Shown: piece after piece, positions 1 through 64,000 of the stretch
How positions within the stretch are numbered: the first letter of the stretch is position 1
How the letters are laid out: each line of letters begins with the position of its first letter
The notes under the pieces: model-generated
The model's database searches: none
What the model was told of the DNA's origin: nothing
The model's input: the letters and a program-made list of their open reading frames with translations, nothing else
Assembly: GCA_001724425.1 (NCBI GenBank)
Contig: MEEK01000006.1
Coordinates: 53,654 to 117,653 of the forward strand
DNA length: 64,000 nucleotides
Direction: 5' to 3'
From: Microbacterium sp. SCN 70-27
Lineage (GTDB): Bacteria > Actinomycetota > Actinomycetes > Actinomycetales > Microbacteriaceae
Position numbers and translations under genes: made by a program

Positions 1-550
1 GGGGGAGGAACCCCGCCTTCTTGACGTTGCCCTTCCAGTTGCGGATGTCGAGCTCGCGGTGGCCGACGTTCAGGTCGCCGGTGATCAGTGCGTGCGCGCC
101 GAGCTGCTGCATCCGCGTCGTCATCGCGTCGAGGAAGGCGTACTTGGCGTCCTGCTTGGGTGTGCCGTCCTCGCCCGTGAACACGTACGCGCTCACGACG
201 GTGAGCGGGGTGCCCGAGACGTCGATGTCGGCTTCGACCCACCGCCCGCGCGAGTCGAGCGTCTCGTCGCCGAGCTCGATCCGCCAGATCTCGAGCGGCT
301 CCCGCGCCGCGATCGCGACCCCCGCCCGCCCCTTCGCCAGGGCCTCGTCTCCGACGATGTGCCACCCGGGGAGAGCGGCGGCGAGATCGGATGCCTCGGC
401 GCGCACCTCCTGCAGGGTGAGCACGTCGACGTCGGCGGCATCGAGCCACGCGTGCATGCCCTTGCGAGCGGCGGCGCGGATGCCGTTGACGTTGACGGAG
501 GCGATCCGAAGAGGCGTGGAAGGCGTGGGCGAGGAAGACGAGTCGGGCAC
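1..550 (-). CDS. xth: Exodeoxyribonuclease III (partial, 3' end cut by window edge)
   Basis: Class II AP endonuclease / 3'-5' exonuclease of the EEP (ExoIII) superfamily, acting in base-excision repair. The frame starts at GTG 550 and opens into LRIASVNVNGIRA, the family's first strand with the metal-binding Asn. It continues through LTLQEVRAE (metal-binding Glu) and TGDLNVGHRELDIRNWK (catalytic Asp-Leu-Asn segment). About 183 codons are present of a usual 255-270, so the C-terminal Asp-His pair lies outside the window. The GTG start is favoured because a TAGTGT hexamer lies 6 bases upstream. Identification is confident; only the missing C-terminus cannot be checked. Confidence 0.93.
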   Translation of the reverse strand, partial: MPDSSSSPTPSTPLRIASVNVNGIRAAARKGMHAWLDAADVDVLTLQEVRAEASDLAAALPGWHIVGDEALAKGRAGVAIAAREPLEIWRIELGDETLDSRGRWVEADIDVSGTPLTVVSAYVFTGEDGTPKQDAKYAFLDAMTTRMQQLGAHALITGDLNVGHRELDIRNWKGNVKKAGFLP

Positions 551-556
551 CGTCTC

Positions 557-562
557 ACACTA
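557..562 (-). promoter_or_regulatory. Leaderless-type -10 element of xth
   Basis: On the minus strand TAGTGT is followed by 6 bases and then the GTG start at 550. This TANNNT-6-start geometry recurs at more than a dozen genes here. It implies transcription beginning at the start codon. No -35 element is evident. Confidence 0.5.
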
Positions 563-614
563 ACGAGCGCGGACGACATCGCTGTCGCCCGCGCTCGCCG
601 TCCGATCGTGGGAT

Positions 615-3248
615 CTACTCGAAGGTCACGGCGACGGTGTCACCGTCGATCTCGTACTCTCCGCCCCAGTAGTTGATCGAGCGGGTGTCGTCCTCGGCGC
701 TCCAGTCGGTGAACATGGACTTCGACTGGTACGTCACTTCCATCTCACCGTCGGTGGCGGTGAAGGCGTTGTCGTAGGTCAGCTCCACGGTGGGGTAGGT
801 GACGACCTTCCAGACGACGTCCTTCGTCTCTCCCCACGCGTAGCTGGAGAACGGGCACCCCTTCGGCTCGAGGTCGGTGGAGGTCGCACAGGTGTCGATC
901 TTCTGGTTGACCTGCTTCTGGATCTCGTCGGTGAGGGCGGGCGTCGGGTGCATGTCGAGCGACAGCTGGGCACCGGAGGACCCGACGCGGACGGGTTCGG
1001 CGTCGAGCGTCATCCAGCGACTCTCCTTGCCGGCGACGGGGTAGACGCCCGGGTAGGCGATGAGCTCTGTTCCGCCCTGACCCGGGTCGATGTCGATGCC
1101 GGCGATCGATGCCTCGGAACCGGAGACGAACAGGTAGGTCTCCAGTCCGCTCGAGATACGCCAGTCATCGAAGAACAGGAACTTCGTTCCGCTGGAGACG
1201 AGCGAGATCGTCGCCGTCTCACGCTGTCCGTCGAGTTCGTAGCTGATCGCCATCACGGCCGACGTGTCGGAGACGGATGTGTCGGTGATCTGCACGTCCG
1301 TGATCGTCGCGTCGAGCTGGGCGTCGTTGCTGGACACGAGTGCCGTGCCGCCCGTGCTGTTGCGCGGCGTCTGCTCGAAGGCGGAGGCGAACCGCCCGTC
1401 GGCGATGTCTGCGAGGTAGGACTGTACGGCGGTATCCGGTGAGAAGACCGTGGCCTTCAGGATGCTCACCGCGACGGCACCCGCGCCACCCACGACGATC
1501 AGGGCACCGGCGACGCACGCGCCGATGATCAGACCTCGCTTGGCGGCAGGGCTGAGCGGCTTCGCCTCCGCAGGCGGGGTCGGCGGCGCGGCGACGCCGG
1601 CGACGTTCGCGGGGCCACCCATGCCCGGTGCGACCTGTCCCGCGGCGGTGGCGGCGGCGACGTCGGGGGCGGCGTACGGATACGTCGTCGTGCTCTGCCC
1701 GAATGCAGCGGATGCCCCGGCCGGTGCCGCCGTGGTCGGCGCACCCGTAGGGCTCGGTCCGAAGGCGATGCGCCCGAGAGCGGGTGCCGTGGCGATGAGC
1801 GTGGGCGCGACATAGCGCGCGAGCGTCTCGACGAGAGCACCCCACACGCCCGCCATGAGGAACGCCCACGCGACGGGAGCGACGCTCATGCTGAATCCCA
1901 TGCCGACGCCACCGATGCCGGCCGTGCCGGAGAACGTCCCCAGACCGAACGTGAAGCCGAACACGAGGGCTGCGACAGCCGTCGACACGGGCAGCACCCA
2001 TGCGCGCGCGATCGGGACGGGGAGGAAGCGGCGACGCTGCGCCACGGCGAGGGATGCCAGGAGGGCCGCGACGACGGCGAACACCGGCAGCAGCCAGATC
2101 CAGCCGTTCGGCGCGCTGGAGAGCGTGATCGTCTGCGAGCCGTCCATCAGGCCCGAACCGTTGGCGCCGACGCTGTAGCCGGCGAAGTGCGCGACAGCGA
2201 TGGTGGCGGAGGTGAGCACCCCGACGGCGGCGGGCCACGCAACCAGGCTGCCGTTGCCGATGACGAAGACGGCGATGAGCGAGATCGGCACGAAGATGAG
2301 CGTCAGTGCGACGAGGTAGTCGTAGAGGTCGCGGGTCCCCCAGCGGAAGTGCGCGGGAGTGGCGATGAGGGCGCGGAAGAAGCCACGGTTCTCGGCACGT
2401 GCGAGCCAGCGGCCGAAGGCGCTCGCGAGACCGATCGCGATGAGCGGGCCGAAGAAGCTCGCCACGCTGAGGCTCGACAGTTCCGCGCGACCGACCATCG
2501 GCACCGAGACCTGCTGGCGCCCGAGTATCGAAAGGACGAGAGTCAGGATCGCCGCAGCGAGTCCGGCGAGTCCGCTGAGCACCCAGAACTCCGTCCGGCC
2601 GGCGCTCCGGTGGGTGCGCTCCTGCCGGAACGACCACCACGCCGCCGCGAGGGAGCCCGCGAGGAACACGATGACCGGGACGAACGTGACGAGCATCGAG
2701 CCGCTGGCGCCCCCTCCGCCGATCGCTCCGCTGACGCCACCGAACAGGCCGAGCGCAGAGAGCCAGACGAGAACGGCGAAGACCGCGCCGTCGAGATTCG
2801 CCCCGCTGATGCCGCCCGATCCGCTGCCCGTGACGAGGGTGAGCGCGACGGTGAGCGCGATGACGACGAGTGTGCCCGCGATGGCGCCTCCGACACCGAT
2901 CGCACCACCGACGGCGGCCAGCCCCATCCGGGGCGGGTTCACCCATGCGGGTGCAGTCGCGGCAACGGCCGGGGGGACCGTGCCCGCAGGACCCGGCTGT
3001 CCGAGACCCGGCTGCCCAGGGAACGACTGGGCGGCGGCGGGCTGCGCGAGACCCGGCTGCGCGAGACCCGGCTGCGCAGGGCCCACCGGTGGAACACCGG
3101 CGGCCGCGTCAGCCTGGTAGGCGATCGGCAGGTCGGGAATCGGCGGCACGAGGGGTGCCGGCGGCACGGAGTCGGCCGTGCCGGGCGCAGGAACCCTGGG
3201 CTGGGGAGGGGTGTTCTCGGGCGTCGGCGGGTTGGTCTGATCAGTCAT
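615..3248 (-). CDS. Large polytopic membrane protein with Pro-rich N-terminus and exported C-terminal domain, unknown function
   Basis: 877 residues from ATG 3248 with a GGGGA ribosome site 8 bases upstream; an in-frame extension to 3530 is low-complexity and unlikely. Residues 1-105 are Pro/Ala/Gly/Gln-rich, with short GLAQP-type repeats. About 105-520 hold roughly ten hydrophobic segments. A Pro/Ala linker (about 520-565) leads to a final transmembrane helix near 571-593 (GLIIGACVAGALIVVGG). The last 275 residues look extracytoplasmic and begin with SPDTAVQSYLADIADGRFA, a start reminiscent of TcaA/DUF4878-type accessory domains. Two Cys near the C-terminus could form a disulfide. It is a single gene facing away from xth. 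I do not recognise the family; a sensor or envelope role is only inference. Confidence 0.75.
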   Translation of the reverse strand: MTDQTNPPTPENTPPQPRVPAPGTADSVPPAPLVPPIPDLPIAYQADAAAGVPPVGPAQPGLAQPGLAQPAAAQSFPGQPGLGQPGPAGTVPPAVAATAPAWVNPPRMGLAAVGGAIGVGGAIAGTLVVIALTVALTLVTGSGSGGISGANLDGAVFAVLVWLSALGLFGGVSGAIGGGGASGSMLVTFVPVIVFLAGSLAAAWWSFRQERTHRSAGRTEFWVLSGLAGLAAAILTLVLSILGRQQVSVPMVGRAELSSLSVASFFGPLIAIGLASAFGRWLARAENRGFFRALIATPAHFRWGTRDLYDYLVALTLIFVPISLIAVFVIGNGSLVAWPAAVGVLTSATIAVAHFAGYSVGANGSGLMDGSQTITLSSAPNGWIWLLPVFAVVAALLASLAVAQRRRFLPVPIARAWVLPVSTAVAALVFGFTFGLGTFSGTAGIGGVGMGFSMSVAPVAWAFLMAGVWGALVETLARYVAPTLIATAPALGRIAFGPSPTGAPTTAAPAGASAAFGQSTTTYPYAAPDVAAATAAGQVAPGMGGPANVAGVAAPPTPPAEAKPLSPAAKRGLIIGACVAGALIVVGGAGAVAVSILKATVFSPDTAVQSYLADIADGRFASAFEQTPRNSTGGTALVSSNDAQLDATITDVQITDTSVSDTSAVMAISYELDGQRETATISLVSSGTKFLFFDDWRISSGLETYLFVSGSEASIAGIDIDPGQGGTELIAYPGVYPVAGKESRWMTLDAEPVRVGSSGAQLSLDMHPTPALTDEIQKQVNQKIDTCATSTDLEPKGCPFSSYAWGETKDVVWKVVTYPTVELTYDNAFTATDGEMEVTYQSKSMFTDWSAEDDTRSINYWGGEYEIDGDTVAVTFE

Positions 3249-3356
3249 GTGTGCGTCCCCAAAGGCGTGAGTATCCGCTGGGTGAACGGATAGCGTTCTT
3301 CCAGCTGCCACCCAGCTTAGGACCCTGGGGCTTCCGTCCCGAATCCGCTGCCCTGC

Positions 3357-3398
3357 GGGGGCGGGGGCGGGGTCGGGGTCGGGGGCGGGGGCGGGGGA
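3357..3398 (+). repeat. G-run tract (GGGGGC-like repeats) in intergenic region
   Basis: Between the BrkB-like gene and the large membrane protein, the plus strand carries about eight consecutive runs of 4-5 G separated by single C or TC. The minus-strand transcript would be C-rich. The density is enough for a DNA G-quadruplex on the plus strand. The rest of the 181-bp gap (3249-3429) holds the 5' flank of the downstream gene, including TATCCG-N9-CGGATA (3272-3292), a possible small operator. Confidence 0.6.
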
Positions 3399-3429
3399 GT
3401 GCGCGGGACGGGAGAGGCGGCGCGCGGGC

Positions 3430-4602
3430 CTACCCGTCGTTCGAAGCGCCGGATGCCTGCACGCGGGCGAGCTCGTCCTCGGCGCGGCGGACCGCGAGAC
3501 TCGCCGCCGGGCGCGCCCACCACGCGGCATCCGCCCGCGCGATGCGCGCGTCGCGCACCCGCACCTGCGCGGCGAGCAGGAGTGCCTCCTGCTCGCGCCG
3601 GCGCCGCTCCTGCACGGTGGGTTCGACGATCGGGACGTCGGCGTCCTTCGCCGTGAGCGCGACCCACGACGCCGCCACGAGGATCACGATGCCGACGAGG
3701 CGGAACCAGAGGAGGAAGCCGATGATCACCGAGAACGTCGCGAGGAGGGGGTTCGTGGGCGTGTAGTAGAGGAGGACGCCCGTGCCGAGCTGCAGCACGA
3801 CGAGTGCGCCTCCGCCGAGCGCCGCACCGGGGAGGATGTAGCGCCAGCGCAGCGTCGTGCCGGTGAGGAAGCGGATGAGCGAGCCGAGGGCCGCGGCGTT
3901 GATCGCGAACGCGACGATGACGGATGCGACGCGACCGGCGATCCACAGCCAGCCGGTGTACCCGCCCCAGCCGAACAACTCGAAGAGCATCTCGACGAGG
4001 CCGGTCGCGACCCAGGCCAACAGGGCGCCCAGCACGAGGGCGAGGCCGAACGCGAGGGCCGCGAGGAAGTCGCGGGCCTTCAGCAGGACGTAATTCCGTG
4101 CGTCGAACGGCAGCCCGAAGATGTCGCGCACGGCGCGGCGCGTGAAGGTGACGAAGCCGATCGCGGTCCACAGGGCCGTGACGAACGCGACCGCACCGGT
4201 CAGCACGAGCGCGCCGCTGGAGGCGTGCGCGATCTCGGCGACGTCGTCGCGACTGACGAGACCGGCCCCTTCGGAGCCCCCGATGAGGCCGGGGATGTAG
4301 GAGTTGATGATCCGCACGAGGGCGTCGATGGCATCCGCGCTGCCACCCATCCAGAGGCCGACGATCGCGAACGCCGTGTAGATGACGGCGAAGATCGCGA
4401 ACAGCGACTGGTAGCTGATCGCCGCGGCGAGGAGGAACCCGTTGTTCTGCAGGAAGTGCCGCCACACCCGCACCGGGAACCAGGCCAGGGTCTTGCGGGT
4501 GATCGCCGTGGCGCGCTCGATGGGCTCATCGAGGCGCTCGCGCAGGGCGGAGTCCTCCCAGCGTGCGCGAAGACGCGCGGATGCCTCGTCGGGGTCGCTC
4601 AC
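3430..4602 (-). CDS. YihY/BrkB family inner-membrane protein
   Basis: 390-residue integral membrane protein of the YihY/BrkB family (once called ribonuclease BN). A cytoplasmic N-terminus of about 50 residues precedes LQNNGFLLAAAISYQSLFAI, the family signature in the first helix. Six hydrophobic segments follow up to about residue 320, then a charged Arg/Ala-rich tail of about 70 residues. The molecular function of the family is not established. The start is GTG 4602, supported by TAGTCT 6 bases upstream. It stands alone between sdhB and the large membrane protein, all on the minus strand. Confidence 0.9.
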   Translation of the reverse strand: MSDPDEASARLRARWEDSALRERLDEPIERATAITRKTLAWFPVRVWRHFLQNNGFLLAAAISYQSLFAIFAVIYTAFAIVGLWMGGSADAIDALVRIINSYIPGLIGGSEGAGLVSRDDVAEIAHASSGALVLTGAVAFVTALWTAIGFVTFTRRAVRDIFGLPFDARNYVLLKARDFLAALAFGLALVLGALLAWVATGLVEMLFELFGWGGYTGWLWIAGRVASVIVAFAINAAALGSLIRFLTGTTLRWRYILPGAALGGGALVVLQLGTGVLLYYTPTNPLLATFSVIIGFLLWFRLVGIVILVAASWVALTAKDADVPIVEPTVQERRRREQEALLLAAQVRVRDARIARADAAWWARPAASLAVRRAEDELARVQASGASNDG

Positions 4603-4608
4603 TGGATC

Positions 4609-4614
4609 AGACTA
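4609..4614 (-). promoter_or_regulatory. Leaderless-type -10 element of BrkB-like gene
   Basis: TAGTCT on the minus strand, 6 bases before the GTG at 4602. It supports that start codon and places the promoter in the sdhB downstream gap, so the gene is not simply read through from sdh. Confidence 0.5.
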
Positions 4615-4657
4615 TCGAGAGCGGGAGCCGTCGAATCAGGCCACCCGCCGGTCCGGA

Positions 4658-5413
4658 TCAGTGGCGGAGGATCGCCTGCTTGACCTCGGCGATCGCCTTC
4701 GTGACCTCGATGCCGCGGGGGCACGCCTCGGTGCAGTTGAAGGTCGTGCGGCAGCGCCACACGCCCTCCTTGTCGTTGAGGATGTCCAGGCGCGTGGTCG
4801 CCGCGTCGTCGCGCGAGTCGAAGATGAAGCGGTGCGCGTTGACGATGGCGGCGGGGCCGAAGTACTGGCCGTCGGTCCAGAACACGGGGCACGACGAGGT
4901 GCACGCGGCGCAGAGGATGCACTTCGTGGTGTCGTCGAAGATCTCGCGGTCGGCGATCGACTGGATGCGCTCCTTGCCGGGCTCCGGCTTGGAGTTCGCG
5001 ATGAGGAACGGCTGCACCTCGCGGTACGACGCGAAGAACGGCTCCATGTCGACGACGAGGTCCTTCTCCAGCGGCAGGCCCTTGATCGCCTCGACGTAGA
5101 TCGGCTTCGAGATGTCGAGGTCTTTGATGAGCGTCTTGCAGGCGAGGCGGTTCCGCCCGTTGATGCGCATGGCATCCGACCCGCAGATGCCGTGGGCGCA
5201 TGAGCGGCGGAAGGTCAGCGACCCGTCGACCTCCCACTTGATCTTGTGGAGTGCGTCGAGCACCCGGTCGGTGGGGTACAGCTCGACGTCGTAGTCGACC
5301 CAACGCGGCTCCGCGTCGACCTCGGGGTCGAAGCGGCGGATGTTGAACGTGACGAGGTAGGACTGGATGCCGGAGTCGCCGGCGACCGTGGTCTCTTCTG
5401 CGACGAGGGTCAT
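4658..5413 (-). CDS. sdhB: Succinate dehydrogenase iron-sulfur subunit
   Basis: 251-residue electron-transfer subunit of respiratory complex II, carrying electrons from SdhA FAD to quinone. The N-terminal ferredoxin-type domain has SCAHGICGSD (C72, C77) and C92 for the 2Fe-2S cluster; Asp80 replaces the usual third Cys, a substitution known in this family. The C-terminal domain has CILCAACTSSCPV and CTEACPRGI for the 4Fe-4S and 3Fe-4S clusters. Its ATG shares one base with the sdhA stop (TGATG), implying translational coupling. It is the last gene of sdhCDAB. Confidence 0.97.
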   Translation of the reverse strand: MTLVAEETTVAGDSGIQSYLVTFNIRRFDPEVDAEPRWVDYDVELYPTDRVLDALHKIKWEVDGSLTFRRSCAHGICGSDAMRINGRNRLACKTLIKDLDISKPIYVEAIKGLPLEKDLVVDMEPFFASYREVQPFLIANSKPEPGKERIQSIADREIFDDTTKCILCAACTSSCPVFWTDGQYFGPAAIVNAHRFIFDSRDDAATTRLDILNDKEGVWRCRTTFNCTEACPRGIEVTKAIAEVKQAILRH

Positions 5414-7239
5414 CAGTACTTCCTCTCCATCGGCGGGTAGTTGAGCTCGCCGGCCTCGTTCTTCGTGAAGACGACGGGCTTCCAGTCGAGCTTGATGTGG
5501 TCCTCGGGGTCGGGGGAGTGCGGGTCGCCCGTGAGGTACGCCATCGTGTGCTGCATGTACTGCGCGTCGTCGCGGTCCGGGTAGTCCTCGCGCATGTGGC
5601 CGCCGCGGCTCTCCTTGCGGTTGCGGGCGGCGTACGCGACGATCTCTGCGAGATCCAGCAGGAACCCGAGCTCGACGGCCTCGAGCAGGTCGGTGTTGAA
5701 CCGCTTTCCCTTGTCGTCGACGTGCACGTTCTTGTAGCGCTGGCGGAGGTCGTGGATCGTGCCCATGACGTTCGTCAGGGTGTCCTCAGTGCGGAAGACC
5801 TGGGCGTTGGCATCCATCTCGTCCTGGAGCTTCTTGCGCAGGACCGCGACACGCTCGGTGCCCTGGTTGTTCCGCAGTCCCTCGAGCATGTCGCGCACGG
5901 CGGCGGCGGGGTTCTCCGGCAGCGGCACGAACTCGGCCGTCTTGACGTACTCGACGGCGTTCCGGCCCGACCGCTTGCCGAAGACGTTGATGTCGAGGAG
6001 CGAGTTGGTGCCGAGGCGATTGGCGCCGTGCACCGACACGCACGCGCACTCGCCAGCGGCGTAAAGGCCCGGCACGATCGTCGTGTTGTCGGCGAGCACC
6101 TCGCCGTTGTTGTTGGTGGGGATGCCGCCCATCGCGTAGTGCGCCGTCGGCATGACCGGCACGGGCTCGGTCACGGGGTCGACGCCCAGGTACGTGCGCG
6201 CGAACTCCGTGATGTCGGGGAGCTTCGTCTCGAGGACCTCCGCGCCGAGGTGCGTGCAGTCGAGGTAGACGTAGTCCTTGTGGGGGCCGGCGCCGCGGCC
6301 CTCGAGGACCTCCTTGACCATGCAGCGCGCGACGATGTCGCGCGGGGCGAGGTCCTTGATCGTCGGTGCGTAGCGCTCCATGAAGCGCTCGCCCGAGGCG
6401 TTGCGGAGGATCGCGCCCTCACCGCGGGCGCCCTCCGTGAGAAGGATGCCGAGGCCGGCGAGGCCGGTCGGGTGGAACTGGAAGAACTCGATGTCCTCGA
6501 GCGGCAGACCCTTGCGCCACACGATGCCGACGCCGTCGCCCGTGAGCGTGTGCGCGTTGGAGGTGGTCTTGTAGATCTTGCCGAAGCCGCCGGTCGCGAA
6601 GATCACGGCCTTGGAGTGGAAGACGTGCAGGTCGCCGGTGGCGAGCTCGTACGCCACGACGCCCGCGACCTGGGTCGCGCCGTCGGCATCCTTCACCGTG
6701 ATGAGGTCGAGCGCGTAGTACTCGTTGAAGAAGTTGATGCCGAGCTTGACGCAGTTCTGGAAGAGCGTCTGCAGGATCATGTGGCCCGTGCGGTCGGCGG
6801 CGTAGCACGCGCGGCGCACGGGGGTCTTGCCGTGGTCGGCGGTGTGCCCGCCGAAGCGGCGCTGGTCGATCTTGCCCTCGGGGGTGCGGTTGAACGGCAG
6901 CCCCATGTTCTCGAGGTCGATGACGGCGTCGATCGCCTCCTTGGCGAGGATCTCCGCGGCATCCTGGTCGACGAGGTAGTCGCCGCCCTTGACGGTGTCG
7001 AAGGTGTGCCACTCCCACGAGTCCTCTTCGACGTTGGCGAGCGCGGCGGCCATGCCGCCCTGCGCGGCGCCCGTGTGCGAGCGCGTCGGGTAGAGCTTCG
7101 TGATGACGGCCGTCCGGGCGCCCGGGCCCGCTTCGATCGCGGCGCGCATGCCGGCGCCGCCCGCGCCGACGATGACGATGTCGAACTCGTGGTAATAGAC
7201 GCCGTCCTTGAGGACGGCTTCGGGGTGCTGAGTGCTCAC
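5413..7239 (-). CDS. sdhA: Succinate dehydrogenase flavoprotein subunit
   Basis: 608-residue catalytic subunit oxidising succinate to fumarate in the TCA cycle, on the cytoplasmic face of complex II. It has the Rossmann FAD motif [17 protein letters not shown] near the N-terminus and [11 protein letters not shown], whose His carries covalent FAD. Active-site segments include [18 protein letters not shown] and [20 protein letters not shown]. Length fits the SdhA family. It begins 28 bases after the sdhD stop and couples directly to sdhB. Confidence 0.98.
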
Positions 7240-7267
7240 GTGGGGATGCCTTGTCTTCTTCTTCGTC

Positions 7268-7735
7268 TTAGCGTGCCGCGCACTGCTGGATGAGCCAGTC
7301 GGTCGTCGAGTTCTCGACGCCGAGGCACGGGTCGAACGTGAAGACGACGAGCGTGCCGAGGAGGATCAGGAAACCGGCGGCGAGCCACAGGGCCCAGACG
7401 AGCACCTTCCGGGTGGTCGCGCCCGTGATGTAGTCGTTGACGATCGTGCGCATGCCGTTCGCGCCGTGGATGAGCGCGAGCCACAGCATGAGCACGTCCC
7501 ACCACTGCCAGAACGGGCTCGCGAACTTGCCGGCGACGAACGCGAAGTCGATGCCGTGGATTCCATCGCCGAGCATGAGGTTGACGAACAGGTGGCCGAA
7601 GATGAGCACCACGAGCACGACGCCCGAGATGCGCATGTACAGCCAGCCCCACTTCTCGAGGTTGGCGCCTCTCTTGCGGACGGCGCCGTCCGGGGTGCGC
7701 GGTGAGCGAGGTGCGGCGAGCGTGTCGGTGGACAT
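7268..7735 (-). CDS. sdhD: Succinate dehydrogenase hydrophobic membrane anchor subunit
   Basis: 155-residue membrane anchor of complex II with three predicted helices. They start near [19 protein letters not shown] (about residue 30), [20 protein letters not shown] (about 85) and [19 protein letters not shown] (about 112). Conserved His residues in helices 1 and 2 (GHLF, IHGANG) fit quinone or heme contacts. ATG 7735 overlaps the sdhC stop as TGATG. SdhC and SdhD names follow gene order and family likeness and could be swapped in other schemes. Confidence 0.9.
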
Positions 7736-8169
7736 CAGTGACCCCCTCCGATGTTCGACAGGACGATCGGGATGTGACGAGCGGCGAAGCCGCCGACGGT
7801 GACGACCCACAGGCCCAGCACCCCCCACCACAGCTGGCGCTGGTGGCGCGTGGCCCACGGCCACAGGTCCACAGCGATGATGCGCAGGCCGTTGAAGGCG
7901 TGGTAGACGATCGCGGCGACGAGGGCCACCTCGCCGAAGCCCATGATCGGGTTCTTGTACGTGCCGATGACCGCGTTGTACGCCTCGGGGGAGAGGCGGA
8001 TGAGCGCGGTGTCGAGCACGTGCACGAGCAGGAAGAAGAAGATGGCGACGCCGGTGATGCGGTGCAGGACCCACGACCACATGCCCTCGTTGCCGCGGTA
8101 CAGCGTTCCGCGCGGGGTCTTGGACGTGGTCTGGGCTACCGACGGTGTGACACGTGCTGGTGCAGACAC
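7735..8169 (-). CDS. sdhC: Succinate dehydrogenase cytochrome b556 subunit
   Basis: 144-residue membrane subunit, first gene of sdhCDAB. I chose GTG 8169 because GGGAGG lies 7 bases upstream; the ATG 30 bases earlier lacks a ribosome site. The motif MWSWVLHRITGVAIFFFLLVH holds the family Ser/His/Arg quinone region, and a later helix has VYHAFNGLRIIAVDLW with the heme-ligand His. Three transmembrane helices are apparent. The upstream region, shared with divergent manC, carries an operator-like palindrome. Confidence 0.94.
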   Translation of the reverse strand: MSAPARVTPSVAQTTSKTPRGTLYRGNEGMWSWVLHRITGVAIFFFLLVHVLDTALIRLSPEAYNAVIGTYKNPIMGFGEVALVAAIVYHAFNGLRIIAVDLWPWATRHQRQLWWGVLGLWVVTVGGFAARHIPIVLSNIGGGH

Positions 8170-8243
8170 GCTCGTCCTCCCTTGGGTGATCGGCGCCACG
8201 TCGCGCCGGGGAGACCAGCTCGAAGCACACGGGACGCAGGTCC

Positions 8244-8249
8244 ATCCTA
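8244..8249 (-). promoter_or_regulatory. Possible -10 element of the sdhCDAB operon
   Basis: TAGGAT on the minus strand about 75 bases before the sdhC GTG; no clear -35. It is the best TANNNT match between sdhC and the 8289-8308 palindrome. Tentative. Confidence 0.3.
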
Positions 8250-8288
8250 AGTCGGACGGGAGACGCGGGCGACGAAGGCGACCCTAAC

Positions 8289-8308
8289 TTCTCTCGATAT
8301 CGAGAGAA
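8289..8308. promoter_or_regulatory. Perfect 20-bp palindrome, candidate operator between sdhC and manC
   Basis: TTCTCTCGATATCGAGAGAA reads identically on both strands. It lies in the 195-bp divergent gap, about 45-65 bases upstream of both the candidate sdh and manC -10 elements, which suits a dimeric regulator acting on one or both genes. The cognate regulator is not in the window. It is not terminator-like in position, since both flanking genes are transcribed away from it. Confidence 0.6.
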
Positions 8309-8310
8309 AT

Positions 8311-8330
8311 GAAGGAAGGGCCCTTCTTTC
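8311..8330. promoter_or_regulatory. Second near-perfect palindrome upstream of manC
   Basis: GAAGGAAGGG followed directly by CCCTTCTTTC, a 20-bp inverted repeat with one mismatch, two bases after the preceding palindrome. It lies roughly 23-42 bases before the manC -10 and could be a second regulator site overlapping the -35 region. Confidence 0.4.
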
Positions 8331-8352
8331 GGGGGTGGGCGGACCCGCCGGG

Positions 8353-8358
8353 TAGTCT
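8353..8358 (+). promoter_or_regulatory. Leaderless-type -10 element of manC
   Basis: TAGTCT followed by 6 bases and ATG 8365, the same geometry as at many other genes in this window. Confidence 0.5.
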
Positions 8359-8364
8359 CGAGGC

Positions 8365-9480
8365 ATGGTGCACACCATCGATGACTTCTACGCCGTGATC
8401 CCTGCAGGAGGGGTCGGAAGCCGCCTCTGGCCGCTGTCGCGGGCGGATGCCCCGAAGTTCCTCCACGACCTCACCGGCTCCGGCCACTCCCTGCTGCGCG
8501 ACACGTGGGATCGGCTCGAGCCCCTCACCGGACACGACCGCATCGCCGTCGTGACGGGCCGTGCGCACCGTGCGGCCGTGGAGGAGCAGCTGCCGGACAT
8601 CCCCGACAAGAACGTCATCCTCGAGTCCGATCCGCGCGACTCCGCCGCCGCGATCGGGCTCGCCGCCGCGATCCTGCACAGACGCGAGCCGGATGTCATC
8701 ATCGGCTCCTTCGCGGCCGATCACGTCATCCGCGTGCTGCCGGTGTTCCACTGGGCCGTCGAGCAGGCGGTCGCCGTCGCGCGCCAGGGCTACGTCTGCA
8801 CGATCGGGATCACCCCGACCGAACCGGCCGTGGGGTTCGGATACATCAAGAAGGGCGACATGCTCACGGTCGAGGGCGCGCCCGAGGCCGCACTCGTGGA
8901 GGCGTTCGTCGAGAAGCCCGACCATGAGACCGCGGAGGAATACGTGGCATCCCGCGCGTACCTCTGGAACGCAGGCATGTTCATCTCGCGCGCCGACGTG
9001 CTCCTCGCCGAGATCGAGGCGTCGAACCCCGCCCTGCACGCGGGGCTCCTCGAACTCGCCGCGGCGTGGGATGACCGGGATCTCCGCGGCCCGGCCGTCG
9101 ACCGGATCTGGCCGAAGCTCGAGAAGATCGCGATCGACTACGTCGTGGCCGAGCCCGCCGCCGCCCGCGGGCGGCTCGCCGTCGTCCCGGGGCACTTCGA
9201 TTGGGACGACGTGGGGGACTTCGCGAGCCTCGCGAAGCTCAACTCCGGCGGGCGCAAGAACGACCTCGCGATCCTCGGGGAGAACGCGCGCATCCTCTCC
9301 GACGCGGCGAGCGGCATCGTCGTGAGCCACACGAAGCGGGTCATCAGCCTCATCGGAGTGAAGGACATCGTCGTCGTCGACACCCCCGACGCGCTCCTGG
9401 TCACGACCAGTCAGCACGCGCAGCGCGTGAAGGGCGTCGTGGATGCCTTGAAGCTCACCGGCCGCGGCGACGTCCTCTGA
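8365..9480 (+). CDS. manC: Mannose-1-phosphate guanylyltransferase
   Basis: 371-residue GDP-mannose pyrophosphorylase, making GDP-mannose from mannose-1-phosphate and GTP for glycan and lipoglycan synthesis. The nucleotidyl-transferase signature VIPAGGVGSRLWPLSR is at residues 9-24, and FVEKPD of the sugar-phosphate site is near 183. It is of the short actinobacterial type without a fused isomerase domain. The start at 8365 is supported by the -10 hexamer 6 bases upstream. It is divergent from sdhC and followed by the nucleoside transport genes. Confidence 0.93.
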   Translation: MVHTIDDFYAVIPAGGVGSRLWPLSRADAPKFLHDLTGSGHSLLRDTWDRLEPLTGHDRIAVVTGRAHRAAVEEQLPDIPDKNVILESDPRDSAAAIGLAAAILHRREPDVIIGSFAADHVIRVLPVFHWAVEQAVAVARQGYVCTIGITPTEPAVGFGYIKKGDMLTVEGAPEAALVEAFVEKPDHETAEEYVASRAYLWNAGMFISRADVLLAEIEASNPALHAGLLELAAAWDDRDLRGPAVDRIWPKLEKIAIDYVVAEPAAARGRLAVVPGHFDWDDVGDFASLAKLNSGGRKNDLAILGENARILSDAASGIVVSHTKRVISLIGVKDIVVVDTPDALLVTTSQHAQRVKGVVDALKLTGRGDVL

Positions 9481-9532
9481 CGACTGTTCCCACGCGGGCG
9501 TGTATCGGGATGATTGCGTCTTTGTAACCATT

Positions 9533-9550
9533 CGCGCGCACGTGCGCGCG
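9533..9550. promoter_or_regulatory. 18-bp perfect palindrome in the leader of the BMP lipoprotein gene
   Basis: CGCGCGCACGTGCGCGCG lies in the 153-bp gap between manC and the BMP gene, about 85 bases before the TTG start. It could be an operator or a 5' leader hairpin. Its CG-alternating composition raises the chance of coincidence. I see no convincing -35/-10 pair in this gap. Confidence 0.35.
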
Positions 9551-9633
9551 CGGCGTGCAAATCGCCCGTCACATTGCGAAACTCTCTTGGTGCGCCCCGC
9601 GAGATCCGCGGGCCCATCAATGTGGAGGCTGCA

Positions 9634-10788
9634 TTGACCATCTCGACCACCAAGAAGCTCGCCGGCATCACCGCCGCCGCGGGTCTCATCATCGCTCTCG
9701 CCGGCTGCGGTTCGGCGCCTGCGGCGACCCCGACCGGTTCGGGCAACGCCGGCGGCGCCGTCGACGGCTTCAAGCCCTGCCTGATCTCCGACGCGGGCGG
9801 CTGGAACGACAAGTCGTTCAATGAGTCCGCCAAGAACGGCATGGACAAGGCGACGAAGGAACTCGGCATCAAGGCGCTCGAGTTCGAGTCGAAGAACGAC
9901 AACGACTACAACCCCAACATGCAGCAGGCCATCGCCGAGGGCTGCACGCTGCTCATCTCGGTGGGCTTCAAGCTGGCCGCCGCCACGGTCGAGGCGGCCA
10001 AGGCCAACCCGACGCTCGACTTTGCGATCATCGACGACTACGCCGATGGCACCGAGACCGACGCGAGCGGCAACCCGGTCTACGACGGCAAGCCCGACGC
10101 TCCGAACATCAAGCCCCTCGTGTTCAACACGGCTGAGGCAGCGTACCTGGGCGGCTACGCGGCCGCGGCGTGGTCGGCGACGGCGGGCGTGAACAAGGTC
10201 GGCACCTTCGGCGGCATGCAGATCCCGTCCGTCGCCGTTTTCATGGACGGCTACGAGCTCGGCGTCCAGAAGTACAACGAGGACAAGGGCGCGAAGGTCC
10301 AGATCTTCGGCTGGGACAGCGCAACCCAGAAGGGCTCGTTCACCGGAGGATTCGACGCCAACGACACCGCCAAGCAGACCGCTCAGGGCGTGCTCGACCA
10401 GGGCGTCGATGTCATCCTCCCCGTCGGCGGTCCGATCTACAAGAGCGCCGCAGCGGCCATCACCGACAGCGGTAAGGACACGCTGATGCTCGGTGTCGAC
10501 AGCGATCTCGCGGTCGCCGACGACTCCGTCGCGGGCGTGACGCTCGTCTCGATCATGAAGGCCATCGATGTCGCCGTCTACGACGCGACGATCGCCGCCT
10601 CCAAGGGTGAGTTCGACCCGACCCCCTACATCGGCACGCTGAAGAACGAGGGCGTCAAGCTCTCGAGCTTCCACGACTTCGAGTCGAAGCTCCCCGAGGG
10701 TCTTGTGGACGAGCTCGCGAAGCTCCAGTCGCAGATCATCGACGGGACCATCACGGTCGAATCGAAGAACTCGCCCGCCGGGTCGTGA
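9634..10788 (+). CDS. BMP-family nucleoside-binding lipoprotein
   Basis: 384-residue substrate-binding protein of the basic membrane protein (Med/PnrA/BmpA) family, delivering nucleosides to the ABC importer encoded next. The start is TTG 9634 with GGAGG 5 bases before it. The N-terminus KKLAG...LAGC is a lipoprotein signal with a lipobox Cys near residue 25. The mature part has ISDAGGWNDKSFNESAKNG, the classic BMP signature (Asp and Asn contact nucleoside), and VGTFGGMQIPSVAVFMDGY in the second lobe. A strong hairpin follows the gene, which would let it be expressed above the downstream transporter genes. Confidence 0.93.
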   Translation: MTISTTKKLAGITAAAGLIIALAGCGSAPAATPTGSGNAGGAVDGFKPCLISDAGGWNDKSFNESAKNGMDKATKELGIKALEFESKNDNDYNPNMQQAIAEGCTLLISVGFKLAAATVEAAKANPTLDFAIIDDYADGTETDASGNPVYDGKPDAPNIKPLVFNTAEAAYLGGYAAAAWSATAGVNKVGTFGGMQIPSVAVFMDGYELGVQKYNEDKGAKVQIFGWDSATQKGSFTGGFDANDTAKQTAQGVLDQGVDVILPVGGPIYKSAAAAITDSGKDTLMLGVDSDLAVADDSVAGVTLVSIMKAIDVAVYDATIAASKGEFDPTPYIGTLKNEGVKLSSFHDFESKLPEGLVDELAKLQSQIIDGTITVESKNSPAGS

Positions 10789-10802
10789 TCTGACCTCCCT
10801 CC

Positions 10803-10839
10803 GCTCGGGGCGGGCAGCCGCACGCTGCCCGCCCCGAGC
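10803..10839. terminator. Strong hairpin between BMP gene and ABC ATPase gene
   Basis: A perfect 16-bp stem (10803-10818 with 10824-10839) and a 5-base loop, 14 bases after the BMP stop, without a T-run. It may act as a partial terminator or 3' stabiliser. The downstream ATPase gene has its own apparent promoter at 10887. Confidence 0.75.
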
Positions 10840-10886
10840 GCTGTTCGGCGTGAGAACGCCACTGACGACGGCCACAGCGACCCAGG

Positions 10887-10892
10887 TAGGGT
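10887..10892 (+). promoter_or_regulatory. Leaderless-type -10 element of the nucleoside ABC operon
   Basis: TAGGGT, 6 bases, then ATG 10899. It lies after the hairpin, so the ATPase, permease and catabolic genes can be expressed independently of the binding protein. Confidence 0.5.
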
Positions 10893-10898
10893 GCAGAT

Positions 10899-12413
10899 AT
10901 GAAGCTCGAGCTCCGCGGAATCACGAAGAGATTCGGCAGCCTCGTCGCCAACGACCACATCGATCTCGTGGTCGAGCCGGGGGAGATCCACGCTCTTCTC
11001 GGCGAGAACGGCGCCGGCAAATCCACACTCATGAACGTCCTCTACGGCCTGTACCGGGCCGATGAGGGCGACATCCTCCTCGACGATGCCGTGCAGCACT
11101 TCCGGGGGCCCGGGGATGCCATGGCCGCCGGCATCGGTATGGTCCACCAGCACTTCATGCTGATCCCCGTCTTCACGGTGGCCGAGAACGTCATGCTCGG
11201 GCACGAGCAGACCAAGGGCCTCGGCCGGCTCGATCTGGCATCCGCCCGCCGTCATGTCCGTGACGTCGCCGAGCGCTTCGGCTTCGAAATCGACCCCGAT
11301 GCCCTGGTCGGCGACCTGCCCGTCGGCGTCCAGCAGCGTGTCGAGATCATCAAAGCCCTCTCGCGGGACGCCCGCATGCTCGTTTTCGATGAGCCCACCG
11401 CAGTGCTCACTCCCCAGGAGACCGACGAACTGATGGCGATCATGCGCCAGCTGCGCGACGAGGGCACCTCGATCGTCTTCATCACCCACAAGCTGCGCGA
11501 GGTCCGCGAAGTCGCCGACCGGATCACCGTCATCCGCCTCGGCCGGGTCGTGGGCGAGGCCTCGCCCACCGCCACCAACGCCGACCTCGCCTCCCTCATG
11601 GTCGGCCGCGCCGTCGAGCTCACCGTCCACAAAGACCCGCCGACGCTCGGCGAGGGAGGACTCGCGGTGCGGGGCCTGCGCGTCCTCACTCCCGGCGGGG
11701 CGATCGTCGTGGACGGCGTCGACTTCGACGTGCGCCCGGGCGAGGTGCTCGCCGTCGCGGGGGTGCAGGGCAACGGCCAGACCGAACTCGTCGAGGCGAT
11801 CGTCGGACTCGCGGCGCGCGTCGAAGGATCTATCCGCCTGGGTGACACGGAGCTCGTGGGCGGGAGCGTTCGCGACATTCTCGACGAGGGCGTCGGCTTC
11901 GTTCCCGAGGACCGCAAGGTGGACGGTCTCGTCGGCGGGTTCTCGGTCGCCGAGAACCTGATCCTCGACCGCTCCTCCGACCCCGCCTTCGCCCGGTTCG
12001 GCACCCTCCGCCGCGGAGCCCTGGACGAGTTCGCGCGTGACCGCATCCGCGAGTACGACATCCGCACCCAGGGGCCGCAGACCCCCGCGGGGACCCTGTC
12101 GGGCGGCAACCAGCAGAAGGTCGTCATCGCGCGCGAGATGAGCCGCGACCTGCGGCTGCTCGTCGTCGCGCAGCCCACGCGCGGCGTCGACGTCGGATCG
12201 ATCGAGTTCATCCACAAGCGCATCATCGAGACCCGCGACGCCGGCATTCCCGTGATCGTCGTGTCCACGGAGCTTGACGAGGTCACCGCGCTCGCCGACC
12301 GCATCGCGGTGATGTACCGCGGGACTGTCGTGGGCATCGTGCCCGGCGACACCTCGCGCGAGACCCTCGGCCTCATGATGGCCGGAGCAACCGACCCGGA
12401 GGTGGCCGCATGA
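10899..12413 (+). CDS. Nucleoside ABC transporter, duplicated ATP-binding protein
   Basis: 504 residues with two ABC ATPase halves, the NupA/YufO (RbsA/CUT2-like) arrangement. The first half has Walker A GENGAGKST near residue 37 and Walker B MLVFDEPTAVL. The second half has a degenerate Walker A (VQGNGQTEL), a signature LSGGNQQKV and LLVVAQPTRGVDVGS, where Gln stands where Asp-Glu is usual, as in this subfamily. It energises uptake with the two permeases downstream. Its stop overlaps the next start by four bases (ATGA). Confidence 0.93.
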   Translation: MKLELRGITKRFGSLVANDHIDLVVEPGEIHALLGENGAGKSTLMNVLYGLYRADEGDILLDDAVQHFRGPGDAMAAGIGMVHQHFMLIPVFTVAENVMLGHEQTKGLGRLDLASARRHVRDVAERFGFEIDPDALVGDLPVGVQQRVEIIKALSRDARMLVFDEPTAVLTPQETDELMAIMRQLRDEGTSIVFITHKLREVREVADRITVIRLGRVVGEASPTATNADLASLMVGRAVELTVHKDPPTLGEGGLAVRGLRVLTPGGAIVVDGVDFDVRPGEVLAVAGVQGNGQTELVEAIVGLAARVEGSIRLGDTELVGGSVRDILDEGVGFVPEDRKVDGLVGGFSVAENLILDRSSDPAFARFGTLRRGALDEFARDRIREYDIRTQGPQTPAGTLSGGNQQKVVIAREMSRDLRLLVVAQPTRGVDVGSIEFIHKRIIETRDAGIPVIVVSTELDEVTALADRIAVMYRGTVVGIVPGDTSRETLGLMMAGATDPEVAA

Positions 12414-13714
12414 GCGCAACGACGCCCGGAGCCGCAGACGCGGCGCGCCCCGAGCAGGAGCTGCCGCGCGCCGACGGTCCCCTGACCGGGCAGGACCAGC
12501 CGGAGACCCGCTCCGGCGTCTTCGTCAAAGAGCTGTTGCGCGGCAGCGCCGTGACGACGCTTCTCGCGATCGTGCTCGCCATGATCGTCGGCGGCATCCT
12601 CATCGCCGTCACCGACGAAGACGTCCAGCAGTCATCCGGCTATTTCTTCGCGCGCCCCGGCGACACCCTGGTGGCGGCGTGGCACGCCGTCTCAGAGGGG
12701 TACCAGGCGCTCTTCCGCGGCGCCGTGTTCAACTCCCGGGGCAGCACGTTCGAGGCGCAGATCCGTCCGCTCACGAACTCGCTCGGCTTCGCCGCGCCCC
12801 TCATCGCCGCCGGTCTCGGCGTCGCGCTTGCGTTCCGCGCGGGGCTGTTCAACATCGGTGCGCGCGGCCAGATGCTCGTCGGGGCGATGTTCGCGGGCCT
12901 GTTCGCCTTCAACCTCGACCTGCCGTTGTGGCTGCACCTGCCGATCACGCTGCTGGCCGGAATCATCGGCGGCGCCCTGTGGGGCGGCATCGTGGGGCTG
13001 CTCAAGGCGAAGACCGGCGCCCATGAGGTGATCCTCACGATCATGCTCAACTACGTCGCGTTCTATCTGCTGCTGTGGATGCTGCGCACACCGGGCCTGC
13101 TGCAGGCGCCGAACAGCAATCAGCCGCAGAGTCGTCCGACACCGGTCACCGCGCAGTTCCCCGACCTGTTCGGGCCTGCCTTCCCCTCCCTCGACTGGGG
13201 CTTCATCGTCGTGGTCATCGCGACGGTGTTCGTCTGGTGGCTCATCGAGCGCTCGAGCCTCGGCATGCGCCTGCGCGCGCTGGGCGAGAACCCGAATGCC
13301 GCGCGGGCGGCCGGCATGAACGTCGACCGGCTCTACGTGTACGCGATGCTCTTCGCCGGCGGCCTCGCGGGCCTTGCCGCCATGAACCAGATCCAGGGCA
13401 ACGTGACCACCGGCTTCGCGGCGACCATCGACGCCGGCATCGGCTTCGATGCGATCACGGTCGCGCTCCTCGGTCGCAGCCGCGCGTGGGGGACGTTCGC
13501 AGCCGGCATCCTGTTCGGTGCACTCAAAGCCGGGTCGTTCTCTATGCAGGCCCAGGGCATCCCCGTCGACATCGTCCTGGTCGTGCAGTCCCTGATCGTC
13601 CTGTTCATCGCCGCACCGCCGCTGCTTCGCTCCATCTTCTTCCTGCCGAAGACGGATGCCGAAAAGGCCGCGAAGGGCAGAGCCAGGGCGACGAAGAAGG
13701 CGGTGAAGGCATGA
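12410..13714 (+). CDS. Nucleoside ABC transporter permease (NupP/YufP-like)
   Basis: 434 residues with a long polar N-terminus (about 40) and 8-10 hydrophobic segments. The conserved region GLFNIGARGQMLVGAMFAG and the EAA-like loop LRALGENPNAARAAGMNV mark the BPD_transp_2 / YufP family. It pairs with the following permease as a heterodimeric channel. Start and stop overlap both neighbours by four bases, indicating tight coupling. Confidence 0.92.
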   Translation: MSATTPGAADAARPEQELPRADGPLTGQDQPETRSGVFVKELLRGSAVTTLLAIVLAMIVGGILIAVTDEDVQQSSGYFFARPGDTLVAAWHAVSEGYQALFRGAVFNSRGSTFEAQIRPLTNSLGFAAPLIAAGLGVALAFRAGLFNIGARGQMLVGAMFAGLFAFNLDLPLWLHLPITLLAGIIGGALWGGIVGLLKAKTGAHEVILTIMLNYVAFYLLLWMLRTPGLLQAPNSNQPQSRPTPVTAQFPDLFGPAFPSLDWGFIVVVIATVFVWWLIERSSLGMRLRALGENPNAARAAGMNVDRLYVYAMLFAGGLAGLAAMNQIQGNVTTGFAATIDAGIGFDAITVALLGRSRAWGTFAAGILFGALKAGSFSMQAQGIPVDIVLVVQSLIVLFIAAPPLLRSIFFLPKTDAEKAAKGRARATKKAVKA

Positions 13715-15015
13715 GCGCGTCCGTTCACGGCGACGCGGTCGCGCAGATCGAGCAGAGTGACGGCACGATCCGCCTCGCCGAGGTCAAGGAGCGCCACTAC
13801 AAGCCGACGATCGTGCTCACGATCGCCGTGGTGCTGCTGGCGCTCCTGTTCGTGCTGATCCCTCGCGACGGAGTCTCGACCTTCCACCTCGGCGACTCCT
13901 CTCAGGCTTTCCAGTTGCCGAACGTGGCACTCCCTACCGCGCTGACCTGCTGGATCGTCTTCGCGGTGCTCGTCGCGCTGACCGCGCTGTCGTTCTCGTA
14001 CGCGTGGCGCTACCGGCCTCAGCCGCTGTGGCTCACGATCGTGTTCGCGTTCCTGGGCGTGTTCGCCTTCCTCGTGTGGGCGGGAGCGGGCGGCTTGGTG
14101 CCGGTCTCGAGCCTGCTCGTGGGTTCGGTGTCGCTGTCGGTGCCGCTCGTCTTCGGCGCCCTCGGCGGAGTCATCGGCGAACGCGTCGGCGTCGTCAACG
14201 TCGCCATCGAGGGCCAGTTGCTGCTCGGCGCGTTCTCTGCGGCCCTGCTTTCCAGCGCCACCGGCAACCCGTTCGTGGGCCTCCTCGGCGCGATGGTAGG
14301 CGGCGTGCTCGTCGCGTTCGTGCTGGCGGCCTTCGCGATCAAGTACCTCGTCGACCAGGTGATCGTCGGCGTCGTGCTGAACGTGCTCGTCACGGGTCTC
14401 ACCGGCTTTCTCTACGGGGCGCTCCTGGCCCCCAACGAGCAGACGCTCAACCGTCCGGTGCGCTTCGAGCGCATCAAGATCCCGGGCCTCAGCGAAATCC
14501 CCGTCATCGGTCCCGTGCTGTTCAACCAGACGATCATCGTGTACCTGATGTTCATCGCCGTCGCCCTCGTGGCGTGGGGTCTGTACCGAACCCGCTGGGG
14601 CCTGCGGCTGCGTGCCGTCGGCGAGCACCCGCAGGCCGCCGACACGGTGGGCATCAAGGTGAACCCGTCGCGCTTCTGGAACGTGCTGCTGGCCGGTGTG
14701 ATCGCCGGAACCGGCGGCGCGTACTTCACGCTCGTGTCGGTCCCCACCTTCACGCAGGACATGACCGCGGGTCTCGGCTTCATCGCTCTCGCGGCGGTCA
14801 TCTTCGGGCGCTGGGACCCTATCCGGGCCACGCTCGCCGCGCTTCTGTTCGGCTTCGCCACGAAGCTCCAGGACCTGCTGACAGTGCTGAAGACTCCGAT
14901 TCCGAGCGAGTTCATGCTCATGCTGCCGTACGTCGTGACGATCCTCGCCGTCGCCGGCTTCGCCGGCCAGATCCGCGGGCCCGCGGCAGCCGGCAAGCCG
15001 TACATCAAGGAGTGA
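13711..15015 (+). CDS. Nucleoside ABC transporter permease (NupQ/YufQ-like)
   Basis: 434-residue BPD_transp_2 permease. It has an extended N-terminal region with three hydrophobic segments ahead of the usual core, then VVNVAIEGQLLLGAF and LRAVGEHPQAADTVGIKV, the loop that contacts the ATPase. The true start is ATG 13711, overlapping the previous stop. Family members are often near 300 residues, so the extra N-terminal helices (about residues 25-110) are a lineage trait. Confidence 0.92.
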   Translation: MSASVHGDAVAQIEQSDGTIRLAEVKERHYKPTIVLTIAVVLLALLFVLIPRDGVSTFHLGDSSQAFQLPNVALPTALTCWIVFAVLVALTALSFSYAWRYRPQPLWLTIVFAFLGVFAFLVWAGAGGLVPVSSLLVGSVSLSVPLVFGALGGVIGERVGVVNVAIEGQLLLGAFSAALLSSATGNPFVGLLGAMVGGVLVAFVLAAFAIKYLVDQVIVGVVLNVLVTGLTGFLYGALLAPNEQTLNRPVRFERIKIPGLSEIPVIGPVLFNQTIIVYLMFIAVALVAWGLYRTRWGLRLRAVGEHPQAADTVGIKVNPSRFWNVLLAGVIAGTGGAYFTLVSVPTFTQDMTAGLGFIALAAVIFGRWDPIRATLAALLFGFATKLQDLLTVLKTPIPSEFMLMLPYVVTILAVAGFAGQIRGPAAAGKPYIKE

Positions 15016-15022
15016 TCACCGC

Positions 15023-15421
15023 ATGACCGACATCGACTGGGATGAACTCCGCCACACCGCGACCGAGGCCATGCAGCGCGCGTACGCGCCGTACTCCCGG
15101 TATCGCGTCGGTGCGGCGGCACTCGTGAGCGACGGCCGCATCGTGTCGGGCTGCAACGTCGAGAACGCGTCGTACGGCGTGGGCCTGTGCGCCGAGTGCG
15201 CTCTCGTGGGCGACCTGCACATGTCCGGCGGCGGTCACCTCGTCGCGTTCGTCTGCGTCAACGACGACGGCGAGACGATCATGCCGTGCGGGCGGTGCCG
15301 CCAGCTGCTCTACGAATTCGCACTGCCGGGCATGCTGCTGGAGACCGTCTCCGGCATCCGCACGATCGACGAAGTCCTGCCGGATGCCTTCGGCCCCCGC
15401 GACCTGGAGGCCGCACGATGA
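15023..15421 (+). CDS. cdd: Cytidine deaminase
   Basis: 132-residue homotetrameric zinc deaminase converting cytidine and deoxycytidine to uridine forms. It shows PYSRYRVGAA, then GCNVENASYGVGLCAEC with the zinc Cys and catalytic Glu, and MPCGRCRQLLYEF with the other two zinc Cys. The CAEC variant in place of CAER is common in actinobacteria. It starts 7 bases after the permease stop, so imported cytidine is processed by products of the same transcript. It overlaps deoA by four bases. Confidence 0.96.
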   Translation: MTDIDWDELRHTATEAMQRAYAPYSRYRVGAAALVSDGRIVSGCNVENASYGVGLCAECALVGDLHMSGGGHLVAFVCVNDDGETIMPCGRCRQLLYEFALPGMLLETVSGIRTIDEVLPDAFGPRDLEAAR

Positions 15422-16710
15422 CCGCGCCCGAACCGTTCGACGCCGTCGACATCATCCGCACGAAGCGTGACAAGGGCGCCGTGCCCGAGGACGCCCTCCG
15501 CTGGATGATCGACGCCTACACGCGTGAGTACGTCGCCGACTCGCAGATGGCCGCCTTCGCGATGGCGGTGCTGCTGAACGGCATGACCCGTGACGAGATC
15601 CGCGTCATGACGGATGCCATGATCGCCTCCGGCGAGCGGATGAGCTTCGCCGGTCTCGGCAAGCGCACCGTCGACAAGCACTCCACGGGTGGCGTCGGCG
15701 ACAAGATCACCCTGCCGCTCGCGCCGCTCGTGGCATCCTTTGGCGTCGCTGTTCCGCAGCTGTCGGGGCGCGGCCTCGGGCACACCGGCGGCACGCTCGA
15801 CAAGCTCGAGTCGATCCCGGGGTGGCGCGCGGCGCTGTCGAACGAGGAGATGACCGAGCAGCTCCGCGGTGTCGGGGCCGTCATCTGCGCGGCCGGGTCG
15901 GGGCTCGCGCCCGCCGACAAGCGGCTCTACGCGTTGCGCGACGTCACCGGCACCGTCGAGGCGATCCCGCTCATCGCCTCGAGCATCATGTCGAAGAAGA
16001 TCGCCGAGGGCACCGACGCGCTCGTCCTCGATGTGAAGTTCGGCTCGGGGGCATTCATGCGCGACGTCGACAAGGCGCGCGAACTCGCCCGCACGATGGT
16101 CGCGCTCGGCACCGACTCGAGTGTCGCGACGACGGCCCTCCTCACCGACATGAACACGCCGCTCGGGCTCGCGATCGGCAACGCGAACGAGGTCCGCGAG
16201 TCGGTGGAGGTCCTCGCCGGCGGCGGCCCCGCCGACGTGGTGGAGCTCACGGTCGCCCTCGCTCGCGAGATGCTCGCGCTCGCGGGTCAGCCCGACGCCG
16301 ACGTCGAACGGGCGCTGCAGGACGGTCGCGCGATGGATGCCTGGCGTGAGATGATCCGCGCGCAGGACGGCGACCCCGACGCGGCGCTGCCCGTCGCGCG
16401 CGAGACGCACACGGTCGTCGCGGCCTCCTCGGGTGTCGTCACCCGCATGGATGCTCTGCCGTTCGGCGTCGCCGCGTGGCGCCTCGGCGCCGGGCGCGCC
16501 CGTGCGCAGGATCCGGTCGTGCACGCCGCCGGGATCGACCTGCACGTGAAGCCCGGCGATGCGATCACCGCCGGTCAGCCGCTGTTCACCCTGCTCGCCG
16601 ATGATGAGAAGCGGTTCGCGCGTGCGCTCGACGCCGTCGAGAGCGCGTACGAGATCGGGGCCGAGGCCCCGGCATCCGGCCCCCTCGTCCTCGAGCGCAT
16701 CACCGCCTGA
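15418..16710 (+). CDS. deoA: Thymidine phosphorylase
   Basis: 430-residue pyrimidine nucleoside phosphorylase splitting thymidine or deoxyuridine into base and deoxyribose-1-phosphate. It has the family motif SGRGLGHTGGTLDKLES (around residue 115), KHSTGGVGDK for phosphate, and DALVLDVKFGSGAFM. A C-terminal PYNP domain ends with GDAITAGQPLFTLLADD. ATG 15418 overlaps the cdd stop. Confidence 0.97.
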   Translation: MTAPEPFDAVDIIRTKRDKGAVPEDALRWMIDAYTREYVADSQMAAFAMAVLLNGMTRDEIRVMTDAMIASGERMSFAGLGKRTVDKHSTGGVGDKITLPLAPLVASFGVAVPQLSGRGLGHTGGTLDKLESIPGWRAALSNEEMTEQLRGVGAVICAAGSGLAPADKRLYALRDVTGTVEAIPLIASSIMSKKIAEGTDALVLDVKFGSGAFMRDVDKARELARTMVALGTDSSVATTALLTDMNTPLGLAIGNANEVRESVEVLAGGGPADVVELTVALAREMLALAGQPDADVERALQDGRAMDAWREMIRAQDGDPDAALPVARETHTVVAASSGVVTRMDALPFGVAAWRLGAGRARAQDPVVHAAGIDLHVKPGDAITAGQPLFTLLADDEKRFARALDAVESAYEIGAEAPASGPLVLERITA

Positions 16711-16728
16711 TCTGTCGGTTCTGGCCGG

Positions 16729-16808
16729 CCTTTCTCGCTCTCTTCTGCTTTCCCCTCTCCCTCCCCGAATCTCCCTCCCCGAATCTCCCGCCCGAATCTC
16801 CCGCTCGA
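16729..16808 (+). repeat. Pyrimidine-rich tract with three tandem CCGAATCTCCC units
   Basis: The 108-bp gap between deoA and add is almost wholly C/T on the plus strand from 16729. It contains three near-identical units CCGAATCTCCC(T/G) at about 16765, 16779 and 16792, spaced 13-14 bp. It ends just before the add ribosome site (GAAGGAG at 16807-16813). It could be an unstructured translation-enhancing leader or simple repeat expansion. Confidence 0.6.
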
Positions 16809-16818
16809 AGGAGCACCC

Positions 16819-17934
16819 ATGGCCATCGACCAGCACGGCGACGCGAAGATCGGCGGCGTCTCGATCCGATCGCTTCCGAAGGTGTCGCTGCACGACCACC
16901 TCGACGGCGCGCTGCGGCCGCAGACGATCATCGACCTCGCCGATGCGGCCGGGCTCGACGTTCCCGAGACCGATGCCGCCGACCTCGCGGACTGGTTCGA
17001 GGACCAGAGCGACTCCGGCTCGCTCGTCGAGTACCTGAAGACCTTCGACCTGACGACCTCGGTCATGCAGACCGCCGACGGGCTCCGACGCGTCGCGAAG
17101 GAGTTCGTCGAGGACCTCGCCGCCGACGGGGTCATCTACGGGGAGGTGCGCTGGGCTCCCGAGCAGCACCTATCCGGCGGGCTCTCGCTCGAGGAGGCCG
17201 TCGAGGCCGTCCAGGAGGGGATCGAGGAGGGTGAGGACGTCGTCGACCGGTCCGGTCGGGACATCCGCGTCGGCCAGCTCGTCACCGCGATGCGGCACAC
17301 CGACCGGTCCCTGGAGATCGCGAAGCTCGCCGTGGAGTTCCGCGGTCGCGGGGCCGTCGGCTTCGACATCGCCGGTCCGGAGGACGGCTTCCTGCCGTCG
17401 CGGCACCGCGCGGCGTTCGACTATCTGGCATCCGAGTTCTTCCCGGTCACCGTGCACGCGGGGGAGGCCGCCGGGCTCGATTCGATCCGCTCGGCGCTCA
17501 TCGACGGGCGCGCGCTGCGGCTCGGGCACGGCGTGCGCATCGCCGAGGACCTCGAAGTCGTCCAGCAGCAGGGCGACGAGGTGCTCGTCACGTTCGGCGA
17601 CGTCGCACGCTGGGTGCGCGATCGGGAGATCCCGCTCGAACTGTCGCCGTCGTCGAACCTGCAGACCGGCGCGATCGCGCGCTGGGGGACCGCGCTCGAG
17701 GATCACCCGTTCGACCTGCTGTACCAGCTGGGCTTCGCCGTGACGGTGAACGTCGACAACCGGACGATGAGCCGCACGTCGCTCACGAGGGAGCTGTCGC
17801 TGCTCGCCGAGACCTTCGAGTACGGCCTGGACGACCTCGAGTCCTTCCAGCTGAACGCGGCGGCCGGGGCATTCCTCTCCGTCGAGGAGCGCGAAGAGCT
17901 CATCGAACTGATCGGCGAGGGCTTCGCCGCCTGA
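16819..17934 (+). CDS. add: Adenosine deaminase
   Basis: 371-residue amidohydrolase-fold enzyme converting adenosine or deoxyadenosine to inosine forms. Zinc and catalytic motifs are visible: HDHLDGAL near residue 24, VTVHAGEA with the HAGE motif, and VTVNVDNRTMSRT near the C-terminus with the conserved Asp pair. GAAGGAG lies 5 bases upstream of ATG 16819. It is the last gene of the nucleoside scavenging cluster; inosine would feed purine nucleoside phosphorylase at 34.2 kb. Confidence 0.96.
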   Translation: MAIDQHGDAKIGGVSIRSLPKVSLHDHLDGALRPQTIIDLADAAGLDVPETDAADLADWFEDQSDSGSLVEYLKTFDLTTSVMQTADGLRRVAKEFVEDLAADGVIYGEVRWAPEQHLSGGLSLEEAVEAVQEGIEEGEDVVDRSGRDIRVGQLVTAMRHTDRSLEIAKLAVEFRGRGAVGFDIAGPEDGFLPSRHRAAFDYLASEFFPVTVHAGEAAGLDSIRSALIDGRALRLGHGVRIAEDLEVVQQQGDEVLVTFGDVARWVRDREIPLELSPSSNLQTGAIARWGTALEDHPFDLLYQLGFAVTVNVDNRTMSRTSLTRELSLLAETFEYGLDDLESFQLNAAAGAFLSVEEREELIELIGEGFAA

Positions 17935-18062
17935 CCCCGCCCGCGGCTCCTTCCCTGGCCGCGGCTCTTTCCCGGGCAGCTCTTACCCGGGCCCGCGTCC
18001 TTCCCGCACCGCGCAGGCCCGAACGGGCCGCTCCGTTCTCCGGGTCTTCGCGCGCCCGCCGT

Positions 18063-18142
18063 CCGAACTCCTCCAGTTTCCCCAGCTGACCCCGCGACAC
18101 GCCGCTGCGAGGGACCGGCCGCCCCGGATTGGAGGAGTTCGG
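18063..18142. repeat. 80-bp palindromic element, copy A
   Basis: Bounded by the 13-bp inverted arms CCGAACTCCTCCA (18063-18075) and TGGAGGAGTTCGG (18130-18142). The 54-bp interior is about 80 percent identical to copy B, including CCAGCTGACCCCGCGACACG. The stem would extend by a G-T and a T-A pair. See copies B, C and D. Confidence 0.9.
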
Positions 18143-18225
18143 AACACCCGACGTCAGTTCCGGGCGCGGGCCCATCCGTGCGAACTCCGGCGCTCCGGCC
18201 CGCCGTGTCTTCCCCCGACCGTCGC

Positions 18226-18305
18226 CCGAACTCCTCCAGTTTCTCCAGCTGACCCCGCGACACGCCGTCGTGAGGCGCCGGCCGCGCCGGATTGGAGGAG
18301 TTCGG
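18226..18305. repeat. 80-bp palindromic element, copy B
   Basis: The same 13-bp arms at 18226-18238 and 18293-18305, extended by one C:G pair outward. The interior contains a second inverted pair around GGCGCCGGCCGCGCC. It ends 11 bases from the stop codon of the DUF559 gene and could also serve as its 3' hairpin. Confidence 0.9.
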
Positions 18306-18316
18306 GACGCGCGCTC

Positions 18317-19168
18317 TCAGCCCCGACGAGCGTGGGCGAGCACGTCCCGCATCGTCGCGACCATGTCGTCGTGGGCGTACAGGATGTCTTCGGCCAGCGG
18401 GCGGACAGTGGTGTAGCCGAGGCGGGCTGCCGCCAGGTCGCGACGCAGGTCCTTGCGCCGCACGGTCCAGTCGGAGTGATACTCCTTGCTATCGCACTCG
18501 ACGATGAGCCAGCCGTCCACGAGCAGGTCGACGCGTCCGACGCCGGGGATCACCACCTGGACCTCGACATGATGCCCGAGCGCGCGTAGCAGGAGCCGCA
18601 TGAGTGATTCGGAGCCCGCCTCCGACTGCGGGTCGAGGAGCGGACGTAGCGAGCAATAGCGTTCGGGGAGCCGCCGGAAGACCTCGGCGATGGTCGGCCC
18701 GTGCAGAAATCCCTGATGCCACGCCGAGTCGAGTGTGGCGATGGCGTCGCGCGGCGACTGGCAGCGCACCGCCGAGACGACCGCGTCGATGACATCGGTC
18801 GTGAGGGCTCCGGTATCGCGGAGATCCGGTTCTCGCCAGTGCGCGGCGACGTAGTCGGGGCGAGGAGGAAGACGGCTGGCTCCGCGGTCGATGTGTAGGT
18901 GCAGCGTTTGGTGATCTCGCACGAACACGCCGAGGGCGTGGAGCAGCGAGACACAGCCGAGGCGGCCACCATAGCGCGCGGCGGTGACGAGGCGATGATC
19001 TGTCTCGGCGGCGACGTAGCGTCCTGTGCGCACACGGAGGAGATGGCCGCAGGCCACCTGACTACGCAAGCGGAGTTTGCCGATGCCCTGCGCACGCAGT
19101 TCGGCGGTGGTGAGGGATCGCGCCGTGAGCAGCGCCTCGGGGCGGATGGTGAGACTCGGATTCGACAT
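18317..19168 (-). CDS. DUF559 endonuclease-like protein with N-terminal AbiEi/wHTH-like region
   Basis: 283 residues from ATG 19168; a GTG at 19180 is an alternative and neither has a clear ribosome site. The N-terminal half (TTAELRAQGIGKLRLRSQ, then GRYVA...RLGCVSLLHALGVF) resembles the winged-helix region seen in AbiEi-type antitoxin-like proteins. The C-terminal third has GRVDLLVDGWLIVECDSKEY and a following RRKDLRRD...LGYTTVRPLAEDI, matching DUF559 of the Vsr/PD-(D/E)XK nuclease superfamily. Candidate metal residues are the Asp of GRVDLL and the Glu-Cys-Asp segment. It is flanked by two palindromic elements on each side. Activity and target are unknown; an invertase-like or repair role is inference. 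Confidence 0.8.
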   Translation of the reverse strand: MSNPSLTIRPEALLTARSLTTAELRAQGIGKLRLRSQVACGHLLRVRTGRYVAAETDHRLVTAARYGGRLGCVSLLHALGVFVRDHQTLHLHIDRGASRLPPRPDYVAAHWREPDLRDTGALTTDVIDAVVSAVRCQSPRDAIATLDSAWHQGFLHGPTIAEVFRRLPERYCSLRPLLDPQSEAGSESLMRLLLRALGHHVEVQVVIPGVGRVDLLVDGWLIVECDSKEYHSDWTVRRKDLRRDLAAARLGYTTVRPLAEDILYAHDDMVATMRDVLAHARRG

Positions 19169-19270
19169 GCCGGTCAGCACAGCACTGTCCCGGATGCCGT
19201 GCTGCGCGATAACCCCGTTCTGTGGGTGAATCGCGGGAACTCGCGGCTGGGGAGAGGGCGTTCTCCGGGC

Positions 19271-19350
19271 CCGAACTCCTCCGGCTTTCGCGGATGCGGG
19301 GCGGATTCGGCGGCCTCGGCAGGGTGTCAGCCGGGACTGGAGGAGTTCGG
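19271..19350. repeat. 80-bp palindromic element, copy C
   Basis: Arms CCGAACTCCTCCG (19271-19283) and TGGAGGAGTTCGG (19338-19350). The single A-to-G change leaves a G-T wobble, and the stem extends outward by two GC pairs. The interior differs from A/B but its reverse complement contains GGCTGACACCC, like CAGCTGACCCC in A/B. This suggests opposite orientation. The 308-bp gap 19181-19488 otherwise holds no gene. Confidence 0.88.
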
Positions 19351-19453
19351 GCGCGGTGGTGCTGCGGTGCTGCGGGGGGAGGTATCTCGGGTGCGGCGGG
19401 CCGAGGCGCGGCGGCGGCGGGATAAGCCGGGGGAGAGGCGGTCCCGTGGTGAC

Positions 19454-19533
19454 CCGAACTCCTCCAGATGGGAGGCGTGAGTGGCGAATCAGTGGCCGCG
19501 CGGGCGGTGGCAGGCCGAAGTGGAGGAGTTCGG
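19454..19533. repeat. 80-bp palindromic element, copy D, overlapping the SDR 3' end
   Basis: Arms CCGAACTCCTCCA (19454-19466) and TGGAGGAGTTCGG (19521-19533), extended outward to a perfect 15-bp stem. The SDR gene stop (19489) lies inside this element, so the last residues of that protein are encoded by the repeat. Confidence 0.9.
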
Positions 19534-20607
19534 GTGGGCGGCGCGGGGTGAGTCGGCGGTGCGGGGTGAGTCGGCGGCGCGGGGTGAGTCGGCGGCGCGG
19601 GGAAGGCGGGCGGCGCCGGGAGGGCGGGCGGCGCCGGGAGGGCGGGCGGCGCGGGGAGGGCGGGCGACGTCGGGGTGAGTCGCGAGGTAGGCGTCGAACG
19701 CCTCGCGGGAGGTGCGGGCGGGGGTGAAGCCGAACTCGGCTTTCAGGGCGTCGTTCGCGAGAACCGGGCGGTAGCGCAGGAACCGCACCTGCTCGGGCCC
19801 GTGCACCGTGAGTCGGAACGCGCGCCCCACCTGCAGCACCAGGCCGAGGACGGATGCCGGGACCGTCAGCACCGGCTTGCCGAGTCGCGCCGCGATCTCG
19901 TGCACCGTCATGCGCCCGTCTCCCGCGACGTTGTAGATGCCGGGCGGGCCGTCCGTCGCGGCGCGCGCCATCGCCCCGGCCACATCATCGACCCAGATGA
20001 ACACGAACGGCGAGTCCGAGCCCCGCACGGCGAGGATGCGCGGGCCGTCCCACAGCGCCGTGATCTGGTTCTGGACAGTGGGGCCGAGGATCGTCCCGAT
20101 CCGGAAGACCACCTGCTCGAGCTCCGGATGCTCCGCACGGTGGATGGTGAGCATCTCCTCCACGAGTCGCTTGTGCTTGGAGTAGGCGAACTCGTCATTG
20201 CCGCGGATCGGGTCGCTCTCCCGCAACCACGCGGGGTTGTCGGGGTGATAGCCGTAGGCCGCGCCCGAGGACGAGACGACGATCCGTCTGATGCCCGCGG
20301 CGACGCACGCCTCCAGCACGTGCCGCGACCCGTCCACGTCGACGCGGTACTCGAGGTCGTGGTCGCGGCCGGGGTTCACGATCGCGGCGAGATGCACGAC
20401 GACGTCGATGCCATGGCGCTCGAGCAGCGGTGCGAGCGCCCCCGCGCGCGTCACATCGCATTCTTCGTACACGACGCCCGCCAGAGGTTCCGCCGGGAGA
20501 CGCACGTCTCCAGCGACGACGAGGTCGACGTCCTCGCGGGCGACGAGGGCGGATGCCACGTGCGTGCCGAGGAACCCCGCGCCGCCCGTGATGAGCACCC
20601 GGGTCAC
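19489..20607 (-). CDS. NAD-dependent epimerase/dehydratase (extended SDR) with repeat-derived C-terminal tail
   Basis: 372 residues. TGGAGFLGTH near the N-terminus is the extended-SDR NAD(P) motif, VSSSGAAYG holds the catalytic Ser region, and YSKHK is the catalytic Tyr-x-x-x-Lys. The substrate is unknown; it resembles UDP-sugar epimerase or dihydroflavonol-reductase-like SDRs. The enzyme body appears to end near residue 315 (DAYLATHPD). The remaining 55 or so residues are six-residue repeats (AARPPG, AADSPR) from an 18-bp minisatellite, then a tail from element D. GTG 20607 overlaps the symporter stop by four bases, making it the last gene of a three-gene operon. Confidence 0.85.
   Translation of the reverse strand: MTRVLITGGAGFLGTHVASALVAREDVDLVVAGDVRLPAEPLAGVVYEECDVTRAGALAPLLERHGIDVVVHLAAIVNPGRDHDLEYRVDVDGSRHVLEACVAAGIRRIVVSSSGAAYGYHPDNPAWLRESDPIRGNDEFAYSKHKRLVEEMLTIHRAEHPELEQVVFRIGTILGPTVQNQITALWDGPRILAVRGSDSPFVFIWVDDVAGAMARAATDGPPGIYNVAGDGRMTVHEIAARLGKPVLTVPASVLGLVLQVGRAFRLTVHGPEQVRFLRYRPVLANDALKAEFGFTPARTSREAFDAYLATHPDVARPPRAARPPGAARPPGAARLPRAADSPRAADSPRTADSPRAAHPNSSTSACHRPRGH
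19543..19668. repeat. 18-bp minisatellite, seven units, in frame with the SDR gene
   Basis: Seven contiguous 18-bp units: three of GCGGGGTGAGTCGGCGGY type and four of GCSGGGARGGCGGGCGRC type. Each encodes six residues on the minus strand, so copy-number change keeps the frame. It abuts palindromic element D. Confidence 0.88.
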
Positions 20608-21677
20608 GTCGGCGCCCCCGTGTCGCCGCCGGGCCTGCCGTACCCGGCATCGGGGCCGTGCCGGTCGGATCCCGCTCGGCCGCCCCCGCGACCGCCCTCG
20701 CCGTCCTCACCGCGCCGCGTGTCCGTGCCGCCCCCGCGCCCGCCCCCGCGCCGCGTCGCGTCGCCCTGCGCCGAGCCGGTGCGTGCCTTCGTGTGCCGCG
20801 CCCACAGGGCGGCGACGACGAGGCCCGCGATGATGTCCCAGATGCCCCACCAGCCCGCGACGATCGCCATGCCGCCGAGCCCGCCGAAGAAGGTGAAGAT
20901 GAGTCCGAGGCCGAGCCCCGCGTTCCGGATGCCGACTTCGAAGGTCATCGCCTTCCGCTCCCGCGTGCCGAGACCACCCGCGGCGGCGGTCGTCCAGCCG
21001 ATCGCGAGTGCCACCGCATCGTGGATCGTGACGGCCAGGAGGATGATCCCGAGGAACGCGACGAAGTACTGCCAGTTGCCCGCGAGCGCGGCGCCGATGA
21101 AGGCGAGGAGGGCGAGCAGTGAGAACCACTTTACGAAGGGCTGCACCCGCGCGGCGAGGCCGGGCAGGCGGTTCCGGACGGTGAGCCCGACGGCGAACGG
21201 CAGCCCGATGATGAGCAGGATCTCCAGGAGCATCTGCCAGCCGTTGAGCGACACGACGTGCAGCAGCGCCCTCGTGTCGGTGCGTAGCGACCCCCAGAAG
21301 GCGACGGAGATCGGCAGCACGAGGATGTAGATCAGGTTCGAGACCGCCGTCATCGACACCGACAGCGCGACGTTCCCGCCGGAGCGGTGCGTCAGCACCT
21401 GAGAGATGTTCCCGGGCGGACAGCACGCCACGAGGATCATGCCGAGTGCCATGGATGCCGTCACCGGAAGCACGAGCGTGAGCACGAACGTCACGGCCGG
21501 TAGCACGAGCAGCTGTGCGATGATCGCGACGATCATGGGCCTCGGCTTGCGCGCGACGACCTTGAAGTCATCCACCGTGACGTCGAGCGCGACGCCGAGC
21601 ATGATGAGCGCGAGGACGACGTTCAGGGCGACGAGTGTCGACGGGGTGAAGTTGAGGATGATGTCGTCGGGGTTCAT
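20604..21677 (-). CDS. Bile acid:sodium symporter (BASS/SBF) family transporter
   Basis: 357 residues from ATG 21677, overlapping the monooxygenase stop by four bases. It has nine or ten hydrophobic segments with family motifs VACCPPGNISQVLTHRSGGN (sodium site) and EVGIRNAGLGLGLIFTFF. Bacterial members transport organic anions such as bile acids, pantoate or keto acids with Na+. The last 50 or so residues (TRRGGGRGGGTDTRRGED onward) are Gly/Arg/Asp low complexity and probably a disordered cytoplasmic tail. The partnership with an oxidase and an SDR suggests uptake of a substrate that they modify. Confidence 0.9.
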   Translation of the reverse strand: MNPDDIILNFTPSTLVALNVVLALIMLGVALDVTVDDFKVVARKPRPMIVAIIAQLLVLPAVTFVLTLVLPVTASMALGMILVACCPPGNISQVLTHRSGGNVALSVSMTAVSNLIYILVLPISVAFWGSLRTDTRALLHVVSLNGWQMLLEILLIIGLPFAVGLTVRNRLPGLAARVQPFVKWFSLLALLAFIGAALAGNWQYFVAFLGIILLAVTIHDAVALAIGWTTAAAGGLGTRERKAMTFEVGIRNAGLGLGLIFTFFGGLGGMAIVAGWWGIWDIIAGLVVAALWARHTKARTGSAQGDATRRGGGRGGGTDTRRGEDGEGGRGGGRAGSDRHGPDAGYGRPGGDTGAPT

Positions 21678-23071
21678 CGCGCCGTCTTCCGCGCCGAGTC
21701 GAACGCCGAGCCGGCCGCCGACCCGCCGGCCGAGCCGCCCCGCCGCCCCGCCCGCCGCGAAACGCGCCCCCCGCTCTCCCCGCGGAGCGCCGCGATCGCC
21801 TTCCGCACGGCGCCCCGGTAGGCATCCTTGTTCACGTAGTACGACATGCGGGCGAGCCCCAGGTACCGGTACCCGCCGGTGAGGTCGGGCCAGGGCTCGT
21901 CGGCGACGGCCGCGCGGAGCTCCGCCTGGCGCGCGGGCGGCGCGCTGAGGTAGGCGGCGATCAGTTCGGCCTGCTCGTAGCGCCCCTGCCAGCCGATCCC
22001 GGATGCCTCGATCATCCCCATCACGTACAGCCCGTTGAACGATGGCGGGAAGATGTTGAGGTAGAGGGTCGGGGCCGTGCCCGTCCAGTTCACGGCGGCA
22101 CGGTCGACGAACGGGTAGTCGAGGGTGTATCCGGTGGCGAGGAGCACGGTGTCGTACTCCCCGTTCGTCCCATCGCGAAAGTGCACCGTGCGCCCGTCGA
22201 ACCGGTCGACGTCCGCGCGGATGCGGAGGTCGCCCTGCCCGAGGTGGTTCAGCACGAGCGTGTTGACGATCGGGTGCGACTCGTAGATCCGGTAGTCGGG
22301 CTTCGGAAAGCCGAACCGCACCGGATCGCCCGTGAAGGCCCGGAGCACCCGCGTGTCGATGAGCTGCTTGAGGCGCGCCGGCAGGGGCCTTCCCTGGTTG
22401 AGGGTGTCGGAGGGCTTGCCGAACAGGTACCGCGGCACGAAGTAGTAGCCGCGGCGCACGCTCATGTCGACGGATGCCGCGTGGTGCACGGCATCCACGG
22501 CGATGTCGCAGCCGGAGTTGCCGGCCCCGACGATGAGGACGCGTCTTCCGTCGAGCTGCCGCGCGCTCTTGTACTGCGAGGTGTGGAAGATCTCGCCCGT
22601 GAACTCCCCGCGGAAGGTGGGGATCGACGGTTCGGCGAGTGTGCCGTTGGCGAGGATGACGGCGTCGAACAGTTCGGTCGCCTCGCCGTCCGGCCCCGTC
22701 GAGGTGATCTCCCAGCCATCGCCGGCTCGGGCGACGTCGGTGACGCGGGTCTCGAACCGGAAGTGCTCCGTGAGGCCGAAGTGGTCGGCGAAGCCCCGGA
22801 AGTAGTCGATGAGCACGCGGTGGCTCGGGTAGTCGGCATCCGTCTGCATCGGATACTCGGCGAACTGCGTCGTCGTGCGCGAGGAGATGAGGTGCGCGGA
22901 CTCGTACATCGTCGAGCGCGGGTTGTCGATGTCCCAGAGGCCGCCGACGCCGCGGGATGCCTCGAACCCCGTGAACGCGATACCCGCCTTCTGCAGGGCG
23001 CGCGCGGCCGACAGGCCGGATGGTCCCGCGCCGATGATGGCGCACCGGCGCGCTGGTGTGGTCTGCGTCAT
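21674..23071 (-). CDS. Flavin-containing monooxygenase (class B)
   Basis: 465 residues from ATG 23071, with GGGGAG 5 bases upstream; a longer in-frame start at 23128 is rejected. FAD motif IGAGPSGLSAARAL is at the N-terminus, FTGEIFHTSQY is the FMO signature FxGxxxHxxxY near residue 150, and VGAGNSGCD is the NADPH Rossmann motif. Products of this family oxygenate S, N or C (Baeyer-Villiger) centres using NADPH and O2. It is first in the operon with the symporter and SDR. The C-terminus (about 35 residues) is Gly/Ser/Arg-rich. The substrate is unknown. Confidence 0.92.
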   Translation of the reverse strand: MTQTTPARRCAIIGAGPSGLSAARALQKAGIAFTGFEASRGVGGLWDIDNPRSTMYESAHLISSRTTTQFAEYPMQTDADYPSHRVLIDYFRGFADHFGLTEHFRFETRVTDVARAGDGWEITSTGPDGEATELFDAVILANGTLAEPSIPTFRGEFTGEIFHTSQYKSARQLDGRRVLIVGAGNSGCDIAVDAVHHAASVDMSVRRGYYFVPRYLFGKPSDTLNQGRPLPARLKQLIDTRVLRAFTGDPVRFGFPKPDYRIYESHPIVNTLVLNHLGQGDLRIRADVDRFDGRTVHFRDGTNGEYDTVLLATGYTLDYPFVDRAAVNWTGTAPTLYLNIFPPSFNGLYVMGMIEASGIGWQGRYEQAELIAAYLSAPPARQAELRAAVADEPWPDLTGGYRYLGLARMSYYVNKDAYRGAVRKAIAALRGESGGRVSRRAGRRGGSAGGSAAGSAFDSARKTAR

Positions 23072-23134
23072 TGCTCTCCCCAGCCTCCGGCGACCTCGTC
23101 GTCGCCGGATCGTGCCGTGCAGGCACACCCCGAT

Positions 23135-23150
23135 GTTAGCGTGCGCTAAC
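23135..23150. promoter_or_regulatory. TetR-type operator candidate upstream of the monooxygenase operon
   Basis: GTTAGC-GTGC-GCTAAC, a 6+4+6 inverted repeat 64 bases before the monooxygenase ATG. On the minus strand it overlaps TAACAT, a plausible -10. Its form is typical of TetR-family sites in actinobacteria. No TetR gene is adjacent, so the regulator would act from elsewhere. Confidence 0.6.
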
Positions 23151-23176
23151 TGGCCCCGCCTCTCCGCGGGGTCTGC

Positions 23177-24328
23177 TCAGCCGATCTCGGCTTGTCGCGC
23201 GCGCACGACCTCTTCGACCTTCGCGAAGAGCGGATGCTCGGGGTCGAGCCCCGTCACCGAGGCGGTGAACGTCGCCGCGTCCTCGGCGCGCAATCGGCGC
23301 TGGAGTTCCACCGACTGTTCATCGGACGGCTCATCGAACTCCAGCGCCGCCCCCATCGCGGCGATGAGCGCGGAGGTCGACAGTCCCCGCTCGGCGGCGG
23401 CGGCGGCAGGTCCTACGAACCTCTCGTGGCGGGAGAGCTTGCGCAGCGGTTGGCGCCCGACCCGCCCGACCGTGTCGGGCAGGGCGGGATTCGCGAAACG
23501 GCGGAGGATCGTCGCACGATACTCGGCGAGGTCCGCCGCATCCAGTCCGTGCACGGCCTCGAGCAGGGCCGAGGTCTCCTCGAGCGTGGCGGCGACCTTC
23601 GCGGCGATCTCGGGATCGGCGAGGGCGTCGGAGATCTTCTCGATGCCGGCCTGCGCCCCGAAGTAGGCGGTCGTGGCGTGGCCGGTGTTGACCGTGAACA
23701 GCTTCCGCTCGATGTACGGGGCGAGGTCGTCGACGAAGTGCGCGCCGGGAATGTGCGGGGGAGTGGCTCCGAACGGGGCGCGTTCGATCGCCCACTCGAA
23801 GAACGGCTCGACGGTGACGTCGACACCCGCGCCCGCCGGCTGCGCGGGGACGATCCGGTCGACGGCCGTGTTGGCGAACACGGCGCGGGCCGACAGGGCA
23901 TCCCACGCGTCGCCCGCCTGTTCGCGCATCTGGTCGCGCAGGGTGTCGGTCGCCCCGATGGCGTTCTCGCAGGCCATGATCTGCAGCGGCGGCGCCGACG
24001 GGTCGCGAAGCGCGAGCCCCGCGACGATGTGCGGCGCGACGAAGCGCAGGATCGTCGGCCCGACGGCCGTCGTGACGACGTCCGCCGTCGCCACCTCATC
24101 GGCGACGGCCTGGGGGTCGACCTGGCTGTTGATCGCCCGGAATCCGGTGACGACCTTGTCGGTTCCTCCCTCGCCGACTTCGTGCACGGTGTACTCCGAG
24201 GCGGCGTTGATGGCATCGACGAGAGGGGCGGACACGTCCGAGAAGACGAGGTCGTAGCCGCCCTCGTGCAGCAGCAACCCGACGAAGCCGCGCCCGATGT
24301 TCCCGGCGCCGAAGTGGACGGCCTTCAT
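23177..24328 (-). CDS. mtlD: Mannitol-1-phosphate 5-dehydrogenase
   Basis: 383-residue polyol dehydrogenase oxidising mannitol-1-phosphate to fructose-6-phosphate with NAD+. The N-terminus [17 protein letters not shown] is the family's NAD motif, and VDRIVP and [10 protein letters not shown] match the conserved substrate region including the catalytic Lys. ATG 24328 was chosen over GTG 24337 because the protein normally starts MKAVHFG and GAGGTG lies 8 bases upstream. It is the last gene of the mannitol PTS operon, 10 bases after mtlF. Confidence 0.96.
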
Positions 24329-24338
24329 GTCACCCACC

Positions 24339-24776
24339 TCAGTCGTTCACCGTCGACAACAGTGCGAAAAGCTCCTCGGGGGTATCGGCCGCTTTGAGCT
24401 CCGCGACCTCGTCCTCCTCCGAGAAGATGAGCGCGATATGCGACAGGATGTCGAGGTGTTCGTCGCCCTTGCCGGCGATGCCGACGACGAAGGTCACCTT
24501 CTCGCCGTCCCAGTCGACGCCGCCGTCGTAGCGCACGAACGACAGGGCGGAATCGAGGATCGCATCCTTCGTCTCATTCGTGCCGTGCGGGATGGCGAGC
24601 TCGTTGCCCATGTAGGTGGACACGGCCTGCTCGCGCTGGAGCATGGCGTCGAAGTACGCGGGGGTGACGGCACCGGCATCCTGCAGGATCCCGGCCGCCT
24701 CCCGCATCGCCTCCTCCTTGCTCACCGAGCCGGGGTGTATGCGGATCTGTCCGACGTTGAGGACGCTGCGTGACAT
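24339..24776 (-). CDS. mtlF: PTS mannitol-specific EIIA component
   Basis: 145-residue PTS_EIIA_2 domain protein receiving phosphate from HPr and passing it to EIIB. The active-site His64 lies in [11 protein letters not shown]. The start is ATG 24776; the longer upstream frame is Pro/Arg-rich and not conserved. It sits between mtlA and mtlD, the order seen when mannitol EIIA is a separate protein. Confidence 0.95.
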
Positions 24777-24899
24777 CTTCTGCTCTTTTCCGTGTCTGAG
24801 TGGTGGGTCTGGTGGGATCTGCGTGAGAGTCTGCCGAAACGGCGGAATGCCGCGTGGCCGGGGGCATCGCGCCTGCCCGGCCACGCGGGGTCGACCCGC

Positions 24900-26504
24900 T
24901 CAGCCCTCGTGCTGCTTGCGCACGAGGTCCACGACCTCGTCGTACTTCGGCGAGTTCATGAAGTTGTCGACCGAGACGTGCAGCGCGTCCGGCGTGCGCC
25001 CGCGGGCCCGGTCGGTGAGCTGCTGCTGCGTGATCACGAGGTCTTCGCTTCCGTCGAGGTTCGCGATGGCCTTGTTGGTCACCGAGACGTCATCGAAGCC
25101 GGCCTTCTTGATCTTGTTGCGCAGCACGCTCGCGCCCATCGCCGAGGAGCCCATGCCCGCATCGCACGCGAACACGACGTTGGCGATGCGGCGGTCGGCG
25201 GCGATGGCCCCCGTGGCGACCGCGTCCGCGGCGAGGTCGGCCTGCACCGGCGCCTGCCCGGCGCCCACCGACGCGTTCGAGGCCGCACCCGAGCGCAGGC
25301 CGGCGAGAGCATCAGAGGACTTGCCCTTGTTCGCCGCGGTCTTGTCGATCGCCGAGGCGAACTGGTCCTCCGCCTGCAGATCCCGCTTGCGCGAGGCGCG
25401 CAGGATGATCCCCGCCACGATGAAGGTCACCGCAGCCGCGAGCACGACCGACAGGAGGACGACGAGGAGGTTGGGCACTCCTGCACCCACCGCAGCCGCG
25501 CTCACCGCGAAGATGCTTCCCGGCGCCGCCGGGAAGACGAGTCCTCCGCCGAGCACCATGTTGGTCGTGACCCCGGTCATGCCGCCCGCGATCAGCGCGA
25601 GGATGAGTGACGGCTTCATGAGCGCGTACGGGAAGTACACCTCGTGGATGCCGCCGAGGAACTGGATCACCGCGGCGCCGGGCGCCGAGGCGCGCGCCGC
25701 ACCGATGCCGAAGAACGCGAACGCCAGCAGGAGACCGAGGCCGGGACCGGGGTTCGCCTCGAGGAGGAACAGGATCGACTTGCCGTCCGCCTCGGACTGC
25801 GTGAGCCCGAGCGGAGTCAGCACGCCGTGGTTGATGGCGTTGTTCAGGAACAGGACCTTCGCCGGTTCGATCAGGATGCTCGTCAATGGCAGCAGGTTCA
25901 TCGAGACGAGCCAGCTCACCGCCGTGCTGAGGACGTTCATCAGGCCGTTGACGAGCCACGCGATCGGGTAGAACCCGATGATCGCCATGACGAAGCCCCA
26001 GATCCCCGCGGAGAACATGTTGACGAGCATCTCGAAGCCGGAACGGATCTTGCCGTCCCACAGGGCATCCAGTCGCTTCATCGACCATGCGGCGAGCGGG
26101 CCGAGGATCATCGCCCCGATGAACATGTGGACTTGGCCGAGCTCGGCGGCGTTCGGGTTCGCCGCGAGGGCGGCGTCATTGAACTGCTTGATCAGCAGAT
26201 CGGAGCCCGCGATCGCGCCCATCGTCGCGATGATGCCGACCACGCCGCCGCGCTGCTTGTAGACCATGTAGCCGCCGGTGTAGCCGATGACCAGGGGCAG
26301 CAGGTAGTGGATGAACGGGCCGACGATCGATGCCAGGTCGGCGTTGGGGGTGAAGCCCTTCGGGATGAAGAACATCGTGAAGATCCCCCACGCGATCAGC
26401 GCGGGGATGTTGGGCATGATCATGCCCGAGAGGAACGTGCCGAATCGCTGGACGGCGACGCGGGCACCTCCCGGCTGCTTCGTTGTGGCTGACGCCGTTG
26501 TCAT
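24900..26504 (-). CDS. mtlA: PTS mannitol-specific EIICB permease
   Basis: 534 residues from ATG 26504 with GGAG 8 bases upstream. Residues 1-350 form the EIIC domain (FGTFLSGMIMPNIPALIAWG, then about eight hydrophobic segments, with GGIHEVYFPYAL as the sugar-binding GGxxE-like loop). A linker is followed by the EIIB domain, with phospho-Cys447 in VFACDAGMGSSAMG. It imports and phosphorylates mannitol. EIIA is encoded separately downstream, unlike the E. coli EIICBA fusion. Confidence 0.96.
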   Translation of the reverse strand: MTTASATTKQPGGARVAVQRFGTFLSGMIMPNIPALIAWGIFTMFFIPKGFTPNADLASIVGPFIHYLLPLVIGYTGGYMVYKQRGGVVGIIATMGAIAGSDLLIKQFNDAALAANPNAAELGQVHMFIGAMILGPLAAWSMKRLDALWDGKIRSGFEMLVNMFSAGIWGFVMAIIGFYPIAWLVNGLMNVLSTAVSWLVSMNLLPLTSILIEPAKVLFLNNAINHGVLTPLGLTQSEADGKSILFLLEANPGPGLGLLLAFAFFGIGAARASAPGAAVIQFLGGIHEVYFPYALMKPSLILALIAGGMTGVTTNMVLGGGLVFPAAPGSIFAVSAAAVGAGVPNLLVVLLSVVLAAAVTFIVAGIILRASRKRDLQAEDQFASAIDKTAANKGKSSDALAGLRSGAASNASVGAGQAPVQADLAADAVATGAIAADRRIANVVFACDAGMGSSAMGASVLRNKIKKAGFDDVSVTNKAIANLDGSEDLVITQQQLTDRARGRTPDALHVSVDNFMNSPKYDEVVDLVRKQHEG

Positions 26505-26529
26505 GTCGCTTCTCCTTCGGGTGTGCCGC

Positions 26530-28191
26530 TTATGCGGCGGGGTCTGCTGCGGACTGTGCCGCCGCACGGGCGGATGCCGCGTCGTCGGCGGCGAGGGCGG
26601 CCTCGGCGATGCGTCGGGCATCGGCGAGGTCGTACTGCAGGAGCGATGCGCGCACGTCCGCCAGGGCGGTCGGCGCCATCGAGAGGCTCGTCGCGCCGAG
26701 GCCGACGAGGACGACGGCCAGCAGCGGGTCGGCGGCGGCCTCGCCGCAGATGCCCACGGGCTTGCCGTTCGCCTTGCCGCCGTCGGCGGTCGCCTTGATG
26801 AGCTGGAGGACTGCGGGATGCCACGGGTCCTGGAACGATGCGACCGAGCCGAGCAGCCGGTCGGCGGCCATCGTGTACTGCGTCAGGTCGTTCGTCCCGA
26901 TCGAGGCGAAGTCGGCGATCTCGAGGATGCGCCGGGCCATGAGGGCGGCCGAGGGGACCTCGACCATGACACCGGCGGTCTTGATGCCGTACTCCTTGGC
27001 GAGGCCGACGAAGTACGCCGTCTCCTCGACGTTGGACACCATCGGGGCCATCACCCAGAGATCGGCCTCCGTCGCCTTGTCGGCGTTGGCGAGGGCGGTC
27101 AGCTGCTCGCGGAGGATGTCCTCGCTCGCCCGCAGGGCGCGAAGGCCACGAAGACCGAGCGCCGGGTTGTCCTCGTGGGCGTCGTTGAGGAACGCGAGGG
27201 GCTTGTCCGCCCCGGCATCCAGTGCCCGCACGACGACCTTCTTGCCCGGGAACGCCGAGAGGAGCTCGGTGTACGCCTTGGTCTGCTCCTCGACGGTCGG
27301 CGCCTGCGTCGCCGAGAGGAACAGGAACTCCGTGCGGAACAGGCCCACGCCCTCCGCGCCGAGCTCGACCGCCTGCGCCGCGCCACCGGGCTTGCCGAGG
27401 TTCGCGAGCAGCGGCACCGCGGTGCCGTCCCGCAGCGCGCCGGGGGTGAGCGGCGCGGATGCCGCCGTGGCCCGCGCGTCGGCACGGTGCTGCGCCTGCG
27501 TGAGCTCGTCGTCGGTCGGCTGCGACGTGACGACGCCCTTCGCGGCATCCACGATCACCGTCTCGCCGTCGACGAGGTCTCTCGCCGCCGCGGCGCCGAC
27601 GACGGCGACGATCGACTTCTCGCGCGCCAGGATCGCCGTGTGCGATGTCGGACCGCCGTCGGTCGTGACGAGCGCCAGCACCTTGTCGAGGTCGAGCAGC
27701 GCCGTGTCGGCGGGCGCGAGGTCCTTCGCGACGAGGACGAACGGATGCCCCGGGTCGGGCACGCCCGGCGCGGGAAGGCCCCGCAGGCGCGCGATGACGC
27801 GCTGGGCGACGTCGTCGAGGTCGGCGGCGCGCTCACCCAGGTAGCCGCCCATGGCGGCGAGGGTGTCGCGGAAGCTCGCGAACGCGTCGTACACGGCGAA
27901 CTCGGCCGTCTTGCCCGCTGACGTACGCGCAGCGACCTCCTCGTCGAGCGACGGGTCCTCGGCCATCATGGCCTGCGCTTCGAGCACCTCGCGGGCGAGC
28001 CCGCCGGCCTTCTCGCCGCGCTCCTCCAGCTCGCGGGCGACGGCGGCGACCGCCTCCCGCACGCGCGCGAGCTCCGCCTCGGCGGTGAGGGTGCTGGGGG
28101 TGTCGGTGGGCGCCGGCAGGGGCTCCGCCATTCGGGCCACAGGGCCCTGGGCGACGCCGAGTCCGATGCCAACTCCGCGCAGTTCGGTCAT
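26530..28191 (-). CDS. ptsI: PTS enzyme I (phosphoenolpyruvate-protein phosphotransferase)
   Basis: 553-residue general PTS enzyme transferring phosphate from PEP to HPr. The phospho-His is in GGPTSHTAILAREKS near residue 185. The C-terminal PEP-binding barrel has FRTEFLFL, SIGTNDLTQYTMAADR and GICGEAAADP with the catalytic Cys. It starts 31 bases after ptsH. Finding EI and HPr inside a sugar-specific operon means mannitol induction would raise the whole phosphorelay; whether other EI copies exist cannot be seen here. Confidence 0.97.
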   Translation of the reverse strand: MTELRGVGIGLGVAQGPVARMAEPLPAPTDTPSTLTAEAELARVREAVAAVARELEERGEKAGGLAREVLEAQAMMAEDPSLDEEVAARTSAGKTAEFAVYDAFASFRDTLAAMGGYLGERAADLDDVAQRVIARLRGLPAPGVPDPGHPFVLVAKDLAPADTALLDLDKVLALVTTDGGPTSHTAILAREKSIVAVVGAAAARDLVDGETVIVDAAKGVVTSQPTDDELTQAQHRADARATAASAPLTPGALRDGTAVPLLANLGKPGGAAQAVELGAEGVGLFRTEFLFLSATQAPTVEEQTKAYTELLSAFPGKKVVVRALDAGADKPLAFLNDAHEDNPALGLRGLRALRASEDILREQLTALANADKATEADLWVMAPMVSNVEETAYFVGLAKEYGIKTAGVMVEVPSAALMARRILEIADFASIGTNDLTQYTMAADRLLGSVASFQDPWHPAVLQLIKATADGGKANGKPVGICGEAAADPLLAVVLVGLGATSLSMAPTALADVRASLLQYDLADARRIAEAALAADDAASARAAAQSAADPAA

Positions 28192-28222
28192 ATCCGTGGT
28201 CTCCTTCGATTCCGCTTCGCGT

Positions 28223-28498
28223 TCAGTTCTCGTCGTGGTCGGTGGTCAGCAGTTCCGCGAGGGCGTCGAGCACGACGTCCGCGTTGTCGCCGTCGGCGGT
28301 CACGGTGACGTAGTCGCCCTTCTCGGCGCCGAGCGAGATCACCCCGAGGATGCTCGCCGCGTTCACCGGGGCGCCGGCGCCCTTCGAGACGGTGATCGGG
28401 ATGCCGGCATCCTTCGCCGCCTGCGCGAACAGCTTCGCGGGGCGGGCGTGCAGTCCGTTGGACGAACCGATGCGGATCGTGCGGGTTACCTCGGTCAT
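28223..28498 (-). CDS. ptsH: Phosphocarrier protein HPr
   Basis: 91-residue HPr. His17 in SNGLHARPAKLF is the phosphorylation site, and Ser49 in AASILGVISLGAEKGD aligns with the regulatory Ser46 of Firmicutes HPr. No HPr kinase is near. ATG 28498 overlaps the upstream EIIB-like stop by four bases. Confidence 0.96.
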   Translation of the reverse strand: MTEVTRTIRIGSSNGLHARPAKLFAQAAKDAGIPITVSKGAGAPVNAASILGVISLGAEKGDYVTVTADGDNADVVLDALAELLTTDHDEN

Positions 28499-28824
28499 GA
28501 GGGCTTCCTCTCGGTGGGGTCGGACGCGAGTGTCTCGTCGACGAGCCCCAGCGTGCGGGTGCCGTCGAGGTCGGTGAAAATGTCGGCGGGCAGCAGCACG
28601 ACGGTCGCGTCCCGGAGGGAGGCGTGGCGTCGGATGCGGTCCATCGCATGGTGCAGATGCGGTCCGACGAGCACGACGTCGGCGGCATCCAGGTCGATCG
28701 GCAGCGACTGCTCGGTGCCGGCGACGGCGCTGATGTCCCGACCCGCCGCCTGAGCCGCGTGCCGCACCCGCTGTGCCACGAACGTGCTCGACGCTCCCGC
28801 GCCGCACACCACGAGGATCCTCAT
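28495..28824 (-). CDS. Stand-alone PTS EIIB-like protein (lactose/cellobiose type)
   Basis: 109 residues, first gene of the PTS operon, with a near-consensus AAAGGAGG ribosome site before ATG 28824. MRILVVCGAGASSTFVAQRV contains a P-loop and a candidate phospho-Cys7 as in EIIB of the lactose/cellobiose family. VVLVGPHLHHAMDRI matches the later part of that fold. No matching EIIC or EIIA of that class is present. It may feed another transporter or act as a regulatory phosphate acceptor for MtlR. Confidence 0.8.
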   Translation of the reverse strand: MRILVVCGAGASSTFVAQRVRHAAQAAGRDISAVAGTEQSLPIDLDAADVVLVGPHLHHAMDRIRRHASLRDATVVLLPADIFTDLDGTRTLGLVDETLASDPTERKPS

Positions 28825-28835
28825 CGATCCGCCTC

Positions 28836-28901
28836 CTTTCCGCCATTCTTGTGAAAGTGCTGGGAGGGGACAACCACATCGCCTTCCGCAGGGGCGGAAA
28901 G
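28836..28901. promoter_or_regulatory. Divergent mtl promoter region with 9-bp inverted repeat
   Basis: CTTTCCGCC (28836-28844) is mirrored by GGCGGAAAG (28893-28901) across 48 bases in the gap between the PTS operon and mtlR. Sites for MtlR-type activators commonly lie in such gaps. The PTS ribosome site overlaps the left edge. The assignment is positional only. Confidence 0.35.
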
Positions 28902-28941
28902 CGGCGGAGCCGGGCCGTGGACGCCGTGGTTGACTGGTTCC

Positions 28942-30867
28942 GTGAGCAGAGCGCGCCAGGACAGAGTCATCGCCCTGCTCCTGCGCGACGGCGAGTGGAT
29001 CACGGCGGGGGAGCTCGCCGACATCCTCGGCGTCACGCCTCGCAGCATCCGCAGCTACGTGACGGCGCTGAACGCCCGGATGCCCGGGGGCGGCGTCGTC
29101 GAGTCGGGACCGTCCGGCTATCGGGCGGGGCCGGGGGCCGCCGCAGCGCAGCACGCCGCCACCGACTCCGGCTCTCCGCGTGAGCGTGTGCACCGGCTCT
29201 GCCGAGCGCTCCTGGCATCCGCCGACGGCATCGACGTGTACGAGACGGCGGAGGACTTCCATGTGAGCTCTGCGACGGTCGAAGGCGACCTCGGGCGCGT
29301 GCGCACGCTGCTGGCCGGGACCGGGCTCGTGCTCGAGCGCACCGCGGAGCGGGCGACGCTGCGCGGCAGCGAGATGGCCCAGCGTCGGCTCCTGTCGACC
29401 CTCGTGCACGAGGAGACCGACGAGGGGGCGTTCGATCTGGCATCCGTGCGCCGCGGGCTCGGCGAGAGCTCGATCGGTGCCGCTGCCATCGGCCCGTTCA
29501 AAGCCGACCTCGTCGCCGGGCTCGGCGAGCTGGGGTACTTCGTCAATGAGCTCGGCATCGGCGACGTCATGCTGCACATCGCGATCACGGCCGACCGCGT
29601 CGCCCACGGGCATCCGCTCGATACGACGCTGGAGGGGAGTCCGTCCGCCGCGCAGCAGAACGTCGGCGCGCTCCTGGACGAGCTGTGTCTGCGGCACCTC
29701 GAGGTGAGGCTCGGCGCGGGCGATCGACGGCACCTCGCGACGCTCGTCCTCAGCCGAGTCGTCGCGCCGGGCTCGAGCGAGTCGGCGGCCGACATGCGAA
29801 CCCGCGTCGAGCCCGATGTCGACCAGGCCGTGCGCGATGTGGTCGCCCGCGCCGCCGCGGCGTTCCTCGTCGACATCGACCACGAGGACTTCCTCACCCG
29901 GCTCGCCCTGCACGTGCAGAACCTGCGGCTGCGGGCGCGCGAGCAGGCCTGGTCGCGGAACCCGCTCACGAGGTCGCTGAAGGCCACGTACCCGATGATC
30001 TTCGAGGTCGCGGTGTTCATCGCCGACGGATTGCAGGGTCTCCTCGGCATCCCGCTCCTCGACGACGAGATCGCGTACATCGCGATGCATGTGGGCGGGC
30101 GGCTCGAGCGCAGCCGGCGCACGGGTGGGCCGCTCACGGCGACGATCGTGTGCCCCGGATACTACGAACTGCACGAGCTGCTGCGATCGAGCGTCGCCCG
30201 CTCCCTCGGACAGGTGGTCGACGTCGTCGGGGTCGAGACGCGGGCGGACCCGGATTGGGACGCGATCGACACCGACCTCGTGCTCGCGACGGTCGACGCC
30301 CCGGTCGGCGCCGACCGGATCGTGCGCATCCAGCCCTTCCTCACCGACGCCGACATCGAGCGCGTCCAGGCGGCGGCGGGACGGGTGCGGCGCTCGCGCC
30401 GGCTCGCGCGCCTGCAGGCCGAGCTCGGGCGATACTTCTCGCCGGACGCGTTCGTCGGGCGGATGGATGCCGCGGCGACGCCCGAGTCGGTCATCCGCGA
30501 CCTCGGCGCGCGGCTGGTCGCGCAGGGCGTGATCGACGAGGGCTACGTCGAGCGCACGCTCGAGCGGGAGCAGCTGTCGTCGACCGCCTTCACGGATGCG
30601 CTCGCCGTGCCGCACGCCCTCGGGATGACCGCGACCCGCACGGCGATCGCGGTCGGGGTCGCGGACCCGTCGATCGCGTGGGGCGAGGGGCGTGTGCAGG
30701 TCGTCGCCATGGTCGCGTTCTCCGAGAGCGACCGCGAGGCGTTCCAGACCGTGTTCGAGCAGCTCGTCGAGGTCTTCAGCGAGCGCGACAGCGTGCAGCG
30801 GATCGTCCGGCGCGGCACGACCTTTCCGGCCTTCCTCGACGAACTCGTCGCCGTTGTCGACGGCTGA
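28942..30867 (+). CDS. mtlR: MtlR-type PRD-containing transcriptional activator
   Basis: About 641 residues from GTG 28942 (TTG 28930 would add four). It has an N-terminal winged helix (AGELADILGVTPRSIRSYV), a second HTH-like segment (VYETAEDFHVSSATVEGDL), two PTS regulation domains (first near NELGIGDVMLHIAI, second near DDEIAYIAMHVGGRLERSR), an EIIB-like module with CPGYYELHELL, and a C-terminal EIIA-like domain with ALAVPHALGM. Such BglG/MtlR proteins are controlled by phosphorylation from HPr and EIIB. Divergence from the mannitol PTS operon makes it its likely activator. Confidence 0.92.
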   Translation: MSRARQDRVIALLLRDGEWITAGELADILGVTPRSIRSYVTALNARMPGGGVVESGPSGYRAGPGAAAAQHAATDSGSPRERVHRLCRALLASADGIDVYETAEDFHVSSATVEGDLGRVRTLLAGTGLVLERTAERATLRGSEMAQRRLLSTLVHEETDEGAFDLASVRRGLGESSIGAAAIGPFKADLVAGLGELGYFVNELGIGDVMLHIAITADRVAHGHPLDTTLEGSPSAAQQNVGALLDELCLRHLEVRLGAGDRRHLATLVLSRVVAPGSSESAADMRTRVEPDVDQAVRDVVARAAAAFLVDIDHEDFLTRLALHVQNLRLRAREQAWSRNPLTRSLKATYPMIFEVAVFIADGLQGLLGIPLLDDEIAYIAMHVGGRLERSRRTGGPLTATIVCPGYYELHELLRSSVARSLGQVVDVVGVETRADPDWDAIDTDLVLATVDAPVGADRIVRIQPFLTDADIERVQAAAGRVRRSRRLARLQAELGRYFSPDAFVGRMDAAATPESVIRDLGARLVAQGVIDEGYVERTLEREQLSSTAFTDALAVPHALGMTATRTAIAVGVADPSIAWGEGRVQVVAMVAFSESDREAFQTVFEQLVEVFSERDSVQRIVRRGTTFPAFLDELVAVVDG

Positions 30868-30885
30868 GTCGCGGGCCGGGACGGC

Positions 30886-31458
30886 TCAGCCGCGGGCGAG
30901 TCGTGCTTCGAGGCCGTGGCGCACGGTCGGCCACTCGTGCGGGAGGATCGAGTACACGACGGTGTCACGCACCGTGCCATCGGCACCGATGCGCTGATTG
31001 CGCAGCACACCGTCCTGCTTCGCGCCGAGACGCTCGATGGCGGCCCGCGACTGGCGGTTGTGCCAGTGCGTGCGGAACTCGACGGCGATCGCGTCGCACG
31101 CCTCGAAGGCGTGCCCCAGCAGCAGCAGCTTCGCCGCCGTGTTGACGGCGGTGCGCTGCACCGTGGGGGAGAGCCACGTGTAGCCGATCTCCACATGCCG
31201 GTTGGGCTGGTCGATGTTGCAGAAGGTCGTCATCCCGACCGCGTGGCCGCCCGAGACGACGGCGAACGGGTTCATCACCCCCGCATCGCGCTGGGCCAGC
31301 CGGCGTGCGATCTCGTCGGGTACGGATGCCGGGACGACGGTGTACCACGCGTACTCCAGGCCTTCTCGGGCACCTTCCAACTCCGCGGCATGCGCGGTCT
31401 GCAGGGGCACCAGCTGGACGTGGGCGTTCTCGAGGACGACAGGTTCGATCAGCAGCAC
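30886..31458 (-). CDS. GNAT family N-acetyltransferase (RimJ/RimL-like)
   Basis: 190-residue acetyltransferase_3-type GNAT protein. HVEIGYTWLSPTVQRTAVNT forms beta-4 and the acetyl-CoA-binding turn, and AVEFRTHWHNRQSRAAIERLGA is the family's final helix-strand region. Substrates of this subgroup include protein N-termini and small amines; no specific one is evident. GTG 31458 is supported by TAGGCT 6 bases upstream. It is convergent with mtlR, 18 bases apart. Confidence 0.88.
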   Translation of the reverse strand: MLLIEPVVLENAHVQLVPLQTAHAAELEGAREGLEYAWYTVVPASVPDEIARRLAQRDAGVMNPFAVVSGGHAVGMTTFCNIDQPNRHVEIGYTWLSPTVQRTAVNTAAKLLLLGHAFEACDAIAVEFRTHWHNRQSRAAIERLGAKQDGVLRNQRIGADGTVRDTVVYSILPHEWPTVRHGLEARLARG

Positions 31459-31464
31459 GCGTCG

Positions 31465-31470
31465 AGCCTA
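31465..31470 (-). promoter_or_regulatory. Leaderless-type -10 element of the GNAT gene
   Basis: TAGGCT on the minus strand, 6 bases before GTG 31458. Confidence 0.45.
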
Positions 31471-31586
31471 CGCTCGACCCCGACCCTGCCTGTGTGTCTT
31501 CAGTCTCTCCATGGCCGCCGCTCGCGCCGCGCCGCGCCGCGCAATCATGCGGCTCACGCGGACTGCGGCGCGCGGGCGGACCGAAC

Positions 31587-31632
31587 ACGGGCGCGGATCC
31601 TGGCGAGAAGGCGCTCCGCCGCCCCCGCCCAG
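31587..31632 (+). repeat. Left copy of imperfect direct repeat flanking the purD fragment
   Basis: Aligned without gaps to 32411-32456, about 36 of 46 bases agree; cores are CGGATCC, CGAGAA and GCGCTCCG. Its right end meets the point where PurD similarity begins. Confidence 0.55.
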
Positions 31633-32292
31633 GATTTCAAGCGCGCCGACGACGGCGATGCCGGCCCCAACACCGGCGGCATGGGCGCCTACGCGCCGTT
31701 GCCGTGGCTCGCGGAACGCTTCGGCAGCGAGCAGGACTTCGTCGACGAGGTGATCCGCACGGTCGCCGAACCCGTCATCCGGCAGCTGGATGCCGAGGGC
31801 ACGCCGTTCATCGGACTGCTGTGCGCAGGTCTGATCGTGACCGGCCGAGGCATCAAGGTCATCGCGTTCAACGCACGCTTCGGCGATCCCGAGACACAGG
31901 TGGTGCTGGCCCGGATGACGAGCCCGCTGTCGCGGCCGCTCCCCGCCGCGGCCGGAGGCTACCTCGAGGACGAACCCGCCCCGAGCTTCGCCGACACCGT
32001 CGCGATCACGGTCGTCCTCGCAAGCGAGGGGTACCCCGATGTGCCGCAGATCGGTCGAGCGCTGACGGGTGCTCAAGCCGCAGCGGAGCTCCCGAACGTC
32101 CACCTCGCGCACGCCGCGACCGCCGAACGCGACGGCGTTCTCATCGCGACAGGGGGCCGGGTGATCAACGTCGTCGCGACCGGGCCGACTTTCGGCGCGG
32201 CGCGCGAGCACGCCTACGCGGCCCTGCGGCGCATCGCTCTCGAGGGTTCGCACTACCGCACCGACATCGCAGCCCGAGTCGGCGCAGGCTGA
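31627..32292 (+). pseudogene. purD: Truncated purD (phosphoribosylamine-glycine ligase) C-terminal fragment
   Basis: An open frame of 221 codons matches only the C-terminal half of PurD. It starts abruptly at AQDFKRADDGDAGPNTGGMG, includes FNARFGDPETQVVLARM and ends with the natural C-terminus (HYRTDIAARVGAG). The N-terminal domain and first half of the ATP-grasp are absent. The metal-binding Glu of the usual EFNxRFGDPE motif is Ala here (IAFNARFGDPE), another sign of lost function. The fragment lies between imperfect direct repeats, with no start codon or ribosome site at its edge. A relic of recombination is likely; an intact purD should exist elsewhere in the genome. Confidence 0.85.
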
Positions 32293-32340
32293 CCCGCCGG
32301 CCCCCTCCCGCCGACCCGAACCCACCGAGACCCGTCCCGC

Positions 32341-32397
32341 ACGCCGAGACCCGTCATCTGGACACGGGGTTTCGGCGTCCGGAACGGGTCTCGGCGT
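32341..32397. repeat. 57-bp palindromic element, second family
   Basis: Arms ACGCCGAGACCCGT (32341-32354) and ACGGGTCTCGGCGT (32384-32397) are perfect 14-bp inverted repeats around a 29-base loop. A partial copy of the arm (CCGAGACCCGTC) lies just before at 32325. The element is in the non-coding gap 32293-32503 downstream of pgm and differs in sequence from elements A-D. Confidence 0.85.
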
Positions 32398-32410
32398 CGG
32401 GCGGAGGGTG

Positions 32411-32456
32411 ACGGGCCCGGATCCGGACGAGAATGCGCTCCGGCGCCTCCGGGCTG
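32411..32456 (+). repeat. Right copy of imperfect direct repeat flanking the purD fragment
   Basis: Partner of 31587-31632; see there. It follows the 57-bp palindrome and precedes the 3' end of pgm, so the purD relic and the palindrome lie together between the two copies. Confidence 0.55.
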
Positions 32457-32503
32457 GACCAGGCCGCCGCGTCTCAGGCCGGGCCGGCCCGGGCCCCGCC
32501 GCG

Positions 32504-34189
32504 TCAGGCCTGCGCGGCGGCGATCAGGGTGCGGACGGCCGTGTCGAGGGCGGCCAGGCGCGCGGCGGCGTCGGGGGCCGAGTCTCCGCGCACGTCGAGG
32601 TAGGCCTTGAGCTTCGGCTCGGTGCCGCTCGGGCGCACGATCACGCGCGAGCCGTCGGCGAGCCACAGCCGCAGCACGTCGCTCGGCGGGAACCCCGGGG
32701 CGCCGGCGAGCAGGTCGTCGGACCGTTCGACGGCGACACCGCCGAGCTCGCTCGGGGGATCGGCGCGGAGCGCCGTCATGATCCGGCCGATGAGCGAGAC
32801 GTCCTCGACGCGCAGCGACACCTGCCCGGACTGGAAGTGCCCGAACTCCTCCGCGAACTGTGCGAGCAGGTCGGCGAGCGTCTGCCCGCGCTCGCGCGCC
32901 TCGGCAATCATCCCGAGGATCGCGACCGCAGCCGAGATCCCGTCCTTGTCGCGCACGGTCTCGGGATTGACGAGGTAGCCGAGCGCCTCTTCGAAGCCGT
33001 AGCGGATGCCCGGAGCGCGCGAGATCCACTTGAACCCCGTCAAGGTCGTGTGGAAATCGAGGCCGTACCGCTTCGCGACGGCCTCGAGCCCGGGCGAGGA
33101 CACGAGCGAGCACGCGAGGGACGCCCCGCCGCCGGTGTCGCCGGCGGCCTGCGCCCGCAGCGCGGCGCGCCAGCCGAGGAGCAGCCCGGTCTCGTTGCCG
33201 GTGAGGCGTCGCCATCCGCCGTCGGACGCCGCATCGGGGATCGCGACGGCGAGCCGGTCGGCATCGGGGTCGTTCGCGATCACGAACTCGGCTCCCGCGT
33301 CGCGGGCCGCGAGGAACGACAGGTCCATCGCCCCCGGCTCCTCCGGGTTCGGGAACGCGACAGTCGGGAAGCGTCCGTCCGGCACGATCTGCTCCTCGAC
33401 GACGACGGGGAGCGGATACCCCGCGAGCCGAAGGATCGCGGCCAGCGTCTCGTAGCCGACGCCGTGCATCGCCGTGTAGACCCAGTTCATGCCGGCAGCC
33501 CCCGCGGGGGCGGGCGCCACGGTGGCCGTCGCGGCGACGTAGGCCTCGATGACCGACTCATCGGCGACCTCGTATTCCGCGCGGGGCATGTCGGCGACGG
33601 TCGTCGTGGCGGCGACGCGGTCGATGTGCGCCGCGATCTCGGCATCGGCGGGCGAGACGATCTGCGACCCGTCGTCCTCGCCGCCGAGGTAGACCTTGTA
33701 CCCGTTGTCGTCGGGCGGGTTGTGGGATGCCGTGACCATGACGCCCGCCGCGGCGCCCAGATGCCGCACGGCGAACGCGAGCACGGGGGTCGGCAGGAGT
33801 CGCGGCAGCAGGACTGCGCGGAGGCCCGCGCCCGCGAAGATCGCGGCGGAGTCCGCCGCGAACACGTCCGAGTTCCGCCGGCCGTCGTAGCCGATCACGA
33901 CAGTCGGCGTGGCATCCGCGCCCGCCTTCTCGCGCAGATACGCGGCGAAGCCGGCGGCGGCCTGCGACACGAGCACCCGGTTCATCCGGTTGCTGCCGGC
34001 GCCGAGGCGCCCGCGCAGCCCCGCAGTGCCGAACGCGAGGCGCGTGCCGAAACGGTCGTCGAGGTCGGCGAGCGCGGCGGCATCCCCGCTCTCGGCGGCC
34101 TCGATGATCGCGGCCAGTTCCGCGCGGGTCGTCTCGTCGGGGTCCTGCGCGTACCAGGCGCGGGCCGCCTCGAGGGGCGCGGTGCTCAC
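32504..34189 (-). CDS. Phospho-sugar mutase (phosphomannomutase/phosphoglucomutase family, PmmB-like)
   Basis: 561-residue alpha-D-phosphohexomutase. FGTAGLRG near residue 53, the phosphoserine loop TASHNPPDDNGYKVYLGG, the metal loop DPDADRLAV and the C-terminal phosphate loop VRPSGTEPKLKAYL are all present. GTG 34189 overlaps the purine nucleoside phosphorylase stop by four bases. That coupling suggests it handles ribose-1- or deoxyribose-1-phosphate (phosphopentomutase activity), as proposed for the same gene pair in other actinobacteria. Hexose phosphates remain possible. Confidence 0.92.
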   Translation of the reverse strand: MSTAPLEAARAWYAQDPDETTRAELAAIIEAAESGDAAALADLDDRFGTRLAFGTAGLRGRLGAGSNRMNRVLVSQAAAGFAAYLREKAGADATPTVVIGYDGRRNSDVFAADSAAIFAGAGLRAVLLPRLLPTPVLAFAVRHLGAAAGVMVTASHNPPDDNGYKVYLGGEDDGSQIVSPADAEIAAHIDRVAATTTVADMPRAEYEVADESVIEAYVAATATVAPAPAGAAGMNWVYTAMHGVGYETLAAILRLAGYPLPVVVEEQIVPDGRFPTVAFPNPEEPGAMDLSFLAARDAGAEFVIANDPDADRLAVAIPDAASDGGWRRLTGNETGLLLGWRAALRAQAAGDTGGGASLACSLVSSPGLEAVAKRYGLDFHTTLTGFKWISRAPGIRYGFEEALGYLVNPETVRDKDGISAAVAILGMIAEARERGQTLADLLAQFAEEFGHFQSGQVSLRVEDVSLIGRIMTALRADPPSELGGVAVERSDDLLAGAPGFPPSDVLRLWLADGSRVIVRPSGTEPKLKAYLDVRGDSAPDAAARLAALDTAVRTLIAAAQA

Positions 34190-35019
34190 AGCTCGCCGAT
34201 CACGCGGGCGAGGAGGGCCGAGATGACGGGCTCCGCGGCTTGACCCGCCTCGATGACCTCGGCGTGGCTGAGCGGGGTCGTCTGGATGCCGGCGGCGAGG
34301 TTCGTGATGAGCGAGAACCCGAGGATCTCCATGCCCGCCTGCCGGGCGGCGATCGCCTCGAGCGCGGTGGACATGCCGACGATGTGACCGCCGATGGTCT
34401 TCGCCATGCGCACTTCTGCGGGCGTCTCGTACTGCGGCCCGCGGAACTGGCAGTAGACGCCCTCGTCGAGGGTCGGGTCGACACGGCGCGCGACGTCCCG
34501 CAGCCGCGTCGAGTACAGGTCGGTCAGGTCGATGAACGTCGCGCCTTCGAGTGGGGAGTCGCCCGTGAGGTTGATGTGGTCGCTGATGAGGACGGGGGTT
34601 CCCGGCGTCCAGGTGCTCTTGATGCCACCCGCGCCGTTCGTGAGGACCATCGTCTTCGCCCCGGTCGCCGCGGCGGTGCGGACGCTGTGCACGACGCGGC
34701 GCACGCCGTGGTTCTCGTAGTAGTGGGTGCGCGCGCCGATGACGAGTACGCGCTTTCCCGACGGGGTGAGGATCGACCGGAGCGAGCCGACATGGCCGGC
34801 GAGGGCGGGCTTGCTGAAGCCGGTGACGTCGGTCGCGGGGATCGTCGCGGTCGTCTCGCCGATGAGGTCGGCGGCTTTGCCCCACCCGCTGCCGAGGGTC
34901 AGGGCGATGTCGTGACGCTCGACGCCGGTGATGCGGGCGATGTCGGATGCCGCGTGCGCAGCGATCTCGAAGGGATCGGCCGTGGGGTCGTCGAGCGGGT
35001 TGGTGATCGTGTCGGACAT
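34186..35019 (-). CDS. punA: Purine nucleoside phosphorylase
   Basis: 277-residue trimeric PNP/MTAP-family enzyme splitting inosine and guanosine forms with phosphate. It has LTLGSGWGKAAD for phosphate, GARTHYYENHG, TNGAGGI and YCQFRGPQYETPAEVRM holding the active-site Glu, followed by VGMSTALEAIAA and TNLAAG. The leaderless-type TAGAGT element precedes ATG 35019. With Add and the downstream mutase it completes purine nucleoside salvage. Confidence 0.95.
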   Translation of the reverse strand: MSDTITNPLDDPTADPFEIAAHAASDIARITGVERHDIALTLGSGWGKAADLIGETTATIPATDVTGFSKPALAGHVGSLRSILTPSGKRVLVIGARTHYYENHGVRRVVHSVRTAAATGAKTMVLTNGAGGIKSTWTPGTPVLISDHINLTGDSPLEGATFIDLTDLYSTRLRDVARRVDPTLDEGVYCQFRGPQYETPAEVRMAKTIGGHIVGMSTALEAIAARQAGMEILGFSLITNLAAGIQTTPLSHAEVIEAGQAAEPVISALLARVIGEL

Positions 35020-35025
35020 GCGTCC

Positions 35026-35031
35026 ACTCTA
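35026..35031 (-). promoter_or_regulatory. Leaderless-type -10 element of punA
   Basis: TAGAGT on the minus strand, 6 bases before ATG 35019. The 77-bp gap also serves divergent lpdA and contains two GGAACAC-like direct repeats (35032, 35052). Confidence 0.5.
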
Positions 35032-35096
35032 GGAACACCGGGGCCTCCGCGGGAACACTGCGATTATTCACGCGTCCGGGCTGAAAGAATGGACGC

Positions 35097-36548
35097 ATGA
35101 CCGCGAGCTTCGTCACGTCCCCGTCCGTCGCCGTCCTCGGCGGTGGCCCCGGAGGCTACGAGGCGGCGCTGGCGGCCGCGCAGCTGGGTGCGGAGGTGAC
35201 GCTCGTCGAGCGCGCCGGCGTCGGCGGTGCGGCAGTCATCACGGACGTCGTCCCCTCGAAGAGCCTCATCGCGACGGCGGATGCCGCGGTCGCGATCTCC
35301 GAGGCATCCGACCTCGGTGTGGAGTTCTACGCGAAGGGTGAGAACGGCCGGCCGCTGAAGCCCCAGGTCGCGATCAACCTGGCCGCCGTCAACAAGCGGC
35401 TGCTCTCCCTCGCGCGCCAGCAGTCCGAGGACATGCGCAGCCAGCTCATCGAGGCGGGGGTGCGCATCATCTCGGGTCACGGGCGGCTCGACGACCACCA
35501 TTCGATCGTCGTCGCGACCGGGCCCGGCGGCACGGACTTCGACCGCGTCGAGGCCGACACGCTCGTCGTCGCGGTCGGTGCGTCGCCGCGAGAGCTGCCG
35601 AGTGCGAAGCCGGACGGGGAGCGGATCCTCACGTGGACGCAGCTGTACGACATGAAGGCGCTCCCCGAGCACCTGATCGTCGTCGGATCGGGCGTGACCG
35701 GCGCCGAGTTCGCCTCGGCCTACATGAACCTCGGTGCGAAGGTCACGCTCATCTCGAGCCGTGACCAGGTCCTGCCCGGTGAGGACCGCGACGCGGCGCT
35801 CGTGCTCCAGCGCGTGTTCACCCGCGGCGGTATGACGGTGCTCTCGAAGTCGCGTGCCGACAGCGTGACGCGGACCGCGGACGGCGTCGTGGTGACCCTC
35901 TCCGACGGGCGCACGGTCGAGGGGAGCCACTGCCTCCTGGCGGTCGGCTCGATCCCCAACACGGCCGGCATCGGTCTCGCCGAGACGGGCGTCGAACTCA
36001 CCGAGTCGGGGCACATCCGGGTCAACCGGGTCGCCCGCACGTCGGTGCCGAACATCTACGCCGCGGGCGACTGCACGACGTTCGTGCCCCTCGCCTCCGT
36101 CGCCTCGATGCAGGGGCGCACCGCGATCTTCCACGCCCTGGGCGACACCGTGATCCCGCTCGAGCGCCGCCGCATCACGGCGAACATCTTCACGGCGCCC
36201 GAGATCGCGACGGTCGGCCGGCAGGAGAAGGATCTCGAGACCGGCGCGATCAACGGCTACGTGTACAAACTGCCGCTCGCCGCCAACGCCCGCGCGAAGA
36301 TGATGGGCATCAAGGACGGCTTCGTCAAGATCATCGCCCGCGAAGGCTCGGGCACAGTCATCGGCGGCGTGATCGTCGCCCCCAAGGCATCCGAGCTCAT
36401 CTATCCGATCGCGATCGCCGTCGAGCGCCGTCTCACGGTCGACCAGGTCTCACGCGTGTTCGCGGTGTTCCCGTCGCTCACCGGATCGATCACGGATGCC
36501 ACGCGCGCGATGCATCTCGTCAACCGCGACGACGACTTCTTCGGCTGA
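35097..36548 (+). CDS. lpdA: NAD(P)H-quinone dehydrogenase, LpdA-like flavoprotein
   Basis: 483-residue pyridine nucleotide-disulfide oxidoreductase fold. FAD motif VAVLGGGPGGYEAALAAAQ, central NAD(P) motif IVVGSGVTGAEFAS, NIYAAGDCT for FAD and a C-terminal dimer domain are present. The redox-active CxxxxC of true dihydrolipoamide dehydrogenase is missing: the segment reads GVGGAAVITDVVPSKSLI. The same loss marks mycobacterial LpdA, which reduces quinones. I therefore do not call it a pyruvate dehydrogenase E3. Confidence 0.9.
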   Translation: MTASFVTSPSVAVLGGGPGGYEAALAAAQLGAEVTLVERAGVGGAAVITDVVPSKSLIATADAAVAISEASDLGVEFYAKGENGRPLKPQVAINLAAVNKRLLSLARQQSEDMRSQLIEAGVRIISGHGRLDDHHSIVVATGPGGTDFDRVEADTLVVAVGASPRELPSAKPDGERILTWTQLYDMKALPEHLIVVGSGVTGAEFASAYMNLGAKVTLISSRDQVLPGEDRDAALVLQRVFTRGGMTVLSKSRADSVTRTADGVVVTLSDGRTVEGSHCLLAVGSIPNTAGIGLAETGVELTESGHIRVNRVARTSVPNIYAAGDCTTFVPLASVASMQGRTAIFHALGDTVIPLERRRITANIFTAPEIATVGRQEKDLETGAINGYVYKLPLAANARAKMMGIKDGFVKIIAREGSGTVIGGVIVAPKASELIYPIAIAVERRLTVDQVSRVFAVFPSLTGSITDATRAMHLVNRDDDFFG

Positions 36549-36567
36549 CGTCGGCGCCGGCTCCCGG

Positions 36568-36586
36568 TAGTGCTCGCAGAGCGCTA
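36568..36586. terminator. Short hairpin between convergent lpdA and lipoprotein genes
   Basis: TAGTGCTC-GCA-GAGCGCTA, an 8-bp stem with one G-T pair, lies 19 bases after the lpdA stop and overlaps the lipoprotein stop codon. There is no T-run. Confidence 0.4.
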
Positions 36587-37036
36587 CGCGCGGGGGACGA
36601 CCACCCAATAGCCCCTGTCGTCCGGCGAGGTCGCCGACACGAAGAGTTCGGTGAGATCGCGCGCGCCGAAGGGGATCGCGATCGGGGTGAGCGGTGCGCC
36701 GTCGTGGCAGACGATCTCTTGCGTGACGGTCTGCGACCCCCAATCGCCCGTGTAGGTCAGGCTGAACTGCACCCGGTCGGTGCCCTTGCAGCGCAGTTCG
36801 ATCGAGGTGTAGGTGGTCGGCGTGGGGAAGGCCTGGCCCTTGTTGTAGCTCGCGGCGGCGCCCGACACCTCGCCGCTCATGCCTCCGCCGCCCGCGGCCA
36901 TGACCTCATCGCCCCACGCCTCCAGAGCCGACTTCTCCTCATCGGTCGGAGCACTCGTCGATGAACACGCGCTCAGGGTGCCGATGGCGAGCGCGCCCAC
37001 GACCGACAGCACGACGGCGAGACGATGGCGAGGCAC
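36584..37036 (-). CDS. Small putative lipoprotein, unknown function
   Basis: 150 residues with a lipoprotein signal (RLAVVLSVVGALAIGTLSAC, lipobox LSAC, Cys24). The mature part is Ser/Gly/Ala-rich at first, then a beta-rich domain with a Cys pair (ELRCKGTD and EIVCHDGA) likely forming a disulfide. No recognised family. GTG 37036 is supported by TAGCCT 6 bases upstream. It is monocistronic and convergent with lpdA. Confidence 0.8.
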   Translation of the reverse strand: MPRHRLAVVLSVVGALAIGTLSACSSTSAPTDEEKSALEAWGDEVMAAGGGGMSGEVSGAAASYNKGQAFPTPTTYTSIELRCKGTDRVQFSLTYTGDWGSQTVTQEIVCHDGAPLTPIAIPFGARDLTELFVSATSPDDRGYWVVVPRA

Positions 37037-37042
37037 GGCCTC

Positions 37043-37048
37043 AGGCTA
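37043..37048 (-). promoter_or_regulatory. Leaderless-type -10 element of the lipoprotein gene
   Basis: TAGCCT on the minus strand, 6 bases before GTG 37036. It lies between the lipoprotein and accA genes, giving the lipoprotein a separate promoter. Confidence 0.45.
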
Positions 37049-37077
37049 CGCCCCGTGCGGACGGAAACGCGCCGCTC

Positions 37078-38874
37078 TCAGGAGATGGTGAGGAGCTGGT
37101 GTCCCGCCGATACCGTCGTGCCGGGCGTCGCGTCGATCGCGCCGATGACGCCGTCCTTGTGCGCCTGCAGGGGCTGCTCCATCTTCATCGCCTCGAGGAC
37201 CACGACGAGATCGCCCTTGACGACCTGCTGACCCTCCTCGACGGCGACCTTGACGATCGTCGCCTGCATGGGCGACTTCACGGCATCCCCGGCGGCTCCG
37301 GAGTTCACGGACGCGTCGTGGGAGCGACGCGATGGCGGAGCGGCGGCAGGGCGGCCGATCTTCGTGGGGGACGCGACGATGCGATCGGGCAGGCTCACCT
37401 CGAGGCGCTTGCCCGAGACTTCGACGACCACCGTGTGGCGGGGCTCCGCCTCTTCGGGAGCCTCGGCCTCGCCGTCCCACGGCGGGATGTCGTTGACGAA
37501 CTCGGTCTCGATCCAGCGCGTGAAGACGCGGAAGACGCCGTCCTCGGCGGTGAAGGCGGGGTCGCGCACGACCTTGCGGTGGAAGGGCAGCACCGTCGGC
37601 ATCCCCGAGACCTCGAACTCGTCGAGTGCGCGGCGCGAGCGCTCCAGCGCCTCTTCGCGGTCGCGGCCGGTGACGATGAGCTTGCCGAGGAGGGAGTCGA
37701 ACGCGCCCGAGACGCTGTCGCCCGCCGTCACGCCGGAATCCAGACGGATGCCCGGGCCGCCGAACGTCTTGAACTGGTGGATGCGTCCCGGCTGCGGCAG
37801 GAAGTTCCGGCCGGCGTCCTCGCCGTTGATGCGGAACTCGATCGAGTGGCCGATCGGGGTCGGGTCGTCGTAGTCCAGCGTGCCGCCCTCGGCGAGGCGG
37901 AACTGCTCGCGCACGAGGTCGATGCCGGTGACCTCTTCGGACACGGGGTGCTCGACCTGCAGGCGCGTGTTGACCTCGAGGAACGAGATGGTGCCGTCGG
38001 CGCCGATCAGGAACTCGCACGTTCCCGCGCCGACGTACCCGACCTCCTTGAGGATCGCCTTGGAGGCCTCGTACAGCGTCCGGTTCTGCTCCTCGGTGAG
38101 GAACGGTGCGGGCGCCTCCTCGACGAGCTTCTGGTGGCGGCGCTGCAGCGAGCAGTCGCGCGTCGAGACGACGACGACGTTCCCCTCCGCGTCGGCGAGG
38201 CACTGCGTCTCGACGTGACGCGGCTTGTCGAGGTACTTCTCCACGAAGCACTCGCCGCGCCCGAACGCGGTGATCGCCTCGCGCGTCGCCGACTCGAAGA
38301 GCTCCGCGACCTCGTCGAGCTCGCGGGCGACCTTGAGGCCGCGTCCGCCGCCGCCGTATGCGGCCTTGATGGCGATCGGAAGACCGACCTCTTCGGCGAA
38401 GGCGATGACCTCCTCCGCGCCGGCGACGGGGCCGGGGGTCCCGGGGGCGAGCGGTGCGCCGACCTTCTCGGCGACCGCGCGGGCGGTGACCTTGTCGCCC
38501 AGCGCCTCGATGGCATCGGGGGACGGGCCGATCCAGATGAGCCCGGCGGCCTGCACGGCGCGGGCGAACTCGGCGTTCTCGGCGAGGAACCCGTACCCGG
38601 GGTGCACGGCGTCGGCTCCCGAGCGGCGGGCGACCGACAGGATCTTCTCGATCGACAGATACGTCTCGGCGCTCGTCGCACCGCCGAGGGCGTACGCCTC
38701 GTCGGCGAGCTTCACGTGCATCGCGTCGCGGTCCTGGTCGGCGTACACGGCGACCGAGGCCTTGCCGGCGTCGCGTGCGGCGCGGATCACGCGGACGGCG
38801 ATCTCCCCGCGGTTCGCGACGAGCACTTTGGCGATCTGCGCGCGCGCGGGCGCGGTGGCCGTGGGGAGAGGCAT
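37078..38874 (-). CDS. accA3: Acyl-CoA carboxylase alpha subunit (biotin carboxylase + BCCP)
   Basis: 598 residues. Residues 15-460 form biotin carboxylase ([18 protein letters not shown], the ATP-grasp glycine loop [13 protein letters not shown], and [20 protein letters not shown]). A linker leads to the biotinyl domain, where EAMKM carries the biotinylated Lys564. It carboxylates biotin and pairs with the AccD/AccE subunits at 44-46 kb to make malonyl- or methylmalonyl-CoA for lipid synthesis. The start is ATG 38874, with TAGGCT 7 bases upstream; the longer frame to 38925 is unlikely. BirA at 46.4 kb would biotinylate it. Confidence 0.95.
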
Positions 38875-38881
38875 GGATGCC

Positions 38882-38887
38882 AGCCTA
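38882..38887 (-). promoter_or_regulatory. Leaderless-type -10 element of the accA3 gene
   Basis: TAGGCT on the minus strand, 7 bases before ATG 38874, supporting that start. Confidence 0.45.
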
Positions 38888-38952
38888 CCCACCAGACGGG
38901 GGGTGGCTTTGGATCCACGCCACAAGATCGACGCGAAAACGCGTGCGGGAAC

Positions 38953-39609
38953 CTACGAAATTTCGGATCGGTTCCAGAGGTCGGTCCAGACGATGCCGAG
39001 TTCGCCGCAGAGGCGCCGCAGCGTCGACAGGGACATGCCGACGACCGTCGAGGGGTCGCCCTCGACGCGCTCGATGAACGCTCCGCCGAGGCTGTCCACG
39101 GTGAAGGCGCCTGCGACCTGCAGGGGCTCGCCGCTCGCGACGTAGGCGGCGATCTCGGCATCCGTCACGTCGGCCGCGAAGGTGACGGATGCCTCGGCGA
39201 CCCCGTGCGCCTCACGCGCCGGCTCGCCGGGGGCGAGGCGGAACACGCTGTGGCCGGAGTGGAGCACGCCGGTGCGTCCGCGCATGTCGCGCCAGCGGGC
39301 GGTCGCGACGCCCGGCGTGTACGGCTTGCCGAGGACGGCGCCGCCGAGCTCGAACATCGAGTCGCCGCCGATCACGATCCCGTCGAAGTCGGGCTGCTCG
39401 GCGGCGAGGGCCGCCGCGACATCCTGCGCCTTGCGGCGGGCGAGCAGCAGCACATGCTCGTCGGGCGCGAGGGTGCGCGCCTCGCCGGCTTCGACGGCGG
39501 CGACGACCGCCTCCTCGTCGACCTCGGGCGCGCGGGTCTCGGGCTCGATGCCCGCCTGCCGCAGCAGCATCAGTCGGGCGGGCGAGGTGGAGGCGAGGCA
39601 CACGCGCAT
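38953..39609 (-). CDS. maf: Maf family nucleotide pyrophosphatase
   Basis: 218-residue Maf/Ham1-fold protein. It starts MRVCLASTSPARLMLLRQAG with the family SxSPxR motif. Catalytic-region residues lie in DGIVIGGDSMFELGG (Asp general base) and GKPYTP. Maf proteins hydrolyse noncanonical or bulk NTPs and affect septation. It is upstream of accA3 on the same strand, 78 bases away, an order kept in actinobacteria. Confidence 0.93.
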   Translation of the reverse strand: MRVCLASTSPARLMLLRQAGIEPETRAPEVDEEAVVAAVEAGEARTLAPDEHVLLLARRKAQDVAAALAAEQPDFDGIVIGGDSMFELGGAVLGKPYTPGVATARWRDMRGRTGVLHSGHSVFRLAPGEPAREAHGVAEASVTFAADVTDAEIAAYVASGEPLQVAGAFTVDSLGGAFIERVEGDPSTVVGMSLSTLRRLCGELGIVWTDLWNRSEIS

Positions 39610-39616
39610 GCGCTCC

Positions 39617-39622
39617 AGCGTA
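39617..39622 (-). promoter_or_regulatory. Leaderless-type -10 element of maf
   Basis: TACGCT on the minus strand, 7 bases before ATG 39609. The plus-strand -10 of the RNA methyltransferase gene begins only 7 bases further right, so the two divergent promoters are packed into 31 bp. Confidence 0.45.
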
Positions 39623-39628
39623 GGCGGC

Positions 39629-39634
39629 TAGCGT
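39629..39634 (+). promoter_or_regulatory. Leaderless-type -10 element of the RNA methyltransferase gene
   Basis: TAGCGT, 6 bases, ATG 39641. The intervening GGAGGG would also read as a ribosome site if transcription began further upstream. Confidence 0.45.
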
Positions 39635-39640
39635 GGAGGG

Positions 39641-41002
39641 ATGCAGGACGGCGACCTTCTCGATCTCGACATCACCGATGTCGCCCACGGCGGCGTGTTC
39701 GTCGCCCGACACGAGGGGCGGGTCGTCTTCGTCGAGGGCGCGATCCCGGGCGAGCGAGTGCGCGTCGAGCTCACCGACACGACGAAGAGCGCGTTCTGGC
39801 GCGCCGATGTCGTCGAGGTGCTGGATGCCTCGCCGCACCGGCGCCCGCACGTGTGGGCGGCCGCCGACGTGTCGGTGCCGCCCGCCGACCGGCCCGGCGG
39901 CGCCGACTTCGGGCACATCGAGCGTGTCCATCAGCGCGAACTGAAGACCCGGGTGCTCCTGGAGGCGCTCGAGCGCTTCGGCGGCATGACGTCCCCCGCC
40001 GCGACCATGTCGGAGGCGAGCCCCGTCCTCGGCGCCGGTGGTGAGATCGTGGATGCGGAGACCGCGGATGCCACGCGCTGGCGCACACGGGTGAGCCTCC
40101 ACGTCGACGACGCGGGCCGCATCGGCCCGTTCGCCGCGCGGAGCCACCGCGTGATCGAGACCCCCGACCTCCCCCTCGCGACGAGCGAGATCGAGGAGGT
40201 GGTGCGGAGCCTCGATGGCTTCGCCCCCGGGCGTATCGACCTCGTCCAGCCCTCGGACGGGTCGGTGCGCGTCATCGTGCGCCCCGCACCCGTCGCGGCG
40301 CCGCCCGCGCGCGGCGGCGCGCAGGGGCGCGGTCGCGGCGGGCGCCCCCTCCGACCCCGCTCCGTGCGCGCGCCGGAGGACCCGACCGCGCGGGAGAGCG
40401 TCATCGAGCGCGTCGGCGGGCGCGAGTTCGCCGTCGATGCAGGCGGATTCTGGCAGGTGCACCGTCTCGCGGCATCCACCCTCACGGGCGCCGTCCGCAC
40501 GGCGCTCGACGCCGCAGGGGGAGTCGACCCGGCCGCGCACCACCTCGACCTGTACGGCGGAGTGGGCCTGTTCGCGGCCGCGCTCGCCGAGGCGGGCGGC
40601 CCCGCGACGCGCGTCACGAGCGTCGAGGCGGATGCCCGGGCCACGGAGCACGCGGGCGAGAACCTCGCCGAATGGGTCGGCGCCCGCGCCGAGACCGACC
40701 GCACCGACCGCTTCCTCGCGCGGCTGCTCGCGCAGGGAAGCGCTGCCGAGCGCGCGCGCCTCGCACAGGGCGTCGTCCTGCTCGATCCGCCGCGGGCGGG
40801 CGCGGGGCGGGCCGTCGTCGAGCAGATCGCCGCACTGTCCCCGGCATCCGTCGTGTACGTCGCGTGCGACCCGGTAGCCCTTGCGCGCGACCTCGGGACC
40901 TTCCGTGCGCACGGCTACGAGCCGCTGCGGATCGACGCGTTCGACCTGTTCCCGCACTCGCACCACATCGAAGCCGTGACGGTGCTCGCACGGGCGGACT
41001 GA
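39641..41002 (+). CDS. TRAM-domain class I SAM-dependent RNA methyltransferase (TrmA/RlmD-like)
   Basis: 453 residues. An N-terminal TRAM (OB-fold) domain spans about 1-60 (LDITDVAHGGVFVARHEGRVVFVEGAIPGE). HLDLYGGVGLFAAALAE is the SAM-binding motif near residue 303, LLDPPRAGAG is motif IV, and VVYVACDPVALARDLGTF holds the nucleophilic Cys. These proteins form m5U in tRNA or 23S rRNA. The Cys cluster of RlmD-type iron-sulfur proteins is not evident. A Gly/Arg-rich insert lies near residue 222-240. Confidence 0.9.
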   Translation: MQDGDLLDLDITDVAHGGVFVARHEGRVVFVEGAIPGERVRVELTDTTKSAFWRADVVEVLDASPHRRPHVWAAADVSVPPADRPGGADFGHIERVHQRELKTRVLLEALERFGGMTSPAATMSEASPVLGAGGEIVDAETADATRWRTRVSLHVDDAGRIGPFAARSHRVIETPDLPLATSEIEEVVRSLDGFAPGRIDLVQPSDGSVRVIVRPAPVAAPPARGGAQGRGRGGRPLRPRSVRAPEDPTARESVIERVGGREFAVDAGGFWQVHRLAASTLTGAVRTALDAAGGVDPAAHHLDLYGGVGLFAAALAEAGGPATRVTSVEADARATEHAGENLAEWVGARAETDRTDRFLARLLAQGSAAERARLAQGVVLLDPPRAGAGRAVVEQIAALSPASVVYVACDPVALARDLGTFRAHGYEPLRIDAFDLFPHSHHIEAVTVLARAD

Positions 41003-41065
41003 CGCGGCGTGCCGCGCTCGGGCGCGTGCGATGTCATCGTTCCCGGCCGCGCGGGTGCCACCAAC

Positions 41066-41071
41066 TAGGCT
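41066..41071 (+). promoter_or_regulatory. Leaderless-type -10 element of the two-component operon
   Basis: TAGGCT, 6 bases, ATG 41078. Confidence 0.5.
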
Positions 41072-41077
41072 TCAGCC

Positions 41078-41746
41078 ATGATCCGCGTCGCGCTCATCGA
41101 TGATCACGAATCGGTCCGTCTGGGTCTCAGTGCCGCGTGCGCGAGGATCGGGACGATCCAGGTCGTCTTCTCGGGCAGTTCCGTGCGCGACTACCGGATG
41201 TGGCGGTCGGCGATGGGGGCGCTCCCCGCCGACGTCGTCGTGCTGGATCTCACCCTCGGCGACGGCACGACGGTCACCGAGAACGTCGTGCAGCTCATGG
41301 GCGACGGGTCGCCGGTGCTCATCCACAGTGTCGCGGATCGCCCCGCCGCGGTGCGGGAGGCGCTCGCCGCCGGAGCGAGCGGGGTCATCAGCAAGGCATC
41401 CCGCACCGACGACGTCATCGCCGCGATCGTGACGATCGCGAACGGCGATCCCCTCGACAACCTCGAGTGGGCGGGCGCGATCGACGGCGATCGTGCGTTC
41501 GCCGACGCCCAACTCGCGACGCGCGAGCGCGAAGTGCTGCGGCTGTACGCCGCGGGGCTTCCGCTGAAGGCCGTTGCGGACCGGCTCGGCATCGCCTATT
41601 CGACCGCGAAAGAGAACATCACGCGGATCCGCGTGAAGTACACCGAGGTCGGGCGGCCCGCGCCGACGAAGATCGATCTGCGCAAGCGCGCGATCGAGGA
41701 CGGGATCGTCGACGACGAGCGCATCGAGACCGCCGGTGACGGCTGA
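41078..41746 (+). CDS. NarL/LuxR-type response regulator
   Basis: 222 residues. The receiver domain (1-130) has the acidic pair DD at 8-9, phosphoacceptor Asp57 in VVVLDLTLGDG and Lys in VISKASRTDD. The C-terminal HTH (about 145-205) includes ATREREVLRLYAAGLPLKAV. It is the first gene of a three-gene operon, overlapping the kinase start by 11 bases. The target genes are unknown. Confidence 0.93.
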   Translation: MIRVALIDDHESVRLGLSAACARIGTIQVVFSGSSVRDYRMWRSAMGALPADVVVLDLTLGDGTTVTENVVQLMGDGSPVLIHSVADRPAAVREALAAGASGVISKASRTDDVIAAIVTIANGDPLDNLEWAGAIDGDRAFADAQLATREREVLRLYAAGLPLKAVADRLGIAYSTAKENITRIRVKYTEVGRPAPTKIDLRKRAIEDGIVDDERIETAGDG

Positions 41747-42974
41747 GCGGCCGCCGATCGCCGCCGACCCCGCGATCCGGCGCCCGCTGGGCGACATCGC
41801 GGCAGGCGGAGACCGGTTCACACAGGCGCGTGTCGAGCGGATCCTCCAGCTCGTGGTCGGGCTCGGGGCGGCCGTGCTCGCAGCGCAGGCGTTCCTCACC
41901 GCGGTCGGTTCCGTCCAGGAACAGCGGATGTGGCACCTCGCCTTGATGATCACCGCGTTCGTGCCGATCGCGCTCATGGTCGTCTCGCTCCTCACGGGCG
42001 TGCTGGTGCGGGTGACGAGCACGGTGTGCGTCGTGGCGCTGTTCGCGGTCTACAGCGCATGGCCCATCGCGACGGCGGGAGTCGCCACCCCGCCCGACTC
42101 GCCGGCCTGGGTCTGGTATCTCCTGAACGTCACGACCGCCGCCGCCGCGATGGTCGCGCCCCTGGCGGCGCAGATCGCCGTCGCGGTGTCGATCCCGACC
42201 CTTTACCTCGTCGGGCGCCTGCTGCAGCTCGGAACCGCGTTCCCGGTCGTCGTGCCCGTGGTGCTGGAAGCCGTGTTCGCCATGATCCTCGGCGGCGTCA
42301 TCATCGCCCTCGGCTGGACCCTGCGTTCCGTCGCCGTCGAGATCGACCGGGCGCGCGCCGCCGCCGTGTCGTCCTATGCGGCCGCGGCGGAGGCGGATGC
42401 CGCCGAGACGGAGCGGGTCGCCGTCGCGGCCCTCATGCACGACAGCGTCCTCGCCGCTCTCATCTCGGCAGAGCGGGCCGCGACGCCCCGCGAGGACGCC
42501 CTCGCCGCGGCGATGGCCCGCGAAGCGCTCACCCGGCTCGCCAACGCCGAGCAGGACCCCGGCGAGGGCTCCGACGAGCCGGTCACCCCGGCAGCCCTCG
42601 TCGGCGCGATCGAGAGCTCGGCTGCACCGTTCGTCGCGGGGCTGCGCGTCGCATCGGCGGCGCGAGGCGATGCCGCGCCGATCCCCGGACGCGTCGCACG
42701 GGCGATCGTGCTCGCCGCGACCCAAGCCGTCGCCAACTCCGTGCAGCATGCCGGCGGACGGGGCCTCTCCGTCGAACTGGGCACCGGATCGCGACGTGTC
42801 ATCGTGCGGATCGTCGACACGGGTGACGGTTTCTCGCCCGACGAGGTCGACGACGATCGACTCGGCATCCGCGGCTCCATCGTCGCCCGCATGGCGGCCG
42901 CCGGCGGAAGGGCCCGCGTGCACACGTCGGATGCCGGGACGCAGGTCGTGCTGGAGTGGGAGCGCCCGCGATGA
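41736..42974 (+). CDS. Sensor histidine kinase (HisKA_3/DesK-like)
   Basis: 412 residues from GTG 41736. Four or five hydrophobic segments (about 40-200) form the input region. VAVAALMHDSVLAALIS holds the candidate phospho-His. The HATPase domain shows the N-box AVANSVQHAG, G1 VDTGDGFSPDE and G2 GIRGSIVARM. It is the probable partner of the response regulator encoded just upstream. The stimulus is unknown. Confidence 0.9.
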   Translation: MTAERPPIAADPAIRRPLGDIAAGGDRFTQARVERILQLVVGLGAAVLAAQAFLTAVGSVQEQRMWHLALMITAFVPIALMVVSLLTGVLVRVTSTVCVVALFAVYSAWPIATAGVATPPDSPAWVWYLLNVTTAAAAMVAPLAAQIAVAVSIPTLYLVGRLLQLGTAFPVVVPVVLEAVFAMILGGVIIALGWTLRSVAVEIDRARAAAVSSYAAAAEADAAETERVAVAALMHDSVLAALISAERAATPREDALAAAMAREALTRLANAEQDPGEGSDEPVTPAALVGAIESSAAPFVAGLRVASAARGDAAPIPGRVARAIVLAATQAVANSVQHAGGRGLSVELGTGSRRVIVRIVDTGDGFSPDEVDDDRLGIRGSIVARMAAAGGRARVHTSDAGTQVVLEWERPR

Positions 42975-44023
42975 CCCTCCGCGCCCTCCGCATGCGCACC
43001 GTGCTCTCGGCCCTCGGCGTGGCCTTCACGGGGTACCTCGCCGCGGCAGCGCTGCTCTGGACCACACCGCCCGTGCTGCCGATCGTCCAGATCGCGTCGG
43101 TGGCGCTGTTCCTCGCGACGACCTGGCTGTGCATCTTCTGGAATGCCCGCACCGAAGAGGCGGCCGATCCCGTCCGCGCGCGCCTGGGCGAACGGGCGCT
43201 GCTGCCCGGGTGGGCGGCCGTGCTCGCCGTGACGACTGCCGCGATCGTCCCGAACGCGAGCTGGCTCGCGGCAGGCCCGGATGCGCGCTTCGCGGGCTAT
43301 GCGACCTGGAGTCTCGGCGCCGTCGGGGCGCTCATGTCGATCGTGATGGTGCGCCGGAGGCCGTGGTCGGCGTGGACGGGCGTGGCGCTCGCCGGCGTGT
43401 CATCGGCCCTGTGGATCGGCCTTCCGTCCGCGATGGCGTTCGGACTCGTCGGCGCCGTGCTGTGGGTCGGAGTGGCACAGCTTCTCACACGGCTTCTCGA
43501 CGGTGCGGCGCGCGACACCTTCGAGCTGACGAGGCTCCAGCGCGAGGCGTCGGAGTGGCTCGCCTCGCAGGAGGGGATGCGCCGCGAGCGTCGGACGCAG
43601 ATTCAGCGCGCCCTCGCCGTCGCAGGCCCCGTGCTCGCGCACACTGTGGCCGTCGGCGGACACCTCGACGCGACCGCGCGCGTGCTCGCCCGGAACGCCG
43701 AGGCCACCCTCCGCGACGAGATCCGCGGCACGGCACTCCTCGACGACGGCGTGCGGGCGGCCCTCGTCGCGGCGCGTGCCGCGGGTTCGTCCGTGTCGAT
43801 GCAGGACGAGGGCGGTCTCGACGGCATCGACGCCGCGCGGCGGGAGGCCGTGCGTGACGAGGTCGCGAGGGTGCTGTGGCAGACGCGGTCGCAGCACATC
43901 ATCGTGCGGTCGTCCCCGCATGAGGATGTCGCTGTGACGATCGTCGGGCGCTCCGCCGACGGTGACGGCGAGGAGACGGTCGACCTCTGGCACGAGGTGC
44001 CGAGAGTCGGCGACGAGTCCTGA
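42971..44023 (+). CDS. Membrane protein of a two-component operon, possible degenerate kinase partner
   Basis: 350 residues from ATG 42971, overlapping the kinase stop (ATGA). Five or six hydrophobic segments (about 10-180) resemble the kinase input layout and are followed by a cytoplasmic helical region (FELTRLQREASEWLASQEGM). Residues 200-350 keep a kinase-like length but show no phospho-His, N-box or G-boxes. It may be a catalytically dead sensor that modulates the pair. No family recognised. Confidence 0.75.
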   Translation: MTLRALRMRTVLSALGVAFTGYLAAAALLWTTPPVLPIVQIASVALFLATTWLCIFWNARTEEAADPVRARLGERALLPGWAAVLAVTTAAIVPNASWLAAGPDARFAGYATWSLGAVGALMSIVMVRRRPWSAWTGVALAGVSSALWIGLPSAMAFGLVGAVLWVGVAQLLTRLLDGAARDTFELTRLQREASEWLASQEGMRRERRTQIQRALAVAGPVLAHTVAVGGHLDATARVLARNAEATLRDEIRGTALLDDGVRAALVAARAAGSSVSMQDEGGLDGIDAARREAVRDEVARVLWQTRSQHIIVRSSPHEDVAVTIVGRSADGDGEETVDLWHEVPRVGDES

Positions 44024-44057
44024 GGGATGCCCGTCGGTCGGCCCCTGAAGAAGAGGA

Positions 44058-44090
44058 GGCGAGGGGCGGCGAAGCCGCCCGCCCCTCGCC
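44058..44090. terminator. Bidirectional terminator-like hairpin
   Basis: GGCGAGGGGC (44058-44067) pairs with GCCCCTCGCC (44081-44090) around an inner GGC-GAA-GCC loop. On the minus strand it is followed by a T/C-rich run (TCCTCTTCTTC). It sits between the convergent two-component operon and accE. The rest of the gap to 44304 shows only a small GAACGC-AGAA-GCGTTC hairpin (44153-44168). Confidence 0.6.
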
Positions 44091-44304
44091 ATGCGAGCCG
44101 GTTACCCGAAAACCTGCTCGCGATGGTGCGGCGCGCCTGAGGCACGTGCACCGAACGCAGAAGCGTTCCAGCAAGATGATTCTTCCGGTGTCCGCCGCAC
44201 GTGTCTGTAGGTATTTCGGGGGACACGCGCGGGGACGCGCGCGGGGGATACGGTCGTCGTGGCATCCCGCATGCCGGGGCGGCGCGCGGGGCGCGAGCCG
44301 AAGA

Positions 44305-44565
44305 TCAGCCTCCGAAGCGGCCCCAGCCGATCTCGCGGCGCAGCGGCGTGCGCAGGCTCCGTGCGCTCACCTGCCATGCCGAGGCGCGTGGCTCGGGCTC
44401 GGCGAGCGACGCCGAGGCTTCCGCGTCGTAGGCCTCTGTGACGACGGCGACGACGGCGGCCAGCTCCTCCGGTGACGGGTCTCCCCGGCGGATGTCGACG
44501 CGGATCGATGCGGATGCCGTGGCATCCGCATCCCCGTTCGCTCCCGCGGCCACGGCCTCGCTCAC
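44305..44565 (-). CDS. accE: Acyl-CoA carboxylase epsilon subunit
   Basis: 86 residues from GTG 44565, whose first bases overlap the accD stop (GTGA). [20 protein letters not shown] is the conserved core of the actinobacterial epsilon family, and [14 protein letters not shown] matches the conserved C-terminal part. Epsilon subunits bridge alpha and beta subunits and raise activity. Its placement directly after accD agrees. Confidence 0.92.
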
Positions 44566-46151
44566 AGCGGGATGTTCCCGTGCTTCTTGGCCGGCAGGCT
44601 CGCGCGCTTGCCCCGCAGCGCCCGCAGCGCCTTCGCGACGGCGACGCGGGTCTGCGCGGGCTCGATGATCCCGTCGAGCTCTCCGCGCTCGGCGGCGAGG
44701 AACGGGGATGCCACGTTGTAGGTGTACTCGCTCGCGAGACGCGCGCGGACGGCGGCGACGTCCTCCCCGGCATCCTCTGCCTTCTTGATCTCGCCGCGGT
44801 AGAGGATGTTCACCGCGCCCTGACCGCCCATGACGGCGATCTCCGCCGTCGGCCAGGCGAGGTTGACGTCCGCGCCCAGCTGCTTCGAGCCCATCACGAT
44901 GTACGCGCCGCCGTAGGCCTTGCGGAGGATCACGGTGACCAGCGGCACCGTCGCCTCGGCGTACGCGTAGAGGAGCTTCGCGCCGCGGCGGATCACGCCG
45001 GTCCACTCCTGGTCGGTGCCGGGGAGGTAGCCGGGCACGTCGACGAGGGTGACGATCGGGATCGAGAACGCGTCGCAGAACCGCACGAAGCGGGATGCCT
45101 TCTCGCCGGCCTCGATGTTGAGGGTGCCCGCCATCTGCGACGGCTGGTTCGCGATGATGCCGACGCTCCGGCCCTCGATGCGGCCGAACCCGATCACGAT
45201 GTTCGGGGCGAACAGCGGCTGCACCTCGAGGAACTCGCCGCCGTCGACGACCGTGCGGATGACGCCGTGGATGTCGTACGGCTGGTTCGGGGAGTCGGGG
45301 ATCACCGTGTTGAGCGTGCGGTCGGTGTCGGTCGTCTCCCACTCGAACGCGTTCTCGTACACGGGGATCTCGGACATGTTGTTGTCCGGCAGGAAGCCGA
45401 TCATGGTGCGGGCGTAGTCGAGGGCGTCGTCCTCGTCCTCGGCGAGGTAGTGCGCGACCCCCGAGCGGGTGTTGTGCGTGTACGCCCCGCCGAGTTCCTC
45501 CATGCCGACGTCTTCGCCCGTGACGGTCTTGATGACGTCGGGGCCGGTGACGAACATCTGGCTCGTCTTGTCGACCATGATGACGAAGTCGGTGAGGGCG
45601 GGCGAGTAGACCGCGCCGCCGGCCGCCGGGCCCATGATGATCGAGATCTGCGGGATCACGCCGGATGCCGCCGTGTTCAGGCGGAAGATCTCGCCGTACT
45701 TGCCGAGCGCGACGACGCCCTCCTGGATGCGCGCGCCGCCGGAGTCGAGGATGCCGATGATCGGCATCCCGCCGCGGAGGGCGAACTCCATCACCTTGAT
45801 GATCTTGTCGCCGGCGACCTCGCCGAGCGAGCCGCCGAAGGTCGTGAAGTCCTGTGCGTACACCGCGACGGTGCGCCCATGGATCGTGCCGACACCCGTG
45901 ACGACAGAGTCGCCATACGGGCGCGCGCGGTCCATGCCGAACGCGACGGTGCGGTGCCGCACGTACTCGTCGAGTTCGACGAAGGAACCGGGGTCGACGA
46001 GCAGCTCGATGCGCTCCCGCGCGGTCATCTTGCCCTTGGCGTGCTGCTTCTCGCGGGCCGTGGTCTCGGCGTCGAGGACCGCTTCCTGGTAGCGCGCGCG
46101 GAGGTCGGCGATCTTGCCGGCGGTCGTGGAGAGGTCAGCCTGGTCGGTCAC
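44562..46151 (-). CDS. accD5: Acyl-CoA carboxylase beta subunit (carboxyltransferase, AccD5-like)
   Basis: 529-residue carboxyltransferase moving CO2 from biotin to propionyl- or acetyl-CoA. The N-terminal half has [19 protein letters not shown] and the oxyanion-forming GGARIQEGV and [13 protein letters not shown]. The C-terminal half has [19 protein letters not shown] and [12 protein letters not shown]. Start GTG 46151 is supported by TAGGGT 7 bases upstream; an in-frame extension to 46295 is not credible. It is coupled to accE and divergent from birA. Confidence 0.95.
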
Positions 46152-46158
46152 GCGTTCC

Positions 46159-46164
46159 ACCCTA
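46159..46164 (-). promoter_or_regulatory. Leaderless-type -10 element of accD5
   Basis: TAGGGT on the minus strand, 7 bases before GTG 46151; it decides the start. Confidence 0.5.
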
Positions 46165-46349
46165 GCGACCGGCCCGCCCGCAGGGTTGGGGGAGTGCCAC
46201 AACGGCACGCCGCATCCCCTGTGCACTCTCCCCAGGCCTGGTCGCGCCCGCCCCGCGGCTTCACTTGCCAGAAGGTGCGGGTATAGGGCATCCATTCCCG
46301 CAGGAAGGGGCGAATGAACCGCGCGGGTGGCCGCGGCGAAGCGGCGGCG

Positions 46350-46355
46350 TATCGT
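46350..46355 (+). promoter_or_regulatory. Leaderless-type -10 element of birA
   Basis: TATCGT, 6 bases, ATG 46362; it favours this start over the upstream in-frame ATG at 46314. Confidence 0.5.
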
Positions 46356-46361
46356 GGCGGC

Positions 46362-47150
46362 ATGTCACTTCGCGAAGAGGGCTACCCGCTCGCCGCCGCC
46401 GTGTCGCCTCGCCTCCAGGTGATCGACCACGTCGACTCGACCAACGCGCGGCTCATGCGCGACGCGCACGCGGATGCCGAGGGGCATCCGCACCTGTCGG
46501 TGCTCCTGACACGCGACCAGCGGGCCGGTCGGGGGCGCCTCGATCGGGTGTGGACGGCGCCGCCGGGGACCGCGCTCGCGGTCTCGGTGCTCCTGCGGGT
46601 CGGCGCCGTCGAGGTGGCCGATCGCGGCTGGATCCCACTCATCGCGGGCGCGGCGATGCGGGATGCCATCGCGGCGCAGCTACCCGGGGAGACGGTCGCC
46701 CTGAAGTGGCCCAACGACGTGCTCGTCGGTGCGGGGCCGCAGGCGCGCAAGATCAGCGGCATCCTCACCGAGGTGCTGCCGTCCGACCCGCTATCGGTCG
46801 TCGTCGGCGCGGGCGTCAACACGGCCATGCCGACCTTCGATCTTCCCGTGCCGACGGCGACCTCGTTCGCCGACCTCAAAGCCACCGCAGATGAGGACCG
46901 CCTCCTCGCGGACTTCCTCACGGGGCTCCGCGACGGCATCGCCGACCTCGCCGTGGGGGGGCACGCCGCCGTCGCCGATCGTGTCACGGAGCACTGCAGC
47001 ACGCTCGGGGCCGAGGTCGCCGCGTCGCTCCCGGGCGGTGCGATGCTCCACGGCCGTGCCGTCCGCCTCGACGACACCGGGCGGCTCGTCCTCGTGTCCG
47101 AGGGCGTCGAGAGCGTCGTCGGCGCCGGCGACGTCATCCACGTGCGCTGA
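46362..47150 (+). CDS. birA: Biotin-[acetyl-CoA-carboxylase] ligase
   Basis: 262-residue biotin protein ligase without an N-terminal DNA-binding domain (group I). [29 protein letters not shown] (biotinyl-AMP loop) and [11 protein letters not shown] with the catalytic Lys are visible. A small SH3-like C-terminal domain follows. It attaches biotin to the BCCP domain of the alpha subunit at 37-39 kb. It is divergent from accD5, so biotinylation and carboxylase genes share an intergenic region. Confidence 0.94.
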
Positions 47151-47216
47151 CCCGCTCCCGCCACGGACGCGCCTCGGGCGACCGGCCGGGGCGTCGCGCG
47201 GCCGGCCCCGGCGTCG

Positions 47217-47284
47217 CGAAAGCAGGGCCGATCGATGCCGGAAGGTCACAAACCGGGACTCTCGGCCGGTCCAGCCTGCTTTCG
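47217..47284. repeat. 10-bp inverted repeat in front of the PH-domain gene
   Basis: CGAAAGCAGG (47217-47226) is mirrored by CCTGCTTTCG (47275-47284). The preceding bases hold two related GC-rich units (GGCCGGGGCGTCGCG and GGCCCCGGCGTCGCG). It is a possible regulatory structure in the 160-bp birA-PH gap. Confidence 0.4.
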
Positions 47285-47298
47285 AGACGTGCGGGCGC

Positions 47299-47304
47299 CA
47301 CAAT
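47299..47304 (+). promoter_or_regulatory. Leaderless-type -10 element of the PH-domain gene
   Basis: CACAAT, 6 bases, GTG 47311. Confidence 0.45.
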
Positions 47305-47310
47305 GGGGGT

Positions 47311-47886
47311 GTGAGCCAGCCGACCGCATACACGGGGCGCCCGGTGACCCCGGCGCCCGGCGCCGAGGTGCACGAACTCCGCATCGCGCGCGTCCGCACG
47401 CACGCACGCGCGCTGTTCTGGTCGGCCCTCGTCCTCATCGGCGTCGCCGGGGCGGTCGGTTACTTCACCGGCAACCTGCCCGCGCCGTTCGAGAACTGGA
47501 TGCTGTGGGCTGCGGCGGGAGCCGTCGTGCTGCTCCTCGTCGTCGTCCCGTTCCTGCGGTGGCTGTCGCGCACCTACACCGTCACGACGCGCCGGGTCAT
47601 CGCGCAGCATGGTCTGTTCGGGCGCCACCGCGAGGAGATGAGTCACGTCCGCGGCTACACGATCGGCGAGCGGCGCGGGCCCATCCAGCGGATGTGGGGG
47701 GCGGGAACCCTGACTCTGTCCAACGGCGTGGACGCGCCGTTGCGCCTGCGGAACGTCCCCTCGGTGCGGCTTCTGCACGAAGTGCTCGCCGACCAGGTCG
47801 AGGTCAGTCAGATCCTCGCCCACCGAGACTCGCACGCGATCCCCATCGTCCCGGGCGACCCCGGCCCGCCGCCGCCCCTGCCGTGA
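47311..47886 (+). CDS. PH-domain (bPH2/DUF304) membrane protein
   Basis: 191 residues from GTG 47311. Two transmembrane helices (about 30-50 and 57-75) precede a bacterial PH-like domain with TYTVTTRRVIAQHGLFGRHR and GTLTLSNG, typical of DUF304. The C-terminus is Pro-rich. The same gene sits between birA and purK in mycobacteria. The biochemical role is unknown. Confidence 0.9.
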   Translation: MSQPTAYTGRPVTPAPGAEVHELRIARVRTHARALFWSALVLIGVAGAVGYFTGNLPAPFENWMLWAAAGAVVLLLVVVPFLRWLSRTYTVTTRRVIAQHGLFGRHREEMSHVRGYTIGERRGPIQRMWGAGTLTLSNGVDAPLRLRNVPSVRLLHEVLADQVEVSQILAHRDSHAIPIVPGDPGPPPPLP

Positions 47887-47986
47887 ATCCCCGGCGGCGA
47901 ACCCACCCGCCGCGACGTCGCCCCGTGACCTCTTCCCCGCACAGACCTGGGAAGATGGACCGGTCGGACGGGTCGAAAGGGAACGC

Positions 47987-49102
47987 ATGGCACTCAAGGT
48001 CGGAATCGTCGGCGGCGGTCAGCTCGCGCGCATGATGATCGCGCCCGCCGTCGAGCTCGGCCTCGACGTGCGCGTCCTCGCCGAGGAGCCCGGCATGTCG
48101 GCATCCCTCGCCGCGACGGCGACCGGGGACTATCGCGATCTCGAGACGGTCCGCGCGTTCGCGAAGGACGTCGACGTCGTCACCTTCGACCACGAGCACG
48201 TCCCGCAGGAGGTGCTGCGCGCGCTCGTCGCCGACGGCGTCGCCGTGCATCCCGGCCCCGACGCGCTGCAGTTCGCGCAGGACAAGCTCCGCATGCGGGA
48301 GCGCCTCGCGGAGCTCGGTGCCCCCCAGCCGGAGTGGGCGGCGGTGTCGGATGCCGCGCAGCTGCAGGCCTTCCTCGACGCGAACGGCGGCCGCGCGGTC
48401 GTGAAGACGCCCCGCGGCGGCTACGACGGCAAGGGTGTGCGCGTCGTGTCGTCGCCGGAGGAGGTGGCCGACTGGTTCGAGACGGGCACCCTCCTCGCCG
48501 AGGAGCTCGTCGACTTCAGCCGCGAGCTCGCCCAGCAGGTCGCACGCCGGCCCTCCGGCGAGCTCGTCGTCTATCCGGTGGTCGAGACGGTGCAGCGCGG
48601 CGGCGTCTGCGCCGAGGTCATCGCGCCCGCGCCGCATGGCGCCGCGCGGCTCGTCGAGGTGGCGGCCGAGATCGGGCGGTCGATCGCCGAAGGGCTCGGC
48701 GTCACCGGCATGCTCGCCGTCGAGCTGTTTGAGACGACGGACGAGCGGCTCGTCGTCAACGAGCTCGCGATGCGCCCGCACAACAGCGGGCATTGGAGCC
48801 AGGACGGCGCCGTCACGTCGCAGTTCGAGCAGCACCTGCGGGCGGTCCTCGACCTGCCGCTCGGCGACACGTCGCCCCGTCAGCCCTGGGCCGTCATGGT
48901 GAACATCCTCGGCGGCCCCGCCACCGACTCTCTCGAGAGCCGCCTGCCGGGGGCGCTCGCCGCCCACCCCGCGGCGAAGGTGCACACGTACGGCAAGGCA
49001 CCGCGCCCGGGGCGCAAGGTCGGCCACGTCAACACGACCGGCGACGACCTGGATGCCACGGTCTACGAAGCGCGCGCCGCGGCGGCGTTCTTCGCGGACT
49101 GA
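47987..49102 (+). CDS. purK: 5-(carboxyamino)imidazole ribonucleotide synthase
   Basis: 371-residue ATP-grasp enzyme carboxylating AIR to N5-CAIR in purine synthesis. VGIVGGGQLARMM starts the protein, VVKTPRGGYDGKGV is the ATP-grasp loop, and VVNELAMRPHNSGHWSQDG is the conserved metal and substrate segment. AAAGGGAA lies 5 bases before ATG 47987, so this gene is conventionally led. PurE follows 70 bases later. Confidence 0.96.
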   Translation: MALKVGIVGGGQLARMMIAPAVELGLDVRVLAEEPGMSASLAATATGDYRDLETVRAFAKDVDVVTFDHEHVPQEVLRALVADGVAVHPGPDALQFAQDKLRMRERLAELGAPQPEWAAVSDAAQLQAFLDANGGRAVVKTPRGGYDGKGVRVVSSPEEVADWFETGTLLAEELVDFSRELAQQVARRPSGELVVYPVVETVQRGGVCAEVIAPAPHGAARLVEVAAEIGRSIAEGLGVTGMLAVELFETTDERLVVNELAMRPHNSGHWSQDGAVTSQFEQHLRAVLDLPLGDTSPRQPWAVMVNILGGPATDSLESRLPGALAAHPAAKVHTYGKAPRPGRKVGHVNTTGDDLDATVYEARAAAAFFAD

Positions 49103-49160
49103 AGCCTGAGTACCCGCTGGAGGGTCCGTGGCGTTCCCGGGTTCTTCCAGGGTGTCGCCC

Positions 49161-49166
49161 TAGCCT
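49161..49166 (+). promoter_or_regulatory. Leaderless-type -10 element of purE
   Basis: TAGCCT, 6 bases, GTG 49173; it suggests purE has a promoter separate from purK. Confidence 0.45.
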
Positions 49167-49172
49167 GGTCGG

Positions 49173-49703
49173 GTGACCACGCCGCTGCATTCCTCCGCGT
49201 CCCCGCTCGTCGGCGTCGTCATGGGGTCGGACTCCGACTGGCGCGTCCTGAGCGACGCCTCGCAGGTGCTGACCGAGTTCGGCATCCCGCACGAGGTCGA
49301 GGTCGTCTCCGCGCACCGGACGCCCGACAAGCTCGTGCGCTACGGCCGTGAGGCCCGCGGGCGTGGCATCCGCGCGATCATCGCGGGGGCCGGGGGAGCC
49401 GCGCACCTCCCGGGCATGCTGGCCTCCCTCACGGCGCTTCCGGTCATCGGCGTGCCCGTGCAGCTCGCGACCCTCGACGGGATGGACTCGCTCCTGAGCA
49501 TCGTGCAGATGCCTGCGGGCATCCCCGTGGCGACGGTGTCGATCAACGGGGCGAAGAACGCGGGCCTCCTGGCGGCGCGGATCCTCGGCGCCTCCGATGC
49601 GGCACTCGGCGACCGTGTCGAGCAGTACGCGCGGCTTCTCGAGGAGCAGGTCGAGGAGAAGAACCGGCGCCTGAAGGATTCGCTCGGCGGGGATGCCTCG
49701 TGA
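49173..49703 (+). CDS. purE: N5-carboxyaminoimidazole ribonucleotide mutase
   Basis: 176-residue class I PurE converting N5-CAIR to [21 protein letters not shown] and [12 protein letters not shown] (catalytic His) are followed by [16 protein letters not shown]. It overlaps the following LCP gene by four bases, so purine synthesis and the envelope locus are transcriptionally joined. Confidence 0.96.
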
Positions 49704-51175
49704 GCGTTTCGGCACCGGAGCGGCCACAGGCGCGCCCGAACAGAGCGGCCGATGACGGCGTGATCATCGGGAAGGACCCGATCCGCCGGCCCGACACGCG
49801 TTCGCCGAAGGTCATGACCCGGCGCGCCTGGTGGCTCGTCGCCCTGAACTTCCTCATCCCGGGTTCCGCGCAGTCGCTGACCGGCAACCGTCGCCTCGGT
49901 CGCATCGGTCTCACCGCGACGCTCACGATGTGGGTGCTGATCCTCCTCACCGTGGTCGCGGCGATCGTGTGGCCGAGCCTGCTCACGACGCTCGGCACCA
50001 ACGTCGTCTTCCTCCTCGTGCTGCAGCTCGTCCTCGTCGCCTACGCCGTGCTGTGGGTGGTCCTCACGATCGACACGCTGCGGCTCGTCCGCCTCGTGAA
50101 GACGCGACCCGGGGCGCGGCCGCTCATCGCGGTGGCCGCGATCGCCGGGCTCGTGATCGGGGGCGGCGGCGTCGCCTACGCCGCGCAGCAGCTCATCGCG
50201 CCGGCGCGTGAGGCGATCGCGTCGATCTTCACGAACCACGAGCCGCCGGTCCCGCCCTCCAACGGGTACTACAACATCCTGCTGCTGGGCGCCGACTCCG
50301 GTCTCGGGCGCGACTCGATGCGGTTCGACTCGATCTCCGTCGTCTCCGTGAACGCTGAGACGGGCGCGACCCACATCACCGGCATCCCGCGCGACCTCGC
50401 GCACGTCCCGTTCTCGGACGGGCCCATGCACGACCTGTACCCCGAGGGGCTGCAGGGGCACAAGTCCAACACGTGCGGGTGGGGGCCGGGAATCAACCAG
50501 ATCATGAACGCCGTCGAGATCTGCCGCGACGACCGCGGCACGGGGCTGTACCCGAAGGCGGCGGAGGAAGCATCCACCCCCGCGATCGAGGCGACGAAGG
50601 ATGCCGCGGAGGGGATTCTCGGGATCGACATCCCCTATTACGTCTTCGTCGACATGAAGGGGTTCGCCGACATCGTCGACGCGCTCGGCGGTGTCGACAT
50701 CACGGTGCAGGAGCGCCTCCCGGAGGGTGGCGGTCCCACGTACGAGGGACAGCCCGCCGAGGACTGGGCGATCGGGTGGATCGAGCCGGGGCCGCAGCAC
50801 ATGGACGGCGACACTGCGCAGTGGTACGCGCGGTCGCGCTACACGACGAGCGACTGGGACCGCATGCGTCGGCAGCGCGAGCTGCAGCAGGCGATCCTCG
50901 CGCAGGCGAATCCCGCGAACGTGCTGACCCGTTTCCAGGATGTCGCGAAGGCGGGGGAGGACCTCGTGCAGACGGACATTCCCGTGGGGCTGCTGCCGTT
51001 CCTCGTCGACCTGGCCGTCAAGGCGAAGCAGCAGCCGGTCGAGACCATCGAGCTGACGCCGAAGGGTGCGGGGATCGACACCGATCGGCCCACCGCTGCC
51101 GAGTACGCCCACGTGCGGGAGGTCATCCAGCAGGCGCTCTACCCGCCGTCCCCGTCCCCGACGACGGCGCCGTGA
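49700..51175 (+). CDS. LytR-CpsA-Psr (LCP) family glycopolymer transferase
   Basis: 491 residues. An N-terminal region with three or four hydrophobic helices (about 45-175) precedes an LCP domain from about 195. [21 protein letters not shown] has the conserved Asp/Arg pattern, GIPRDL is the pyrophosphate-binding Arg motif, and ALGGVDITV and [18 protein letters not shown] complete the signature. LCP enzymes attach polysaccharides or teichoic acids to peptidoglycan outside the membrane. A family member lies next to rml genes in mycobacteria too. Confidence 0.93.
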
Positions 51176-52302
51176 CCGCGCTGCTGCGGGTCGTGCTGGA
51201 CCAGGTCGTCGCCCCCGTCGACCCGAATCTCGCGATCGCCTCGCGCGAGCTCGGCCGAGCGCTCGTGCGGATGGCGCCCGCGGGGTGCGCCGTCGGGGGG
51301 ATCGTCCCGGCCGTGGCGGATGCCGCCGGCACCGTCGAGGGCGCCGTCCCGGGGCTCGAGTCGCTTGCGCGGATGTCGCTCGCGCGGCGCGAACTGGCCG
51401 CCGCGTGGCAGCTCGGTGTGACGCCGGGTGTCGGCGGCGGGATGATCCATTCGCCGACCGTCCTCGCCCCGCTCGTGAAGCACGATCGCGTGCACGATCA
51501 CGATCAGACGGTCGTGACGCTGTGGGATCTGGATGCCTGGGAGCGCCCCGCCGAGATGGCGAAAACGAGTGTGGCCTGGCATCGGGCGATGCTCAAGCGC
51601 GCCGTCAGGCATGCGGATGCCGTGGTGGTCCCCACGCACGCCGCCGCCGCAGGGCTCGCCGAGATCGCACGGCTGGGTGATCGGATCCGTGTCATCTCGG
51701 GCGCGGCGCCGGCGGGATTCGCCGTGCCCGTCGACGAGATCGGTCGACGTCGGGCGCTCGAGCTCCCCGACGGGTTCCTCCTCGTCGCGGGGTCGTCCGC
51801 GCCGTCGGCGGGGCTGCCGGATGCCTTCGCCGCGATCGCCAGGGCCGGTTCCGATCTCCCGGTCGTCGTCATCGACGTCCCCGAACACGACGCGCCCGTC
51901 GTCGAGGAGCTCGCCGTCGCGGCCGGCCTCGACGAGGCGCGTGTGCACGTGCGCGGCGCGCTCGAGGACGCGGATCGTGCCGCGGTGCTCGGTGCCGCTG
52001 TGGCGCTTCTCGCGCCGTCGCGGCTGACGGCGTTCCCGTGGCGGGTGATCGAGGCGCTTGCGATCGGAGTGCCCGTCGTGGCATCCGACTCTCCGACGCA
52101 CCGGGCCGTCGTCCTCGACGGCGGTGCGTTCGCCGCAGACGGCGGAGCCGATGCGGGGGAGGCCCTCGCCGATGCGCTGGGGCAGGTGCTCGGCTCGGCG
52201 GCCGCGGTGGAGCGGTACGCCGTGCTGGCCGGAGACCGTGGCCGCGCGTTCTCGTGGATGGGTGCCGCCGAACGGGTGTGGCAGCTGCACGCCGACCTGT
52301 AG
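51172..52302 (+). CDS. Glycosyltransferase family 4 protein
   Basis: 376 residues from GTG 51172, overlapping the LCP stop by four bases. The N-terminal lobe has IHSPTVLAPLVKH and TVVTLWDLDAW. The C-terminal lobe has LLVAGSSAPSAG and PSRLTAFPWRVIEALAIGVPVVASDSPT, the GT4 donor-binding E-x(n)-E-like region. It is GT-B fold with no membrane segment. Donor and acceptor are unknown; context points to wall polysaccharide. Confidence 0.88.
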   Translation: MTALLRVVLDQVVAPVDPNLAIASRELGRALVRMAPAGCAVGGIVPAVADAAGTVEGAVPGLESLARMSLARRELAAAWQLGVTPGVGGGMIHSPTVLAPLVKHDRVHDHDQTVVTLWDLDAWERPAEMAKTSVAWHRAMLKRAVRHADAVVVPTHAAAAGLAEIARLGDRIRVISGAAPAGFAVPVDEIGRRRALELPDGFLLVAGSSAPSAGLPDAFAAIARAGSDLPVVVIDVPEHDAPVVEELAVAAGLDEARVHVRGALEDADRAAVLGAAVALLAPSRLTAFPWRVIEALAIGVPVVASDSPTHRAVVLDGGAFAADGGADAGEALADALGQVLGSAAAVERYAVLAGDRGRAFSWMGAAERVWQLHADL

Positions 52303-52371
52303 AGGCGCCCGAAGAGGCGTGTCTTTGGCGTGTCGCGGAGTGAATCGGTGGTAACAGGAGTTCACTTCCGT

Positions 52372-52377
52372 CACAAT
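52372..52377 (+). promoter_or_regulatory. Leaderless-type -10 element of the secreted repeat protein
   Basis: CACAAT, 6 bases, ATG 52384; it decides between this and an earlier in-frame start. Confidence 0.45.
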
Positions 52378-52383
52378 GGTTTC

Positions 52384-55203
52384 ATGCTCCCCCGAAGCAG
52401 AAGCCTTTCGCGTGCCCGCCGACCCCTGCGGCGCGGCGGCGTCGTCACCGTCATCTCGGCGCTCGCGCTGGCCGCGTCGCTGCTCGTCGCACCGGCGGCC
52501 GCGTCGGCCGTGACTCCCCGCACGGACATCGCGTCGGCCGCCCCCGCAGTCGACGCGGGGATCGTGCAGGCTGCGGCGGTCGTCGGATTCAATCCTGAGA
52601 GCATCATCTCCGACGCCCTGTTCTACGACGGCAACGCGATGTCCGCAGCGGAGATCCAGGCATTCCTCAACGCGAAGATCGGTACCTGCCAGAACGGCAA
52701 GTGTCTGAACGTGCTGACTACGGGCATCAGTTCTCGAGGAGCCGTCGTTTCGCAGACCACCGGCAACCTCATCTGCTCGGCCATCCAGGGCGGGACCATG
52801 CCCGTGTCCGAACTGATCTACCGCGTACAGGTCGCCTGCGGCATCTCGGCGAAGGTCATCCTCACGACGCTGCAGAAGGAGCAGGGGCTCACCACGAGCA
52901 GCGCACCCTCGGACTGGAACCTGAAGGCCGCGATGGGGGCTTCCTGCCCCGACACCGCGCCGTGCGATCCGGCCTTCGCCGGTGTCGGGCCGCAGATCCT
53001 GAAGGGCACGCAGCAGCTCAAGACCTACAAGGCCGCCAACTTCGCCAAGCAGCCGGGGGTCAACTTCATCGGGTACAACCCGAACAGCGCCTGTGGCGGC
53101 ACCACCCTCAACATCCGCAACTACGCGACCGCGGCCCTCTACAACTACACCCCGTATCAGCCGAACGCCGCGGCGCTCGCCGCCGGCTACGGGCTGGGCG
53201 ACGGATGCTCGAGCTACGGCAACAGAAACTTCTACAACTACTACACACAGTGGTTCGGGTCGACGCAGGGCATCGTCAATCCGTTCGGTGCGTTGGATGT
53301 GGTCGAGGCCCGACCGGGCGTGTTCCGGGTGGCGGGTTGGGCGATCGACCCGGACACGTCCGATCCCATTCAGGTGCATGTCTGGGTCGACGACAAGTCT
53401 GCGACGGCGCTCACCGCCAATGGCTCCCGTGCCGATGTCGGGGCGGTCTACCCGAGGTACGGAGCGGCGCACGGCTTCGATGCGGAGGTGCCCGCCGTCG
53501 GCCCCGGAACCCATCAAGTCTGTGCCTACGCGATCAACGTCATGTCGGGCGGCAACGTGCAACTGGGATGCCGGACGCTCACGGCGATGTCCGGAGCGCC
53601 CATCGGCTACCTGGACGCCGTGACGGCGGTCGCCGGCGGCATCCGTGCCGTCGGCTGGGCGATCGACCCGGACACGTCTTCCGCGGCGGTCGTGAAATTC
53701 AGCGTCGACGGGAATGCCGGGTCGAGTCTGACCGCTGATGTGGTGCGATCGGACATCGCGCGGAACTATCCCGCCTACGGTGGTGCTCACGGCTTCTACG
53801 GCACCCGCGAAGTGCCCGTCGGTCGGCATGAGGTGTGTGCCGTCGCGGTCAACGTGGGGCCGGGTGCCGACACCGCTTTGGGGTGCGCGTCCGTTACCGT
53901 CACGGAGGCCGTCGACGGCAAACGAGACCCGTTGGGAAGCATCGATGCGGTCAGCGTGGTCGGCAAGACGGTGACCATCAGCGGCTGGGCCTGGGATCCG
54001 GATTCCTCCGCGCCGGTCACGGTCCGTGCGGTGTCGGGTGATCAGGCGGCGACCACGACAACCGGCGCGTCCCGCCCCGACGTCGGCACGGTGTACCCCG
54101 CCGCGGGCACGAACCGCGGCTATTCGATCTCGCTTCGGCTGGCCCCCGGGACGCGGGAGATCTGCCTGACGGCGGTCAACGCAGGCCTGGGCGGCGACAC
54201 CGCGCTCGGGTGCCGAACCGTCACGCTCCTGGCTCCGTTGGACGTCGATCCCTGGGGAAGCCTGGATGAGGTCCGCACCGATGCCTCCGGGATCACCGCG
54301 ATCGGGTGGGCTTTCGATCCCGACACACCGGCGCCGATCTCCGTGAAGATCTCCGTCGACGGAACGGGATCGGTCTATCTGGCGGACAAGACGCGCAGCG
54401 ACATCGGGCGCATCTACCCCGAGTACGGAGACCGTCACGGATTCACGCAGACGATCTCGGCCACCCCGGGAGCTCACCAGGTCTGCGCGGCCGCCATCAA
54501 CGACTACACGGGAGCGGCGGTGCCGATCGGCTGCAAGTCGGTCATCGTCCCCGCGCCCAAGGCAGATTCTCTGCCGATCGGGTATCTGGATGCCGTCTCC
54601 GTGGCGCCCGGATCGCTCACCGCGGTGGGCTGGACTCTCGACCCCGACACGGCAGAGCCGATCGTCGTCCACATCTACGTGGACTCGGCGACGACCAAGG
54701 GCCGCGCCGACCAGTACCGTGCCGACATCGCGCGCAACTATCCCACGTTCGGTGGAAACCACGGGTACTCGATGACGATCCCCACGAGTCCGGGTGCGCA
54801 TCGGGTGTGTGCCTACGGCATCGGCGACGTCGTCAACCGCAACACTTTGCTCGGGTGCAAGGACGTTGTCGTGCCCGCGGTGGTCAACGATGCGCCTCCG
54901 ATCGGGTATCTCGATTCCGCGGCCGTGTCTGCGGGCTCGGTGACGGCGTCGGGCTGGACGCTTGACCCGGACACGACCGCCCCGATCGTCGTGCACATCT
55001 ACGTGGACTCGGCGGTGACCAAGGTGACCGCCGACCAGAACCGTGACGATATCGCGCGCATCTACCCCGCCTACGGCGGCGCACATGGGTACTCGACGAC
55101 GATCGCCACGACATCCGGCGCCCATCGCGTGTGTGCGTACGGGATTGGCAACGTCGTGGACCGAAATAGCCTCCTCGGCTGTAAGGACGTCATCGTCCCG
55201 TGA
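52384..55203 (+). CDS. Secreted surface protein: lysozyme-like N-terminal domain plus six ~105-residue repeats
   Basis: 939 residues. An N-terminal Sec signal ends APAAASA. About 50-300 form a Cys-rich domain (ISDALFYDGNAMSAAEIQAF, VILTTLQKEQGL, YNYTPYQPNAAAL, YGNRNFYNYY) known from actinobacterial exported proteins without a settled function; the buried Glu in LQKEQG recalls transglycosylases. Six repeats follow, each with a G(W)xxDPDT core, a YPxYG motif and a VCAYAIN...LGC Cys pair. Repeats 5 and 6 are nearly identical, a recent duplication. There is no LPXTG or other anchor. It is a likely wall-binding or adhesive protein. Confidence 0.85.
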   Translation: MLPRSRSLSRARRPLRRGGVVTVISALALAASLLVAPAAASAVTPRTDIASAAPAVDAGIVQAAAVVGFNPESIISDALFYDGNAMSAAEIQAFLNAKIGTCQNGKCLNVLTTGISSRGAVVSQTTGNLICSAIQGGTMPVSELIYRVQVACGISAKVILTTLQKEQGLTTSSAPSDWNLKAAMGASCPDTAPCDPAFAGVGPQILKGTQQLKTYKAANFAKQPGVNFIGYNPNSACGGTTLNIRNYATAALYNYTPYQPNAAALAAGYGLGDGCSSYGNRNFYNYYTQWFGSTQGIVNPFGALDVVEARPGVFRVAGWAIDPDTSDPIQVHVWVDDKSATALTANGSRADVGAVYPRYGAAHGFDAEVPAVGPGTHQVCAYAINVMSGGNVQLGCRTLTAMSGAPIGYLDAVTAVAGGIRAVGWAIDPDTSSAAVVKFSVDGNAGSSLTADVVRSDIARNYPAYGGAHGFYGTREVPVGRHEVCAVAVNVGPGADTALGCASVTVTEAVDGKRDPLGSIDAVSVVGKTVTISGWAWDPDSSAPVTVRAVSGDQAATTTTGASRPDVGTVYPAAGTNRGYSISLRLAPGTREICLTAVNAGLGGDTALGCRTVTLLAPLDVDPWGSLDEVRTDASGITAIGWAFDPDTPAPISVKISVDGTGSVYLADKTRSDIGRIYPEYGDRHGFTQTISATPGAHQVCAAAINDYTGAAVPIGCKSVIVPAPKADSLPIGYLDAVSVAPGSLTAVGWTLDPDTAEPIVVHIYVDSATTKGRADQYRADIARNYPTFGGNHGYSMTIPTSPGAHRVCAYGIGDVVNRNTLLGCKDVVVPAVVNDAPPIGYLDSAAVSAGSVTASGWTLDPDTTAPIVVHIYVDSAVTKVTADQNRDDIARIYPAYGGAHGYSTTIATTSGAHRVCAYGIGNVVDRNSLLGCKDVIVP

Positions 55204-55233
55204 CGCGGGGCGCCTCCGTCTCGTCCGTGCCGG

Positions 55234-57668
<2,435 letters not shown>

Positions 57669-57790
57669 CCGGTCGATCGCACGGCTCCCGCTTCGGGGTG
57701 TCGCGTTGCCTGGCCACGAAAGCCACGAAATTGGAGCGGACGGACGGCGACCATAGACTGCGTTCCGGGGTTGCACGGAAAGCGAGTGAC

Positions 57791-59770
57791 ATGGTGAAGC
57801 GCATGGCGCGGAGGGCAGCCAATGCGGTTGCCCGAGTGGTTGAGGGACTTGCGCGACTGCTCGGTGCAGGCGCGATGTTCCTGCGCCTGGGGCCGCGGAG
57901 GTATCTCCGACGGCGTCGCTCCATCCAGGAGATCCGCGGACGCCGCGGGGCCACATTCGCCAACGGGGTGACGACCCGATTGACCTCCTCAGGAGCGCAG
58001 GCGTGGCATCGCGTGCATTGGCGACCGATCACCATTGTGCTGGCCGGAGAGACATCCGACGACGTGGCCGCGTGGGCGCGGTTGGCCGTGCCGGAACTGC
58101 ACGCACACCTGCTCGTATCCCCGTCGACCGCGGCGCGATTGAAGGGAATCGAGGCCGACGATCTCACCATCGCCGGCACGGAGGATGCGCCGTCGTTCGA
58201 TCTCGTCGAGATCCGCCGCTGGATGCTCCGCAAACGCCGGAACCACGACCTGCTCCTGCTCGATGCGTCGCAGCCGTTGCCGGATACCGGCGCGGTGATC
58301 GAGATGCAGTGCGCCGCGTACGACTATCACCACGCTGGAGAGGTGGGGTGCGTGACGCCTTCCTACCGCACGGCGGACGGCATCATCTCGGGCTACGACG
58401 TGGACCGGGCCGTGGGTGAGATCGCCCCGGCGAGGACGCCGTCGGCGGACTACGGACAATCGGCTATTCCGCGGTACGTGCTCACCGCCGGCTACCACGG
58501 GTTCTTCGTCCGTGGTCGTGCGCTGGATCGTGTGGACGCGGCCGACCGGGAGCTCGTCGGCCTCGACCTGGACCGGCAGGTCGCGCACTTCATCCGACGG
58601 GCATGGGCGGGCAACATCCGAACTCTGTGCTTCTCGAGCACCGAGTTGCCGGTGTCGAGGACATCCCTGCCCCAGTTGTTCGGGGAGCAGCGTGCATGGG
58701 CGATGCAGCGCACCGTGACGAACGCCGAGGGCGAGACGCGAGTTGTGTTCGTGCTCAACGCGACGAGCGTCAGCGGCGGCATCCGGGCGGTCTTCGAACT
58801 GGCCAATGGGCTGTCGGAGCGTGGGTTCGACGTGGACATCTGGTCGCTGCAGGACCACCCGACGTGGTTCGATTTGCGGGTGCCCGTGCGGACCTTCTAC
58901 TCCTACGAGGACCTCCTCCTCGCCCTGCGCTCGGTGGATGCCATCAAGGTCGCGACATGGTGGGAGACGGCGGAGATCGTCTGGCTCGCGTCGGTGAATC
59001 ACGGACTGCCGGCCTACCTCATCCAGGAGTTCGAGACGTGGTTCTACCCGGATGACGAGGTCGCTCGCGCGGCCGTCGTCGCAAGTTACCGCCGAGAGTT
59101 CGCGAGCATTACCGAAGCCAGCTATCAGGTCGGCGAGCTCGAATCCGTCGGAGTGACTCCGACGCTGATCCCGCATGGATACGACCCCACGGCCTTTCAT
59201 GTGATCCCCGATGCGACACGCCGCGACGACGCTATCCTGGCGCTCGGTCGATCGTTCTTCCAGAAGAACTTCGCGATGACGGCGCGCGCCTGGCAATCGC
59301 TGGGGGATGAGCGTCCGACTTTCCTTCTGTTCGGGGGAGAGCCCGACATCCTCGACGATCCGCGGGTCGAGTACTCGGTGCGACCGACAGACGCCCAGGT
59401 CAACGCGCTGTACAACTCTGCGGCGCTGTTCGTCCAGACCTCTCGGCACGAAGGGTTCTGCCTGCCGATCCTGGAAGCCATGGCCGCAGGCTGCCCGGTG
59501 ATCACGACCGACTCCCACGGCAACCGCGACTTCTGCGTCGACGGCGTCAACTGCGTCATCGTGCCTCAAGATGACGACGTTGCCCTGGCCGATACCATCA
59601 CGCGGCTGATGCGCGACCCTGAGGAACGGGAGCGACTGTCCGCGAACGGCCTGCGCACGGCCGCGGACTACACCTGGCCGATCGTCCTGGACCGGGTGGG
59701 GGCGTTCTACCGGCAGCTGACGGCGTCAGCGGCCCAGGGCGCGCCGCACCCTTCGAACGACCGGTCCTAG
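57791..59770 (+). CDS. Large glycosyltransferase with C-terminal GT4 domain
   Basis: 659 residues from ATG 57791. The first 310 or so residues are a basic helix (MVKRMARRAANAVARVVEGL) and an alpha/beta domain (LLLLDASQPLPDTGAVIEMQ) that looks like a degenerate second glycosyltransferase lobe. From about 315 a GT4 module follows: FVLNATSVSGGIRAVFELAN, LIPHGYDPTAF, LALGRSFFQKNF and SRHEGFCLPILEAMAAGCPV. Probable rhamnan or capsule synthesis. Its 3' end overlaps the convergent glycosyltransferase gene by 45 bp. Confidence 0.88.
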   Translation: MVKRMARRAANAVARVVEGLARLLGAGAMFLRLGPRRYLRRRRSIQEIRGRRGATFANGVTTRLTSSGAQAWHRVHWRPITIVLAGETSDDVAAWARLAVPELHAHLLVSPSTAARLKGIEADDLTIAGTEDAPSFDLVEIRRWMLRKRRNHDLLLLDASQPLPDTGAVIEMQCAAYDYHHAGEVGCVTPSYRTADGIISGYDVDRAVGEIAPARTPSADYGQSAIPRYVLTAGYHGFFVRGRALDRVDAADRELVGLDLDRQVAHFIRRAWAGNIRTLCFSSTELPVSRTSLPQLFGEQRAWAMQRTVTNAEGETRVVFVLNATSVSGGIRAVFELANGLSERGFDVDIWSLQDHPTWFDLRVPVRTFYSYEDLLLALRSVDAIKVATWWETAEIVWLASVNHGLPAYLIQEFETWFYPDDEVARAAVVASYRREFASITEASYQVGELESVGVTPTLIPHGYDPTAFHVIPDATRRDDAILALGRSFFQKNFAMTARAWQSLGDERPTFLLFGGEPDILDDPRVEYSVRPTDAQVNALYNSAALFVQTSRHEGFCLPILEAMAAGCPVITTDSHGNRDFCVDGVNCVIVPQDDDVALADTITRLMRDPEERERLSANGLRTAADYTWPIVLDRVGAFYRQLTASAAQGAPHPSNDRS

Positions 59771-61117
59771 CGGCGACCGCGCGAGAGCAGAGCGCAACTC
59801 CGCGCGCCACGTGGGCGCATCGGGGGAGATCGGGGGAGGCGTGACCGCGATCTCCGGCGCAGGAAGGGGATCTCGGAGGGGGAGTCGCCGCTGCCAGTCG
59901 CTGACCGCCTCGCGCAGCGGTGCCGTCGTCGACTCCCATCGCCACGAATCGCGCACTCGCGCGACCTCGGCTCGGATGAGGGCACGCGCCTCCGGTGTGG
60001 CGAGTTCTTCGATTGCGGCCACCGTGGAGTCAACGTCGCCGTACCCTGTCACGCGTCCAAGTCCCTCGGCGGCGATGTAGTCGGCGAACCAGTCTCCCTC
60101 CGTGACGATGCTCGGCAGTGTCGCCCAGAAGTGATCGAGGATTCGTGTCCTGAAGGCATACCGCGTCTCGAACGACTCCTTGTGCGCCGATATAGCGATA
60201 TCGGCGTCGAGCAGGTAGTCAGCGCGTTCTTCAGCGGGCACCCATCCGTCGATGAAGTGCACGCCGGCGTCCAACACGCCGAGATCGTCGGCGAGCGCGC
60301 GCGCTCGCGCGACCGCCTTCGGTGTTCCGATCATCGGATTCGGGTGCGTGGTCCCGTAGAACACCAAGTGAACGTCGGCGCCGTCTGTTCGCGTGGACGT
60401 GACCGCCCGAATCGGTGTCTCGGCGTCGAACCAGTCCCAGATCCCTCCCGCCCACAGCAGCACCAGCGCCTCGTCACCGATGCCCAATCCGTCCCGGATC
60501 GCACGTCGTCGAGACGTCGGTTCATCGTCCTCCATGCCGAACGGCACGAGTCCGACGACATCCGACGCATGCCGGCCACGCAGTTCACTGGGGAGGAGGG
60601 CATCGACCGCCATCATGTAGCCAATCCAGAAGTCGCGCTGTCGCTCGTTCGATGTGACGAAGTAGCTGCCGGCGCGCAGGCAGAAGCGGAAGAACGCGAG
60701 GACATCGGTGAAAGCATTGTCCATTTCCGGCTGCGTATCGAATCCGCCGATCCGTTCGGCGCCGATCGCCTCGGCGGGCAACGCGTTGTACAGGTCGAAG
60801 ATGAACCGGCACCCCGCATCCATGCCCTGCCGCACTACCTCCTGATCGATCAGCTGACAGAATGCGATGTCGTGTGCGGCAACGATGGCGACGAGTGAGG
60901 CGCGGTCTGAGTACTCGGCGACGGCGAACCCGAGGTCTGCAACCTCTTCGATGCGACTCCCCTCGGGGCCCAATGCGAGCGTCACGTCGGCGACGTCGCT
61001 CATTTGTCGAGCTATGGCAACGAAGCGGATTCCGGGTCCGGCCATCTTCGTTCCGACGATGTCGGGGGCGACGACGACCAATCGGGGACGGGGGGAGGTC
61101 GAAGAAGTCGATACCAT
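59726..61117 (-). CDS. Glycosyltransferase family 4 protein
   Basis: 463 residues from ATG 61117; ATG 61159 would add 14. The N-terminal lobe has PRLVVVAPDIVGTKMAGPGI, a start typical of this GT4 subgroup. VLLWAGGIWDWFDAETPIRA and HLVFYGTTHPNP are in the C-terminal lobe, followed by HKESFETRYAFRTRILDHFW. It lies head to head with the GT2 gene and tail to tail with the previous GT, forming an alternating-strand cluster. Acceptor unknown. Confidence 0.87.
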   Translation of the reverse strand: MVSTSSTSPRPRLVVVAPDIVGTKMAGPGIRFVAIARQMSDVADVTLALGPEGSRIEEVADLGFAVAEYSDRASLVAIVAAHDIAFCQLIDQEVVRQGMDAGCRFIFDLYNALPAEAIGAERIGGFDTQPEMDNAFTDVLAFFRFCLRAGSYFVTSNERQRDFWIGYMMAVDALLPSELRGRHASDVVGLVPFGMEDDEPTSRRRAIRDGLGIGDEALVLLWAGGIWDWFDAETPIRAVTSTRTDGADVHLVFYGTTHPNPMIGTPKAVARARALADDLGVLDAGVHFIDGWVPAEERADYLLDADIAISAHKESFETRYAFRTRILDHFWATLPSIVTEGDWFADYIAAEGLGRVTGYGDVDSTVAAIEELATPEARALIRAEVARVRDSWRWESTTAPLREAVSDWQRRLPLRDPLPAPEIAVTPPPISPDAPTWRAELRSALARSPLGPVVRRVRRALGR

Positions 61118-61157
61118 GGGAGTTCCGCTTTCGTTCTGCAGATCGTGAAGTTCAGGC

Positions 61158-62972
61158 ATGCCACACATACTTAGGCGCGCCGCGCGCCGCATCTACCGTT
61201 CGATGCCGGAGGGCTGGAAAGAGACCTTCCGCGCAGAGCGCGCGCGACGCTCCTATGATCTCAACACCGGCGGTCGCATCGCGAATCCGCAAATGCGGGA
61301 ATGGTTCCGTTCGCACGGTCGTCCGGTCAGCATCGTCATCCCGAGCTACAACGACCTGCCCCTGCTGACTGCCGCTCTGGAGAGCATTCGCACGACGTGC
61401 GCCGACGTCGACTACGAGGTCATCATCGTCGACGATTTCATCGATCCCACCGTCGGCGCCGAGCTGAAAAAGTTGGAATCCGATCGGGTGAAAGTGATCC
61501 TGAAGGATACGCGCCTCGGCTTTGCGGGCACGGTGAACGTGGGCATGGCGGCGGCGCAGCACGATATCGTGCTCCTCAACAGCGACATCGTCGCTCAGGA
61601 AGGGTGGCTGGAGGCGCTCCAGTACAGCGCCTACGCCATCGACCCGAAGATCGGGATGGTCAGCCCGATGCTCGTGTATCCGGATGGGCGCATACAGTAC
61701 GGCGGGACCTACTACGCCCGGCTCCTCGCGCCCCAGTGGTGGGGGCATCTGCATGTCGGCTCGCCCGCCACGACTGCCGTCGCCAACGTCGCGGGATACA
61801 ACCGATCCGTCTCGGGGGCGTGCGTCTACATCACTCGCGATGCCTTTGCGCGCGTGGGGCTTCTCGACGACGAGTTCTGGCTCGGGTTCGAGGACGTCGA
61901 CTACGGGCTGCGCGCCTGGGAGGCCGGCGTCCGCTGCTACTACCAGCCGGCCGCTCTGTTGATTCATCATGAGTCCGCGAGCCGCGGGTACAGCCAGGGG
62001 CATCGTGAGCTCGGGTCGATGCGGCGGTTCTGGCGGCGCTGGGGTAACGACTTCCTGCGCCGCACCGTTGCGGGTGATCCTCACATCGATTTCGTCCTGG
62101 GCCCGGAAGTCGACCCGCTGTGGGCGGACTATGTGGGCTCGGTCGCCGAGGATCTGCGCGCGACGGGCCGCAGCGTCGACATTCACCGTCTCAGCGCGAC
62201 ATCGCGACAGGAGTCGGTGGTCGAGGTGCGTTCGGCGCGGGGCCGCGTCGTCGTCGCGTGCGACTGGTCGGCGGCAGAGACGACGTGGCTTGCCGCGACC
62301 GGTGGCGCCGTTCCGGTCTTCCTGCTCCCGGGCCTCGAAACTCTCGCGTTCCCGCATGACCCGGCACGACAGGCTTCGATCATCGCCGGCTACCGACCGG
62401 AGTTCGACTACATCGCCCCGAATCGCGAGACGGAGCATCGCCTCCGCGCCGAGTCGCCGTGGGACATCCGTGCCCGCGTGGCACCCGCACGGCACCCGCG
62501 TCCGCTTCCGACCGAGTCCCGTGCGGCGGTCGTCGTCATCGGCGGGTCCGACGCGGACCACAGGCGGATCGAAGAGACGGCGCGTGCCGCCCGGGCCGAA
62601 GTGGAGTTCGTCCCGTCACTGGCCGATTCGGCGGCGATCGATCGGATCGCTGCCGGCCACCCGCGCGTCGTTGTCGCGCTCACGGATGATCAGAACTCCC
62701 TCGTCCCGTACGCGCTGATGTCGATGGGCGCGGTTTATGTGGCGCCCGCGGAATCGCGCCACTCACACGAGGTCCTCGACGGCTACAACGCCCTGCTGTT
62801 CCGACGCGACGACCCGGATGGGATGGTGTCGTCGGTCCACGATGCGCTCACGCGTGACGAGGTCTGGTCGGAGATTCGGGAGAACGCCCACGCGTGGGTG
62901 AGCCGTGCCGCGGAAGCAGCACCGACGGAGATCGCCCGCGCGATCGATCTGTTCTGCGACGTTCCCGTGTGA
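61158..62972 (+). CDS. Glycosyltransferase family 2 protein with C-terminal GT-B-like extension
   Basis: 604 residues. A GT2 domain (about 52-300) has VSIVIPSYNDLPLLTAALES, VIIVDDFIDP, IVLLNSDIVAQEGWLEAL with the DxD-like NSD, and FWLGFEDVDYGLRAWEAG with the family ED motif, as in rhamnosyltransferases. Residues 360-604 form a second domain resembling a GT4 C-lobe (SMGAVYVAPAESRHSHEVLD, GYNALLFRRDDPDGM) without obvious full donor motifs. It may add successive residues or bind a partner. ATG 61158 shares its CATG with a possible opposing start. Confidence 0.88.
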   Translation: MPHILRRAARRIYRSMPEGWKETFRAERARRSYDLNTGGRIANPQMREWFRSHGRPVSIVIPSYNDLPLLTAALESIRTTCADVDYEVIIVDDFIDPTVGAELKKLESDRVKVILKDTRLGFAGTVNVGMAAAQHDIVLLNSDIVAQEGWLEALQYSAYAIDPKIGMVSPMLVYPDGRIQYGGTYYARLLAPQWWGHLHVGSPATTAVANVAGYNRSVSGACVYITRDAFARVGLLDDEFWLGFEDVDYGLRAWEAGVRCYYQPAALLIHHESASRGYSQGHRELGSMRRFWRRWGNDFLRRTVAGDPHIDFVLGPEVDPLWADYVGSVAEDLRATGRSVDIHRLSATSRQESVVEVRSARGRVVVACDWSAAETTWLAATGGAVPVFLLPGLETLAFPHDPARQASIIAGYRPEFDYIAPNRETEHRLRAESPWDIRARVAPARHPRPLPTESRAAVVVIGGSDADHRRIEETARAARAEVEFVPSLADSAAIDRIAAGHPRVVVALTDDQNSLVPYALMSMGAVYVAPAESRHSHEVLDGYNALLFRRDDPDGMVSSVHDALTRDEVWSEIRENAHAWVSRAAEAAPTEIARAIDLFCDVPV

Positions 62973-63020
62973 GGCGGACGAAGGTTTGGCGGTAGGCAAG
63001 CCATCCGGAAGACTGGGGTG

Positions 63021-63893
63021 ATGCGCGGCATCATTCTCGCGGGCGGCACTGGTTCCCGCCTTCACCCGATCACGCTCGGCGTGTCGAAGCAGCTCGTCCC
63101 GGTCTACGACAAGCCGATGATCTACTACCCGCTGTCGACGCTCCTGCTCGCGGGCATCGAGGACATCCTGGTCATCACGACTCCGCACGACGGGGCGCAG
63201 TTCCAGCAGCTCCTCGGCGACGGTTCCCGCTTCGGTGTGTCGATCACCTACCGCACCCAGCCGTCTCCCGACGGGCTGGCGCAGGCTTTCATCCTCGGAG
63301 AAGAGCACATCGGCTCCGATTCCGCCGCGCTGGTGCTCGGCGACAACATCTTCTACGGGCAGGGCATGGGCACGCGGCTGCGTCAGTACACGTCGCTGAC
63401 CGGTGGGGTGGTTTTCGGATACTGGGTCGACGATCCGACCGCGTACGGCGTCGTCGAGTTCGACGAGAGTGGCACGGTGGTCTCCCTCGAGGAGAAACCC
63501 GCACAGCCCAAGAGCAACTACGCCGTGCCGGGACTGTACTTCTACGACAACGACGTCATCGAGATCGCCAAGTCGCTGCGTCCGTCGCCGCGCGGCGAGC
63601 TCGAAATCACCGACGTCAACCGCGCATACCTCGAGCGCGGAGACCTTCGCGTCGAACTCCTCCCTCGCGGGACCGCCTGGCTCGACACCGGCACCTTCGA
63701 CTCTCTGGCCGAGGCGACCGACTTCATCCGCACGGTGGAGAAGCGCCAGGGGCTGTCGATCGGATGCCCGGAAGAGATCGCGTGGCGGATGGGATTCCTG
63801 TCGGACGACGAGCTCCGTGAGCGCGCGGAGCCGCTCGTGAAGAGCGGGTACGGCACCTATCTTCTGAAGATCTTGGGTCAGAGCGTCCGATGA
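63021..63893 (+). CDS. rmlA: Glucose-1-phosphate thymidylyltransferase
   Basis: 290-residue enzyme making dTDP-glucose, the first step to dTDP-rhamnose. [20 protein letters not shown] is the nucleotidyl-transferase signature, LGDNIFYG the metal site, [20 protein letters not shown] the conserved sugar-binding region, and [10 protein letters not shown] the C-terminal motif. A GTG three bases earlier is an alternative start. It overlaps the next gene by four bases. Confidence 0.97.
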
Positions 63894-64000
63894 CGGCGCC
63901 CGCGGCGCCGGTGATGTCGGGGGTGTTTCCGGTGGGTGGGCGTCGGTTGGTGGTGTTTGTGTTGTTCGATCGTCGGGGGGCGGTCGAGGAGTATGTGCGG
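63890..64000 (+). CDS. Start of a probable rhamnan-synthesis (RgpF-like) gene, cut by window edge
   Basis: 37 codons from ATG 63890, overlapping the rmlA stop (ATGA). The segment [20 protein letters not shown] resembles the N-terminus of rhamnan-synthesis F proteins. Codon use changes sharply: TTT, TTG, GGT, GAT and CGT dominate where the preceding genes use C-ending codons. Too short for a firm call. Confidence 0.5.

Follow-up and report, generated by a model that had tools for sequence, protein, structure and literature searches.

The paired inverted elements that flank a DUF559 nuclease gene in Microbacterium sp. SCN 70-27 are probably the cognate double-stranded sites of the linked nuclease, in an arrangement analogous to that of REPIN-RAYT systems but with a non-homologous enzyme. 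Apparent at the sequence level are the length classes of the elements, their A+T phasing, the bracketing of DUF559 genes, gene-specific arms, covariation of these arms with the protein, and dispersed copies; both-sided bracketing and A+T phasing are solid facts at that level.

Four paired elements and the gene between them

The window, i.e., the 64,000-nucleotide stretch of contig MEEK01000006.1 that was analyzed, contains four elements, each of 80 bp, two on each side of a DUF559-like gene, as follows:

16819..17934, strand +: adenosine deaminase gene, neighbour (context only)
18063..18142, no strand: element A, 80 bp, inverted 13-bp arms
18226..18305, no strand: element B, 80 bp; 83-bp linker to A; 11 bp from the DUF559 ORF
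18317..19180, strand -: AbiEi-like/Vsr-like predicted nuclease gene (DUF559, MTES_1575), 287 aa
19271..19350, no strand: element C, 80 bp, one mismatch in its arms; lies upstream of the nuclease ORF, 90 bp from its start
19454..19533, no strand: element D, 80 bp; 103-bp linker to C; overlaps the predicted epimerase ORF end
19489..20607, strand -: NAD-dependent epimerase gene, neighbour (context only)

An earlier note on this DNA had described the four elements and their 13-bp inverted arms, and its positions, lengths and arms were all confirmed. The arms, CCGAACTCCTCCA / TGGAGGAGTTCGG, are perfect in A, B and D and carry one mismatch in C; given the base composition, an 11-mer arm-core pair at one fixed spacing would be expected ~6e-9 times in 64 kb. 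The reported likeness of A and B was also borne out, their interiors agreeing at 47/54 positions. The claim that C and D resemble A and B only when reverse-complemented did not hold, as ungapped direct comparison outscored the reversed one in both cases examined (A-C, 22 vs 16 of 54; A-D, 21 vs 18 of 54). Directly adjoining element D, an 18-bp tandem repeat array (window 19533-19692) forms part of the C-terminal end of the epimerase ORF, which has low complexity. A DUF559 gene was found to adjoin adenosine deaminase in other species too.

The linked nuclease

The linked proteins are predicted from profile matches to join an AbiEi-like part to a Vsr-like nuclease. The front of the window protein is AbiEi-like according to PADLOC (AbiEi, E 9.9e-6), with no match in this protein to Pfam AbiEi; Pfam AbiEi_4 was detected in five of the eight proteins scanned, always below the cut-off (best 24.2 of 25 bits). 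The match of the window protein to MTES_1575 (E 4.5e-7, 30.3 bits) is under the Pfam cut-off of 38.2, and this protein falls below the cut-offs of both nuclease models, with Pfam DUF559 above its cut-off in 5/8 of the scanned proteins and one of the eight (L020) returning no nuclease match. Residues D218, E228, D230 and H235 are invariant or at least 90% conserved in 25 aligned homologues, and are presumably catalytic, a putative role that we assume from the fold family. The C-terminal profile matches PDB 3hrl, an ‘endonuclease-like protein’ (E 8e-5), and 3r3p, a ‘mobile intron protein’ (E 0.25). An AlphaFold model, built on an alignment four sequences deep, was unusable (mean pLDDT 45). In the part of the source consulted (PMC3710099), MTES_1575 is a domain of large HEPN fusions and is described as a nuclease of Vsr type. 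The gene is present in 37 of 197 class genomes, a search that supplied the loci of other genera considered below, and a viral collection yielded one weak partial relative.

DUF559 genes are bracketed by arms of their own

The arm family of the window brackets just one of the seven DUF559 paralogues of this genome, which first suggested that the link to DUF559 was a local accident; this notion was dropped after the paralogues had been searched one by one for arms of their own, when the association emerged strongly. Furthermore, a DUF559 gene adjoining adenosine deaminase is bracketed in lineages whose arms differ.

In a strict test, arms shared by both flanks were found at 21/35 DUF559 loci and at 0/275 control genes. 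A looser test, which counts any span of 66-99 bp, identified gene-specific arms shared by both flanks at 45 of 68 DUF559 loci, corresponding to 44 of 66 distinct genes (L272 repeats L138 and L271 repeats L129), as against none of the first 160 control genes; the loci are the best matches plus four individually added, i.e., a selection from among all DUF559 genes, and 23 of the 68 are without a shared-arm pair. Loci from outside the genus qualified in 11 of 24 cases. Mismatched flanks, taken from different locus groups, had arms in common in 49 of 4088 pairings, flanks of the same locus group from different species in 63 of 468, and the arms of one flank matched the reverse complement of the other’s at 10 of the 68 loci. 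In a wider control, the looser test was applied to genes of 600-1100 bp in blocks of four genomes, giving 0/275 (G099 and G013), 0/148 (G085) and 1/147 (G363), or 1/570 genes when pooled, that one being a DUF559 relative; this control strengthens the DUF559 link. The relative, found blind at G363 2141668-2142519 as the sole bracketed gene of 147 in a 400-kb block, is 42% identical to paralogue L022 of this genome.

Among the element-bearing loci of this genome, 2/49 genes of 600-1100 bp are bracketed, both of them DUF559. When genes of 300-4000 bp are counted, 4/140 are bracketed, including 2/138 non-DUF559 genes (a photolyase-like gene and a 1230-aa gene), both flanked by dispersed copies at loci that had been preselected as element-bearing. 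These two genes, together with the cluster comparison given below, slightly weaken the link.

Arm similarity rises with protein identity, with a Mantel rho of 0.255 against a maximum of 0.252 in 1000 permutations (39 loci, leaving out 14 without a script-found protein and L272 as the repeat of L138). Mapping of arm specificity to the wHTH (residues 20-62) was tried and rejected; this segment showed no closer relation to the arms (partial 0.03, permutation p 0.29) than the nuclease part did.

The central proposal of the earlier note, that the repeats belong with a linked DUF559 protein in an analogue of REP-RAYT, is thus supported by the counts of 45/68 loci, 49/4088 mismatched pairings and 1/570 genes and by the lack of a Y1 transposase in 13 genomes, and the DUF559 link is real and broader than that note guessed. 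As to the scattered copies lacking any DUF559 association that it had also considered, the scatter was found, with 23 copies and one paralogue of seven bracketed, but the lack of association was not, many DUF559 loci having arms of their own.

Copy number and distribution of the arm family

In this genome (2.65 Mb, 69 contigs) the exact arm pair of the window occurs 23 times with a spacer of 40-70 bp, the reversed control giving 0, and for two other paralogues, too, copies of the arms (<=3 mismatches) are dispersed at a distance from the gene itself. The elements are mostly intergenic, and are also located 3' of the nuclease gene and between convergent genes, as judged from gene positions assigned by a simple custom gene finder.

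Matches at 80-bp spacing with <=3 mismatches were found in 38 of 366 Microbacterium genomes, including this one and another of the same species, some of the single 3-mismatch matches possibly being due to chance; the remaining 328 genomes of the genus returned no match at 3 mismatches. The highest count under these settings was 55 copies, in genome G085 (50 with exact cores), and the reversed control gave 0 among the genomes listed. Across 84,980 named genomes, the exact pair was present in 43 stretches, i.e., 15 in PS02068, 13 in PS02067, five in Microbacterium hominis, three each in M. aurantiacum, strain VKM Ac-2870 and oral taxon 186, and one in a Puniceibacterium MAG, which was taken for chance. 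The assignment of the 366 genomes to Microbacterium, and of one of them to PS02067, is based on elements that match those in named records, as is that of G139 to M. aurantiacum and of G081 to M. hominis. The arms differ in a species-coherent manner (CTCCTCCA, CTCCTGCA, CTCCTCAA, CAGAACTCCTCCA). In the wider taxonomic family the core pattern GAACTCCT...AGGAGTTC was detected in 28/299 genomes, among them this one and one congener (reversed control 2/299), mostly as single matches that were judged by eye to lie in coding sequence, and outside the genus only G394 has three such pairs at 80-bp spacing.

A dispersed family was not seen in the 400 kb searched of each of G099 and G013; the latter has a lone 80-bp inverted pair with 15-bp arms of other sequence (L248:11489-11568). 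Clusters of a further inverted-repeat family with related arms (TGCGCAAAACTCAGGAGA; GCAGAACTCAGGAGA) are located at 2062612-2063134 in G085 and at 2105048-2105463 in its sister species G363, roughly at the place expected from synteny. The idea that unpaired half-sites are dangerous and avoided was rejected, orphan GAACTCCTC being not depleted: the counts are 33 (~710 kb of G085), 13 (G363, 400 kb) and eight (197 kb of this genome), compared with 17 (G099, 400 kb) and 18 (G013, 400 kb).

Change between strains and species

When 29 elements of this genome were compared with the near-identical relative PS02067, all had a counterpart there, and one cluster of PS02067 contains an additional copy. 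Substitutions between the two, counted in the 22 of 29 element pairs that passed the filter, affect 3/572 arm positions and 25/1218 interior positions (Fisher p 0.014), a count biased towards conserved arms because the elements had been picked by their arms. Inversion of the interior was sought and rejected: none was inverted among the 28 orthologous elements that could be compared, the 29th matched pair differing in length. A 410-kb block of G085 has five clusters; G363 shares three of them (one with 1 vs 3 copies) and lacks another, and the fifth was unaligned. Some neighbouring copies are near-identical, with flanks in common.

The loci compared yielded no clean empty site: L076 gave no right-hand match against this genome, the citrate synthase locus was too diverged in G169, and G363 holds two other genes at the place corresponding to G085 1921k. 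At the citrate synthase locus of G169 (L333 ~1766-1842) there is a single weaker inverted pair of 77 bp with different arms, CCGATGTCGGAGG, which may be due to chance, and this genome has three window-type elements at that place. A large accessory gene between thiolase and citrate synthase (L027:6001-9690), flanked by elements in this genome, is absent from that place in G081 and G163. At L029:6368-6447 an element overlaps the start of rdgB, with one arm encoded by the HKVEEFG codons; of 21 genomes examined, eight have the other arm upstream at the 80-bp spacing. Most of the coding half can persist in genomes that lack the element, which suggests that this site was built round an existing half-site and was not inserted whole.

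These comparisons bear on whether the nuclease has any part in the spread of the elements. According to one alternative, which we consider rather unlikely, the DUF559 protein uses the elements as fixed operators or architectural sites, for autoregulation and a small regulon; their copy number would change solely through ordinary local duplication and recombination, with no role for the nuclease in their spread. The co-location of three of the five G085 clusters in G363, one of them with 1 vs 3 copies, the near-identical neighbouring copies and the full matching of the 29 elements in PS02067, one extra copy apart, would all fit, as would the S. agalactiae AbiEi, which, in the part of the report consulted, binds two inverted repeats, bends DNA and represses its own synthesis (PMC7319586). 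Sites 3' of the gene and between convergent genes, where a promoter is unexpected, argue against it, as do the 50 exact-core copies of G085 when set beside the 328 congeneric genomes devoid of a match.

Much less probable is that element, gene and element together form an ordinary transposon whose MITEs are the dispersed 80-bp copies. Such a reading would account for inverted ends, a central gene and short dispersed copies. Unlike MITEs, however, the copies have no common interior (116 copies reduce to 60 at 70% identity), each supposed end is already a full two-armed element, many of the genes keep their flanking genes across species (locus groups of 16 and 14 loci), the loci gave no empty site, and searches with the window protein gave two weak matches at E up to 1e-10 among 72,556 plasmid records, and no match at E up to 1e-5 among 50,697 phage records.

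Element length, A+T phasing and folding

Of 95 exact-arm pairs, 93 measure either 79-81 or 90-93 bp, and none 82-89 bp, these 95 spans not being deduplicated and coming from loci fetched with patterns that permit ~62-100 bp. In the 50 elements of 79-81 bp among the 60 non-redundant ones, A+T content peaks near positions 5, 14.5, 25.5 and 35.5 and at the mirror positions, with a period of 9.5-10 bp (z about -16 vs interior shuffles). The few longer elements of the 60 have a central A+T peak, as an extra helical turn would give. The same phasing accompanies the other arms of G085, where A+T makes up 47% of the peak windows and 9.5% of the troughs (22 non-redundant 80-mers, with three 92-bp copies of the 50 omitted). 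At other DUF559 genes, 40 elements of 74-88 bp have a similar A+T profile (compared without a statistic), and 19 longer ones gave no clear profile. In one set, neighbouring elements are spaced in steps of ~10.6 bp (p 0.0006; 19 linkers, deduplicated by hand); a free scan of G085 gave no significant linker phasing (p 0.55, 10 linkers).

The interiors are devoid of palindromy, their mirror-register pairing is below expectation, and they fold little or no better than shuffles. Taken with the fixed 10-bp A+T phase, this suggests phased, bent double-stranded DNA and not a hairpin; accordingly, a hairpin or RNA reading was rejected, and the hairpin substrate envisaged in the earlier note was not upheld. 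It is highly improbable that the elements act single-stranded, either as transcription terminators or as classical RAYT-mobilized REP/REPIN hairpins: the arms are able to fold, the elements are mostly intergenic and the folding of G085 interiors slightly exceeds that of shuffles (mean z -0.42, SE 0.18), but the excess is smaller in the other set (-0.20, SE 0.14), mirror-register pairing and the B-DNA-like A+T phasing oppose it, and Y1_Tnp, the RAYT domain, was found in 0/13 genomes, the positive control matching in 6/14 known genomes.

Comparison with known systems

In the sections consulted of the original account (Bertels and Rainey 2011, PMC3116915), REPIN-RAYT systems are laid out as inverted doublets with a distinct repeat group beside each enzyme gene. 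Both systems would have in common the inverted doublet, whose conserved end words are separated by a less conserved spacer of fixed length, the arrangement in ordered clusters, and an enzyme gene accompanied by its own doublets. They differ in the enzyme, a Y1 tyrosine transposase there and a predicted AbiEi-like/Vsr-like fusion here, and in the spacer, a hairpin with compensatory changes there and a helically phased, non-hairpin interior here. These two defining features, the Y1 transposase (13 genomes) and the hairpin spacer, were looked for and not found; on the best reading, the present system would work like REPIN-RAYT with an unrelated, non-homologous enzyme.

As far as the consulted part of its description goes, the AbiEi operator resembles the elements in having protomers on inverted repeats (here proposed), DNA bending (here inferred) and an N-terminal winged helix (here putative). 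The repeats of AbiEi are, however, of 23 bp, 3 or 13 bp apart and placed in a promoter, with a DUF1814 toxin as partner, whereas here arms of ~13 bp are 54 or 65 bp apart on both sides of a gene for a fused nuclease; no AbiE partner toxin gene lies directly beside the window nuclease, whose neighbours are the adenosine deaminase and epimerase genes. AbiEi binding with bending is the best mechanistic precedent. Vsr-like endonucleases are matched by the C-terminal profile and the conserved D, ExD and H residues, and differ in that here no intron or mismatch-repair context was seen and the gene is flanked by paired sites of its own. Within the open-access literature consulted, no description was found of DUF559, MTES_1575 or AbiEi nucleases paired with inverted repeats, and a term search of the accessible text of a REP survey (PMC12306157) returned no mention of Microbacterium, Vsr or DUF.

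Proposed mechanism

Under the preferred reading, that of cognate paired sites, the linked protein would recognize each element as a composite site on double-stranded DNA, two of its protomers possibly contacting the two inverted arms by way of their AbiEi-like part. The 54 bp between the arms, or ~65 bp, roughly one helical turn more, would then be bent or wrapped, leaving the interior sequence free except for A+T at every inner turn. Such cognate binding and bending are likely. Each nuclease gene would be bracketed by sites of its own specificity, sites and protein changing together, and in some lineages the sites would have multiplied, mostly into intergenic DNA, to produce a REP-like family. 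Whether this multiplication is driven by the nuclease is more doubtful, and we would put it forward as a possibility somewhat short of even. More tentatively still, the elements and their genes may represent an independently evolved REP-RAYT-like system of Actinomycetes, in which each AbiEi-Vsr fusion keeps and recognizes a class of helically phased 80-bp paired sites of its own and copies them through cleavage and gene conversion, with several private repeat families per genome, one per paralogue, and fast-diversifying specificities.

Implications

The findings tie an orphan family, DUF559/MTES_1575 with an AbiEi-like front, to defined DNA sites, making its function directly testable. The 10-bp phasing provides a physical prediction, namely that elements lengthened by 5 bp would fail and those lengthened by 10-11 bp would work, and the sites belonging to each gene would supply dozens of natural protein-site pairs for decoding specificity. 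The system would, moreover, constitute a second, unrelated solution to the REP-RAYT arrangement.
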